Positions 1-49,952 of a stretch of DNA of 49,952 nucleotides are shown here, in pieces; position 1 is the first letter of the stretch, and the number at the start of each line of letters is the position of its first letter. Where the stretch lies: positions 1 to 49,952 of IMG/VR virus record IMGVR_UViG_3300010389_000025. The stretch is one strand, 5' to 3'. Origin of the DNA: a virus. Both the position numbers and the translations under genes were made by a program. The notes beneath the pieces are model-generated. The model worked only from the letters and a program-made list of their open reading frames with translations, ran no database searches and was not told the origin of the DNA.

Positions 1-43
1 AGTATATTATGCTCTATATGGATGACCTTCTAAAGATACATAA

Positions 44-2266
44 TCAGTTCTTCTTTAAATGATTGGTATTTACATACCCATTACCGGAAGCTCTACCTTT
101 ACCTGCTTTCATCTCAAAGGATCCATCTTGATCTATAGTTATCTTTGAAGATCCTAAGGTTACATTACGCTGGGATTCTGGGTCTAGAAGTTCGAGCAAT
201 GGATTAACGATAGAATCATTTTGATCATGTCTATAGGTATTACCTGTTCCTAGTATGTGAATGGTTGATTGAGGTTTAATACCTGTACTGTCTACTCCCA
301 TGGAGGCTTGTAATGCTGCAATGGCTGCAAGTCCTCCTTGGGATTTTCTTTTATTAACAGTACCGTCGTCGTTATACTCTAGAGAATTCTTAAGGTTTAA
401 CATCATAAACTCTCTATCAAGCATACCTAGGACAGCCTTATTATCTCCACCTTTCTGGTAATCGGACAGGACCTTTTTCATAGCTCTTATAGTTTCTCTG
501 TCTGCTCCAGCTTGTTTAGCCATTTCTTCTATTTGTTTAGATAGGAATGTCTTAACATTACCTACAGACATAGATCCTGTTTGAAAGTCTTTATCTAGAA
601 GTTTTTTAAGATTGGATGAAGTTCGTTGCATCTTTGTAAGGACTTCTTTTCCAGCAGCTTTAGTATTATCATCAACACCTAAAGCATCCCAAACATATGA
701 TCCATGCTTATCACCATCGTCTAACAGTCTACCTGCCTCAGTCTCTATACTGTAAGCAGTTCCAACCTTTACCTCACCTTCATTTCCATAGGTTTTAAGT
801 GAGTCCTTAATCAAGAAGTAATGCTCTTGAGTAGGTGTTCCTATTTCTTTTTGTACCTCAGGCGCTAGGTTCTCAAATTTGACTTTGTGCATGACTGTAC
901 CTTCAGGTAAATTTATAGGCTTCTGCTTCATTACATAATCAACATCAGACTTATCACCCTTGCCAGCAGTACCACCTACCCTTACTGCATAGTCTGCTCC
1001 AATGTTCTTAGCGAATGTGGCTGACTCTAACAGGTATGATTTCAAGTATGCCTTAGCAAAGTTCTTAACATCATCAGCAGCACTGATTCCGAAAGCTTCT
1101 AGCTCATCAATCATCTGTTGGTATTCCTCGTCCAGTATATTTTCACCAGCGTCAATGTCCTTACGCAGTTCTAATCTTCTGAAAGCTTCTTGACCGAACT
1201 CAGAGTAGATGTCCATGATCATCTCTTTCGCTTTAGTAACATTGCCTTTGGCAAAATGGAATGCAGCTACCTGAACCTTTTCACTAACCTCTTTGATCAT
1301 GTTACTTACATTTCCACCATCTCCAGTAGCATTAGCTTTAATCTCTTTAACAGGTATATGCCAGTCAGATGCACCCTCCTTATAACATGCGTCAAGCTTA
1401 TCATTGTATTGAGAAGCCATAATATTAAGAGGGTTCTCTTTTGCTATGCTTAAGGAGATACCGAAACCGTTTGCCTCGTAAGAGTTTTTAAAGAATATAC
1501 TACCTGATTCACTTATCCTTACTTTATCTGCTACATCTGTCATGTTGTCAACACTTTGCTCACAGGTAGATGCATTCTTAAAAGCCTTAGAAAACTGCTC
1601 CATAGTTTCAAGAGATCCTTGCAATGCTGTAAGTTTCAAATCAGGATCTAATGCAAACCCGATGAAATCTGATCTTTCAAATTTAACAGCCTCTCTACCT
1701 TTAGATAATTCTTTTTCTAAGTTGTAGGCTAACGATCCTCTGGAAGCTCCTCCTAATACCTTTTGAAGAAGCTTACGCTCACTTATTTCCGTTACTGAAT
1801 CCTTTGCGTTTTCAAATATAGATTTAAGTCTTTTAGAAGTCTCTGGCAGTAGGGCGTCTAGTCTCTTTAACCTATCTCTATCTTCCTCATTGAGTTGAGA
1901 GAATACGGGATCCATCTCATAAGGATCCACATCAGGAACTTCTGTCTGTTGAGTGGTTTCATCACCCCCTTCTTCCTCGGTTCCAGCATACCAATTATTT
2001 ATCTTAGATTTAAGCTCAGGATCTTGAGGTATAGCGTTAACTTGTACAGGGAAACTACCAAAAGGTCCACCCTTAGCCCTTACTATATTCTGATCATCAG
2101 TGTAAAGTATGATGGTAGGGTCTTTCACCCCTTGACCAGTAGGATGGTTTAAAGGAAGCTCTTGTCCTGGGGCTGGCATCTGCTGACCCGTTAACCACAT
2201 CAAACCTTCATTGGCTTCATGTAGTCTAGAGTAACTCTCTAAAAGCAATCTTGCAAACTTCATCAT
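44..2266 (-). CDS. Large protein with capsid-targeting-like N-terminus; candidate packaged internal head protein
   Basis: I do not recognise the family of this 740-aa protein. Two starts lie in tandem (Met1, Met2). From Met2 it begins MKFARLLLE followed by S, which resembles the ten-residue capsid-targeting peptides of T4 internal proteins and Alt (MKTYQEFIAE type). Those are cut by the gp21 protease after L/I-x-E, and LLE here would be such a site. Around residues 428-445 a stretch GGTAGKGDKSDVDYV resembles the G-G/S...D-x-D motif of nucleotidyltransferase folds, one residue shorter than the usual spacing. The rest is rich in charged residues and probably helical. The gene stands alone downstream of a strong terminator, so it has its own promoter or depends on readthrough. 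A packaged, injected protein is my inference; an ordinary structural protein remains possible. Confidence 0.85.
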   Translation of the reverse strand: MMKFARLLLESYSRLHEANEGLMWLTGQQMPAPGQELPLNHPTGQGVKDPTIILYTDDQNIVRAKGGPFGSFPVQVNAIPQDPELKSKINNWYAGTEEEGGDETTQQTEVPDVDPYEMDPVFSQLNEEDRDRLKRLDALLPETSKRLKSIFENAKDSVTEISERKLLQKVLGGASRGSLAYNLEKELSKGREAVKFERSDFIGFALDPDLKLTALQGSLETMEQFSKAFKNASTCEQSVDNMTDVADKVRISESGSIFFKNSYEANGFGISLSIAKENPLNIMASQYNDKLDACYKEGASDWHIPVKEIKANATGDGGNVSNMIKEVSEKVQVAAFHFAKGNVTKAKEMIMDIYSEFGQEAFRRLELRKDIDAGENILDEEYQQMIDELEAFGISAADDVKNFAKAYLKSYLLESATFAKNIGADYAVRVGGTAGKGDKSDVDYVMKQKPINLPEGTVMHKVKFENLAPEVQKEIGTPTQEHYFLIKDSLKTYGNEGEVKVGTAYSIETEAGRLLDDGDKHGSYVWDALGVDDNTKAAGKEVLTKMQRTSSNLKKLLDKDFQTGSMSVGNVKTFLSKQIEEMAKQAGADRETIRAMKKVLSDYQKGGDNKAVLGMLDREFMMLNLKNSLEYNDDGTVNKRKSQGGLAAIAALQASMGVDSTGIKPQSTIHILGTGNTYRHDQNDSIVNPLLELLDPESQRNVTLGSSKITIDQDGSFEMKAGKGRASGNGYVNTNHLKKN

Positions 2267-2275
2267 AGTATTATA

Positions 2276-2312
2276 TTAAAAAGCCCAACCCAACAAACGC
2301 TGGGTTGGGCTT
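2276..2312 (-). terminator. Rho-independent terminator after the tail tube gene
   Basis: A perfect 12-bp inverted repeat (AAGCCCAACCCA / TGGGTTGGGCTT) with an 8-nt loop spans 2281-2312. Read on the minus strand it runs straight into a T-rich tract (TTTTTAATATAA). It lies between the tail tube gene stop and the start of the 740-aa gene, so it ends the neck/sheath/tube transcription unit. Confidence 0.93.
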
Positions 2313-2331
2313 AATCCTTTGGTGTATTATG

Positions 2332-2946
2332 TCAGGGAGCTAAGTCTCCACCGAGAGCGTCAAGAATACCTCCTGGAGCTTCAACTTCACCATTGTAAAT
2401 CTCGATGAAGTCGTAGCGGAACTTGACCTGAATAGTATCAAACTCTGAGGTTGAGTAGTTCTTCTCACCTCTAGTGTAAGACTTAGGATAAGCACCGATG
2501 AGATCAATTACTGATTGAATCTCGCCCGCACCATTGAACTCACGAATTCTAGCCTTGGTCTTATAAGTATCAGGAGTGAAAGACTTACCAGTACGCTGGC
2601 TGTAAACAGTACCAACATAGTCTAGAAGAAGTCTACCCTCTTTGAAGTTGAGTAGGTTGTCAAAGGTGACGGTTAGCTCCTGCTGTGAGATCTTACCAGG
2701 GTAGTAGATCTTATCGTTCATTCTACTAACCTCGATGTCCTCATACTCGAAACCAAACCCGTCAATCTGCTTGGCACCTAATGTAATTGCGCGAGAGAAA
2801 TCAACACTGTTGCCAGGGAATCCCTCAGGAATAAAGAGACTAAACTCCCACTGATAAGACCTTACGGAATCTAATTCAGTTGAAACGAAGGGAAGTCCAG
2901 GTTCTGCTAGATTTCTCTTTTCACGATCTAAAAATTGGCTTGCCAT
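2332..2946 (-). CDS. gp19: Tail tube protein (gp19-like)
   Basis: The 204-aa product is a T4 gp19-type tail tube subunit. It stacks as hexameric rings inside the contractile sheath and conducts DNA. The N-terminal SYQWEFSLFIPEG region, the central KISQQELTVTFDN strand and the YPKSYTRGEKNYSTSEFDTIQVKFRYDF segment near the C-terminus match the family pattern of a beta-sandwich with a 'Y-x-x-S...F-x-V-x-F-x-Y-D' end. The length is close to that of T4 gp19 (about 163 aa) plus a short C-terminal tail. A good Shine-Dalgarno (AGGAGG) lies about 10 nt upstream of the ATG. The gene follows the sheath gene by 18 nt, as in T4 (18 then 19), and is closed by the terminator at 2276-2312. Confidence 0.95.
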   Translation of the reverse strand: MASQFLDREKRNLAEPGLPFVSTELDSVRSYQWEFSLFIPEGFPGNSVDFSRAITLGAKQIDGFGFEYEDIEVSRMNDKIYYPGKISQQELTVTFDNLLNFKEGRLLLDYVGTVYSQRTGKSFTPDTYKTKARIREFNGAGEIQSVIDLIGAYPKSYTRGEKNYSTSEFDTIQVKFRYDFIEIYNGEVEAPGGILDALGGDLAP

Positions 2947-2964
2947 AATTATTGCCTCCTAATA

Positions 2965-4992
2965 TTATGTAGTGGTTACTGATTGGCTGGTAAGGTTTAG
3001 CTCAAAGACCACAACCTCAGCAGTTTTGGTGGGTCTGATGTATACCTTACACCAAAGCTGACCCTTTTCAATTCTGTCAGGAGTGTTTGTGGTTGAGTCA
3101 CAGACAACCTGATAGCTGGTAATTCCACGACCTCTTCTAATTGGGTCGATAAGTTGAGTAACCAGAGACTTAACCTGCTCCCAAGTGAGTGGATCGTTGG
3201 GCTCGAAAGCAAACTGTGCAGTAGATCTAAGGATCAGTTTCTTGATGATGATCATAAGTCTACGAACATTTACTCTATCAAGAGCACTTGCTTTTCTTTG
3301 AGCAGTTCTTTGACCGTAGATAGCAATGCCCTGTTGTGGGAATTGTACGATTGGGTTGATTGCGTTACCCCCGCTGTACATTGCATCACGATCACCTTGA
3401 GTAAGTCTTACCTCAACTTCAGTTGCCTTAGTAAGTCTACCACGGTTAAGACCAGCAGGAGCAAACCAAGATTCGGATACGGTATCAGTGAAACACATCT
3501 GTCTCATGGCAAAGATAGCAGGATCATACCACTTGTCCTTACCGGAGTAAGCATCGAACACCTTAACCCAAGGCCAGTAGATAGCAGCCCAGGAAGAATT
3601 GATTGCAGAGGTTCTATCACCTAGAGAGCCAGCACCTAGACCGTTTGACCAGTTGATAGCGTCTTGAGCTTTGTCTATACCGTAAGGAGGTGAAACAATA
3701 GCTAGGAACAAGCCAGTCTGCTCTGCAAGAGTAATCAAGGCGTTCTGTACTCTCTGGTCAGTGAAGCCAGGAACCGAAGCTAAGGTTACAGCGATGATGT
3801 CATCGTTGAGAACTTGCATACCCGTTCTACCAGTGTCATCGTCCACACCTATTAAGGCAGTTGCCTTACCATCGTCAGAAGCAGGAATGCCATCAGTTCC
3901 TCCAGTTAATTTGTAGGTTCCGTCTACGAGCTTAACGAATCTTGGATCAAATCCTCCTGCACCTTTAAAACCTAAATCACTAAGAGGATTTCCAAAAGAG
4001 GTTAGAGCAATTGCAGTAATGTCTCCAGTGTCAATGTAAATATTACCTTTTATTATCTTAGAGATGGCATCAGCCTCTCCAGTGTTAATCTCGTCCTCGA
4101 TGAAGTTGTCTTCATCAACAAGACCAACAGTATAATCTTCTAATGTAACCCCGTCTTGAGAAACAAAGATTCGGTTCTTAGTTCCACCTAAAGTATCTAC
4201 AGTAACTTGAGTTCCTTGGATTGATCCGTCAGACTTTACTGTATAGTTGTAGCCTGTTCCGGGGTAAAGGCTTTCAACGAAGTATGCCATTGCCGAAGCA
4301 CCCGTAGGAGTAAATCCTGATACAGTTACAGTGCTTAAGGTAAGAGCGTTTGGAGTTTTATAGTCTAAGCTTAGATTAGCAATACTGCTATCAAATCCAT
4401 CAGTAAAATTGTTTGAACTGAAGCAGGTTACTTTAAGTTGAGCTTGATCACCAGCCCAGCCACCTACTAGGAAAGAAGAACCGTCCACTCTAACATGCTG
4501 AACCTTTACTGAATCAACACCAGCGGCAAAAGCGGTATCTAGAGCAGCTTCTTGATCACCAGCACCTGACACAAAGACTTGAAGTGCAGTGTTGTATTGC
4601 TCAACACCTTGAGAGTTCTCAACTTGAATTTCTAGCCAAGCTGAAGAGGTGTCTCCTATGCTAGATGCTAAACATATAGCAGGACAAACACCGTAAGAAG
4701 CACTTACATTAGCGTCTACACCACCGCTCGCACATCTAACGAAGTAGAGAGAGTTGGTGGTTTCTAGAACTTCTATGGCACCTTCAAGACCTTGGCCTGC
4801 TGACTTGGACTCAGCAAGAGGCTCACCGAAAGTATCAATAAGGTCAGCTTCGGTAGTAATTAAAGTAGCCTTGTCAACGGGTCCTTTACTTGCGAAGCCT
4901 ACGATACCTACAACACTAGGGTTGATAGAAGGTACATAGTCACTGTTATCGTTTTCTACGACATAAATTCCGGGGCTTACATAGGTTGCCAT
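2965..4992 (-). CDS. gp18: Contractile tail sheath protein (gp18-like)
   Basis: This 675-aa protein is a T4 gp18-type sheath subunit, which polymerises around the tail tube and contracts at infection. The N-terminus MATYVSPGIYVVENDNS is typical of sheath proteins, whose N-terminal arm swaps between subunits. It is followed by 'GIVGFASKGPVDKATLITTEADLIDTFGEP'-type sequence split over residues 28-60. The conserved C-terminal core includes the YWPWVKVFD, GQRTAQRKASALDRVNVRRL and VEFEL-like strands (VVFELNLT) characteristic of the family. T4 gp18 is 659 aa, so the length fits. GAGG upstream of the ATG serves as the ribosome binding site. The small 58-aa gene lies immediately upstream and gp19 downstream. 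Confidence 0.97.
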   Translation of the reverse strand: MATYVSPGIYVVENDNSDYVPSINPSVVGIVGFASKGPVDKATLITTEADLIDTFGEPLAESKSAGQGLEGAIEVLETTNSLYFVRCASGGVDANVSASYGVCPAICLASSIGDTSSAWLEIQVENSQGVEQYNTALQVFVSGAGDQEAALDTAFAAGVDSVKVQHVRVDGSSFLVGGWAGDQAQLKVTCFSSNNFTDGFDSSIANLSLDYKTPNALTLSTVTVSGFTPTGASAMAYFVESLYPGTGYNYTVKSDGSIQGTQVTVDTLGGTKNRIFVSQDGVTLEDYTVGLVDEDNFIEDEINTGEADAISKIIKGNIYIDTGDITAIALTSFGNPLSDLGFKGAGGFDPRFVKLVDGTYKLTGGTDGIPASDDGKATALIGVDDDTGRTGMQVLNDDIIAVTLASVPGFTDQRVQNALITLAEQTGLFLAIVSPPYGIDKAQDAINWSNGLGAGSLGDRTSAINSSWAAIYWPWVKVFDAYSGKDKWYDPAIFAMRQMCFTDTVSESWFAPAGLNRGRLTKATEVEVRLTQGDRDAMYSGGNAINPIVQFPQQGIAIYGQRTAQRKASALDRVNVRRLMIIIKKLILRSTAQFAFEPNDPLTWEQVKSLVTQLIDPIRRGRGITSYQVVCDSTTNTPDRIEKGQLWCKVYIRPTKTAEVVVFELNLTSQSVTTT

Positions 4993-5003
4993 AGCTTATC
5001 TCC

Positions 5004-5180
5004 TCAAATGTTCCTTATTTTAAGTATTTTTCTATTGCTAAGGTTTTTACACTGCTTAGTAATAGCGTTGTCTGGTACTACGAGAGTTGCCTTAGGCTGA
5101 ATGAATACAGCTTTGGTTCCCGCAGAGTAGTTCAGAAAGATCTGAAACGACTGAAGACTATCGTTTGTAATGGATTTCAT
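5004..5180 (-). CDS. Small protein of unknown function upstream of the sheath gene (58 aa)
   Basis: A 58-codon ORF runs from ATG (MKSITNDSLQSFQIFLNYSA at the N-terminus) to TGA and fills the gap between gp15 and the sheath gene. A textbook Shine-Dalgarno, AAGGAG, lies 7 nt before the ATG, and the stop is 11 nt before the sheath start. It is predicted to be beta-rich: a VFIQP strand, a hydrophobic LVVP strand, then a basic C-terminus (NRKILKIRNI). No family is recognised. It resembles in pattern the small protein at 7346-7555 (VHIRP...ILKEIVKV). Its position argues for a small virion or tail-assembly component. The strong RBS and filled intergenic space make it credible despite its size. Confidence 0.75.
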   Translation of the reverse strand: MKSITNDSLQSFQIFLNYSAGTKAVFIQPKATLVVPDNAITKQCKNLSNRKILKIRNI

Positions 5181-5229
5181 TTTAATCTCCTTATGTATCT
5201 AGTTATCTAGAAGTTATTTTTATCTAATT

Positions 5230-5940
5230 TTATAGCCATATTTCAGTGTTGACCTGAACTATCTTGCCAGTAGAGGTTACTTTAAATCTTGGGCTCTGAA
5301 TGTATGACTCAACATTTATAGTGAAACTCTTTCTAATTAGACGGTCTTCCTTGTCTCCTACTTCTACAGCAGAGATGTCGGACTCCTCTTTCAAGAATGC
5401 CTTTATGTTATTTGAGTAGCTAGTTTCCAGAATAAGATCTGGATTGAATTGGGATCTTAAAGTTGCAGCTATCTGATCCAGATCGGAAACATACTTAGAC
5501 CACACACTTAAAGTGTACTCTGAAATGATTGGAACATCACATAGAGAAACGACTCTTTCTGCTCTCTGAGTCTCATCGTCCCACACAGAGTTATACATAA
5601 GGACATTCCTCTGTCTTCTCTTAAGATCGTCTGAGGAGACTCCTGACTGGAATATGGTGGAGTATGGAAGTATGATGTTGTTCTCTTGGAACTTCTTCGC
5701 AACAGCCCTCTCCTGCCTTCCATGATGGAGCTTGAGCTTAGTGTACTCCGAATCGTCATTGATATAACCTAACCTAAGTTCTGCTAGTAATGACCTTAAT
5801 ATTTCTTTATAGACCTTCGAGGTCACATTAAGGTTCTTAGACATCTTAGTTATCTTATCTTTAAGATAATTATACCCTGTATCAGCACTAGGCTTCATCG
5901 AAGAGTCTTTCACTGTGTATTCAAAGTATTTGTCACTCAA
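5230..5940 (-). CDS. gp15: Tail sheath stabiliser / tail terminator (gp15-like)
   Basis: This 236-aa protein matches the T4 gp15 family, which forms a ring capping the tail tube and sheath and serves as the joint to the neck. The diagnostic part is residues 100-225: a stretch PIISEYTLSVWSKYVSDLDQI, then QFNPDLIL, then KSFTINVESYIQSP. In T4 the equivalent order is 'P-I-x-M-I-Y-E-L-S-I-F-T-R-Y', 'P-Y-F-Q-P-H-F' and a final 'W-S-L-T-F-E-V-N-G-W-M-Y-P-P'. The N-terminal 80 residues are helical and not obviously shared. The gene overlaps gp14 by 8 nt. Order gp13-14-15 is conserved with T4, which supports the assignment. Confidence 0.85.
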   Translation of the reverse strand: MSDKYFEYTVKDSSMKPSADTGYNYLKDKITKMSKNLNVTSKVYKEILRSLLAELRLGYINDDSEYTKLKLHHGRQERAVAKKFQENNIILPYSTIFQSGVSSDDLKRRQRNVLMYNSVWDDETQRAERVVSLCDVPIISEYTLSVWSKYVSDLDQIAATLRSQFNPDLILETSYSNNIKAFLKEESDISAVEVGDKEDRLIRKSFTINVESYIQSPRFKVTSTGKIVQVNTEIWL

Positions 5941-6496
5941 GATCTAAGTACCCCCCAACATCATCTGCTACATCAGTTGTAGGCTGATTAAGTGTGCCCT
6001 CATCTTCACGAAGGAGTTTAGCAGTGCATACTATATGGTATACACCATACATTTCAAAACTATCCTCTTGCACCTCACTAATCTCATACTTCTGGTTCTG
6101 GAAATGAGGTTTAATATGGTCTCCTATCTCAGGGCTTCTTTGTAGAGCTTGCTCGATGTAGGTCTTGTTAAACACAAACATCTGATCATTGGTTAACTCT
6201 ATACCAAAGTTAGATAGAACCTCCTCTACAACAGAAGGTTCGTAATATCCATGAACTGTAATTGGCTCAGAAGCTACAGTCTTATTCCTTGCCTCTAGAT
6301 ATACATCGTCATAATCTTCACTGACGAAGGACTTGAAGTAATGAAGTGGTGAACCTGAGATTCTAATGATCTCGTCATCAACTAGATTAAATAGGTTTAC
6401 ATCAGGGTTAGATGGATCGTAGAAAGATAAGGGAGTAGCACCATCCACTCTAGGAAGGTTAGGCATGTCCCTGTTAACTTTAAATCTCTTTGCCAT
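5933..6496 (-). CDS. gp14: Neck protein (gp14-like)
   Basis: This 187-aa protein resembles T4 gp14, which assembles with gp13 into the neck that joins the filled head to the tail. Similarity lies in ARNKTVASEPITVHGYYEPSVVE (T4: V-A-E-S-I-Q-M-R-G-V-E-C-Y-Y-V-P-R-E), in FNKTYIEQ (the L-F-K-H region) and in PEIGDHIKPHFQNQKYEISEVQ (T4: [24 protein letters not shown]). It is shorter than T4 gp14 (256 aa), lacking part of the C-terminal extension. The gene abuts gp13 with a 1-nt stop/start overlap and overlaps gp15, consistent with translational coupling of stoichiometric neck parts. Confidence 0.82.
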   Translation of the reverse strand: MAKRFKVNRDMPNLPRVDGATPLSFYDPSNPDVNLFNLVDDEIIRISGSPLHYFKSFVSEDYDDVYLEARNKTVASEPITVHGYYEPSVVEEVLSNFGIELTNDQMFVFNKTYIEQALQRSPEIGDHIKPHFQNQKYEISEVQEDSFEMYGVYHIVCTAKLLREDEGTLNQPTTDVADDVGGYLDLE

Positions 6497-7368
6497 CAGC
6501 CTGTAGTAAACATGGGAGGTTCTTCAACCTCATTGATGAGTTCATCTTTCAGAACTTGTTTCTCTTGCATAGCTTCTTGTACAAGCTGTGCTCCATTAAG
6601 TTGTGTTCCTCCACCAGGACCAGGAACCACCGCGAACTTACCTCTAACCTGACCAAGAAGACCTTTAGCACAAGATGTAGCGTACTTCTGAATCCAGTTA
6701 CGCATTTTAGGTGTCATGGTCATGGAGTTAAGACCTCTATACTCCATAATTGCCACATCACTTACAGCAGGAGTAGGGTATAGCTGTAGGTATTGACCAC
6801 CTACAATATCCCAGCCACCATCCTGACTCAAAACCCTGCGTGTAGTCTCAAGAGTAGATTGTAAAAGGTAGTAATCTCCTATGGTAAAGCTATCGAAAAG
6901 ATAGTTGTCCTGGAAATACTTGATAAAGAAATCAAACTCTAATGTGCCTGCTTGTGATTGAATGCTAAGGAGAGTCTTCTTAAATGTAAGGTAGGTTAGA
7001 TTCCTAAGGATATAAGAAGGAATCTTGTACAAATTGTATCCACCCACAGTATCGAATACAGCGAACTGTCTGGTGAAATGAGGGGCGTGATAGTCTAGCT
7101 CAGTTATAGCCTCGTCTATACAAAGCTTTAACTGATGATCACTTAGCTCGACTCGAACTACCGGATGACCGAGAGCAGCTAAGACATAATCTCTAATCTG
7201 TTGTTCAAACTCAGAGAACTCTATGACATCAGACTGTCTAGTTTTGTTAAGGTTTTCAAGGTCTATGTCTTGAGTGTCGGGAGACTCATGATCATTTAAT
7301 CTATCACTAGATGTATTAGAGAAGCTATTCCCATAACCTGTTACCTTAGGATATACTACTTGTGCCAT
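6496..7368 (-). CDS. gp13: Neck protein (gp13-like)
   Basis: This 290-aa protein is a T4 gp13-type neck/connector protein, about the same length as T4 gp13 (309 aa). Matching elements are the N-terminal FEQQIRDYVLAALGHPVVRVELSD segment split around residues 48-72 (T4: L-K-D-V-I-L-R-R-L-G-A-P-I-I-N-V-E-L-T), the DEAITELDYHAPHF helix, and the C-terminal YATSCAKGLLGQVRGKF plus QLNGAQLVQEAMQEKQVLKDE (T4: Y-A-T-A-L-A-K-E-L-N-G-Q-I ... I-D-G-Q-R-L-I-E-E-A). A GGAG ribosome binding site lies 7 nt before the ATG. The start overlaps the end of the 69-aa gene by 23 nt. Confidence 0.9.
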   Translation of the reverse strand: MAQVVYPKVTGYGNSFSNTSSDRLNDHESPDTQDIDLENLNKTRQSDVIEFSEFEQQIRDYVLAALGHPVVRVELSDHQLKLCIDEAITELDYHAPHFTRQFAVFDTVGGYNLYKIPSYILRNLTYLTFKKTLLSIQSQAGTLEFDFFIKYFQDNYLFDSFTIGDYYLLQSTLETTRRVLSQDGGWDIVGGQYLQLYPTPAVSDVAIMEYRGLNSMTMTPKMRNWIQKYATSCAKGLLGQVRGKFAVVPGPGGGTQLNGAQLVQEAMQEKQVLKDELINEVEEPPMFTTG

Positions 7369-7555
7369 AATTAGTCTCCTTCCTTTTTCTCCCTCTTCGA
7401 CTTACAGGTTCTTTAACCTTGACAATCTCTTTTAAGATGTTATAGTTAAGTTTTTCATCTGTCTCGATCACCTGATTAGGTCTGATATGAACCAGATCAT
7501 TTCCAACCTGTATCAAAACTGTGAACCTACAAGTGCTTCTATACTTGTACTTCAT
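7346..7555 (-). CDS. Small basic protein of unknown function (69 aa), first gene of the neck operon
   Basis: This 69-aa ORF is the first gene after the terminator that follows the capsid gene. It has a beta-rich N-terminal half (TCRFTVLIQVG, DLVHIRP, QVIETDEKL) and a basic C-terminal tail with RRGRKRK. The function is not recognised. The stop lies inside the start of gp13 (23-nt overlap), so its translation is probably coupled to gp13. Upstream on the minus strand the AT-rich CTATATATAAG sequence may act as a late promoter. It is patterned like the 58-aa protein at 5004-5180. Confidence 0.72.
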   Translation of the reverse strand: MKYKYRSTCRFTVLIQVGNDLVHIRPNQVIETDEKLNYNILKEIVKVKEPVSRRGRKRKETNYGTSSIS

Positions 7556-7577
7556 ACTTATATATAGCTCTCATAAT

Positions 7578-7616
7578 AAAAAAATGCCCACTCCCCTGAT
7601 TTTGAGGAGTGGGCAT
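7578..7616 (-). terminator. Rho-independent terminator after the major capsid gene
   Basis: An 11-bp perfect stem (ATGCCCACTCC / GGAGTGGGCAT, 7584-7616) with an 11-nt loop is followed, on the minus strand, by a run of seven T. It lies 18 nt past the gp23 stop codon and ends the head operon before the neck operon. Confidence 0.94.
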
Positions 7617-7633
7617 CCGTCAGCTAGTTTCTA

Positions 7634-9154
7634 TCAGACATTCTCGAAGGGGCTGTAAAGACCAGCAGGACCGACCAGACGAATCACACGGTAGAAGCGT
7701 GATGCAGGAGCAACTGCGACCTTACCGTAACGGGTAAGGATGCCCTTTCTGGGCTGGAAGCTCTCAGGATCGGTAACAGTTGGTAGTGCCTGGAATGGAA
7801 TGTAGGGGGCGTAGATGAAGCCACCGTCCATTGGGCCACTACCTTTGTAACCCATAAGAATCTCACCCTCTGGGTATAGAGGATCGACATAAAGATCGAA
7901 GCGACCCATGAACTTACCACGGTAAGAAATGGTGCCAGGACCGAAGTTAGTAGGACCGTCAGCACGGTCTATACCACCGTTAAGCTTGGCAGCAGTCTCA
8001 AGAAGAGTTGCTACAGCGGGAGCACAGATCATCCAGTTACCAGCACCACGCTGAGTGGTCTTGAAGATGTCCTGTGAGGCGAAGTTGATTACACCAAGGA
8101 TGTTGGAGTAGATATCGCCAATGTGACGGGGAGCGAAGTTGAAAGCACTTGAGGTGAGATCAACAAGCCAAGTGTTCTTGTGAACACTTACGCCAGGAAG
8201 AGTCATTGGGGTGGCAGTTCCAGCACCGTTGTTGGTGAAGAGGAACCCACTAAACTGAGAGTCACCATTTACACCATTAAAGTTACCAAGCTCACCCTGG
8301 TTAGTGGGCTGATCGAGCATTTGCATGTCGAAAAGATCACTACCTTTACCAGAGAGATCGTAAGCAATACCGCGAAGGTTCTCGATAAGCTCACGATCAA
8401 CCTCTAGACGAATCTCCTTACCAAGAAGATCAGTAAGCTCACGCTCAAGATCTAGGTTGTGGTAAGCCTTAAGGTCTTGTGAAGCCTCAAGAGTCCAGAG
8501 GGCACGCATTTTCTTGGTGCGTGCGATGACAGGCTGTTGCTCGATCTGAAGGGTAACTTCAGGAATACTAGTGCCAGCAAGAGCTTCACCAGCAGATACT
8601 GACCAACCTTGAGCGGTTGCGGCTGAGGGCCAAACAGAAATGGCAGAAGCCATGTTAGGTCCGTGATCAGCGTCACCCTGACCACTTAAAGCGGAAAGAC
8701 CAAGCTGCTGTGAGGTCTCGGTAATAGCAGCATCAAGTTCCATATTGTCCTGAGGACCATGAACCTCACCAGTGGTAAGACCACGGTAGGTTAGGTTGTA
8801 CTTGCTGTAGATAGTTTCACGGGTAGAACCGCTAACTCTAGCTGCACCGAGATAGAAGACCTGTGAGACGGGTGCGCTCATAGGCTGAACGCTAACAATG
8901 CTGTTAGCGATTAGTTCGGGGAATACCCGACGAACGAGAGGGAAAGCGAACTTCTGGAAAGTGCCGAGGCTACCAACTGTAGTAGTACCAGCACCAACAG
9001 CGGCTTCATCAAGACGCTCCTGTTGGCTGGACTTTAGTTGGTTCTCCAGAAGTTGTGCAGTAACTCTCTTGGTGTAATCGTTTTCGATGCCGTCAACGGC
9101 TGGACCCCACTTGGAGACTAGCTCGTCAGATGCACCCATTTCCATAATTTCCAT
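7634..9154 (-). CDS. gp23: Major capsid protein precursor (gp23-like)
   Basis: This 506-aa protein is the T4 gp23-type HK97-fold capsid subunit (T4: 521 aa). Residues 70-100, FPLVRRVFPELIANSIVSVQ and PMSAPVSQVFYL, align with T4 'M-V-R-R-A-I-P-N-L-I-A-F-D-I-C-G-V-Q-P-M-N-S-P-T-G-Q-V-F-A-L'. A prohead protease site L-D-E lies at residues 48-50, just where T4 gp23 is matured (after I-A-E, residue 65); the mature chain would begin AAVGAGTTTVGSLG. The C-terminal YRVIRLVGPAGLYSPFENV region is also conserved. AAGGAG lies 8 nt before the ATG. Codon choice is more GC-rich than in neighbours, as is common for highly expressed capsid genes. A terminator follows. Confidence 0.98.
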   Translation of the reverse strand: MEIMEMGASDELVSKWGPAVDGIENDYTKRVTAQLLENQLKSSQQERLDEAAVGAGTTTVGSLGTFQKFAFPLVRRVFPELIANSIVSVQPMSAPVSQVFYLGAARVSGSTRETIYSKYNLTYRGLTTGEVHGPQDNMELDAAITETSQQLGLSALSGQGDADHGPNMASAISVWPSAATAQGWSVSAGEALAGTSIPEVTLQIEQQPVIARTKKMRALWTLEASQDLKAYHNLDLERELTDLLGKEIRLEVDRELIENLRGIAYDLSGKGSDLFDMQMLDQPTNQGELGNFNGVNGDSQFSGFLFTNNGAGTATPMTLPGVSVHKNTWLVDLTSSAFNFAPRHIGDIYSNILGVINFASQDIFKTTQRGAGNWMICAPAVATLLETAAKLNGGIDRADGPTNFGPGTISYRGKFMGRFDLYVDPLYPEGEILMGYKGSGPMDGGFIYAPYIPFQALPTVTDPESFQPRKGILTRYGKVAVAPASRFYRVIRLVGPAGLYSPFENV

Positions 9155-9179
9155 GTTTACAACTCCTTAAAGTTCATGC

Positions 9180-9803
9180 TCATTTCATTAGCTTGAGCAT
9201 TTCTTCGGTCAAGAACTGATTTCCAATACTTTCCAGTTGTTCATCCTTAACCTCTTCGTCTACATTGTTAGTAACAACTACAGCTTGCTCGGTAGACTCG
9301 AACAGCATAGTCTCCTTTTCTTCCGCTAATGTCTGTACGCTCTCATTAAGTGATTCGATTTCTCTCTCACGCTTTGAGACCTTAGACTCTAGCAGTTGAA
9401 TTGTTTTAGCAAGACGCTCTTGCTCTTTTAGTGACTCAGAAAGTTCACGGGCAAGGACTTCGTTGTCCTCTTGTAACTCACTAGCCTGTGAAAGTCTCTT
9501 CTCGCTCTCAGCATCAATGTACTCAGGGCGGAACTCGACTGACATGAAGCCCATAAGCTCACGGAATCTTTGTGCATCACGATAAACATCGTTGGACTCA
9601 TGAAGTTCCTCAAGGGCTGCTTCCTGAATCTGCTGACGCTTCATGGATAGGTAAGCGAAAACCTTATCGGTTAGACTGCCGACCTCTTCCTGTACTCTTT
9701 GCTCAATTAAATCCTGCATAACACCAGCGATTTCAGAAACCGTCTCTTCGGTGATGCCTTCGGGAAGTAATTCAGCGATATCATCAATTTTCTTTTTATC
9801 CAT
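9180..9803 (-). CDS. gp22: Prohead scaffold core protein (gp22-like)
   Basis: This 207-aa, acidic, almost entirely helical protein lies between the protease and capsid genes, exactly where T4 has gp22, the main scaffold core protein. The N-terminus (KIDDIAELLPEGITEETVSE) and the segment DVYRDAQRFRELMGFMSVEF resemble gp22-family sequences. Residues 100-165 form a heptad-rich coiled coil (SELQEDNEVLARELSESLKE onward). Many L-x-E triplets would allow digestion by gp21 during maturation, as happens to T4 gp22. GGAG lies 7 nt before the ATG. The 57-nt gap upstream carries CTATAATAG, a possible promoter element. Confidence 0.88.
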   Translation of the reverse strand: MDKKKIDDIAELLPEGITEETVSEIAGVMQDLIEQRVQEEVGSLTDKVFAYLSMKRQQIQEAALEELHESNDVYRDAQRFRELMGFMSVEFRPEYIDAESEKRLSQASELQEDNEVLARELSESLKEQERLAKTIQLLESKVSKREREIESLNESVQTLAEEKETMLFESTEQAVVVTNNVDEEVKDEQLESIGNQFLTEEMLKLMK

Positions 9804-9860
9804 GACTGTACTCCAATCTATTGTTATCTATAGTTCTATTATAGATGTCGTTGTTTTTTA

Positions 9861-10880
9861 CTAGTTTTTTGGTTTTCCGTAAATGTCTTTTCCTTCCCTT
9901 CCCATTTTTCTTCTGTGAAGTTCGGCTTGGCTCTTTGGAGAAAGTTTAAAAGTTCTCTTAGCTTTCTCAGGTGCATTTACCTTACCATCTTGAGTTAAAG
10001 GCTTCATCTCACTTAAAACCTGCTGCACGCGAGAGAAGCTAGAAGTATTTTCATTCTTACTCTTCACCTGCTTTACGCAACTCTCATACTTTTCAGGGTT
10101 ATCACGACCTACTTTAGCAGTGCAGATAGCCCAGGCGTTGTTCTTATCGCCTTTTGCTTTCTCACTAAGCATAGCCTTAACTCTTTGTAGATTAGTAGAT
10201 TCTTTTCTGAGCATTTTGAAATCCTCAGAGTCGATCTTACCATTCTTGTTCTTGTCTATTTTGTGCTGCTTACCCTTAAGCTTCTCATCAAGACGCTCCT
10301 CTAGGAGAGTGCTGAATACTTTCTGCTTAGTAACTCTAGGGAGAACATCATTCATAATCTCCTCTACGAGTACACTTTGACGAGACTCAGCTAAGGCAGG
10401 GAATGCACCACGGGTTGAAGGGTCTGCTACAAGGTCCCAAGTGATAAGGCGGAAGTCTTCGTTAACATAACGCTTACCATCAGAACCCTCAGACAAGGTG
10501 CCCATACCTCTTGAAGAGATGCCTATCTGTACGCCACCTTCGATGAGAGCTTTAGCAACCTTGCCCATTGGAGTATCAAGGATCTCAGCCTCACCAATAA
10601 TATCATTACCCTTGGCCTCTAGCTTGGTAATAAGGTGAGAGACATTGGAGAGCTTGACGCTATCGTGCTGAGGGTGATCAAGCTCACCCATAAGACGACG
10701 GTTCTTCATAGACTCTTCAAGCTTAGTGATCTCACGCTCAAGTAATGCCTTAGGATAGATACGCTTGTTGTTGTTCTCCTCGTCTGCACGCTGGAAAACG
10801 CCACGAACTCTCATGGGACCATTCTTGCCCTCGTTGAGGACCTGTAAATTCTCAATGATAAATACATCTTCGATTAGCAT
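9861..10880 (-). CDS. gp21: Prohead maturation protease (gp21-like) with EF-hand and cysteine-containing C-terminal extension
   Basis: The first 170 residues are a T4 gp21 / U9-type serine protease domain. RVRGVFQRADEENNNKRIYP leads to GELDHP with the catalytic His at 69, and ISSRGMG carries the catalytic Ser (122 or 123). This enzyme cleaves scaffold and capsid after L/I-x-E. I prefer ATG at 10880 over GTG at 10883 because AAAGGAG lies at 6-nt spacing. The C-terminus is unusual: a canonical EF-hand loop DKNKNGKIDSED (209-220), then AWAICTAKVGRDNPEKYESC (249-268) with paired cysteines, then a basic tail. L-x-E sites at 192-194, 238-240 and 289-291 could release these parts by autoproteolysis. 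At 339 aa it is longer than T4 gp21 (212 aa). Confidence 0.94.
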   Translation of the reverse strand: MLIEDVFIIENLQVLNEGKNGPMRVRGVFQRADEENNNKRIYPKALLEREITKLEESMKNRRLMGELDHPQHDSVKLSNVSHLITKLEAKGNDIIGEAEILDTPMGKVAKALIEGGVQIGISSRGMGTLSEGSDGKRYVNEDFRLITWDLVADPSTRGAFPALAESRQSVLVEEIMNDVLPRVTKQKVFSTLLEERLDEKLKGKQHKIDKNKNGKIDSEDFKMLRKESTNLQRVKAMLSEKAKGDKNNAWAICTAKVGRDNPEKYESCVKQVKSKNENTSSFSRVQQVLSEMKPLTQDGKVNAPEKAKRTFKLSPKSQAELHRRKMGREGKDIYGKPKN

Positions 10881-11317
10881 CACTTACTCCTTTTTGTTTT
10901 GGCTTTGTACTTAGGTTTATCTTTTTCTCTACGGGCTGCTGCCTTCAACCTACCAGCGGTAGCCCCACCATGCTTAACCCTTGTCCTAGCGGCATGGCTT
11001 TTTACACTCTTCCAGTCTGCGCTAGGAGTAGCACTACCAGGAGTAAACCCTTTAGCAGTTCTACCAGATACTCTTTGCTGCTTGCTCTTGCCCCAACCAC
11101 CAGCAGTGGTTACATACATTCTGTAAGACCCCTTAGTAGAAAAGATAGTTCCAGGGGAGGTTTTCTTAAGAGCGTCCTTAATTGTGGCATAAACAGGAGC
11201 ACGACTCTTACGAGCAGTGGTCTTCTCCTTTCTCTTATAATCACCTCTTCCGTTAGGATACCTAGACTTTTCTTCTAACGGTTGCTCTGCGTTTCTTACC
11301 AGATTTATTAGGCTCAT
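10880..11317 (-). CDS. Very basic small head-module protein of unknown function
   Basis: I choose the ATG at 11317 (MSLINLVRNAEQP) with GGAG 9 nt upstream rather than a TTG at 11335, giving 145 aa. The protein is extremely rich in Lys and Arg, especially in the last 60 residues (HAARTRVKHGGATAGRLKAA and onward), suggesting DNA binding or neutralisation of DNA or acidic scaffold. No family is recognised. The first 56 nt overlap the 3' end of the preceding core gene in another frame, and its stop overlaps the gp21 start by 1 nt (TGATG). Its position corresponds to the small prohead core genes 67/68 of T4, so a head-core role is likely. Confidence 0.8.
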   Translation of the reverse strand: MSLINLVRNAEQPLEEKSRYPNGRGDYKRKEKTTARKSRAPVYATIKDALKKTSPGTIFSTKGSYRMYVTTAGGWGKSKQQRVSGRTAKGFTPGSATPSADWKSVKSHAARTRVKHGGATAGRLKAAARREKDKPKYKAKTKRSK

Positions 11318-11672
11318 ATGATTTTGCTCCAGCAAAGTTTGGGGAACCTAAGCTCCCTACAGTAGTAGTCCCAACACCTAACTCATTGAGAAGACCTTTA
11401 AGCTCATCAATCTTGACCTTAATCTCCTCCTTAAGTTGCTTCCTTCTCTCTTCTTGTAGATTAACCTTAGGCTGCTCTGGTTTCTTAACTCCGAAAGAGT
11501 TTGAAAGAACAGCGTCTACATCTTCTTGAAGGACTTCGACATTCTCTATATCAGGCACATTACCTTTGACAGGGGTTTTGTGAGAAACGGGCTGAGGATT
11601 GGTCTTCTCTTGCTCTAGTAACTTAAGAGCAAAATCACCAATCCCCATACCCGTTTCGTTAAGAGAAGCCAT
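11262..11672 (-). CDS. Small prohead core protein sharing a maturation-site motif with the capsid protein
   Basis: The 136-aa product has an acidic, helical N-terminal two thirds (EERRKQLKEEIKVKIDELKG at residues 74-93) and a basic C-terminus (KSGKKRRATVRRKV). At residues 95-109 it reads L-N-E followed by LGVGTTTVGSLG. The capsid protein reads L-D-E followed by AAVGAGTTTVGSLG at its predicted cleavage site. Both therefore place TTTVGSLG shortly after an L-x-E prohead protease site. I infer a core protein cut by gp21, with a 39-residue basic peptide left in the head. No clear Shine-Dalgarno is seen before the ATG, which lies 5 nt after the previous stop, suggesting coupling. No named family is recognised. 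Confidence 0.8.
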   Translation of the reverse strand: MASLNETGMGIGDFALKLLEQEKTNPQPVSHKTPVKGNVPDIENVEVLQEDVDAVLSNSFGVKKPEQPKVNLQEERRKQLKEEIKVKIDELKGLLNELGVGTTTVGSLGSPNFAGAKSYEPNKSGKKRRATVRRKV

Positions 11673-11677
11673 TTTTA

Positions 11678-12100
11678 TCAGCAGGACTCTTCGCCCTTCT
11701 CCATCTTCTTGCCTTTCTTAGCCTTCTTCTCTTTCATCTTGTAGGCCATTTCAGCAAGAGTTTCGATCTCGTCTTCGTCAAGACCTTCGAGAAGGTCTAC
11801 TTCTTCCTCTTCGATAACCTCACCCTCTTCAGCTTCTTCAGCCTCAGCAAGGATATTCTCAGCCTCTTGGAAGACAGCCATCATTTGATGGGCGTGCTCA
11901 AGAAGTGCCTCTTCGGAAATCTCACCCTCAAGGGTGGACTCACAAAGAGGGCAGGTGTGAGCCTTAGGAGCAGTCTCCTCGGCCTTAGCTTCTTCGATGA
12001 CCTCTTGCTCCTGAACGGGAGCAGCGGACTCAGTAAGTATACCAGCCTTGTTCCAGGCTGCGGTGCCGAGTACGGCTTCTCTTAATTGATCTCTGTTCAT
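11678..12100 (-). CDS. Acidic prohead core-like protein with a possible zinc site
   Basis: The 140-aa product begins at ATG 12100 (MNRDQLREAV) with AGGAG 7 nt upstream; an in-frame TTG at 12121 is less likely. It is strongly acidic (runs of E around residues 80-115) with a lysine-rich tail (KEKKAKKGKKMEKGEESC), a charge layout reminiscent of T4 gp67, a prohead core protein encoded at the equivalent place. C50-P-L-C53 with H69-A-H71 could form a C2H2-type zinc site. L-T-E at 22-24 and later L-x-E triplets are potential gp21 cuts. The identity as a gp67 counterpart is inferred from position and composition only. Confidence 0.8.
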   Translation of the reverse strand: MNRDQLREAVLGTAAWNKAGILTESAAPVQEQEVIEEAKAEETAPKAHTCPLCESTLEGEISEEALLEHAHQMMAVFQEAENILAEAEEAEEGEVIEEEEVDLLEGLDEDEIETLAEMAYKMKEKKAKKGKKMEKGEESC

Positions 12101-12111
12101 AATAAACTCCT

Positions 12112-12126
12112 GACGGTTCAACCGTC
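12112..12126. promoter_or_regulatory. 15-bp palindrome directly upstream of the core-gene ribosome binding site
   Basis: GACGGTT-C-AACCGTC is a perfect inverted repeat with a 1-nt centre. On the minus strand it is followed immediately by AGGAG, the Shine-Dalgarno of the acidic core protein. It could be a small operator, or a two-base-loop-limited hairpin affecting ribosome access. Confidence 0.4.
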
Positions 12127-12175
12127 TGTAAATATGTATATCTAATTAAATTTAATCAGCGATTTTTCTTGTTTT

Positions 12176-12493
12176 TTAGGTGAATATGTTTACTGTTCTA
12201 ACTTCTCCTGGAATCTTTGTTTCTGTATAGTGTTCCAAACAAGATCGTGAATCCCCTATCCTATGCACAGGTCTTCCAGCGATAGTTACAGTTGAAGAAC
12301 CACCAAAAGGTATTGCATTGTACTGGGTGTCTCCGTGATTATGAGTTTCAGGTTCAGTTCCAGGACTAAGAGGTACTATTGCAACAGGAACTCCCTTGTA
12401 TGTAACGGCCTCTTCATTGACGGAATTTAAAGTTATGGCTGCGGTGGTCTGCGCCGTATCGTCAAGGTCTCCTAATAGTGCAATCATTGTCAT
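12176..12493 (-). CDS. PAAR-domain spike tip protein (gp5.4-like)
   Basis: The 105-aa protein has the size and glycine/histidine pattern of PAAR proteins, which form the sharp metal-bound tip of contractile tails (T4 gp5.4). Key features are HNHGD at 51-55, TIAGRPVHRIGDSRSC at 70-85 (the 'G-x-P-x-x-x-x-G-D' core) and H88. The His and Cys residues would bind the apical metal ion. The start overlaps the stop of the 1349-aa gene by 4 nt (ATGA), with GGAG 8 nt upstream. It should cap the gp5-like spike encoded at 38703-39821. Confidence 0.85.
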   Translation of the reverse strand: MTMIALLGDLDDTAQTTAAITLNSVNEEAVTYKGVPVAIVPLSPGTEPETHNHGDTQYNAIPFGGSSTVTIAGRPVHRIGDSRSCLEHYTETKIPGEVRTVNIFT

Positions 12494-15400
12494 GGTAATA
12501 ACTCCGGTGTTGCTGCTTCAGGGTCTATATCTACTCTCCTAGCCCTGGTTTTTATAACAGGTTTCTCGTACTCTGTTACATTAGTTAGCTTTTGATCTAG
12601 AACATCTGATACCTTGGGAAACCTTTCTTTTACAGCATTAGTCTTAGCAAAGGTATTAGTTCCAATCTTGTCTTTCACAGACTTGAAGTTTTGTATATCA
12701 GAGGATATTTCTTTTCTCTGGAAGGGGGTCAGTTTCTTATAAACAGATGCCCAAGCTACTGTCTCACCCTTTTCATCAACATAAGATGCCCCCTCATCCT
12801 TTACTTCCTTCAGAGCATTAAATAAAACCCTAGCAGCAGATGGTTTTCTAGGAAGTTTTTCAGCACCGTTTTTGTAAAGAACTTTAGACATCTTAATCTT
12901 GTCCTTATTAAACTCTACCTTCACAGAGTTCTTCTGTACTCTAGGATCGACTCCTTCGTAGAACTCAGTCTCTTTTTCATCATAGATCTCAGAGTTCCAA
13001 CGCTGCTTTACATCCTTTTTAGATGGTGACAGTCTAAAGATAGCTTTTCTAGAATTGTATCCTGTTAATAGTGACCTGCCGCTGCCGATTAAGTATCTTG
13101 TTCTGTCTGTAGGAACTATGACGATATACCAAGGTATCCTTCTAGGTGTTACTGGGACATCATCAGAGTACCCTACGAACCTATCGAAGCTAATATCCTT
13201 AAAGGTTGCAGAAAGTTGGTTAGCATCTTGAAGATGATCGAAGAAAGGATCAGAGGAATCCATGTAGTAGTGTAAGTAAGGCCATGGCTTGAATTCGATC
13301 CAGTCGTTAATCTCATCCTCATCAGTAAGTAGCTCGAAGGTAGCTGTAGTTATTCTTACCAGTGGGTTTGTTCTGTCTGCGTCCTGTATAGTCTCAGGAT
13401 GTATCTTTAAGAAGTAGAAGCTTTCTCTAGGTGCGCTAAGGTCATAAGTCTCCTCAACCAAAGCTTCCTCGTCACTCTCTACTTCTAGAGTCGTAGCGTA
13501 GTCTTCGTTGATATATGCGAAGGCTTGTCTAGCATCTTCAAAGTCTAGCATGACAGCCCTGTCAATCAAAGTGTCTAGGTCTAGATAAGACTTGTTACCA
13601 TTCGTATCAATGTAGCTTATCAGATCTCCTTCCTTAATGTAGCTAGTAAAGGATGTGCCATCAGCAAAGTATACCTCATAACTATCATCTATGTTTATGT
13701 CTATAAGGTTCAATGTAGAATCCTTATCTACTACACCAATCGCTTTTTGTAGATCAGGTGCTACTGTCTTCCAAAGACCTACCCTTTCTTTTGTAATACC
13801 ACCATATACCTGAGGATTAAGTGGTTTAGCCTTCTCATTAATTAGATTTATTAGCTTGTTCTCATTAGAGATGGAGGAGCTTCTAACATAGGTATCATGA
13901 TCTGCATCAATATCCTCTATACCTGTAAGATCAAACTCGTCTAACCTATCTGAAATGAGAAGTCTTCTGATTCTGCTAAGGATCTTCTTCTTTAAAGGGG
14001 ATCCTTCGTAATCTTTTAGATTAGCTATGCGTTTCTGTAGTTCAGGGTTGAGACTTCTCTCCAGGTAGTCCAGTGAAATATCATCGAAAGATCTTTCGTA
14101 GATGTAGCTCTGCTCAGTGGTAGTGTTTAGAATTGCCCAAACAGAGGCGTGGACTACATTTGCAAAGATACCAAGCTGCTTGCTGTTTCTAAGAGGCATA
14201 AACCTCCTATCTCTATTAAAAAACTTCTTATTAGAGGCTGCTACATCAAACAGTTTATCAGACTCATAAACCCTATTGAGGTTCTGTAAGTAGTCTAGTG
14301 ATACTTGCTCTGTTCTAGTCGCACCCAACCTATTCTCTGTTCCAAAGTTACTACCGCCTGCTGAACCTAATCCAGCACCATCAAAGCCAGTAGCGTCTAC
14401 AACTACTCCACCTCTAGTACACTTATCATTAAACCCACATTCACCTACGAAAGTGTTAGGACCTATTTCATCTCCATAGTAATACTCACAAGTGTCTCCC
14501 TGAAATACATTAATGATTGAACCATTAGGTATCTGAACACAATCGTTATCAACGCACTGGTAAGATGGACACAACTTGGACTCATATATACCAGTAACGC
14601 CTGTAGCATCTATAGGATCTACATCTGGATCACAAATACTAACCTGAGTTCCTAATGGAGTATCACATATGCTTCCTGCTGCACAAGGAAACTGACCAGA
14701 GTAAGGAGCGACATTTCCATTCGTTAGGTTATTACAAGCGTTATAATTGTTTACAGTATACAAACAGTTGTTGAGACTAAATGAGATTGAGGTACTTATT
14801 AGGGTTGAGTCACAGTCTGACAGGAAAACGAAATAAGCGACACTAGGGTTTGAAGTGGGTATATCAAAATCCCATCTTATAAGCTCAGATCCAGCAGGAT
14901 TAACTACAGAAGGTTGCTGACCGTTTATAGGGAAGGAGAAGTCTGAAAGTTTAGAATATCCAAACTGCTTTAGCTCAGAAGGTAAATCGTTTGTTAGCTC
15001 TATCTTGAACGGAGTTGTTAATTGTCCCTCACAATAAAATAAGGGTAGAACATTTGAAACTAGTGGAGCTAGTAATCCATTTATGTAAGTTATGAGAGGG
15101 TTAGGATTATCGTAGGCATTGCAGCAGTTAGGAACACTGGCATTACATTCTGTAGGGTTGCTGAATACAATGCCTACATTATCGGGAGTAAGACATTCCC
15201 CTGTAGGAGAACAGTTACCATCATTACCTTCACAGTTTACATTTGTATAGTTGTCCTCTGTAGGTTCTGGCTCGCAACAGTAAGTGTACCGGCTTTTCTC
15301 ACAAACAGATTTTGAATTGAATACTAACTCACCATTAGGACCTGCGGGACCTGAATCTGGAGTACAGTCATCGTCGAAATAATTAGTACATTCTCCCCCC

Positions 15401-16539
15401 TCTACACCAGCACGACAATACCAATATTCTCTCGGCTCACAACATTCTATGTTACAAATTCCTGACTCTAGAAAGTAAGAAGTTCCATTACCGTCAGGAT
15501 TATCTGCAACACAGAAATCGGGAACTGTATCACAGAAACCTTGTTCTGGATTGTTGCACTGATAAACCGTTTGAGTCCCTGGGCAGGCAGCGTCACACTC
15601 CGAAGAATCCGCGTATATGTCATCTCCTGCTGGTATATCGCAAGTTCCGTCATTCACAGAATACTGATTGCATGTTCCGCATACAGTATCTTCAGAGTCG
15701 GTATCACATTTGTAATAAGTTACAATGCAGCAAGGAGGTTCGCCAGCACCTTCACAAGCAGCTTTAGTTGAGTAGTAAGTTTGACCCGTGTTAGGATCTA
15801 TGTAAGTCGCAGGCTTGTCTTCACAGTCAGTAATGTTAAGTGCGGTTAGGTCTACACCAGTTGCCGTACATTCAGTGCCGTTAGTAGATCCTCCAGGACA
15901 TCTATAGTAAGTACAGGTCCCCTCCAAGATGCACTCGTCCTCTACACACTCCACTAAAGTATTGTAAAGAGGAACACCGTTAGGGTTATCTACATCAGAG
16001 GCGTCGGGGCAAGGGTCTCCTTCTGGTACGAATTCTACCTCACCGCTCTCAGTACAGCATCCGTTAGGAGGTCCCTTAGCACACCCTGCTCCTTGTGATG
16101 CTGTGCATGTTATGTACAAACATTGATCAGACGGACAACACTGGGTAAGGCAAGCACTACCCACTGAATACTTAACTCCACCATCGCAAGTAAGACAGTT
16201 GGGAAGTGGAAGATCACAGGAAGGGGACTGTCCGTTATCTAACTGGCATCTAGACCTTAGTTCTCCTCTTGATAGAGTGTCAGTTGTTGTATTACCACCA
16301 CAACAACCTGTGCTATAACACTCATCACCACAAGTAGTTATTTGTACTAGATCATCACAAGGATCGGAGTCTCCATCACCACCGTCACAACCGATAGCGT
16401 CAGGGTTTTGTTCACAGCAAATAGGATCTTGACCAGTGCAATCATCAGGATCTACAGGACCACCAGGATCAGGACCATCAGGCCCTGATCCTTCAAAAGA
16501 GAATATTCTTAAGAAGCAGTTCTGAAATACTGAAGGCAT
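12490..16539 (-). CDS. Giant cysteine-rich virion protein, putative fibre or adhesin
   Basis: This 1349-aa protein has two very different halves. After a Gly/Pro/Asp-rich linker (residues 15-35), residues 8-707 contain about 69 cysteines, with repeated C-C pairs. The irregular repeats of roughly 50-60 residues are of the form 'Y-Y-x-C ... C ... C ... Y-x-S ... C ... C-C'. From about residue 708 to the end I see no cysteine. That part is a mixed alpha/beta region (SLDYLQNLNRVYESDKLFDV onward) with a Lys/Arg-rich end. The C-terminal half probably anchors to the baseplate or fibre complex. The repeats could be disulfide- or metal-stabilised and exposed. Neighbours are the 840-aa fibre/baseplate gene and PAAR. 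No family is recognised. Confidence 0.88.
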   Translation of the reverse strand: MPSVFQNCFLRIFSFEGSGPDGPDPGGPVDPDDCTGQDPICCEQNPDAIGCDGGDGDSDPCDDLVQITTCGDECYSTGCCGGNTTTDTLSRGELRSRCQLDNGQSPSCDLPLPNCLTCDGGVKYSVGSACLTQCCPSDQCLYITCTASQGAGCAKGPPNGCCTESGEVEFVPEGDPCPDASDVDNPNGVPLYNTLVECVEDECILEGTCTYYRCPGGSTNGTECTATGVDLTALNITDCEDKPATYIDPNTGQTYYSTKAACEGAGEPPCCIVTYYKCDTDSEDTVCGTCNQYSVNDGTCDIPAGDDIYADSSECDAACPGTQTVYQCNNPEQGFCDTVPDFCVADNPDGNGTSYFLESGICNIECCEPREYWYCRAGVEGGECTNYFDDDCTPDSGPAGPNGELVFNSKSVCEKSRYTYCCEPEPTEDNYTNVNCEGNDGNCSPTGECLTPDNVGIVFSNPTECNASVPNCCNAYDNPNPLITYINGLLAPLVSNVLPLFYCEGQLTTPFKIELTNDLPSELKQFGYSKLSDFSFPINGQQPSVVNPAGSELIRWDFDIPTSNPSVAYFVFLSDCDSTLISTSISFSLNNCLYTVNNYNACNNLTNGNVAPYSGQFPCAAGSICDTPLGTQVSICDPDVDPIDATGVTGIYESKLCPSYQCVDNDCVQIPNGSIINVFQGDTCEYYYGDEIGPNTFVGECGFNDKCTRGGVVVDATGFDGAGLGSAGGSNFGTENRLGATRTEQVSLDYLQNLNRVYESDKLFDVAASNKKFFNRDRRFMPLRNSKQLGIFANVVHASVWAILNTTTEQSYIYERSFDDISLDYLERSLNPELQKRIANLKDYEGSPLKKKILSRIRRLLISDRLDEFDLTGIEDIDADHDTYVRSSSISNENKLINLINEKAKPLNPQVYGGITKERVGLWKTVAPDLQKAIGVVDKDSTLNLIDINIDDSYEVYFADGTSFTSYIKEGDLISYIDTNGNKSYLDLDTLIDRAVMLDFEDARQAFAYINEDYATTLEVESDEEALVEETYDLSAPRESFYFLKIHPETIQDADRTNPLVRITTATFELLTDEDEINDWIEFKPWPYLHYYMDSSDPFFDHLQDANQLSATFKDISFDRFVGYSDDVPVTPRRIPWYIVIVPTDRTRYLIGSGRSLLTGYNSRKAIFRLSPSKKDVKQRWNSEIYDEKETEFYEGVDPRVQKNSVKVEFNKDKIKMSKVLYKNGAEKLPRKPSAARVLFNALKEVKDEGASYVDEKGETVAWASVYKKLTPFQRKEISSDIQNFKSVKDKIGTNTFAKTNAVKERFPKVSDVLDQKLTNVTEYEKPVIKTRARRVDIDPEAATPELLP

Positions 16540-16543
16540 AACA

Positions 16544-19066
16544 TTAGCTTAGAGTAGGTTGACCATTTGGAGTATTAGTATTGAAGATATAGTTATCTGA
16601 TAAAAGTTGAGTATGACCAACCACTGTAAATTCTACAGTTGGATATGTAACAAGAATAGGTTTTAAAGATTTAAAAGACGGTTGGCTGTTAGTGTAGCTA
16701 TTATTAGAAGTACCAGGATCAATAGAAACCATAGCCTCATCCTCATAAAACTGGTTTAACACTGTAAACGCAGAGAATATATCCCTATTTCTTTGAGTAG
16801 CGGTCCATTTACTGTTGGGTGGTGCGAAGAAACTTCTTTGATCATAATTACTTGATGATATGTTTTGATCTCGGTGTAGTTTTGTGCGGTTGTAGTAACC
16901 ACTGTTGTAGTTAGTAGGGTGGAATGTAAAATGCGACCCAGCTACAGGTACAAAACCTACATATATGGTAAACTCAGCTTCATTATTAGTTATGGCTCCT
17001 TTTTCAATTGCTATACCTGCGTATTGGTTTTGTGAGTTAAACAAAGTCTTACCGTTAGAAACAGAAGGGAGACAGTTTCTAAAGTTAGCATTAACATCGT
17101 AATCTACAACATTATCAGGTAGTTTAACTTTTAGTCTTTTTCTAACATAGTAAACTGTATCTATATCTTGACCGTTTTTATAATCCAGTGGATAGGTTTG
17201 GTTGTAAATGTGATCGTGTGGACGGTTGTGGTAGAAGTTGTTAGTTATTCTATCTACAATACTTGATATAAACGAAATCGCAGTCGATCCTCCATCAGGA
17301 TCTTGAAACTCTCCAGAGGAATGTCTTATAGCACAGTTAATTCTATCATTTCTCTTATAACCTACTTCTGTAGGGTCTAGTAAAGTTTGACACCATGCAC
17401 CTAAGTCCCAACCGGGATAACGAGGTAATCCAGTTAACCCTTTTAAGTGGTAATTTTGTAGATAAGTTATTGCTGCATCTTCACTAGTTATACTTGCATC
17501 CCTAGACGCTGCAAAGCTTAGGAGAGCCCCTTCTACACCGAATTGGGTTCCACCTAGAACTGCTCCTTTTGTTATGAAGTTTGAGGCTACTGAGGTTCCT
17601 CCTCCTTCTCCTCCACCAGTTCCAGTGCTAATTCCACCTACAGCGTTATCAATGTAGGACTTAAGAGTAGTTACGGATTTAGTAAGAGCTTTGTTGAACT
17701 CAGTCTTACCTACAGCAGGGTTAGCAAATGAAAGAGGGGGGTTTGCAGCAGCAATACCTGCACGCTCGTTGTAAGAAAGCTCTGCTGTTCTAAAGAAAGG
17801 TCTAATATCAATAACATCTTCTTCGGTAAGAGCAGTCTTAGTTCTTCTAGAAATAATATAAGCTACTGGGAGAATAGACTGACCTATGAGAGCGAAGCTA
17901 TTCTCTAACCCCTCTTGAAGTAGTGGAGTTAAGTTCATAACATCATCAGGAGATGGGAAGTTACCGAAGATGTTTGGGAAAGATTCTAGATCACTATTAA
18001 GATCAGAGATTGGAGAAATAGTTCTTACATGATTCTCATCAGAGATTGATCCATCAGGTCTAAAGAAGGAAGTATTATCAGTAAGACTGTTCGTAAAGAC
18101 TGTGCTATCAAAGAACCCTTCATCATCAGGGTCAGCACTATCATAGCCAGCAAAGGCATTAAAACCTTTTAAAGATACAACACCTGCACCTTGAAGAAGT
18201 CCTAGTCTAGGTTTGGTTATCTGTGTGGGTGAGTCTCCATCAGGAAGTGCGATAGTGGTAGACTCAGCATCAATGGGATGCGAGTAAATGAAAAGAAGGT
18301 CCGCTCTAAGTGCAGGGGAGAATCCTGTCTTGTTAGCGTAATCAGAATCAGAGAAGGGAGGAATCTCTATCTGAAGATCTTGCTCTACATTAACTACAGC
18401 AGTTCTTATCGCTCCACCCCATCTTCTAGCAAACGCGGTTGCAAGCTCGTTCAAACGAGAAATGTCGTTGTTCATCGTCTCGCCCTGTCTCCACACGGCT
18501 AACTTATTCTTAGGAATATCGTTAATGGTTCCTAAGGTAGCTGCACTCCAAGACAAGTTAGAGGTAGAAGGTATAGTATCGTGGTGTTGGAGATGCTCAT
18601 AAAGACCGTTCATGTAAAGAGATTCACCGACAACATCACCGACGATTCTCTTTAGAACATTAGTTGGTAGATTAAACTTATACTTACGATCAGAAGGACC
18701 CTCTAAATTCAGAGTAGCATCAGCAGTCTTAACAAGAGTTTGAAAACCTTTTTGATAAGCGTCGTTGATTCTTGCTGTGAAGTTACCTCGACCTACAGTT
18801 ACCGTTCTACTAGTACCGTCAACGCTTGGTTTAAGTTCAGCGAAGTTTCTTCTTGTGATACCTGACAGATCAGAACCTACTTCAATCTGATCCTTCAACC
18901 AAAGGACATTCTCCTCTAGCTGCTTGATAGGAATGTTGTCTACTTCCCAGAAGTAAGGATCGTTGTTCTTAAAGTAACGGATAGGGGTTGTGAATTTATA
19001 CACACTCTCCTTCCATTGTTTTTGAGCGTTGGTTAGTTGGTTATCTCCAAACTGATCGTTTGCCAT
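16544..19066 (-). CDS. Baseplate/fibre protein with WExDN attachment motif
   Basis: This 840-aa protein has an N-terminal region (residues 31-61) YFKNNDPYFWEVDNIPIKQL then EENVLWLKDQI. The same WE-x-D-N-[IL]-P-[IL]...EE motif occurs at residues 36-49 of the neighbouring 1201-aa protein, suggesting a shared module for docking to the baseplate. A Gly-rich linker (GGISTGTGGGEGGGTS, around 485-500) separates an N-terminal assembly half from a beta-rich C-terminal half with YNQTYPLDYKNGQDID and a final PTVEFTVVGHTQLL strand. A gp10-type wedge/fibre-attachment role is plausible but not proven by sequence. The ribosome binding site is AAGGAG, and the start overlaps the upstream stop by 1 nt (TAATG). 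Confidence 0.85.
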   Translation of the reverse strand: MANDQFGDNQLTNAQKQWKESVYKFTTPIRYFKNNDPYFWEVDNIPIKQLEENVLWLKDQIEVGSDLSGITRRNFAELKPSVDGTSRTVTVGRGNFTARINDAYQKGFQTLVKTADATLNLEGPSDRKYKFNLPTNVLKRIVGDVVGESLYMNGLYEHLQHHDTIPSTSNLSWSAATLGTINDIPKNKLAVWRQGETMNNDISRLNELATAFARRWGGAIRTAVVNVEQDLQIEIPPFSDSDYANKTGFSPALRADLLFIYSHPIDAESTTIALPDGDSPTQITKPRLGLLQGAGVVSLKGFNAFAGYDSADPDDEGFFDSTVFTNSLTDNTSFFRPDGSISDENHVRTISPISDLNSDLESFPNIFGNFPSPDDVMNLTPLLQEGLENSFALIGQSILPVAYIISRRTKTALTEEDVIDIRPFFRTAELSYNERAGIAAANPPLSFANPAVGKTEFNKALTKSVTTLKSYIDNAVGGISTGTGGGEGGGTSVASNFITKGAVLGGTQFGVEGALLSFAASRDASITSEDAAITYLQNYHLKGLTGLPRYPGWDLGAWCQTLLDPTEVGYKRNDRINCAIRHSSGEFQDPDGGSTAISFISSIVDRITNNFYHNRPHDHIYNQTYPLDYKNGQDIDTVYYVRKRLKVKLPDNVVDYDVNANFRNCLPSVSNGKTLFNSQNQYAGIAIEKGAITNNEAEFTIYVGFVPVAGSHFTFHPTNYNSGYYNRTKLHRDQNISSSNYDQRSFFAPPNSKWTATQRNRDIFSAFTVLNQFYEDEAMVSIDPGTSNNSYTNSQPSFKSLKPILVTYPTVEFTVVGHTQLLSDNYIFNTNTPNGQPTLS

Positions 19067-22000
19067 TAGTATCTCCTTCTAAGATCGAATGTGTGTGGTG
19101 ACTTGAATCCTGCTCCTAATCCTTCAGGGGCATTACTATTCAAGGACCCTCCGTATGTATTGTGTCCTGATTTATATATGTCTACCATCTTAGGTCTACC
19201 TAAGAACTCAATAGAACAGTGTTTTGCGTTTGCAAACATGTGAGCAGCAGACTCGTCTAACCTAATATTATAGTTCTCCGGTCTGACCATATCCATAACA
19301 TCAATATACATGGAGGAAGTGCTTACTGACTGTCCTGCTATCTTTTTCATCATATTGGTTGGATTCCAATTAAGTGCGTCTCCTGATAATGATGAAACTG
19401 ATCCTGATGCATGATACCCTTGTGCAAATGTTTGATATATTCTGTTATCAAAATCAGAGCTACAATCTAAATATCTTAGATTGTGAGAATAAGGATCAGG
19501 TTCTAAGAATAATCTAAATGGCCCTGTGTTTTCATACCCAGAACATCCAAACCAATTTAATCCATTAATAGCAGTAATGTTCCCTGGAGCAACGGAAATT
19601 GCAGCATTACTTGCGAACCTCCCTAAGAAACTAGCTCCTGCATTACTTAGATATTGTCCACCGCCCCCAAAGGCATTATCAGCAAATGTCTTTAATATAT
19701 TTGTCCCAGAACCGAAGTAATCTAAAACAGATAATCCTTTTACCCAAGGATGTGTTCCACTTCCTTGGAAAGAGTTAGCGTAAACTACTGTTTCGGCTAC
19801 TCTACCTGTCAAAGGATCAGCTTTTCCATTGTCCACAGATGTTCTAAAGGTAACTCCACTTAAGGTACTTACTCCATACTCGTAACCGTAAGGCCAATCA
19901 GCAAAAGCAGAGAAGTTTACAGCAGAAGGGACTAGTCCAATAGGATCTTCAAGATCATAATAAACGGCAGCGGGACCTGTGTATCCTGCGTAAGAAGGGT
20001 AAGTACCACTTACAGCCACATGGTTACAGTTTAAGGTAGCACCTCCAGCAAAGGACCAGTATCTAAGATCATTACAACCATTAGGGCTGTTTAAGAAATC
20101 ATAAATAACTCCGTCAGTATTCCTATCTGAAGTGTGGAAGCAGACATTAGTAACATTAACAACACTGTTACCAAAAGCCTCAAGGCAAGGACCTCCTGTA
20201 GAGATATTGGTTCTTAGAACGCTGTGCTGCAATCTGCCTGGACTTGCTAGGCAGTAGTTATAATTTTTACCAGTTCCGAAGGAACCACTTTGGAACACAA
20301 AGTTTGCGTGTGGCTCACCGAAATATTCAATGTACCCAGGGAAACTAGATTTTAAATCTACAGGAGTAACCGCTTCAGTAAGAACATTAGGGAAGAAGCA
20401 CATGCTTCCTGCATGAGTGTAGGCTGATGTGTTAGTATTGTAACCAGCTATAAAATCCATCTCTTCCTGTACAGCAGTAGGGTACTTTACGAATGCGTTA
20501 CCTAAATCCCTCATGCTAAGAGTTGAATTATTATCAACTACGAAGCAAGGACCGTATGCATGTACCTCAGCCGAAGTGTGGTTTAGAACACTTCCAGTAA
20601 GATCAAATCCAGCTTGATCAAATCCGTTGGTAGAATTGTTGTAATGAGGAGTGAATGAGATTTCAGAACCTGCATTAGCATACATTGCAGTTCCAAACTG
20701 ACCGATGAAGAATGGTCCAGAGACTCTGCAAGAAGATCCTTTGTCTACGAACACACCAGCGTCCCGTCTAGAAGTAGAGTAAGGACCTGTGATGAATGTG
20801 GCTAAGTTCTTACTACCGATTAGCTCTACTTGTGAATTGTTCTTAGCACATATTGCAGCACCGTATGCAGGTAGCGTAGGTGATAGTGATAATTGAACTG
20901 TATAACGAGCAGTATCGGTCTCTCCAACAGTTGATATTCTACAATGTACTAGCTTTGCCTTGGAGTTATTTAGACTAATCCCTGGCTCTACTGATAGTTC
21001 ATCTGCTCCTACACTATGAGCAAACAAGCTATAAGCACAGCTATCATCTAGATCTTCAGTTAAGAAGGGCTCATACCTAGAGTTGTTAAGGTTAAGATGT
21101 ATACCGTTTCCATAGAAGGCAGTGATATACTTGTAAGATACTGCATCTCCTCCAAAGATATTGGTAAGACTAGTAGAAGCAGTTACAGCTTTTCTGTTGT
21201 ACTTAATCTTACTGTTATCTGATTCGATACCATACTTGTCATTGAACTGACAGATAAGACCGTCTAGGATAAGCTCAGATCCTACAGCTTCGATACCAAT
21301 CCTGTTGGAATAGACATCAACATAACCTTCTAAATCTACAACTGAATTTACTAGCTTAATACCAGCCTGCGAGTTATAGCACGACCTAAGAGAACAACGC
21401 TCGGTATTAACAGGGTTTACTCCACCTATAAGTTGAGAGTTCTTGAGGTGCATTCCGTAGTCATGCTGATAGAACATGTATACAGAATCGTAACCGTATG
21501 AATAAGTATCAGAGGATAAGGTTATCGTGGAGTTAACTGCATTAAGTCCGTAGGTTGTTTTGGTCCCTCTGCCTGCGTCATAGTTTCTTCCAGAGAAGAA
21601 TCTTCTATTTAAGGTGACATCAGAGTTAGAAACATACATACCGCCAATCTTACATCTAGCGACACCGCAGTTTTCAATCACAATCCCATCAGAGTTTTTG
21701 ATTGAAATACCATAATCATCATGGTAAGTAGGAGTAGATGCACCTGTAGCACCCTGAATACCAAAACCTCTAATATAAATTGGTCCATCACAGTTGAATA
21801 TCTTTACCTTTCTCAAGTAGTTGTTTGTAAAGATACCTATAGAAGAACCGTCTGTACCGAAAGAACCGTGTTCAGTTCTCATGAGAGTTTGACCACCACC
21901 AGAGGGAACATAATCAAGCCCAATCTCAGGATCGACAACATCGCTGTCTGTAGTGGAACCAATATCTCCTACAAGAGCAGTGCTTGTAGTAGAGTCTAGG

Positions 22001-22671
22001 AAGGAGTAGCTAGTAGCTCCTGCATGAAAGTTTACCGATAGCTTGTCCGGTCTATGGTCTGTTCCTCCTGCCCTATTTGCCTGTGTGACAAAAGACATTC
22101 CATTGTAACCCACCGCACCATCACCGAATAGTGAGCTTACATTTGAAGATACTGATAAGGCAGAGGTTGCTGCTACAGTATCAAAGAAATCACCATCGAC
22201 CACACTAGTAATAGCTCTACGAGTGGCAGTGGTTGACACGGTTGCCACTGCGGCTTGAGACATAGGTGCAAAGATTCTATTTACAATCTCAAGCTTACCG
22301 TCACCTACACACTTAATGTTCTTTAACTCTAGGCTGCCGAGATCCCCACTAGTAGCAACCTCGATGAGAGTAGGCATTCTAATAATCTCGGGAAGTGCGT
22401 TGATAGCATCTTCTAAAGAGGTAAATACATTGTTGTTACCGTCCTGTAATGAGCTAGACACACATAAAGCCATACCTGGGAGTGAAGAGGTAGGCCAACC
22501 GAAGCGTTCCCATAGGAAGTCTGTACGCTCCTCTACATCGTAAAGAGGAAGGTTATCCTGCTCCCAGTTATAGAAAGAACTAGCGTCGTGCTTAGTTACA
22601 AAAGGGTTCCAGTAGTTGTAAAGTTCAACTCCTGCACTTACTGTGTAAAGGTCTGCGGGTACGAATGCCAT
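19066..22671 (-). CDS. Tail fibre/tailspike with right-handed beta-helix
   Basis: The 1201-aa protein begins with a baseplate-docking type segment (FYNWEQDNLPLYDVEERTDF, residues 33-52) shared with the 840-aa neighbour. Residues 300-700 carry short repeats, about 20-25 residues each, of the kind 'G-I-x-I-x-N-S-x-G-I-V-I-E-N-C' and 'A-G-I-K-L-V-N-S-V-V-D-L-E-G'. These are typical of a parallel beta-helix as in phage tailspikes and pectate-lyase-like proteins. Later parts (TNVCFHTSDRNTDGVIYDFL and neighbours) continue the pattern. It probably binds or cleaves a surface polysaccharide, but I see no clear catalytic set. The C-terminus ends FKSPHTFDLRRRY. It lies 1 nt downstream of the 204-aa gene. 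Confidence 0.88.
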   Translation of the reverse strand: MAFVPADLYTVSAGVELYNYWNPFVTKHDASSFYNWEQDNLPLYDVEERTDFLWERFGWPTSSLPGMALCVSSSLQDGNNNVFTSLEDAINALPEIIRMPTLIEVATSGDLGSLELKNIKCVGDGKLEIVNRIFAPMSQAAVATVSTTATRRAITSVVDGDFFDTVAATSALSVSSNVSSLFGDGAVGYNGMSFVTQANRAGGTDHRPDKLSVNFHAGATSYSFLDSTTSTALVGDIGSTTDSDVVDPEIGLDYVPSGGGQTLMRTEHGSFGTDGSSIGIFTNNYLRKVKIFNCDGPIYIRGFGIQGATGASTPTYHDDYGISIKNSDGIVIENCGVARCKIGGMYVSNSDVTLNRRFFSGRNYDAGRGTKTTYGLNAVNSTITLSSDTYSYGYDSVYMFYQHDYGMHLKNSQLIGGVNPVNTERCSLRSCYNSQAGIKLVNSVVDLEGYVDVYSNRIGIEAVGSELILDGLICQFNDKYGIESDNSKIKYNRKAVTASTSLTNIFGGDAVSYKYITAFYGNGIHLNLNNSRYEPFLTEDLDDSCAYSLFAHSVGADELSVEPGISLNNSKAKLVHCRISTVGETDTARYTVQLSLSPTLPAYGAAICAKNNSQVELIGSKNLATFITGPYSTSRRDAGVFVDKGSSCRVSGPFFIGQFGTAMYANAGSEISFTPHYNNSTNGFDQAGFDLTGSVLNHTSAEVHAYGPCFVVDNNSTLSMRDLGNAFVKYPTAVQEEMDFIAGYNTNTSAYTHAGSMCFFPNVLTEAVTPVDLKSSFPGYIEYFGEPHANFVFQSGSFGTGKNYNYCLASPGRLQHSVLRTNISTGGPCLEAFGNSVVNVTNVCFHTSDRNTDGVIYDFLNSPNGCNDLRYWSFAGGATLNCNHVAVSGTYPSYAGYTGPAAVYYDLEDPIGLVPSAVNFSAFADWPYGYEYGVSTLSGVTFRTSVDNGKADPLTGRVAETVVYANSFQGSGTHPWVKGLSVLDYFGSGTNILKTFADNAFGGGGQYLSNAGASFLGRFASNAAISVAPGNITAINGLNWFGCSGYENTGPFRLFLEPDPYSHNLRYLDCSSDFDNRIYQTFAQGYHASGSVSSLSGDALNWNPTNMMKKIAGQSVSTSSMYIDVMDMVRPENYNIRLDESAAHMFANAKHCSIEFLGRPKMVDIYKSGHNTYGGSLNSNAPEGLGAGFKSPHTFDLRRRY

Positions 22672-22672
22672 T

Positions 22673-23287
22673 TTAGAATTGTATTGTCCAGAGGAAGACT
22701 AAAGTGAATGCATCAGTCTTTTTTATATCTGTGAAAGGTCTATAAGCTACTAGAATAGGAGCTACGGGATCTGCTCCTAATGGATTTCTCATGAATAGCC
22801 CGACTTCATTTAAAGGGGCTGTAACATTGCAAGATCTTGGGGAAAGAACTAATGTGTATCTAACAGCATTCTTTGCTACCCTATGCACATTGCTATACCG
22901 TATCTTGGCGAAAGGTTTTGATCCTACTACAATTGACCCGTTCTCTAGAGGTTTTAAATCCTCTACATCAGCAAAGGCTACAGTGTAGTCCTCGTCCTTA
23001 TCAGGCTGAACTAATCTTCCGTAGTCATAGCTGTTAGGGATGTGGGTGTTAAGTTTATACTGAGTTTGGTCGTAACCTGTAAGGTCTCCACCAGTCCCTA
23101 CTTGGAAATAAGTTATCTGATAATCCTTAATGCTTGAAGATCCAGAAGCAGAGAATAAGTTAGATAAACCTACACCCATGCCAGAAGTAATAACATTCTG
23201 CTCGGACCAGTGCAGTTCCTTTTCACCGTCCTCATAGATCTTCCAAATCTCTAGATGCCCTTTAGGCTCAAACTTACTTCGGCTCAT
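22673..23287 (-). CDS. Accessory tail/fibre protein, minimal member of a three-gene paralogous family
   Basis: This 204-aa protein is the simplest of three tandem relatives. Shared elements are an N-terminal 'K-G-H-L-E-I-W-K-I-Y-E-D-G' strand pair, a Gly-rich ITSGMG turn, YFQVGTGG around residue 65, NEVGLFMRNP around 165, and PILVAYRPFTDIKKTDAFTL then FLWTIQF at the C-terminus. These match the 980-aa (YFQVG, EFGLFLRNP, EWVIQF) and 607-aa (EMGLYT, NWTIDFL) proteins. No insert is present, so it represents the base domain. The function is unknown; baseplate-attached decoration or a fibre adaptor is likely. AGAGG before the ATG is the ribosome binding site. Confidence 0.82.
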   Translation of the reverse strand: MSRSKFEPKGHLEIWKIYEDGEKELHWSEQNVITSGMGVGLSNLFSASGSSSIKDYQITYFQVGTGGDLTGYDQTQYKLNTHIPNSYDYGRLVQPDKDEDYTVAFADVEDLKPLENGSIVVGSKPFAKIRYSNVHRVAKNAVRYTLVLSPRSCNVTAPLNEVGLFMRNPLGADPVAPILVAYRPFTDIKKTDAFTLVFLWTIQF

Positions 23288-23296
23288 GATAACCTC

Positions 23297-23317
23297 TTAT
23301 ATATCTATTATATATCT
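23297..23317 (-). promoter_or_regulatory. Tandem 10-bp direct repeat, possible late promoter
   Basis: TTATATATCT occurs twice with 1 nt between (23297-23306 and 23308-23317). On the minus strand this reads AGATATATAA twice, ending just before the GAGG ribosome binding site of the 204-aa gene. It is one of few true intergenic gaps in the tail operon and looks promoter-like, but there is no independent support. Confidence 0.35.
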
Positions 23318-23326
23318 CTACTAATG

Positions 23327-26269
23327 TCAGAAGTTGAATGTAGTTGACGATACTCCTAAGTTATCAACAAATGCATTACCTTTGGGAGTGAACCAGGAGA
23401 ATGGTCTGGACTGATAAGGTCTTGGCATGTATCCATTTGTATGTCCCTTTGTGAAGGGGGTTGAGTTCTCGTAAACTTCATACTGATCCCACGCCATCAG
23501 CATTCCAGAAGCTACGGTAGGCACTTCATAGTCCCCGTACCCTTCCGAACCTCTTTGACCATTTCTAGGATCAGGAGGAGTTAGACCAACTAAGCCAAAG
23601 ATATTAGTTTCTTTCTGTACAGAGGGTGCCCAGTTCCTTGTGTGGATTGCTCCAGAACCGTCACTTGCGGCAGCATAAACTGAGTTCTCGTAAAGGTCTG
23701 GTGATACGGTGGCTGCTATCCATACCCTGTACCAACCGTCTCTACAGAAAGGATCGGTATATCCGTAAGCAGCTAAATCTCTAGAAGCTGCGGTATCTCC
23801 TCCGTTAGTTCCAGAGAATACGCCTGCGTCATACTTAGCACCTACCCCCGCAGTAACGAATCCGTAAATACCTTCATTCTGTTCAGGGGCATCGAAGCTA
23901 GTTAGCGAAAGACTTCCTCCTACAGCAACCAACCTATGACCAGTGGTTGTGGCGAATGGGAAGCTGTAGCTGTGGGAAAGGGAACTAGTAACATTTATAT
24001 AACCAGATGCTACATTCTCACTAGAACTATTGGATGAGAATCCTCCAATAGTATCTCCCGCTATCGTACCAAGAACACCGTATTGAGAGGATGATAGTGG
24101 AAGACCAATATCAGACTCAGCCATATAGGTATCGTATCCGACTGCTGAAGTGTATCTAACTTGTAAACAGTTGTCGTTTGAGAATGAGAAGGCACCGTCT
24201 GATTCAGCCCTTACTTTAATTACATCAATACCACCATCATCATTCCACTCAAAGAATGCGCTCTTGCCTTTCTGTGCTCCGTAAAATCCAATGCCAGGAT
24301 ATCCTCTGGTGGTTATGTTACCAGCAAATACTTTATTGCCTGTTATCCTAGGAGAGTGGCTCCTTGTGGAGTCGGTTAAAGTATCATCAACTTTCTTAAC
24401 ATAGCAAGAGAATACCACGCTAGACATGTCGGAGTGATACCTTGAAATCTGAGCTTCTGCGTCTCCTCCTAAGGTTGCACCTGACTCGTCTCCTTCAAAA
24501 TCAGCTTGCCCAGGTCGTATCTTACCGCAGTTATTAATGTAATATCTGTTAGAGTTGACAGGCCAAGTGTATAGTTCCTGAGGACTGTAAAGGAATTGAG
24601 CATTGTCTATACCATCAGGGTTTGATGACAAGAATAAATCACGCATCAATATGTCGGAAGGGGGTTGAGTGTTGTAGATATCAAAACCAGAGTATACTCT
24701 AGCTGTTGGATAACCGTCTGCAAAAGCCTCTGTTCCCCCTTGTGCATTAGCCTTAGTCCAGGGACCTTCTCCTCCTTTTATGGAGATGTCATCTCTGTTA
24801 GCACTTACATCAATATAAGTAATACCATCCTTAAGCCCAGGCTGATAGAAGTCTCTGAAATCATCAGAATAAGTTGATCTATTGTAAACAGGTTCACCGG
24901 AAGGAGTATTGTAAGAAGTAACCTTTATGATATCACCAGATGCTCCAGAAACTGTATAAGTCTTTGTTGTGTCTGGGTAGTTTAATATCAATCTGCGGTA
25001 TCTGTCAGATGCGTCATAGGTAGTTCCATTGAACACATACTCAGTTCCGTTTGTCGAAACATCTAAGAATACTTGAATTCTTTGTGCAGGAGAGTCCGCA
25101 CTTACAGCACCAGTAAGAACACCCTTTCCTGTAACAGAAGCTGTGCTTAAATCAAAAACAGGTGCTGCTCGGTCAGACCTGATCATTAAAGCCTTTCTGC
25201 TAGGATATCCATTCTCGTACTGGTTTGCTAAGGTCTTACCTCTTCCTGTATATGCACTTAACTCAAATGCAAGATGCCTCTGAGCAAAGAAGTAGCCAGG
25301 GTCGAGAGCACTTACCGTAAAGCTAACTTGCGTAGATCCTTTAGGCCAGAATATAGGAGAGTCGTAAGCTGATGTCTCATTCCCGCTAGAATCTACGATA
25401 GTCCAATGAGTACCTGATACTGCATTCTCGTATCTAACGCCTGGATCACTGTCCGTAACCTGTGTGTAGTATAGATAAGCATCCTCTACTGTAGGTACAT
25501 CAGTTTCAATAGTAATATCATAAGTCTCACCTGACTGAAGGTACTTTGTATAAGTGGCTGATATGAAGTTATTCTTCTTTGTTTTTAGATTAGGGTCGAA
25601 TCTGATAACAGAGGCCAACTCTTCTGCATTACGAAGCACGGTTGCGAATTGAATAACCCACTCTATCTCAACGCTAAACTCATCTGTCTTGGAGATAGGG
25701 TCAGTCAGTGATTGATAGCAAGCTAGGATTGGTTTATCATCAGACAGATTTATATCAGGATTGCGGAGGAACAGTCCAAACTCACGAAGATCCTTTCCTA
25801 TTAGAGCACCGTTATCCAAGTTTATTTTCATAACGATACCGTCAGTCTCATCGAGCGTGAACACACCGTCTTCGTTCAATACTCCTAGAAGTTGTTTCTC
25901 ACTTGAATACGATATGTTTTCAACAGGGACGAACTGTTCCTGTAGAGTTGTTACTTCTCTTTCTACGATCTCTATATTACTATTAAGACCATACTCATCA
26001 ACTGTGGCTATAGGAGAATGAAGCTGTAGAAAGTTTCTTCTAGTAGAATCAGGGAGTGAGTCTTCCCAGTGTGCAGTGTCGTAGTAAGAGCTAACTCCAA
26101 CTTGGAAATAGGAGAACTTAAAGTCTGATAGTATATTATCAGATCCGGCGGTCATCAACTTTACTAATGAACTAGCGAACCCATGAGTTAAGGTATTGGG
26201 TTTATTAATACAGACGGGCTCTCTAGTACCGTCCTTGTATACTTTTGTTACTGTTACTAAACCTTTCAT
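23327..26269 (-). CDS. Accessory tail/fibre protein: paralogous base domain plus appended jelly-roll modules
   Basis: Residues 1-210 of this 980-aa protein are the base domain shared with the 204-aa and 607-aa neighbours (MKGLVTVTKVYKDGTREPV start, FSYFQVGVSS, EFGLFLRNP, DEFSVEIEWVIQF). It is followed by about 770 residues absent from the 204-aa protein. Near the C-terminus is CRDGWYRVWIAATVSP and then SGMLMAWDQYEVYENSTPF. The 'D-G-W-Y-R-V ... W-x-x-Q-x-E' pattern is frequent in carbohydrate-binding-like jelly-roll domains of phage fibres. The middle part has beta-sandwich-like repeats (residues 235-400). The start overlaps the upstream stop (ATGA). A receptor-binding accessory protein is likely. 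Confidence 0.83.
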   Translation of the reverse strand: MKGLVTVTKVYKDGTREPVCINKPNTLTHGFASSLVKLMTAGSDNILSDFKFSYFQVGVSSYYDTAHWEDSLPDSTRRNFLQLHSPIATVDEYGLNSNIEIVEREVTTLQEQFVPVENISYSSEKQLLGVLNEDGVFTLDETDGIVMKINLDNGALIGKDLREFGLFLRNPDINLSDDKPILACYQSLTDPISKTDEFSVEIEWVIQFATVLRNAEELASVIRFDPNLKTKKNNFISATYTKYLQSGETYDITIETDVPTVEDAYLYYTQVTDSDPGVRYENAVSGTHWTIVDSSGNETSAYDSPIFWPKGSTQVSFTVSALDPGYFFAQRHLAFELSAYTGRGKTLANQYENGYPSRKALMIRSDRAAPVFDLSTASVTGKGVLTGAVSADSPAQRIQVFLDVSTNGTEYVFNGTTYDASDRYRRLILNYPDTTKTYTVSGASGDIIKVTSYNTPSGEPVYNRSTYSDDFRDFYQPGLKDGITYIDVSANRDDISIKGGEGPWTKANAQGGTEAFADGYPTARVYSGFDIYNTQPPSDILMRDLFLSSNPDGIDNAQFLYSPQELYTWPVNSNRYYINNCGKIRPGQADFEGDESGATLGGDAEAQISRYHSDMSSVVFSCYVKKVDDTLTDSTRSHSPRITGNKVFAGNITTRGYPGIGFYGAQKGKSAFFEWNDDGGIDVIKVRAESDGAFSFSNDNCLQVRYTSAVGYDTYMAESDIGLPLSSSQYGVLGTIAGDTIGGFSSNSSSENVASGYINVTSSLSHSYSFPFATTTGHRLVAVGGSLSLTSFDAPEQNEGIYGFVTAGVGAKYDAGVFSGTNGGDTAASRDLAAYGYTDPFCRDGWYRVWIAATVSPDLYENSVYAAASDGSGAIHTRNWAPSVQKETNIFGLVGLTPPDPRNGQRGSEGYGDYEVPTVASGMLMAWDQYEVYENSTPFTKGHTNGYMPRPYQSRPFSWFTPKGNAFVDNLGVSSTTFNF

Positions 26270-28089
26270 AGGAAATCAATAGTCCAATTTATAATTAAAG
26301 AATCCGTATTTGTGAACGAATCGCTATGTGTAATATCATAGTTGAAAGACTTCTGAGCGAAGAGTCTAAATGATAGATCGTCTCCATCTATAGGATCTAC
26401 ATCAATTGATCTAGAGAAGTCTATGCCCTCATTCTTCCTCGTTTGCTTCTGGTCTAGGGTATACAGCCCCATTTCAAATACTCCACCGAAATAGTTAAGC
26501 ATGTCCCTATCAACCGCATTTAGTGTGACCGAGTAAGTTACCTTACCAGTGGAAGAGAAATCAGACTCCGCATTTACATACAGTTTAGCTATGCTATCAG
26601 AAGCCTCTCCTAAAGTCTTGTAATAAGCTCTTAGATAACCTTTATCATCCATGCTAGAAAGAGAGTTTATTCTAGTTCCTGAAGATGTCTTTGTCCTTAG
26701 TGGAGACTCGTATGAAGCTTGAGTGTAATCATCTACAAGGTATGCAGGGTCGTTGGTTTCATCAGCGTAGCATCCAAACCACCTAAAATCTTTTTGGATA
26801 GGCATGTTGGAGAATTGTGTTCCGAACAATGTCCAACTTGAATCAAGATATCTTCTTGTGTTGTATTTGGAAACATCTCCATTGTTAACAAACTGAAGGA
26901 GGTTTGCGTTGTGACCGAAATCGACATTAGCATCCACGCACTCTCCATAGGAGGTTACCACATCCTGTTCAAGCCTAGTGTCATTAGGATGAGGCATGTT
27001 TGGAAGTGATGCTGAAACATTGTAACCTAGACTTGCATTGGTTATGGTTCCTAAATCATTGGTCATATAAATACCTTCTTCTTTGGCTATTACTGAAGAA
27101 GGTATTAGTGGGAAAGACCCTTGAAGTTCTGTAGAGGATGTGGTTATACCTTGCCCTTGGAGGTAGTAGTTTACTGGAAGACTCCCTACATTTAAGGAAG
27201 GTCTAGCAATAAGCATCGACCCTGTTAGAGGCCAGTTACTATTCACCTTATTGAATTTTATATTTGAGCAAGGATAGAATCTTATTTTAAAATCACTCGA
27301 AGTGTAAGACGCTGGCTCCTGTAGAACACAGTGAATTCTGTACCACCCGTTTCCTAAATCTTTAGCGCAATGAGTATTTCCGTAAGCTGTAGACGCTGTT
27401 ACTAAATCAGAAGGAAGCTGATATAACTTACCCTGCTGGGCGGCGGCTGTAGCTCTATCAGGTGGAAGGAAAAGCATCGTGTAAACATAGTTTCTTTCAT
27501 TACTAACAATCTCTATTGTTGAGAAGAAGTTTTGTGGTTGACCGTCAGGGGGGTCTAAGAAGTAAGTATCTTGAGGGTCTTCTAGATCTACCTTTATATC
27601 TAGAGAAAAGCTTTTAGGGAGAAGTCCTAAAGTATCAAAGTAGTCTGTATCAAATAAGCCAGAGGACCACTCAACATACCCTCCGTTGTTAGCAGAGGTT
27701 GAGGTGATCTTGAAGACATCGCTAGAAAGATCTATCCTATGCTTTCCAAAAGTCTTAATGCCACTAGCCCCATAATAATCTAAATTTCCCATAGCTTCGG
27801 AGCTTGGTATTAGATTATGCTTCTTGTAGGTATGAGAGTTACTTCTATAACCTACAGATCCTTTTCCAAAGGTCATGGCGCGTATTACAAAGTTAGATGT
27901 ATCTAATGCTCTTTCAACAACGGTGTTTGCTGTCGTGCTTATATCATCACTGGATAATGCATACCCTGGAGAGAAGGTCAAGACATCCACAATAGTCTCA
28001 CCAGCCCCATCAACTATAAGGTTGTCTTCTTCGTAAACTAGTTTCTTGTTACCGTCTACGACCTCGAATATCTCAACATGCCCTTTCAT
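26266..28089 (-). CDS. Accessory tail/fibre protein: paralogous base domain with inserted jelly-roll
   Basis: This 607-aa protein begins MKGHVEIFEVVDGNKKLVYE and ends SDSFTNTDSLIINWTIDFL, matching the first and last strands of the 204-aa base domain. The segments between are interrupted by a large insert (about residues 110-315). The insert contains LGNGWYRIHCVLQEP and a following SMLIARPSLNVG segment, a jelly-roll pattern like that appended at the end of the 980-aa protein. Order and similarity point to duplication followed by module insertion. The gene overlaps the 1926-aa gene stop by 1 nt (TAATG). The exact role is unknown, probably baseplate-associated adhesion. Confidence 0.82.
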   Translation of the reverse strand: MKGHVEIFEVVDGNKKLVYEEDNLIVDGAGETIVDVLTFSPGYALSSDDISTTANTVVERALDTSNFVIRAMTFGKGSVGYRSNSHTYKKHNLIPSSEAMGNLDYYGASGIKTFGKHRIDLSSDVFKITSTSANNGGYVEWSSGLFDTDYFDTLGLLPKSFSLDIKVDLEDPQDTYFLDPPDGQPQNFFSTIEIVSNERNYVYTMLFLPPDRATAAAQQGKLYQLPSDLVTASTAYGNTHCAKDLGNGWYRIHCVLQEPASYTSSDFKIRFYPCSNIKFNKVNSNWPLTGSMLIARPSLNVGSLPVNYYLQGQGITTSSTELQGSFPLIPSSVIAKEEGIYMTNDLGTITNASLGYNVSASLPNMPHPNDTRLEQDVVTSYGECVDANVDFGHNANLLQFVNNGDVSKYNTRRYLDSSWTLFGTQFSNMPIQKDFRWFGCYADETNDPAYLVDDYTQASYESPLRTKTSSGTRINSLSSMDDKGYLRAYYKTLGEASDSIAKLYVNAESDFSSTGKVTYSVTLNAVDRDMLNYFGGVFEMGLYTLDQKQTRKNEGIDFSRSIDVDPIDGDDLSFRLFAQKSFNYDITHSDSFTNTDSLIINWTIDFL

Positions 28090-31000
28090 TAGTTTGTTAT
28101 ATTTATCTCAGTGATGGTTCCTGTAGTAAGGAACTTAGACCTGTCCGTAGCAAATTCGCTGGGGTGGATTCTGTAGTTTGATCTTCCTCCTCCGTTAGGT
28201 CCGTATAGCAATTCAGTTTTAGCCGAGTCTCTAGACTGTAACTCATCTGATATTGAATTATAGAATCTAAACATGGTCACTAATTTCTTAGGATCCATAG
28301 GATAAGTATACTCGACGCTAGATGTTATGTAGTTTCCTTTATCAACTCCTTCTATCACAGGGAATGCAGCTTGGTTGGTTTCTGTATCTAAGAAGGAATC
28401 CAGAGAGAACTGATAAGTATCAGGCTTGTATTCAGAGTGAATTCCTAGATGACCTAGATCAATAGAACCTTTTCTAGAAGCAGCAGGGATATCATCCGTA
28501 CTCTGAGTGTTGTAAAACAAGCCCAACGATATCTTAGCAGGTGTATCCAACGCTTCTAATGCGTATAACTGTGCATTGTTGTAAAATGGGTCAGGGTCCT
28601 TTTCCGCATATTCCTTTAGTTTGTCAACATCTAAAGCGAAGTACATAAACTTCCAACCGTCATCAAAGGAATAAAGTCCTGCATACCCTGCCTTGACATG
28701 ATCATTAACACTAGCAAAGTAAACAGAAGAGGTGCTATTTGGCTGTATCTGTCCATCTACAAATAATCCGAGAGCAGAATCCCCTACAAATCCAAGAGGT
28801 GATTGAGCCGCATCCCCCACCTCTAACCCAGGTCTTCTTACAGTAACGGTGCCTTGCTCTGCCCACTGTCCGTTATCAGAAGCGTTGTACTGGAACTGTA
28901 TTATTCTTTGGTTATCATGGTGTGGTGACAAGCCACCCATACCTATACCCATTTCAATAACAGGAGGAGCATCGCCCCCTGGTCTAAATGCACAGCTAAA
29001 TACAACAAAGTGATCATTAATATCATTCTCGGAAGGAGAGTAGAATACTAGGTCTTCACTTAGGTTGTAGTCTTGCTCATACCTTATCTTCTTAGCGTCA
29101 CTTATAAAGTAAGGGTGAAGGTATGTCTGGGAGTCGTAACTATCAGTATCGGTATAGCCTGAGGTCTCAGTTCCTACTACGCATACTGCCGATGCTCCTA
29201 AATAAGTTACAGGGTCTTCGGGATCATATGTAATGAATCCGTTTTCATATATCTGAGATCCTTTTATATCATTTTTAATATAAGAGGCACCCATTCTTGT
29301 AGGATAACGGTTGTGAAGATTACTACCAGATAATACAACATAGGAGCTACCAAAGGGGTGCTGTGTATTTACAGAGCTTACTGTGAACTCTGTCTCACCT
29401 ACATCTGAATCATAACCGTATTCAAATCTACAAGCAGTTCCTCCATAGGGTTTTCTCTGTGCCTTTCTAATGTTAACCGCTTGAATAACATCATTATTTG
29501 CAACTCCTAACTGAGCAGCGGTGGAGTCCTGTATTACATTGTCTAAGATGAACTGAAGCTCTGCGTCTTCTGAAATTCCGTCTACCTTTAAGCAATCTCC
29601 AGCAGTGTAACCATTAACAACTAAGTAACCTTCAAACGATGTTTGCTGGGTGCTAACACTTCCTAGAGGAGCAGTGACAAAGTTCACGAAACCTATGAAT
29701 ACTTTTTCATATAGCACTCTTTGACCGTTGATAGATACGGAAGTTGTAATCTTATCGTTGTCTTTATAGAGATAACCATCTAACTGAGCATACAAGGTTG
29801 TGCCTAAAGGAACCCGTGTACCGTCTGGGTAGAAGAACTCGATCTTCTTATTTGTAGGGGTTCTAGTTACTGAGTAATCGGTAATATTGAAAGTGTTTTT
29901 AACATTAGCCCTTTTACTCATGGTCTCATCAACGCATCTAAGACCTTTAAATGACCAGAACTTAGACTCGTCAGGAGTGTTCTGGGTGAACACTTCTATC
30001 ATGTATCTCTGATCGGCTCTATGTACTTGGTTCTTATACTGATAGTAAGAAAGAGGAACTTTTATCTTTCTGTTTAAGGTGTTAAACTCTACCTTGTTTA
30101 CTTCAAAGTCTGAGTTGTGCAGAGAGTAAAGAACCTCTCTATCAACATTGTCTATGTAACATCCTTTAGAGCCCTTGTTCTCAATCTTCTTATTAGGATG
30201 TAAGAAGTTGTGTACTAAATTGTTTCTAACATATGAGATACCGCTTTGAGACTCTATAGAGCTTGCCTCAATTCGTTCCCACTTTCCGTTAGGCATGTAG
30301 TTCCAGAAGTGCCTGTTACCGTAATAATCCGTTTCGATATCTGTATGAATCCAAACAGATGCACTCCTACCTCCAGCGTTCATGTTATCTTCGTTAAGGA
30401 ATAGAGAGCTTACTTCAACTGAGAACTTATGATCAGGTCTTAGGAAGTTACCCGCTGATCCGTCAGGGCCATGATTGAAAGTGAACCGTAGCCTTGGCAA
30501 GTAATCACGGGACTTCAGGTTTATTAAGTTACCGTCTAGTAGTGTAGACTCTTTCTCAAGAAATCCTTCGTCTGAAGAAAGGTCGTACACAGACATTTTA
30601 TTTTGGTTTGAGTTTCTGAAGGTAACTATCTCTACACCGCTAAGGAAGTTAGGAGTATATTCCTCAGGTGCAACACCTACTTGGAAATAATTATCGGTAA
30701 GCTCTGTGTCGGCATGTCTGATCAGGAACTCATAGTCTTGATCTAAGGACTGTATCTTGTTGTTAAGAACTATGTTGTCATCAAACAAAGTATCCCTACC
30801 GACTTGAACTGACTGATATACTTTTCCTATAGATGACCCGTCCACCTTCAACATACCGTTGTAAAAGATAGGACCGTATATGTGAGATACGATTGAAGAA
30901 CCGCCATACTCTAAATCATCTAGCACAGAGTTTGAGATGTTCCCTCTTCCGTACTTGACATAATCATTTAGATATAAATAGTTGAATGGCTTGTTGTCTT

Positions 31001-33869
31001 CTGCGGGCACTCTTTGGTAGAAGTCCATCTTTATTTTGTTGAACTCCTCCTCTATGGAATAATCCAATCCGTTCCATAGTTTGTTTTTAAATGACTCAAG
31101 CTCATCTTTCCACATACCATTCTTTACTAGGTGAGCATTATGCTTTAAGATTAGCTCTGCCTTTATACGAAGCTCCTCATCCTTTAGCTCAAATATAAGT
31201 TTGTAAATGTCTTCTATATTGTCCCTGTACTTGTATACGAGATCATCTATAATCCCAGGAACAGGTTCAATATCTAAAGCATCCCTGTCCCCTCGTATCT
31301 TAAAGGTATACTTGCTTCTGATTCCATTGAAGACATTGTTTGATGTTGTGTCCTCACACTCATTGTAAACATCAGGTACATTCTTATGGTCTGGTACTGT
31401 AGTGAACTCCTGAGAGCTAGGTATTAGACCAAGGGGAACAAACTCAACTAAGGAACTTAAGGATCCAAAGGTAGATACACCTTCCGCTGATCCTTTTGTT
31501 CTTACATTTAGGAACGAGGGAGGGTTGAACCCGTCTCTTCTGAAGATCTGCCCTTTTGACAGGTTCTTTTGGAAGTCTCTTCTTCTGGAAGCTGATCTAG
31601 GTGCTACCTCTCCGTAAGGACCACTAACATTGTATATGCCACTTGTATCTTTCCACGCAGCCTGATCAGAGGTCCTACCAAATAAAACCCTGTCCCTAGT
31701 GAATACAGGAAGGTTCTCATGGTTGTTTGTTGTCCTAGCTCCAGCGAAATCATAGGAGGGGTCTATATGAGTTCCTAGTAAACCAAGAGAGGCATCTCTC
31801 ATGTCTAGAGTAGAAAGCTCAAAGGAAGCCATCGCACCGCTTACATTAGGTAAGTCCGCAAAGGATGTAGTGATCCTTGGCTGCATCTTGACATAAGGAT
31901 ACAGGACATCACCATTTTCAAGGTTGATGTTGATCCTCTCTATTGCTTTAGCTGGTACGAAATCACGGATTGCTTTTAAAGACTCGAAAAAGTCTTCCGT
32001 AGTGTACGCAGTCTGCACAAAGAACTTGTCGTCAAAAGCTCCAGAAGAAACTGTTAGATTAAACTGAGAAGACTTACCGTTCCACAATGGGAGATAGTCG
32101 TAGAACTTCTGGTCGTAGTCTTGTATAATCCTATCGTAGTTAGGAGCAGTGTTTAGATACTTTGTTAGGAATAGGAACCCGTTGTTGTAAAGGTCTGGTT
32201 CCTGATATCCTTCAATAGTATTTTGAAGTATGTAAGACTCGAAGGAGTCTGCTATGGAATCCTCTACTCCAAGACATACTAGCTTACTCTTGAAGAATGA
32301 GATCAGATCATAAGTTACATCGCAGTCCTTGTAGAATCTCTCGTCTTCAAAAGGAGGTATATGAAAATCCCTTCCTCTATAGTTGAATACGAAGTCTGGG
32401 TGTGTAGTGTCGAACTTGTAACCCTTTACGGAGAAAAGGTCAGGGAACTTGTGTACTGCTTCGAGAAGAGTATGATCTACTACGAACCTAATACTTTCAT
32501 CTAGATCGTCATAGTTAATCTCTCCACCAGCGTATTCGTTTGCTTTTATTTGATTCCAGTCATCAAAGGATTGAAGCTCGTCTGCCTCAGTCTTGAGGAG
32601 GTAGTAGATCAGGTTTGGTATATAAGACTCGTAGTATTCAGAGAAGTTATTATCGAAGTCCACTTCCGTAGCAGGAAGTATAGACTTCATAAGATCAATC
32701 AAACCTTGCTTAGTTCCTTTCTTCTTAAGTAAGTTTCTAGAGTCTCTAAGTTGCCTTCTCCAAGAATCGACATTACTAGTGTAGAACTTCCAACCAACTT
32801 GATCAGCTAGATAAGGAAGATACTTAGGAGGACACTCTTCAATAGAGTTTAAAGTCTTAAGTGATAGGATCTGATTATCCAAATCACCGATAACGAAACC
32901 TAGAGCTTTTAAGAACTTCTTGAAGGGACCTTGCTTTACATAAGGAACTAGGTCATCGTTCTTACTCTCAAAGTAGTTTATGTAAAACTCTTTTGTAAAA
33001 GCATCATCCTGTTCCTCGTCTGTAATACCATATAGGATTGAGTTCCAAGTCTTTCTCTTTTCTAGGGACTGTGTTCCGCTGAGGAAAGTCTCTGTAGGAT
33101 CAACCTTAAACTCATCTACCCACTGGTATTGAAACACAACAGGGAACGCGAAGCTTATCTCTGTAAGAACATTAATAGCGTCTTCCAGCGTTACAGGTTC
33201 CTTTTTTACATATAGCTTCTCGGTGAAGATATTAGAAGCTAACTCTAGGAACTTAGCATATATTGCATGGATGCCTACTGTATTTCTGTTGTAGTTTAGT
33301 AGCTGGAAAAGTCCTAGTGAGTTTATTAAATAGGATGCTACCTCAGAGTAATCAGAGCCGAAAGTTCCGTCAAGCTCTGTTACATAATCAGCTAATGATT
33401 CAGATGAAGAAGGCCCTTCTCCAAGCTTAAGCTTAGGGAATAAAGTTCCGCTTAAGAAAGTAACAAAATCTGCTGAGGTTGCATAGTCGTTTATGTCATA
33501 CCCTAAGGGAGACATAATCTCTATATTGAACTCGTTTGGTTCAATGTATGTTAGTTTGTTCTGAGGAATGAAGTGCTTTATCAAACCCTCAGAGTAACCT
33601 GTATAAACAGAGGTTAGGGACCTGTCTGTATAGTCAGTAGTATTCCAACCACTCAACCCTAATGAACTAAAGGTAGTTTGTTCAGATAACCTTTTTACCA
33701 GAGGAGTTATGACATCGAATCGTATAACATAATCCATGTCGGCATACAGTATCTTAGATGCCAACTCCTCCTGCTCATTAGCTAACTTGAGATCCTCCTC
33801 CTTGTAAATATCAGGAAGGATTTTCTCAAGAGCTTCGTGGTAGTTTCTTCTGCTATACTTTCTAGACAT
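28089..33869 (-). CDS. gp7: Giant baseplate wedge protein (gp7-like / tail protein I-like)
   Basis: This 1926-aa protein lies directly after gp6, the T4 position of gp7 (1032 aa). Around residues 340-395 it has ECPPKYLPYLADQVGWKFYT then SWRRQLRDSRNLLKKKGTKQ and GLIDLMKSI. This is the hallmark of the P2 gpI / gp7 family: 'L-P-x-L-A-x-x-x-G-W...R-x-L-I-x...H-x-x-K-G-T'. These proteins bind the gp6 fork in each wedge. The remaining C-terminal 1300 residues are beta-rich and unfamiliar, nearly doubling the T4 length. They probably contain fibre-docking and jelly-roll domains. The start overlaps the gp6 stop by 8 nt. Confidence 0.85.
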   Translation of the reverse strand: MSRKYSRRNYHEALEKILPDIYKEEDLKLANEQEELASKILYADMDYVIRFDVITPLVKRLSEQTTFSSLGLSGWNTTDYTDRSLTSVYTGYSEGLIKHFIPQNKLTYIEPNEFNIEIMSPLGYDINDYATSADFVTFLSGTLFPKLKLGEGPSSSESLADYVTELDGTFGSDYSEVASYLINSLGLFQLLNYNRNTVGIHAIYAKFLELASNIFTEKLYVKKEPVTLEDAINVLTEISFAFPVVFQYQWVDEFKVDPTETFLSGTQSLEKRKTWNSILYGITDEEQDDAFTKEFYINYFESKNDDLVPYVKQGPFKKFLKALGFVIGDLDNQILSLKTLNSIEECPPKYLPYLADQVGWKFYTSNVDSWRRQLRDSRNLLKKKGTKQGLIDLMKSILPATEVDFDNNFSEYYESYIPNLIYYLLKTEADELQSFDDWNQIKANEYAGGEINYDDLDESIRFVVDHTLLEAVHKFPDLFSVKGYKFDTTHPDFVFNYRGRDFHIPPFEDERFYKDCDVTYDLISFFKSKLVCLGVEDSIADSFESYILQNTIEGYQEPDLYNNGFLFLTKYLNTAPNYDRIIQDYDQKFYDYLPLWNGKSSQFNLTVSSGAFDDKFFVQTAYTTEDFFESLKAIRDFVPAKAIERININLENGDVLYPYVKMQPRITTSFADLPNVSGAMASFELSTLDMRDASLGLLGTHIDPSYDFAGARTTNNHENLPVFTRDRVLFGRTSDQAAWKDTSGIYNVSGPYGEVAPRSASRRRDFQKNLSKGQIFRRDGFNPPSFLNVRTKGSAEGVSTFGSLSSLVEFVPLGLIPSSQEFTTVPDHKNVPDVYNECEDTTSNNVFNGIRSKYTFKIRGDRDALDIEPVPGIIDDLVYKYRDNIEDIYKLIFELKDEELRIKAELILKHNAHLVKNGMWKDELESFKNKLWNGLDYSIEEEFNKIKMDFYQRVPAEDNKPFNYLYLNDYVKYGRGNISNSVLDDLEYGGSSIVSHIYGPIFYNGMLKVDGSSIGKVYQSVQVGRDTLFDDNIVLNNKIQSLDQDYEFLIRHADTELTDNYFQVGVAPEEYTPNFLSGVEIVTFRNSNQNKMSVYDLSSDEGFLEKESTLLDGNLINLKSRDYLPRLRFTFNHGPDGSAGNFLRPDHKFSVEVSSLFLNEDNMNAGGRSASVWIHTDIETDYYGNRHFWNYMPNGKWERIEASSIESQSGISYVRNNLVHNFLHPNKKIENKGSKGCYIDNVDREVLYSLHNSDFEVNKVEFNTLNRKIKVPLSYYQYKNQVHRADQRYMIEVFTQNTPDESKFWSFKGLRCVDETMSKRANVKNTFNITDYSVTRTPTNKKIEFFYPDGTRVPLGTTLYAQLDGYLYKDNDKITTSVSINGQRVLYEKVFIGFVNFVTAPLGSVSTQQTSFEGYLVVNGYTAGDCLKVDGISEDAELQFILDNVIQDSTAAQLGVANNDVIQAVNIRKAQRKPYGGTACRFEYGYDSDVGETEFTVSSVNTQHPFGSSYVVLSGSNLHNRYPTRMGASYIKNDIKGSQIYENGFITYDPEDPVTYLGASAVCVVGTETSGYTDTDSYDSQTYLHPYFISDAKKIRYEQDYNLSEDLVFYSPSENDINDHFVVFSCAFRPGGDAPPVIEMGIGMGGLSPHHDNQRIIQFQYNASDNGQWAEQGTVTVRRPGLEVGDAAQSPLGFVGDSALGLFVDGQIQPNSTSSVYFASVNDHVKAGYAGLYSFDDGWKFMYFALDVDKLKEYAEKDPDPFYNNAQLYALEALDTPAKISLGLFYNTQSTDDIPAASRKGSIDLGHLGIHSEYKPDTYQFSLDSFLDTETNQAAFPVIEGVDKGNYITSSVEYTYPMDPKKLVTMFRFYNSISDELQSRDSAKTELLYGPNGGGRSNYRIHPSEFATDRSKFLTTGTITEINITN

Positions 33870-35442
33870 AATTCATCGTCAGGGTAAAGTTGTTTAGTTG
33901 TAGAATCTCATTGATATCAAGAGTAGCCTTTCCAGTGAAGTTTGTGATTTCAGCAAGACGAACCTCATCTACATTTGAGAAGATCTCCTTCTCAATCTCG
34001 GAAGGCACGAAGGATTGTCCGAACTCAATATTATCTACATTGAAGTAATTTAAGACAACATTAGATATGTTAGACTTGATATCACTTTCCTTGTTCTCGA
34101 ATCTCTTATCAAGAGTTATAAGTATTTCTAGGTCAACTGTCCTTATAAGACCATCTACTAGAACAATATCATCGGTCAACATCTTCTTCTTTTCCATAGC
34201 CTGTAGCATATCAGACTTGAAGGAGAGAGATGCTTTTTTTAGCTGAGTAGATGACGCTCTTTGAAGCAAGTAAACATCAATTACATTAGCTGAACTAAAA
34301 GCTTTTCTTGTTACTGCTGTTGCCTTCACTTCATTTCCTATGGAATCCTTATAAGTATTTGCAAAGGAGATGTAATCATCCAAAGACACTAAACGATCCT
34401 GCTGCTTGTACACCATCTTAGCATACTTCTTAGCGTGATCAATAGACTCTGATTCCACACCTCCTGTAAAAGGTTCCGTGTTTATAACTGCTAGTGAAGA
34501 ACCCTCTAAAGAATCAATTGAAGCGTTGAGATAGTTTGAAGGTGCGTTACCTCTCTGACCACCGCCGACTCTGTAAGTTATGATATAGTTTGAGTTGGTA
34601 GGAGGAAGAACGGCAGTGATACCGTCACCGAATTGTATAGTTGCTACGAAATCATCAGTGTAAGCAACTTGGAAAACCTTCATGTCAGACGAGGATGTTG
34701 ATAGAAGAGAGTTTACCTCATTATAAACACCACTAGAGTCTGTGTCAGACTGAATGAATACCTGTATACTTCCATCTACTACGGGAGAGTTTTCTAAAGT
34801 AACCTGCTTAAGAACATCAACATCTGAGAATACACCCGTGTCTACAGCAAGTGATCCTTCAATCAATACGGTGTTAGACCATTCAGTTCCTGCATCACTA
34901 TCACTCTCGTATAGGATTACTGAGTTGTTCTCGTTTGGATCGTCTATAAACCCGTTGGTTGCAGTGTAAAGCGTGTAGTTTACTGGCTGCCCGTCAAGAG
35001 CAGAGTCCACCTGAAACACTCTGCTAGGTGCTTCTATAGTTAAGGATCCTCCTGGAGATAGGGCAGTATCTGAAGTTACCGTACATTTCGCTGCCGCTGA
35101 TCCAGGACCTTTCAATCGTACACCAATTATGTCGAAAATCTTTCTAAGGTTTGCAGGGGACTTTACCGTCTTTAAGAACATCTCATGAGCTATCATGTCG
35201 GTCTTCATTGACATGACCGAACCCATGTAAGCAATCATCTCTACAAACATCATGCCTAGATCTGACTCAGCAAATAGGTCATAGTCTAGAGGATATACAG
35301 CTTTGATATAGTTTATTAGATTATCCCTAAGGGTTAGGAAATCGGTGCCCGCATAATCAATTAAAGAGGTCTTCTCGTCCTCTTTAAAGATAACAGACTT
35401 CATAAAGTCTGAGCCCGCGTTAGTGTAAGGTATGTTACTCAT
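33862..35442 (-). CDS. gp6: Baseplate wedge protein (gp6-like, Baseplate_J family)
   Basis: This 526-aa protein is a T4 gp6 / P2 gpJ-type wedge protein, which dimerises to form the inner baseplate ring. Typical features are the N-terminal FLTLRDNLINYIKAVYPLDY segment then DLFAESDLGMMFVEMIAYMG, which matches the family's 'D-x-x-E-S-D-x-G-x-x-x-l-e-l-x-A' region. A C-terminal part has DHAKKYAKMVYKQQDRLVSL (the 'A-r-x-x-a-r-T-x-x-R-x-v-T-x-x-D-y' element) and the beta-strand VDLEILITLD. T4 gp6 is 660 aa. It overlaps gp25 by 4 nt and gp7 by 8 nt, as expected for co-assembled wedge parts. Confidence 0.92.
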   Translation of the reverse strand: MSNIPYTNAGSDFMKSVIFKEDEKTSLIDYAGTDFLTLRDNLINYIKAVYPLDYDLFAESDLGMMFVEMIAYMGSVMSMKTDMIAHEMFLKTVKSPANLRKIFDIIGVRLKGPGSAAAKCTVTSDTALSPGGSLTIEAPSRVFQVDSALDGQPVNYTLYTATNGFIDDPNENNSVILYESDSDAGTEWSNTVLIEGSLAVDTGVFSDVDVLKQVTLENSPVVDGSIQVFIQSDTDSSGVYNEVNSLLSTSSSDMKVFQVAYTDDFVATIQFGDGITAVLPPTNSNYIITYRVGGGQRGNAPSNYLNASIDSLEGSSLAVINTEPFTGGVESESIDHAKKYAKMVYKQQDRLVSLDDYISFANTYKDSIGNEVKATAVTRKAFSSANVIDVYLLQRASSTQLKKASLSFKSDMLQAMEKKKMLTDDIVLVDGLIRTVDLEILITLDKRFENKESDIKSNISNVVLNYFNVDNIEFGQSFVPSEIEKEIFSNVDEVRLAEITNFTGKATLDINEILQLNNFTLTMNYV

Positions 35443-35873
35443 GTCATGAACTCCATAGGTATTATCTCATTAGTATCTTTTTCTTTAATTGTAAGGTAGA
35501 TTACTAAAGTAGGAATTCCAGTATTAATAGAATCGTCTGTCTTAACATCTGATGACAAAACCTTACAGTTTGGTATGTAAAGCCTTATTTGATTTGATAT
35601 CTCAGTTTTTAAATTCTGTATTACAGAATCATCAAGCTGTTCAAAAACATACGATCTAATATCTATTCCATAATTAGGAAGGAATACTCTCTCTCCTGGG
35701 CTAGTGAACATTAGTTGCCTTATCTGCCCCATAAGAAGTTCCTTTCTAGAGGATTTCTTAAATAAAATTCCTCCCTTACCAAAAGGAAATCTAGTCCCGT
35801 AAATACTGTTATCTACAGGAGAGGTAATGGATTTAACTGTCTGCTTTGTGGGTGTTATGCCGTATAAAACCAT
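35439..35873 (-). CDS. gp25: Baseplate wedge protein (gp25-like)
   Basis: This 144-aa protein is a GPW/gp25 family wedge protein, the sheath-nucleating part of contractile baseplates (T4 gp25 is 132 aa). The diagnostic stretch is IRQLMFTSPGERVFLPNYGI then DIRSYVFEQ, containing the E-P-R-type 'S-x-x-G-E-R' and the 'Y-G' turn. The fold is lysozyme-like, but no catalytic role is expected. A strong AGGAGG lies upstream of the ATG. The gp25-gp6-gp7 order is conserved with T4-like marine phages. Confidence 0.95.
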   Translation of the reverse strand: MVLYGITPTKQTVKSITSPVDNSIYGTRFPFGKGGILFKKSSRKELLMGQIRQLMFTSPGERVFLPNYGIDIRSYVFEQLDDSVIQNLKTEISNQIRLYIPNCKVLSSDVKTDDSINTGIPTLVIYLTIKEKDTNEIIPMEFMT

Positions 35874-35881
35874 TATTCCTC

Positions 35882-38701
35882 CTATGTTTGAATGTTCTTG
35901 AAGAAGCCTCGGTGTGCTTCGTAATTCTTTACAACCTCATTAGTAGATAGGGGTTTAGAGTAAATCTTTAAACTTCCTAAGTGACCTCCTAGACCACTAT
36001 ACAATCCGTTGGATGGTCCTGAGAATCCTCCCCGTATAGAAGATGCGTCTAGAACATAGTCCCCAACACTTCCAGTATAACCTCTCACATTTAGGTCGTA
36101 ATCAGCAGGATTTTTAGTAGGATGATTGCCAGTAATCTGTAAAGGTATTCCGTCAGTCCATCCCCCACCTATAATCCAAGGAGTAAAGAATGGGTCATTC
36201 CTAGGACCTTGGATGAAGTCCTTAGACTCAGACTCAGGTATGGACCCAGGGTAGTCGAAGCTCGCTACATCACCTAGCTTCTTAAAGCTAGGGATCTGAA
36301 GAGGTTTTCCTGGATCAGTTCCAAAGATAGATGATATGGAACTTTGAACCAACCTCTCACCATCTAGGTAAACGGTCAGAGTGTCCTTAGAGAAGTCGAA
36401 CGAGATGTTAGTATGAACGAAGGTGTTGATAGTGTCGTTAAAGGAAGTCCCTCCTGTAGTAGTTGTAGTTACAGGAACAGCCAGTCCTCTATACATGGAT
36501 CTATCTGCCTCACAGTCATCTAGTCTTATAAACGAGCAGCCACCCTTTGAGAATGATTGCATGGGTGCTATCACAAAATAAGTGTTTCCAGGTGTGTCCC
36601 TTGCTGCAAGATAAGTTCCATAATTATCAATAGGGTTCAAGGTGCCGGGAGGGTCTGGGTAATCAATCTCAGTATCGCCATCTACATCTACCGCTCCAAC
36701 AGTAAAAATAGGAGCCCGTGTAAACCCTATAAACATACCGCGAGTATGGTCAGTTGTGAAGTCGTTGATTACAGATCCTGAATCTCCAACCTCTACACCA
36801 CCCGTGTTCTCGTTAGCAATAATTGCCTTGAAGAAGTTGAAGTCCGTCCAAGAAGCATTATCTTGATATAGGTTCAAGGAGCTTACTTCTGCCGAGGCAT
36901 CTAACCCATTATCAAAAACCTTAATCTCGAAGTCGTTATTACTTGAAGTAAAGTTGGGCATGTGAATCCAGAAGTCGAAGGAACAACCGCTAGGATCGTA
37001 CATTAGATTTTGTAGCTCTGCTGTAGCAGGAAGTCTTCCATAAGTTCCTACTTCCTTCCTTCTAATAAAAGTATTGTCATCCTTGTCAAACTTTACTATG
37101 CCGCTAAATCTAGGTATTGCTAAACCTTTAGGGAAAGCTTCTGCCCTTGTCTTAGCTACAAGCTGCATGTCTTGTTTGGAATCCCCAGTGCAGTTTGCGA
37201 CATTGTAAAACTCTGAGCCATTAGCTTCTATTTCAGTGTCCAGGAAGTTATATACGGATATTAGCTTATCAGTTACGATAGGATCATTCAATGTCAATAC
37301 GGGAGCGATTGAAGATTGTGCTTCTTCATAACCTCCTATATCTGCAAGAGATCCAGTAATGTTTTCGTTAACATCTAGGTAAGCCAGCGAAGCACTGTTG
37401 CTTGCATTCTCCTTGCCAACAAATACTGGTTTGAATGGAAGGACGACTCCACTCACCTCACCTTGATCTAAGACTAGTCTCCTCTGCTTTTCTAGAGCGA
37501 TGTCTAAGTGTATCTTGCTAAGATAGCTGAAGTCGTTTACAGGTACTTTTCCTGGGGCATACACCGTATCAATGCCGAATAGATCAGGTGCCTTAACCGC
37601 AAGCTCAATCTGCTTCTTTCTTCTTCGTATCTTATTATCAAACAACTCTATCTCAGAATATATCTGCTGTTGTATGTTGATGTAAACGGCAGAGCTAGTT
37701 CCGTAAATAGCTTGAATCTCTTTTCTTTGAGAATCCAGTTGGCTGATGATTAAGTTCTTGTTTCCTTGCAGAACTTCTAGCAAGTGATCTTTGCTGTAAT
37801 AGGTTTTAAGAAGCTCAGACTCATCAATCTTCTCGATGTCTAAGATCGTATCAACATACCTATTAAGATCTCTAACAGTAAGCTGAGTGCCTCGACCACC
37901 TAAGTTAGGTGCGTGATCCATCTTCCACTTAGAAGAATTAGGAATGAAAGGTAGGTCTTCTATAGTGGGAACATTACCAGAGGCTGCGTAGGTTCTGTTT
38001 TGAGAGTCGTAGTACAGACCGTCCACGGACAATATGAAAGAACCTTTAGTTGATTTTGGAGGACCATAGGTTAGTCTAAAGATACCGTCTTCACCCTCTA
38101 CCCCATCAAGAAGAAGGGATGATGGGTCTGGAGATATCCCAGACTCCCTACCTGCAAGTATCTCTGCGATGTTGCCCATGATTATAGTGGCATCGCTAAT
38201 GAACTGCTCCGCAGCATCTATCTGAGACTGATATAAGGCTAATTGAGCTTCTGTTGGTGCTAGTGCTACATCGCTACCTCTTTGCCTCTGTAAATGCGTC
38301 TCATAGTCTCTGAGGCAGTCCTTAAGACCTTCTATGTCCTCGGCTATGGCTGCTGCTGTACTAGCTAGTTCATCAACGAATGCGATAGCTCCAGCCACAG
38401 CCGCTACTGCGTTTCCTAGTGCTGCCCAGCTAGAATCTAGTTTAAAGAAAGTTAGACCGCCAACCTCATCCTGAGCAAGACCTAGGAACTCAAGTATCTC
38501 AGCTTTAATGTCAGCAATAACTGATCTAGCAGCAAGAACACCTTCGTTCATGCTCATCATGATTGTGCCTAAAGCATCCCCAGGCAACAGGCTTAATGCC
38601 CCTAAACCAAGCTCCATCATACATGCTGGTACTCCGAAGGTTGGTATAGAGTTTGATCCTACGGGAAAGCTTTCTCCGAATATATTAGGGTTTGATGCCA
38701 T
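35882..38701 (-). CDS. Baseplate-region structural protein with C-terminal LamG-like domain
   Basis: This 939-aa protein is of unknown family. Residues 70-380 are alpha-helical with Ala-rich segments (AVAAVAGAIAFVDELASTAA) and long coiled-coil-like stretches (DSQRKEIQAIYG, IYSEIELFDNKIRRRKKQIE). Residues 560-935 look like a concanavalin/LamG jelly-roll: CSFDFWIHMPNFTSS, DFSKDTLTVYLDGERLVQSS and a terminal LGSLKIYSKPLSTNEVVKNY. The last resembles the usual ending of LamG-3 domains ('l-k-i-Y-x-r-a-L-s-x-x-E-I-x-x-n-y'). It lies between the gp5-like spike and gp25, suggesting a baseplate location and glycan binding. The gene starts 1 nt after the spike stop codon. Confidence 0.85.
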   Translation of the reverse strand: MASNPNIFGESFPVGSNSIPTFGVPACMMELGLGALSLLPGDALGTIMMSMNEGVLAARSVIADIKAEILEFLGLAQDEVGGLTFFKLDSSWAALGNAVAAVAGAIAFVDELASTAAAIAEDIEGLKDCLRDYETHLQRQRGSDVALAPTEAQLALYQSQIDAAEQFISDATIIMGNIAEILAGRESGISPDPSSLLLDGVEGEDGIFRLTYGPPKSTKGSFILSVDGLYYDSQNRTYAASGNVPTIEDLPFIPNSSKWKMDHAPNLGGRGTQLTVRDLNRYVDTILDIEKIDESELLKTYYSKDHLLEVLQGNKNLIISQLDSQRKEIQAIYGTSSAVYINIQQQIYSEIELFDNKIRRRKKQIELAVKAPDLFGIDTVYAPGKVPVNDFSYLSKIHLDIALEKQRRLVLDQGEVSGVVLPFKPVFVGKENASNSASLAYLDVNENITGSLADIGGYEEAQSSIAPVLTLNDPIVTDKLISVYNFLDTEIEANGSEFYNVANCTGDSKQDMQLVAKTRAEAFPKGLAIPRFSGIVKFDKDDNTFIRRKEVGTYGRLPATAELQNLMYDPSGCSFDFWIHMPNFTSSNNDFEIKVFDNGLDASAEVSSLNLYQDNASWTDFNFFKAIIANENTGGVEVGDSGSVINDFTTDHTRGMFIGFTRAPIFTVGAVDVDGDTEIDYPDPPGTLNPIDNYGTYLAARDTPGNTYFVIAPMQSFSKGGCSFIRLDDCEADRSMYRGLAVPVTTTTTGGTSFNDTINTFVHTNISFDFSKDTLTVYLDGERLVQSSISSIFGTDPGKPLQIPSFKKLGDVASFDYPGSIPESESKDFIQGPRNDPFFTPWIIGGGWTDGIPLQITGNHPTKNPADYDLNVRGYTGSVGDYVLDASSIRGGFSGPSNGLYSGLGGHLGSLKIYSKPLSTNEVVKNYEAHRGFFKNIQT

Positions 38702-38702
38702 C

Positions 38703-39821
38703 TTAGCCTGCTCCTGGTACTGGTGGTTGTGCGTCTAGGTTTGTTGGAAGAGGGGTTATAGGTGCCCCTGCCACACCATTTTGCATATTAATTGATAATC
38801 CATTAATATTTACAGCACCAATCGCATTTAGGTTGATTACACTTCCTTGAATATCTATAACACCCGTATTTCCATCAACTCTGACGCCAGGATAAGGAGT
38901 GGGTCCTCCAGCTATAACCTGATTTATATTTGCGGCATGAGTCTGAATTGCTCCTCCTAAAGGATACCTAGCCTTTACGCTAGGATCAGGCACAGCCACA
39001 ACGGGAGTAAGTCCTGCTTGCAAGAAGATACCGTTGTTTGGGTTTGAGAACTGCCCGTACCCATATGTTCTGAGGCATATTTGGTTGTAAAGAGATTCTA
39101 CAGTTACTTGCCCAGAGAAGGGATCAGTAGCGTTAGACACATTCATGCCGATGAACTGAGCGTTGTTCTTGATCATAATCGACCTAGCCTCAGCCGCAGC
39201 TTCTACCCTCACATTACCTTTCTTGCTTTTAAGAACAGTATTGCGTTCACCCTGAACAAGTAAAGAGCCTGGGCCATGATCAACTCCTGAGAACTTTCTA
39301 GGTCCGTTCATTCTTATCTGGGTGTCTCCTCCTCTAGTTCTAAGGTGAATGGACTCATTCTGATATTGCCTGTTCAGGGTAATAGATTCAGGGCCATTAG
39401 ATATTACAGCGTATGATTTTTTAACTAAATCACTGGATTTCTCAACTAAAGCAAACATCCCTCCAACATTATCCCTTAAAGAAATAGTTCTTTTACCTAT
39501 ATCATGAGAAGCCAAGTCTTTGTCAGATGGGTAGTTTGTTATTCCATTCTCTAATGAAGAAGTAGCAATACCTGTTATTGTTGACATGTAAAAGAAAGTA
39601 ACATCATTATCTGCCTGAGCTATAAGTACAAGATCTCCTCTTGTTGGATAAGCTGTTAAACCGCCTCCACCGTTTCCCTTTCCATTACGGCTAAAGGGAG
39701 TTGTGTATAGAACAGGAATACCTTCATCAGCACCTAATTCAGATCCTAAGATCCTGCACCATATTAGTGTAGGATCCAGAGGATCACTAACACTTGTAAC
39801 TACTGCTGTGTAAAGATTCAT
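38703..39821 (-). CDS. gp5: Central baseplate spike (gp5-like, without lysozyme domain)
   Basis: The first 100 residues of this 372-aa protein form a gp5/VgrG-type OB-fold (LYTAVVTSVSDPLDPTLIWC, then IPVLYTTPFSRNG, TRGDLVLIAQADNDVTFFYM). From about 170 on, short strands with valine, isoleucine and glycine (SIHLRTRGGDTQIRMNG, NTGVIDIQGSVINLNAIGAV) suggest the trimeric beta-helix of the membrane-piercing needle. T4 gp5 (575 aa) has a lysozyme domain between these; none is visible here. The Pro-rich end would carry the PAAR tip. It sits next to the gp27-like hub, as expected of its partner. A TATAAATA sequence lies only 2 nt before the ATG and is probably not its promoter. Confidence 0.87.
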   Translation of the reverse strand: MNLYTAVVTSVSDPLDPTLIWCRILGSELGADEGIPVLYTTPFSRNGKGNGGGGLTAYPTRGDLVLIAQADNDVTFFYMSTITGIATSSLENGITNYPSDKDLASHDIGKRTISLRDNVGGMFALVEKSSDLVKKSYAVISNGPESITLNRQYQNESIHLRTRGGDTQIRMNGPRKFSGVDHGPGSLLVQGERNTVLKSKKGNVRVEAAAEARSIMIKNNAQFIGMNVSNATDPFSGQVTVESLYNQICLRTYGYGQFSNPNNGIFLQAGLTPVVAVPDPSVKARYPLGGAIQTHAANINQVIAGGPTPYPGVRVDGNTGVIDIQGSVINLNAIGAVNINGLSINMQNGVAGAPITPLPTNLDAQPPVPGAG

Positions 39822-39831
39822 GGTATTTATA

Positions 39832-42519
39832 TTATATGCTTGCCTTAAGGCTGTAAGAATCAGACAAGGGATTCCTTTGAAGAACCAACTCCGTATAACA
39901 TTCAGAGTCAGTTATGGTATGTTTGTACCCTATTACTTCGTACAATCCTGATAAAACACTTCTTTTAGAGAAGGGACTAGAAGCAGTGCTTATAAAAGGG
40001 TTTTCATGAAATAGCATAACTGGAAGTCTAAGGGTTTCCAAAGAACTTATATAAAATTGAGGAGGAACTTTTAATACAATAGTTCTCGTTTGTTTTCCTA
40101 GATTATCTAAGTAAGTAAGGTAGTTAACTACTTCCTGTACATCTACATTCTTGTTTGTAATAAGCTTTGATTTTTTTATCTCTTCTATAAAGGTCTTGTA
40201 GTATTCTTTTAAGTTTCTTATCTCAGGGTTTGTATCGCTTAGTGCATCATCAGAATTAGTTAATGTCTCTATAGTCCTTACCATAGAGACATTGTTAAAA
40301 GTATTTCTCATTATCCTATCAACAATCTTATCAATCTCTTCATCGGTAAGTTTGAATAGGTATTTTGATTCACCTCTAACGGGTCTCAAAACCTCATATA
40401 TACTTTTTATACCCTCCTTCTTGGTTATTGAGAAAAACTTGCTGAACTCCGCAAAAGCAAACCCGTCCTCTTTTGAAGTTATAGATATGACATTTGAATT
40501 TTCTTTATTAGCTATGAAGATAGGAATTTTAGTAAGATACGATTGCTCTATCTCTGTCACAAACATAGAAAATTCGTCAGGAACTAGCCCTGAGCTTTTT
40601 ACTCCAATCTCAGATTTATAAATCTTATCATTAAATTCTTTTATGTAATCATAATAAGTATAAGTGTCCTTACCTGTCATAGATAAAAACTTAAATGCAT
40701 TACAGTATAGTTTTGATTTTAAGGGTTCTGATATCTTAGCAAGAGTTTCAATGTACTTCTCATAAGACCCAACCGCGAAGTCTGGGTCCTGTGGGTATAT
40801 AATACTTCTTATGAAAAAATCATCTCCAATCAATAGTATGTCTGAAATCTTTCCGTCTATGTAATCCTGTTCTGTAATTCTTCCTACATCCGTATATCTA
40901 ACTGAATCTATTCCTAAATACTTTCTTGGATCTTTCCAGTAGTCCGCTCTGAAATACTTAGCTAAAGGATCTTCAAATCTTCCTGGAATATAAGTGCTTG
41001 TTTCAGTTCTCTTAGCCTTAGAAGCATAATAATTAGTAAAGTAACTAGTCGTTACGGTTTCTCCTAAGTTAGTACCTCTTCTTCTATTCTGTCTTCTCTG
41101 TCTTTCGTTTGCTACTTTTTCACTTTTAGTTTCATTCTCGAATAGCTTCCTTACGATCATTTTTTTATGATCAGTAGATGTTACAACTGTATGTGTTATA
41201 TCGTTTGGTACAACATTAAACTTCTTATACAATGCTGATATAATTGCTCTTGCGTTTTCTATTTTGCTGTAATCATCATTAACTCTCAGTTTCAAACTCC
41301 ACTTTAAATATAGCTCACCTGCTCGAAGAACAGATTCTCCTGGATTTAGAGTTAGGTCAGCACTATCAACAACTACAGCCGCATCATTGTCTAACTCTAT
41401 GATCGTTTTAGATAACACATTTTGATCTGCTACAACTTCTATGAAACACTCTCTTAATGCTCTAGCAAGTCTGGAGACTACTTCTCCGTTTAAAAACCCT
41501 TTAGAGTCAGGATCAACTGCTTCTCTGATTTTAGCATCTAACTGTGGTGCTAAAAATACTAAAGGCAGTGTACCCGAACCTTTCAAATAATCATGTAAAA
41601 GGTTCTCAAGCATTGAGACTAGGATTGAAGAATTGTCCTGTTTTAATTCTTTTAGAGGTAGTTTACTTTTTTCTAGAGTTTGATACTGAGCACTGTTTTT
41701 AAAAATACCCTCAAGTAATACATAAGGTATTGATCCTGTGGAGTCTGGAAAATAACTTATGCCCCCTTCTTCAGAGCGTGTTTGAAATGGAGTTAGTGGG
41801 AAATCGTTAACTCTCTCTGAAGTTTCTGGATGAGGTCCAAGAACCACTGTTACAACTTGATCTCTTCCAGAATCTTGGCTTATGCTTAATTTTATAATGT
41901 TAAGCTTTCTAGCTTTTGACCTGTTTTCATAGCCTTGTGTTACTTCTGGAGGGCCGAAGCCGATCTCCATATAAATCTCAGGGTTATATCCGAGGTCTTC
42001 AATGGCGTATTGAATTGCGGCTAAGTCTTCATTTCCAGAGGCACTAGTATTTTGAATACGGCTTAGAGCAAGTTGTGCCTCCGATGTGTACTGTTCAAGA
42101 GAAAGTTCATCTACAGATTTAAACTTCTGAGGAACTTCAATTGAACTTTCTCTTTCTATTTTAGGAGGTACTACTATTTTTTTTATTTCTTCGTCTAGTA
42201 TCTTTCTAAATATACCATCAGGTAAATCCAGATTCCCTGTCATTTTTGTAAAGAACTCTTTAATATGCTTTCTGTGAAATGAAAACATCTTTGACATAAA
42301 TAACCCATCAGGATCTATCAACTCTAATACTATTTCATAGTTTCCGTTATCAGGGTTTAGATCCTCAACATACGAAAGCAGAGTTCCTTGGCTTTGGGAT
42401 AATATTATTGATTTTTCAATATCCTTGGGGTTGTTATATAAAATTACATAAGGTGCATTAACCCCTAATCCATAAGGGTTTGATTCTTCTACATCGAATA
42501 AATTGTTTGATATAACCAT
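39832..42519 (-). CDS. gp27: Baseplate hub protein (gp27-like, tentative)
   Basis: This 895-aa protein lies directly upstream of the gp5-like spike in the operon. Its C-terminus, SGLYEVIGYKHTITDSECYT then ELVLQRNPLSD, has the form common to gp27 / gpD-type hub proteins ('Y-x-V-x-x-v-x-H-x-x-x-x-x-x-Y-x-t-x-l-x-l-x-R'). The N-terminus contains beta-strands and a NGNYEIVLELIDPDG segment that could belong to the tube-like hub domain. At 895 aa it is more than twice T4 gp27 (391 aa), with helical insertions in the middle (RRQNRRRGTNLGETVTTSYF region). The hub assignment is inferred from context and the C-terminus. The start overlaps the upstream stop by 1 nt (TGATG). Confidence 0.7.
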   Translation of the reverse strand: MVISNNLFDVEESNPYGLGVNAPYVILYNNPKDIEKSIILSQSQGTLLSYVEDLNPDNGNYEIVLELIDPDGLFMSKMFSFHRKHIKEFFTKMTGNLDLPDGIFRKILDEEIKKIVVPPKIERESSIEVPQKFKSVDELSLEQYTSEAQLALSRIQNTSASGNEDLAAIQYAIEDLGYNPEIYMEIGFGPPEVTQGYENRSKARKLNIIKLSISQDSGRDQVVTVVLGPHPETSERVNDFPLTPFQTRSEEGGISYFPDSTGSIPYVLLEGIFKNSAQYQTLEKSKLPLKELKQDNSSILVSMLENLLHDYLKGSGTLPLVFLAPQLDAKIREAVDPDSKGFLNGEVVSRLARALRECFIEVVADQNVLSKTIIELDNDAAVVVDSADLTLNPGESVLRAGELYLKWSLKLRVNDDYSKIENARAIISALYKKFNVVPNDITHTVVTSTDHKKMIVRKLFENETKSEKVANERQRRQNRRRGTNLGETVTTSYFTNYYASKAKRTETSTYIPGRFEDPLAKYFRADYWKDPRKYLGIDSVRYTDVGRITEQDYIDGKISDILLIGDDFFIRSIIYPQDPDFAVGSYEKYIETLAKISEPLKSKLYCNAFKFLSMTGKDTYTYYDYIKEFNDKIYKSEIGVKSSGLVPDEFSMFVTEIEQSYLTKIPIFIANKENSNVISITSKEDGFAFAEFSKFFSITKKEGIKSIYEVLRPVRGESKYLFKLTDEEIDKIVDRIMRNTFNNVSMVRTIETLTNSDDALSDTNPEIRNLKEYYKTFIEEIKKSKLITNKNVDVQEVVNYLTYLDNLGKQTRTIVLKVPPQFYISSLETLRLPVMLFHENPFISTASSPFSKRSVLSGLYEVIGYKHTITDSECYTELVLQRNPLSDSYSLKASI

Positions 42520-42812
42520 CAGATATTTGGAATTTTTATAACCTCTCCCGCTCCAAATCCTTCAAAAGGATCTTCTATGTTATTATACTGTAGAAGCATC
42601 CACCATAAAGTGACAGTATCATAGAAAATATAAGATGTAAGATCAGGTCTGTATTCATGCTCTACTGGTACAGACCCTACTTCAAATGAAAAGCTACTGT
42701 CTAGCTTAGTTATAAAATCGTCCATGCTAGACCCTAAAGATGTAGTTACAGGTTTTCCTTTGTGTATTATCGTAGAAACTCCGTAGTTGTATCTAGACTT
42801 GTTGTAAATCAT
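42519..42812 (-). CDS. gp53: Baseplate wedge protein (gp53-like, LysM-type)
   Basis: The 97-aa protein ends with VEHEYRPDLTSYIFYDTVTL then WWMLLQYNNIEDPFEGFGAG and EVIKIPNI. This matches the gp53 / P2 gpX LysM-like pattern 'Y-R-P-D-x-x-S-x-x-x-Y-x-x-x-x-x-W-W-x-L-x-x-x-N-x-i-x-x-p-x-x-x-x-x-G-x-x-i-x-i-P'. In T4 gp53 bridges wedges and contacts gp25. T4 gp53 is 196 aa, so this is a reduced form with a different N-terminus. It overlaps its neighbours on both sides by 1-4 nt, implying tight coupling. Confidence 0.82.
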   Translation of the reverse strand: MIYNKSRYNYGVSTIIHKGKPVTTSLGSSMDDFITKLDSSFSFEVGSVPVEHEYRPDLTSYIFYDTVTLWWMLLQYNNIEDPFEGFGAGEVIKIPNI

Positions 42813-43720
42813 ATGCTTGCTCCATCACTAGGGAAGTATGTAGAATTCATAGGATCAAATGTAGCGAATCCATCCTCTATAAAAGATTCGTACCCTGGCA
42901 TCATATTTCTGTTCTGATCATCCGAGGGATCAAAGGATTGTCCCCTAAGCCTAACTTCCTTCATTTTTAAACTTACCTTTAATCTTCTTGGAAGTAATGT
43001 AACCTCGTCTAGTCCTGCATTGCTGTCATAGCTGATGTTGTAATCAGTTACTATACATGGAACATTTTGATAAAGTATACCATGCACAAGAGATACTATA
43101 GGAGGTCCTAAGGAAGGCTTTGCCGAGTTTGTCATTACGCTACTTCTTATCAAATTAACCCAATACATTACTTTAAGTATTGACACTGATCTTGTCTGTG
43201 CTGAAGTTCCTTCGGTTATTCCATAGGATAGTCTATTCTCTCTACCCTCTCTTAAAGCAATTTCTAGGGATTCGTTGTTAGCACCATCGGACGATATGCT
43301 GTTTAGAAATTGATTTGCGAAGTGTTCTATATTGGATTGAATACTCTTGTGGCTTTTGTTAAAGTAATTACTTACACTATCAAAGGGTGATTTAGCTTTT
43401 TGAAAATAAGAACTCTTTGTTATCTTAGACTTAGACTTTTGAGTTGGAGGCTTTATTAAGGTATGCTCCATTATGTTTTGAAGAGTTATTTGAAAGTCTA
43501 CCGTGATGTCTCTAGATTGTGATCCTAAGTATGCGAATACTGATCCATTATTACCTAGAGGAGTGTACTCTGAGTAATTCGCTCTAACAGACTCTTTAAC
43601 ATCTATATTCTCAGCAAAATGAAGAGTCCTAATGATAGATTGATGACTATTAGTTTTTCTAAATGAGAAGACTAATTTTGATCTATTTTCTAAATTTCTA
43701 TCAAGTATTTCTTGTGCCAT
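42809..43720 (-). CDS. Probable tube-baseplate junction protein (gp48/gp54-type, tentative)
   Basis: This 303-aa protein has beta-rich ends and a helical middle. Notable segments are VRANYSEYTPLGNNGSVFAY followed by LGSQSRDITVDFQITL, and ILYQNVPCIVTDYNISYDSN followed by LLPRRLKVSLKMKEVRL. Proteins of this layout between the tape measure and the LysM-type baseplate gene often form the ring on which the tail tube is nucleated (T4 gp54/gp48 function). I infer that role; sequence identity to the T4 proteins is not evident to me. AAAGGA lies 9 nt before the ATG. The gene follows the tape measure by 17 nt. Confidence 0.72.
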   Translation of the reverse strand: MAQEILDRNLENRSKLVFSFRKTNSHQSIIRTLHFAENIDVKESVRANYSEYTPLGNNGSVFAYLGSQSRDITVDFQITLQNIMEHTLIKPPTQKSKSKITKSSYFQKAKSPFDSVSNYFNKSHKSIQSNIEHFANQFLNSISSDGANNESLEIALREGRENRLSYGITEGTSAQTRSVSILKVMYWVNLIRSSVMTNSAKPSLGPPIVSLVHGILYQNVPCIVTDYNISYDSNAGLDEVTLLPRRLKVSLKMKEVRLRGQSFDPSDDQNRNMMPGYESFIEDGFATFDPMNSTYFPSDGASI

Positions 43721-43737
43721 TTCGTCTGTCCTTTATA

Positions 43738-45387
43738 TTAATTCTTAACTGCACCTGGGGGTTTTGGTGCTGGAATTCCTTTTCTAGTATGATCAGCTAT
43801 CCTTCTTTGATATTCTAAACTCTCAGATGCTGTAGCTACTAGGTCTGCTATTCCTTGCAGTTCTACGCTTCTAGATAATCTATCAACCACATTAAGATTT
43901 TGTCTGGTTATCTCACTGATATCACTGGTCTCTCTTATTTTTTCAAGTAAGGCCCTTCTCTCACTAGCTTCTGATGCCATACCTATCTTGTCTAAATTCT
44001 GAGAATCCCCTGCCATAGTGGCCCTCATTGATTCTAGGATTTCACTTTGATTTTTATTTATATTAACAATAGACATGCTAGATTGTTTAATATCTTCAGT
44101 CCTATTCAGATTATTCGTTCCCGTTCCCGCTATAGTTTCAAAAACCTTAGAGTAGCTTTTAAAATCATCTACAGGATTAGAACCGAAACCAAATAATCCA
44201 CCTATGGTTGACATTATAGGTTGTATGACTGAGGCTATAAGATTAACAATCATTCCAAAAATACCAGCTACCGCAGTTACTATGTTAAAGATTAATGCGA
44301 TTACTGGGGCAAAAGCACCTACAATGTTTAAAATAGAAGCTCCAAAAAATGATAATGATTTTATCATCCTTTCAAAGGAAGGTTGTAATCTTACAACGGC
44401 TTGATTAAACGGAGCCATTACATTCTCTTTAAATACCGCTATTAGCTCGGATATTTTATCAGAACCTTCTTTTTGAGAATTAGCAGATTCTAAGGCTTTT
44501 GTAAATGCTTCATTTAATCCTATAGAAGTAATCCCTAAATCACCTACGAACCCTCTTACTGCTTTAAACTGCCTTTGGGTTATCTCACCAGTCTCACCTA
44601 CCATGGCCCTAGTGCTTCTGTTAGCAGTATCTAAAAGTTCAGCTATAAATGCTGTAGGATCTGATATTTTAGCACCAGAAATTAGTTGATCTAGAAGATC
44701 CTCTATACCTAATCTAGCAACTTGGTTTAGATCCGCACTTGCCGAAGTTAGTTGAGATAAGAAACTTCCTACTTGATCTGCTAATTCTGGTCCTAAGCTG
44801 GCAGCTAACTGGGCTGTTATGTTAGTTACATTTTCTACACCACCAGTCACTCTTAGATCTGCTAAGTTTTTACTTAGCCTAGATACTGCCGAAACTATGC
44901 TATCCCCGGTAGTCTCAAATCGAATAGCAAGATCAGTTACATTTCTTGCAAATTGATCTATAGCGGACTCAGTAGCTCCTCCAACTCCTAGAAGAGATTG
45001 TGATATCTTGAACAGAGCTTCTGTGTTTTGTCCAGATAGTTTAAGTCTAGTCGCAAGGTCTACTAAGTTCTTATTATTACGATTAAAACCTTTAACTCTT
45101 AATTCAGTTAAAGCTTTTGTAGCGTTAGTTAACCCTCCTGTAGTATCTTCTAATGCCCCAATATTACCTTGGAGTACATCTTGAAGTTCTAAGTTAATAA
45201 CTGAGAGTCTTTGATCAACTTTAGTAATATCCTTTAAAGACTCTGCCAGTTTTTCTCCTACTGCGGAGAAAACTACCTTAAGTCCTTCAACGACGGCTAC
45301 AGTTTTACCTAAAGCGGAAACTAGTGATGCTGTTTGGCTTACTTGTCCTAAACTACCTAATGCTCCTATTATGGCGGGAAGTGCCAT
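43738..45387 (-). CDS. Tape measure protein (gp29-like)
   Basis: This 549-aa protein is almost wholly helical with few aromatic or cysteine residues. It has a hydrophobic, potentially membrane-inserting region at about 345-400 (SILNIVGAFAPVIALIFNIV and FGMIVNLIASVIQPI). Its length is close to that of T4 gp29 (590 aa), the tail length ruler. The N-terminal MALPAIIGALGSLGQVSQTA, the amphipathic repeats of NL/TDL type, and the C-terminal coiled region (SERRALLEKIRETSD) fit tape measure proteins. It sits between chaperone-type genes upstream and tube-initiation genes downstream, the usual arrangement. CAGGAG precedes the ATG. It overlaps the 154-aa gene stop by 1 nt (TAATG). Confidence 0.85.
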   Translation of the reverse strand: MALPAIIGALGSLGQVSQTASLVSALGKTVAVVEGLKVVFSAVGEKLAESLKDITKVDQRLSVINLELQDVLQGNIGALEDTTGGLTNATKALTELRVKGFNRNNKNLVDLATRLKLSGQNTEALFKISQSLLGVGGATESAIDQFARNVTDLAIRFETTGDSIVSAVSRLSKNLADLRVTGGVENVTNITAQLAASLGPELADQVGSFLSQLTSASADLNQVARLGIEDLLDQLISGAKISDPTAFIAELLDTANRSTRAMVGETGEITQRQFKAVRGFVGDLGITSIGLNEAFTKALESANSQKEGSDKISELIAVFKENVMAPFNQAVVRLQPSFERMIKSLSFFGASILNIVGAFAPVIALIFNIVTAVAGIFGMIVNLIASVIQPIMSTIGGLFGFGSNPVDDFKSYSKVFETIAGTGTNNLNRTEDIKQSSMSIVNINKNQSEILESMRATMAGDSQNLDKIGMASEASERRALLEKIRETSDISEITRQNLNVVDRLSRSVELQGIADLVATASESLEYQRRIADHTRKGIPAPKPPGAVKN

Positions 45388-45851
45388 TATCTCTTCTCCT
45401 GTAGAATAATTCTATTAAGGTTAGACATCTTACCCGTCGATATAAATGTCCTGTATTTGTCCTTACCCAAGATCAATCCAAACAAGCTGGTGATGTACTT
45501 GTACGAGGCTATCTTAGTGTAATCCTTATATTTATCTAGAGAAGAAAGCAGAACCCTTAAAGATTCACTAGATAGGTGGTCAACCACAAAACAAGAGAAA
45601 AGCTTATTCTTAGTATTCCTATTTGTAAATATTGTGCTAGATGCACCCGTCCTCTGGTTAGATACAGCTAAAGCCATAAAGGGTGATCCATTATAAGAAA
45701 AACTTAACATGTCTCCTGGTGATAAGCTGTTTACTGAAGGTATTCTCTTCTGAATAAGGTCTAGCTCAAGATCAGTAAGCTCCTTAGCCTGTTTAAGCTT
45801 GCTCTGTTCCTGCTCCAGAAAGTTAGGAGATTTTTTTGAATACTTGGGCAT
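45387..45851 (-). CDS. Unknown protein upstream of the tape measure gene (154 aa)
   Basis: This 154-aa basic protein is not recognised. After a charged helical N-terminus (NFLEQEQSKLKQAKELTDLE) it has an SH3-like beta segment, SLSPGDMLSFSYNGSPFMAL. The rest is helical (LRVLLSSLDKYKDYTKIASY) and ends NRIILQEKR. Its overlap with the tape measure start suggests a tail-assembly function, for example a hub assembly factor comparable in position to T4 gp28/gp51. This is inference. It is the first late gene after the plus-strand cassette and has no clear Shine-Dalgarno; an AATAAATA late-promoter-like sequence lies about 20 nt upstream. Confidence 0.8.
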   Translation of the reverse strand: MPKYSKKSPNFLEQEQSKLKQAKELTDLELDLIQKRIPSVNSLSPGDMLSFSYNGSPFMALAVSNQRTGASSTIFTNRNTKNKLFSCFVVDHLSSESLRVLLSSLDKYKDYTKIASYKYITSLFGLILGKDKYRTFISTGKMSNLNRIILQEKR

Positions 45852-45880
45852 GTCAGGGTATAATATATAAATATTTATTA
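45836..45880. promoter_or_regulatory. Divergent promoter region between late tail genes and the early-type cassette
   Basis: On the plus strand TTGAAT (45836-45841) and TATAAT (45859-45864) are separated by 17 nt, a good sigma70-type promoter 23 nt before the ATG at 45887. The same strand has TATAAATA (45866-45873), identical to the T4 late consensus. On the minus strand AATAAATA (45879-45872) is one mismatch from that consensus and precedes the 154-aa gene. Confidence 0.6.
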
Positions 45881-45886
45881 ATCCTG

Positions 45887-46159
45887 ATGAGCATTGATAG
45901 TTATGAAATTATAGAGTTTATAGATTTACTAGATTATACATTTAGTGATAAGTTTGTTGATAAATGGAGATATAGGTTCTCTACTGCATTTATTAAGAAG
46001 TTTCAGTATAAGCTATTGAAGACTGTTTCTGATAAGAAACCTTTAAAGAAGAAAAGCCTGTATCACTATATGACAAAGAAGTGTAAGTATGCTGACGAAC
46101 AAGTCCAGGACTTCTTTGAGGCTATTGAGATCGAGATCTACTATCCGCTGGTGATGTGA
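45887..46159 (+). CDS. Small unknown protein, first gene of the plus-strand replication cassette (90 aa)
   Basis: I choose the ATG at 45887 (MSIDSYEIIEFIDLLDYTFS); an in-frame upstream TTG would lie within the promoter. The 90-aa product has acidic ends and a basic centre with many aromatic residues (KFVDKWRYRFSTAFIKKFQY) and is probably helical. No family is recognised. Its stop overlaps the nuclease ATG by 1 nt (TGATG), so the three plus-strand genes form an operon. A DNA-binding or replication accessory role is guessed from company only. No obvious Shine-Dalgarno is seen. Confidence 0.78.
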   Translation: MSIDSYEIIEFIDLLDYTFSDKFVDKWRYRFSTAFIKKFQYKLLKTVSDKKPLKKKSLYHYMTKKCKYADEQVQDFFEAIEIEIYYPLVM

Positions 46160-46935
46160 TGTTTTGTGATACCATAAGTAATTCCAAGCGTGAAACCTTC
46201 CGTCAGTGTCGGCTAAAGTATAAATATAACTATGTGAACCGTTACGAAGACACTGATCCTGGGAACACTGGTGCCTTACACTTCGGATCCTTTATCCACG
46301 AAGTCTTTGAGCACAGTGTTAATGCCGCTACGATTGACCAGCTTTGGGCAAAGGCTAATGAAATAAAAGATAAGTATAGCTTCCCAGAGAAATATAACAA
46401 AGACATAGAGAAGTGCTTCAAGAACTTCCTTCGGTTCAATGCCCAGCTTCCAAAGGAGTCTATTGTCGAGCACCATTTCGCAGAGGAGATTGCCGATGGA
46501 ATCAAACATGAGGGATATATTGACAGGATTATCAAAGCACCAACAGGAGATATTCTTGTCGTGGATTACAAGACATCCAGAAGAGAGAAGACCAAATTCG
46601 AACTCTTCAATGATAGCCAAGGGAAATCTTATGTCTACGCAGCACACAAGCTTACGGGTGTCCCTATACGAAACATTACCTTCGCCCACTATTATCCTCT
46701 ATCAAACAATCTTGTCGCAGCTACCTACACCGAGGCGACTATTAGGCAACACATTAAGTCTGTTGTAGATGATGTCTGGACCATCCGTAAGTGTAAGTCC
46801 GATGACCTCTACCCACAGAAGAACGATTTCTGCAACTGGTGTTCTTACAAATCCATCTGCCCACTCTATAATGATCCAGAGATCGTCAAGGGACGGCTCG
46901 ATGAGTGTAAGACAAGACCAAGACGCAAGAAATGA
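46159..46935 (+). CDS. PD-(D/E)XK nuclease with Fe-S cluster motif (Cas4/RecB-like)
   Basis: This 258-aa protein starts at ATG 46159. The RecB-family nuclease motifs are visible: H47 in FGSFIHEVFE, D122 in GYIDRI, D136-x-K138 in VVDYKTS, and Q154-GKS-Y158. Four cysteines, C17 and C225-x2-C228-x5-C234, are placed as in Cas4 and AddB enzymes, where they hold a 4Fe-4S cluster. It is expected to be an exonuclease acting on single-stranded or resected DNA in phage replication or recombination. The start overlaps the upstream stop and the stop overlaps the primase ATG (ATGA), so translation is coupled. GC content is higher than in the flanking late genes. Confidence 0.92.
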   Translation: MFCDTISNSKRETFRQCRLKYKYNYVNRYEDTDPGNTGALHFGSFIHEVFEHSVNAATIDQLWAKANEIKDKYSFPEKYNKDIEKCFKNFLRFNAQLPKESIVEHHFAEEIADGIKHEGYIDRIIKAPTGDILVVDYKTSRREKTKFELFNDSQGKSYVYAAHKLTGVPIRNITFAHYYPLSNNLVAATYTEATIRQHIKSVVDDVWTIRKCKSDDLYPQKNDFCNWCSYKSICPLYNDPEIVKGRLDECKTRPRRKK

Positions 46936-47855
46936 TACGGGACTGGGTACAGAGCAACATCAAGGAAGGACGCCTACAAAGCGGTGGTCGTGAGTGGGTA
47001 TGCAACTCCGTAATCGACACCTCTGATTACAAGCGCCACATGTCCGTCAACCTTGAGACTGGCCTGTGGCAATGCTTCAAGAGCGGTGAGACTGGTAATT
47101 TTTACCAACTTGTGTCCATCATTCGTGGTGTACCTTATCACCGTGGCAAGGAGATCTTCTACAGCTACTGCATCGAGAACGGTCAACTACCAGAACAAGA
47201 GGAGGCCAAGATTGTCCTCCCTGAAATCAAGAGTTTAGAGAATGAAGAATTCAAGCAGATCGAAGAGAACAGCGCAGCAGATCTTTATGTCCGTGGTAGG
47301 ATGCTTAACCCTGCTCGGTTCTATTACGCTGACTCTGGGCGATACGCAGGCAGGCTCATTATCCCCTTTGAAGATGAGCATGGACTCTTCTACTTCACTG
47401 CCAGAGCCCTCGGAGACAGAACTCCAAAGTATCTCAATCCCCCCTCCGAAGCAGGTGTCAAGTCCTCCCATGTCCTCCTCCCCTACGACACAGAGAGTAC
47501 CGATCCACTCTTCATCACAGAAGGTGCTTTTGACGCTATCGCCCTTAAGGAATCAGGACTTAATGCTACCTGTACCAATGGGTGCTCCCCTTCTCTCATC
47601 CAGATGCGATATCTGCGTGACTATCGAGGTCCAATCGTCGTTGCCTATGACAATGATGACGCAGGTAGAGAGGGACTAGAAAGGTTCGAGCGTCTACGCA
47701 AGCGTTGCTGTATGCCCACCTTCAACCATGTCTTCCCTCCTGATGGATACAAGGACTGGAATGAACTGCTGATGGAAGGTGAGCAGATTACAGCAGCTTG
47801 TGCTTCTGAGTACAAGCCCTACGACTGGTCTAACGCTATTCTCAGCGCACTGTGA
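46932..47855 (+). CDS. DNA primase (TOPRIM, DnaG/T4 gp61-type)
   Basis: This 307-aa protein has a central/C-terminal TOPRIM domain: FITEGAFDAIAL with E197, then VVAYDNDDAGREG with D240/D242, then KDWNELL. These residues bind the metals that catalyse RNA primer synthesis. The region KYLNPPS before TOPRIM is typical of DnaG-like primases. The N-terminal segment EWVCNSVIDTSDYKRHMSVN to LWQCFKSGETGN looks like a degenerate zinc-binding DNA-recognition domain; only C24, H36 and C48 remain of a four-ligand site. T4 gp61 is 342 aa. Its 3' end overlaps the converging 305-aa gene by 14 nt. Confidence 0.93.
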   Translation: MIRDWVQSNIKEGRLQSGGREWVCNSVIDTSDYKRHMSVNLETGLWQCFKSGETGNFYQLVSIIRGVPYHRGKEIFYSYCIENGQLPEQEEAKIVLPEIKSLENEEFKQIEENSAADLYVRGRMLNPARFYYADSGRYAGRLIIPFEDEHGLFYFTARALGDRTPKYLNPPSEAGVKSSHVLLPYDTESTDPLFITEGAFDAIALKESGLNATCTNGCSPSLIQMRYLRDYRGPIVVAYDNDDAGREGLERFERLRKRCCMPTFNHVFPPDGYKDWNELLMEGEQITAACASEYKPYDWSNAILSAL

Positions 47856-48759
47856 AGTACATCATCGGTGAGATGATTGTCTCATTCAGCAAGGTGTACT
47901 TAGCCTCTACAGAGTAGGTTCCTGTTCCTGAACCAAGATCGGCAATACCTGAGGTTAGAACTGCGGTATCAAAGCTTAATAACATTGTGTTATCAGAAGT
48001 AACCTCTACCAAACCTACGGTATCCTTGTAACCCGATACTTCAACTCTAGCAGGAAGGTTGGAGTCTTCGTTGTGCTTGAGGATTCTGAACTGAGCATCC
48101 TTGAGGATACCTGTGCTTAGAGTGTTCTTGACGCTCTGGTCGATGTTACGATTCATAACCGTGATCTCGGTAGGAACCTTGAGATCAATTACTTCACCAA
48201 GTCTGATCTTGTTAGGGGTTAGGCTTGTTTTTGATTTAAGAAGTAAGGGTTCGGTAAGGGATATAAGGCTATCTTGGAATAGCTTAAGTTCGTGGATGAA
48301 GATAGTCCAATCAGAGGCGGCTGTCAATTTGACAGTCCATACATCAATGTAGCTTCCAGTTGAGCTTGCCTGATTGCTAATTACATTACCAAGCCTATCT
48401 TCACCAGTTACGCTTTGGGTTCCATCAAGGACTACAGCGTATTGACCAGTTCCGGTCTTATAAATATAAGATTGTTGTGCTGCATCTGTAGTATACAGAG
48501 ATTCGTCTAATATTTCACCAGCATCAGCGGTCCAGCGGAATCTAACAGAAGAAGCAGCCTCATCGGAGATTAGCTGAGTGCTGCTATCTAGAATTGAGCT
48601 AGGAGAAGTGTTCTGAGACTTATAAAAAAGGCTTACAGAACTGATATCGTAAAGGTCCTGAAAGCTACCGTTGTTTAGAAAACTAGCCCTTAGGACATTT
48701 CTGCTTAGGGTTCCTGGATGATTATGTCTTTCAACGACCTCTATTCCGTTTAGATTCAT
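47842..48759 (-). CDS. Beta-rich protein of unknown function, probably virion-associated (305 aa)
   Basis: This 305-aa protein is Ser/Thr/Val-rich and predicted all-beta. Its C-terminal segment, GIADLGSGTGTYSVEAKYTL then NETIISPMMYFTVR, resembles an Ig-like sandwich. A strand SVSLFYKSQNTSPSS and the segment DVWTVKLTAASDWTIFIHEL also suggest Ig/fibronectin-type folds. No family is recognised. The start lies inside the end of the frameshift ORF downstream of gp26 (29-nt overlap), so it belongs to the same late operon. It converges on the primase with a 14-nt overlap and no visible terminator between them. Confidence 0.82.
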   Translation of the reverse strand: MNLNGIEVVERHNHPGTLSRNVLRASFLNNGSFQDLYDISSVSLFYKSQNTSPSSILDSSTQLISDEAASSVRFRWTADAGEILDESLYTTDAAQQSYIYKTGTGQYAVVLDGTQSVTGEDRLGNVISNQASSTGSYIDVWTVKLTAASDWTIFIHELKLFQDSLISLTEPLLLKSKTSLTPNKIRLGEVIDLKVPTEITVMNRNIDQSVKNTLSTGILKDAQFRILKHNEDSNLPARVEVSGYKDTVGLVEVTSDNTMLLSFDTAVLTSGIADLGSGTGTYSVEAKYTLLNETIISPMMYFTVR

Positions 48760-48936
48760 TTATGTATTCCTCTTGTGCCATGAGTTCTTCTTTCAAGAAC
48801 CCTAAAAAGAAGCTGCGTTCCTGCCTATCCATGCCCTTTACATCGGAATAGGAGAGTTTACATCTTCTAGTTAATATATAGGCTTCTCTAAACAGATTTT
48901 CTAGATTGTTTTCCGTTAGCTCGCTGAGAAAAAATT
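48731..48936 (-). CDS. -1 frame extension of the gp26-like chaperone (tail chaperone 'T' part)
   Basis: In the -1 frame relative to gp26 an ORF opens exactly at the slippery sequence (a TAA lies immediately upstream in that frame). It runs 65 codons past the slip, LSELTENNLENLFREAYILT to NESKRNRGR, before TGA. It has no ATG, GTG or TTG until Met at 48832, which would remove the first half. The segment LSYSDVKGMDRQERSFFLGF is compact and helix-like, as in short downstream parts of other phage tail chaperones. The predicted fusion with gp26 is about 298 aa. Position upstream of the tape measure gene, albeit with the plus-strand cassette between, agrees with a G/GT-type chaperone pair. Confidence 0.8.
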
Positions 48937-49626
48937 TTTATTTAGAGGCAACTCCATCACTGAGTCGTGTTGACAGTGAGAACAAAGGACTCGGATCTCA
49001 GTGGTTAACCCGTATCCTTCACACATTACAGTGGAGAGCATCTTATTAATATCTCCAGCAGGCAGTCTATGAATAACCTTTTGGATCACCATGTCATTGT
49101 CTATGCCGTCAATGCTTGTAATGAACCTCCAGAGGTTATCCATCAGAACCTCAGAATCACCAATATACTTCTCGTCGTTTACAGATGCGAGCTTAACGAC
49201 AGCCTTTTTCTTACACATAGGTAGTTCGACCTCAACCTCTCTACCTAGATCCTCCATTGATACTACAGGCATATCATTAAGATCAATGGATATTCTATTC
49301 TCCTGCTTGCAGGAAGGACATCCTACGATAAACTTGTACACTGATCCAAAAGATAACTCCCTGAGTTTGAACAGGAGGTAGATTTTGTCTACAAGGAGGA
49401 TATCAGACTTATCAATGTCAGTAACACAATTGTCTAATAGAACCATGGAAGGATCCACACCTTTCTTAGCCAGAGACAGAATCTGCTTCTCTTCCTCAAA
49501 GGTAATAGGTCTAAGGGTTGCCTCACTACCTGAGGGTAAGGTTACTACATTCTTTGCATTGTAGGGCATATCTGATAAGATATCCTCTACCATCTGATCA
49601 ACTGTTTTCTTCTTTTGTTCTGCCAT
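48916..49626 (-). CDS. gp26: gp26-like baseplate/tail assembly protein (T4_baseplate family) with zinc-type cysteines
   Basis: This 236-aa protein matches the T4 gp26 / T4_baseplate family. N-terminal ATLRPITFEEEKQILSLAKK is followed by LDNCVTDID and DKIYLLFKLRELSFGSVYKF. Two CxxC knuckles (C103/C106 in CPSCK, C215/C218 in CSHCQ) would bind one zinc. T4 gp26 is counted with baseplate hub assembly. Here the last codons (LNKNFFSAS-stop) contain AAATTTTTTC, a tandem -1 slippery site, and a GGAG lies 14 nt upstream of it. The product could therefore be made both alone and as a longer fusion, like the lambda G and G-T chaperones. The ribosome binding site is GGAG, 8 nt before the ATG. Confidence 0.9.
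   Translation of the reverse strand: MAEQKKKTVDQMVEDILSDMPYNAKNVVTLPSGSEATLRPITFEEEKQILSLAKKGVDPSMVLLDNCVTDIDKSDILLVDKIYLLFKLRELSFGSVYKFIVGCPSCKQENRISIDLNDMPVVSMEDLGREVEVELPMCKKKAVVKLASVNDEKYIGDSEVLMDNLWRFITSIDGIDNDMVIQKVIHRLPAGDINKMLSTVMCEGYGLTTEIRVLCSHCQHDSVMELPLNKNFFSAS
48928..48937 (-). other. Programmed -1 ribosomal frameshift site
   Basis: Read on the minus strand in the gp26 frame the bases are A-AAT-TTT-TTC. Both A-AAT-TTT and T-TTT-TTC fit the X-XXY-YYZ rule. A Shine-Dalgarno-like GGAG (48952-48955) lies 14 nt upstream, a known stimulator spacing for -1 shifts in bacteria. The gp26 stop comes four codons later. I see no strong downstream hairpin. Confidence 0.78.
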
Positions 49627-49638
49627 AGAAAAACTCCG

Positions 49639-49661
49639 CTTTATTATAGTCTATAATAAAG
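49639..49661. promoter_or_regulatory. 23-bp palindrome between divergent gp26 and uvsW, probable bidirectional promoter/operator
   Basis: CTTTATTATAG, one T, then CTATAATAAAG is a perfect inverted repeat. Each arm contains TATAAT(AA), so each strand has a -10-like or T4-late-like element facing its own gene. The element is 17 nt before the gp26 ATG and 5 nt before the uvsW ATG. No -35 sequence is seen on either side. Confidence 0.55.
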
Positions 49662-49662
49662 T

Positions 49663-49952
49663 ATGAAAATTGTGATTGGAACACAGAAATCACGACTTAA
49701 GACTGATAATCCTAAGATCCTTAAGGCTCTCAGTAACTTATATAGCTTCAAGATCCCAGGAGCCGAGTTTACACCTGCATACAAGCGTAGACAATGGGAT
49801 GGTAAGAAACGCTTCTTTACCAGAGGAGGACAGTTCAACACAGGTATGCTGCCTTCTATTTTGGCTGACCTAGAGAAGATTGATTGTGTTCCTGATTTAG
49901 AGTATAAGGAGGATGCTCCTGAAACTTATCCTATTAAATCTATTTCTCCTTT
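49663..49952 (+). CDS. uvsW: UvsW-type DNA helicase, 5' fragment (runs off the window)
   Basis: An ATG at 49663 opens a frame to the window edge (96 codons). It begins MKIVIGTQKSRLKTDNPKIL and continues YSFKIPGAEFTPAYKRRQWD then GKKRFFTRGGQFNTGMLPSI. T4 UvsW starts with the same layout: '...F-F-S-F-E-A-D-G-Y-R-F-N-P-R-F-R-Y-G-N-W-D-G-R-I-R-L-L...L-P-F-G-L'. UvsW is an ATP-dependent helicase that reverses forks and branch-migrates recombination intermediates; only its N-terminal DNA-recognition domain is visible here. No Shine-Dalgarno precedes the ATG, which is 2 nt after the palindromic promoter region. Confidence 0.85.
   Translation, partial: MKIVIGTQKSRLKTDNPKILKALSNLYSFKIPGAEFTPAYKRRQWDGKKRFFTRGGQFNTGMLPSILADLEKIDCVPDLEYKEDAPETYPIKSISP

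Follow-up and report, generated by a model that had tools for sequence, protein, structure and literature searches.

The window, a stretch of 49,952 nucleotides from IMG/VR record IMGVR_UViG_3300010389_000025, lies in a myovirus, as seen from its homologues of phage major head, tail sheath, head-tail adaptor and gp25 proteins. Near one end is a gene for a gp26-like protein, the features of which are collected in Table 1. The match of the protein to PF12322 has an E value of 5.7e-18 and a score of 65.8 bits, above the curated Pfam cut-off of 24.5, and covers most of the length of the profile (7-218 of 219). The protein also matches PHROG 150 (baseplate hub, E = 2.6e-20), and an AF2 model of it has a pLDDT of 85.8. 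An assignment to gp26 had been made in an earlier note from the sequence alone, and it is borne out by membership in the PF12322 family.

Table 1. Features in and around the gp26-like gene, in positions of the window
Feature	Position	Strand	Remarks
gp26-like gene (TAC-N, short product, 236 aa)	48916..49626	-	PF12322 T4_baseplate and PHROG 150
GGAG	48952..48955	-	14 nt before AAATTTT; might act as an internal Shine-Dalgarno stimulator
Slippery heptamer A_AAU_UUU (AAATTTT)	48937-48931	-	in X_XXY_YYZ register; kept in 9/10 loci, G_GGU_UUU in L023
Overlapping slippery heptamer U_UUU_UUC (TTTTTTC)	48934-48928	-	in X_XXY_YYZ register; also in P-SSM2, S-PM2, phiW-14, RaK2, Atu_ph07
-1-frame extension (T-like domain, TAC-C), 68 codons and TGA	48731..48937	-	phrog_634 matches; hhalign to gp51 C-terminus
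GAAGCCTATATA, 12-nt island	48875..48886	-	invariant in ten loci; 51 or 54 nt 3' of heptamer start
Next gene, 305 aa	47842..48759	-	overlaps end of -1 frame; no family match
154-aa gene directly before putative tape measure	45387-45851	-	sub-threshold TAC-family matches
Possible tape measure protein, 549 aa	43738..45387	-	long hydrophobic stretch read from translation; no family match; tentative

On the minus strand the gp26-like gene ends with ...AAT AAA AAT TTT TTC TCA GCG AGC TAA. Reading of this sequence confirms the two overlapping, in-frame heptamers described in the earlier note, and a slip at either A_AAU_UUU or U_UUU_UUC gives the identical product of 298 aa, in agreement with the predicted length of the fusion. 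The -1 frame had been described as sealed upstream, open for a long stretch and free of early starts, and so it is: a TAA directly upstream closes it in the window, 68 codons follow at 48937-48734 up to the TGA at 48733-48731, and the first ATG, GTG or TTG is codon 36. The GGAG pointed out upstream of the site is present at 48955-48952, and its conservation does not extend beyond the nearest relatives. The window has 39 ORFs of 100 aa or longer, and the gp26-like gene is the only one in which an in-frame heptamer in the overlap goes together with a -1 extension of 40 codons or more.

With only the gp26 core as the query, two close relatives were retrieved, L001 (82% identity) and L002 (56% identity), both of which carry the same AAAAATTTTTTCTCA as the window and a homologous -1 frame. 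Additional loci came from searches with the extension, and removal of duplicates left ten loci in six clades (window/L001; L002/L013; L023; L015/L032; L024/L028; L030). A comparison of the region downstream of gp26 in relatives had been proposed from the start, and in all ten distinct loci the slippery site and the homologous -1 frame are kept, with identities of 30-82% in the cores and 35-95% in the extensions. Given that extension peptides were used as queries, amino-acid conservation is partly selected by the search; L001 and L002, retrieved with the core, are free of this bias, and codon choice should escape it, with patterns described as degenerate back-translations. Another locus, L033, was rejected as a family member, being a false positive with an unrelated frame. 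A 130.6-kb contig with the member L016/L034, filed as the single-cell genome of Prochlorococcus sp. AG-409-P03, carries this phage-type gene, and the record probably contains a phage genome.

Codon choice at the site stands out from that in the rest of the gene. When clade representatives are compared at the residues that they share, 0.41 of the codons in the core and 0.44 of those in the extension are identical, where codon usage would predict 0.39; because these fractions are so close to the expectation, synonymous sites are saturated between clades. At the site, the codons AAT and TTT never vary among the loci in which those residues are present, and the preceding base always completes the X triplet. 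The chance of such agreement is about 6e-5, taken as the product of the per-locus chances for six representatives. In L023 the site reads CAG GGT TTT TTC, such that AAAUUUU has become GGGUUUU with all three X bases replaced by G. The heptamer rule is therefore preserved there, and the motif has changed as a unit. Conserved, in frame and close to where the short frame ends, the slippery heptamer is thus placed as in systems of the G/GT type.

Beyond the gp26 stop, the -1 frame is, on its substitution rates, under protein-level selection. The dN/dS values for four pairs are about 0.17, 0.07, 0.08 and 0.18, and for the pair of the window and L001 dN is 0.128 and dS 0.757. With these ratios and no common start, the long form would add a selected domain that is reached by the shift alone, as expected of a G/GT-type gene. 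The extension is predicted to fold as a confident helical domain (pLDDT 90). No relative of the core or of the extension was found among solved structures, and a Foldseek search with the extension gave no significant match, with the P-HM1 'Gp51' and the ZZ1 hub assembly catalyst among the non-significant ones.

The extension can be related to the tail of a known long-form chaperone, with modest strength. T4 has two PF12322 genes, for gp26 and for gp51 (residues 1-201), the latter followed by a 48-aa tail. In hhalign comparisons the profile of the window-family extension matches the gp51 C-terminus (E = 3.5e-5), the cyanophage -1 frame behind gp26 (E = 8e-6) and the T domain that cyanobacteria carry in frame behind PF12322 (E = 6.8e-7), and each of the three scores is higher than any from 30 column-shuffled controls. 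The cyanophage extension in turn has a strong hhalign match to the gp51 tail (97%, E = 5e-11). The profile search that the earlier note had suggested for the extension also yields weak matches to phrog_634, 'baseplate hub assembly catalyst', for all six members scanned (best E = 0.0053), and T4 gp51 itself matches PHROG 634. Five cyanobacterial PF12322 ORFs (L101-L105) have no frameshift: a T-like domain follows the FF junction directly, in the same frame.

The number of PF12322 copies tends to go with the way in which the tail is encoded. Two copies are found in T4, fHe-Yen9-01, Tonic, KFS-EC, 50AhydR13PP, Muldoon and vB_KpnM_05F, and Campylobacter phage CP220 has two PF12322 matches; one copy is found in P-SSM2, S-PM2, HTVC008M, phiW-14, RaK2, Vi01, SP-15, LIS04, GXN1 and Atu_ph07. 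Single-copy phages mostly have a tail in a shifted frame, and in two-copy phages of the T4 type the tail is fused on gp51. An in-frame U_UUU_UUY at the gene end, followed by a T-like -1 frame, occurs in P-SSM2, S-PM2, HTVC008M, phiW-14, RaK2 and Atu_ph07, and Vi01 has a -1 frame with no canonical heptamer. A second full PF12322 copy with a C-terminal tail, as in the two-gene type of T4, was not found in the window fragment or in relatives of 112 kb and 130 kb, genomes that may be incomplete and that each hold one copy. The point made in the earlier note that gene 26 of T4 is not known to have such a shift agrees with these data, in that T4 uses two genes.

An overlapping tail in the +1 frame is present in SP-15, LIS04, GXN1, L003, L004, L010 and Mel-JY01. 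The profile of the window-family extension does not match the +1-frame tails of SP-15-like phages in hhalign (10% probability). The loci with +1-frame tails L003, L004, L006, L008, L009, L010 and L017 are gp26 relatives of SP-15, LIS04, GXN1, Mel-JY01 and others. Internal ATGs lie in the overlap of these +1-frame relatives, such that a separate start is possible.

The gp26-like gene is, very probably, a G/GT-type tail assembly chaperone gene decoded by programmed -1 ribosomal frameshifting into a short gp26 and a long gp26-T, equivalent to T4 gp26 and gp51. Most ribosomes would stop at the gp26 stop codon to give the 236-aa short form, and for a minority a slip of one base backwards at A_AAU_UUU/U_UUU_UUC, immediately ahead of the stop, would yield the 298-aa form with its helical, T-like domain. 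By analogy to lambda G/GT, the tape measure protein would be coated by many copies of the short form and few of the long one, which would recruit tail tube subunits and then leave; T4 would make the equivalent pair from genes 26 and 51. The slippage itself, its efficiency and the action of the chaperone on the tape measure protein are what we infer from the site, its conservation, the selection on the -1 frame and the similarity to the gp51 tail. The earlier note had likewise read the gene as a tail chaperone with a fused C-terminal part, and comparative evidence supports it by way of site conservation, selection and likeness to the gp51 tail. Counting against the chaperone and frameshift reading are the absence of a common RNA fold, the genes that intervene before the putative tape measure gene, and the modest strength of the direct match to the gp51 tail.

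The frameshift could be real and its products be parts of the baseplate hub or hub assembly factors, with another gene, such as the 154-aa gene, as the chaperone. Databases do label the family as baseplate hub, and the 154-aa gene matches TAC families weakly (Pfam E = 0.011, PHROG E = 0.038), but these matches span about 30 residues, fall below the cut-off and come with no short and long pair for that gene. Genomic position bears on the same question. The claim that the chaperone gene precedes the tape measure gene holds only in part in the window, where the gp26-like gene is separated from a tape measure gene, itself only inferred, by further genes and by a replication block that runs in the opposite direction. 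In LIS04 the next gene is annotated as tape measure. The gp26-T gene lies between the tail tube gene and the annotated tail or tape measure gene in both SP-15 and LIS04, and between the tail tube gene and a very long gene in Mel-JY01, which argues against this alternative, an unlikely one. In the window, plus-strand replication genes (exonuclease, primase) at 45836-47855 stand between the minus-strand tail genes.

A second alternative to programmed frameshifting is that the -1 frame forms a small gene by itself, read from its own start (the ATG at codon 36 or a non-standard codon) or by stop-start coupling. In P-SSM2 and S-PM2 an ATG lies 5 nt beyond the gp26 stop, and a 53-aa cyanophage protein is annotated as Gp51; re-initiation may operate in some relatives. 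In the window family, however, there is no common start, given that start codons in the first 35 codons of the -1 frame are absent or unshared among the loci and that first starts fall at codons 36, 36, 36, 12 (TTG), 27 (GTG) and others. Initiation at codon 36 would lose the most conserved half of the extension, and the window frame is sealed by the TAA just upstream, so that a separate gene is improbable. The shifted product might also arise by RNA polymerase slippage on the A5T6 run, with the same protein as the outcome. This is an improbable source, since the run has only six T and slippage on T would need no X triplet, yet XXX is intact in ten of ten loci, including the one where AAA has become GGG. 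A chance heptamer before a chance open frame has nothing more in its favor than an AT-rich gene end, and can be dismissed in light of the conservation in ten loci, a dN/dS well below 1 and the uniqueness of the combination among the genes of the window.

The programmed -1 frameshift of lambda G/GT (Levin 1993; Xu 2004) is reviewed in PMC5009743, in which the G-T frameshift is described as widely conserved with T4 as an exception, and PMC3004832 gives hub assembly chaperone as the role of T4 gp26 and gp51. A passage of PMC10885494, citing Vladimirov et al. (2022, Virology 566:9-15), states that some T4-like phages instead have a short gene and a longer fused gene. Poly-T is described in a passage of PMC12846349 that cites the same work as a known -1 frameshift signal in TAC-N genes of T4-like phages. 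On our reading, taken from the copy-number evidence, the genes meant in these passages are 26 and 51. Because chaperone identity and poly-T -1 sites are, according to these passages, already reported for T4-like phages, the window gene is a further case of a known scheme, with a tandem site.

The window gene can be compared to several such systems. It shares with T4-like gp26/gp51 the PF12322 core, a related C-terminal tail and short and long forms, but T4 and the relatives tested use two genes, whereas the window lineage has one gene with the tandem A_AAU_UUU/U_UUU_UUC. With lambda G/GT it shares a short form and a minor -1 fusion with a C-terminal T part, with the shift near the end of the short frame; the slip site is different, the gp26 core has two Cys pairs, and sequence kinship is not expected. 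The TAC locus of Pakpunavirus and Vandenendeviridae is similar in that a -1 frameshift was inferred from a conserved poly-T and an open -1 frame, but it belongs to other phage families and has the site GTTTTT (PMC12846349). The two-gene chaperone of Bacillus phage 0305phi8-36 recapitulates G/GT without a frameshift, like T4, and so differs from the window gene, which would be frameshifted (PMC2147016).

That a set of T4-superfamily phages has a single gp26 and a T domain in a shifted frame, and T4 relatives have two genes, matters for the exception made of T4. It points to gp51 as the long form, released from frameshifting by gene duplication. Annotations miss the -1 part or name it as a separate gene, and the 'baseplate hub' labels on gp26 and gp51 likely hide a chaperone pair.

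Besides the slippery site, the sole fully codon-frozen run among about 54 invariant residues is GAA GCC TAT ATA in the -1 frame, or GAAGCCTATATA, which is invariant in the window and in L001, L002, L013, L015, L023, L024, L028, L030 and L032. The chance of this codon agreement is 8.8e-8 for six representatives, with independence assumed. As GAAGCCTATATA occurs only once in the window, and only once in each of the 112-kb and 130-kb relatives, it was ruled out as a general late promoter. RNAalifold gave no pairs for a common structure downstream of the site, single-sequence folds of the downstream region were mixed (z from +1.2 to -3.1), and an Rfam search gave no match. Conservation of GAAGCCTATATA is apparently new, and a role as a frameshift signal is one possibility.

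A different set of loci may use a similar arrangement. In 20 of 20 cyanobacterial loci (L123-L142), DUF6760 is encoded in the -1 frame relative to an upstream gene, which has NNG GGG GAR at its stop or shortly ahead of it, and an early start codon in the DUF6760 frame is usually absent from the 20 loci inspected. Judging by their gene content, the loci are probably contractile injection systems, and two papers on such systems make no mention of frameshifting. They may be candidates, apparently new, for the same short and long chaperone scheme by a programmed -1 shift. It is a tentative and rather doubtful proposal, taken as a whole, that GAAGCCTATATA is an unrecognised, sequence-specific signal that tunes frameshifting without a stable RNA structure, and that cyanobacterial contractile injection systems use the short and long scheme too, through a -1 shift at G_GGG_GAR and with DUF6760 in the role of the T part. 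At one DUF6760 locus, the product of the upstream gene has a PHROG match to a tail assembly chaperone (E = 1e-4).
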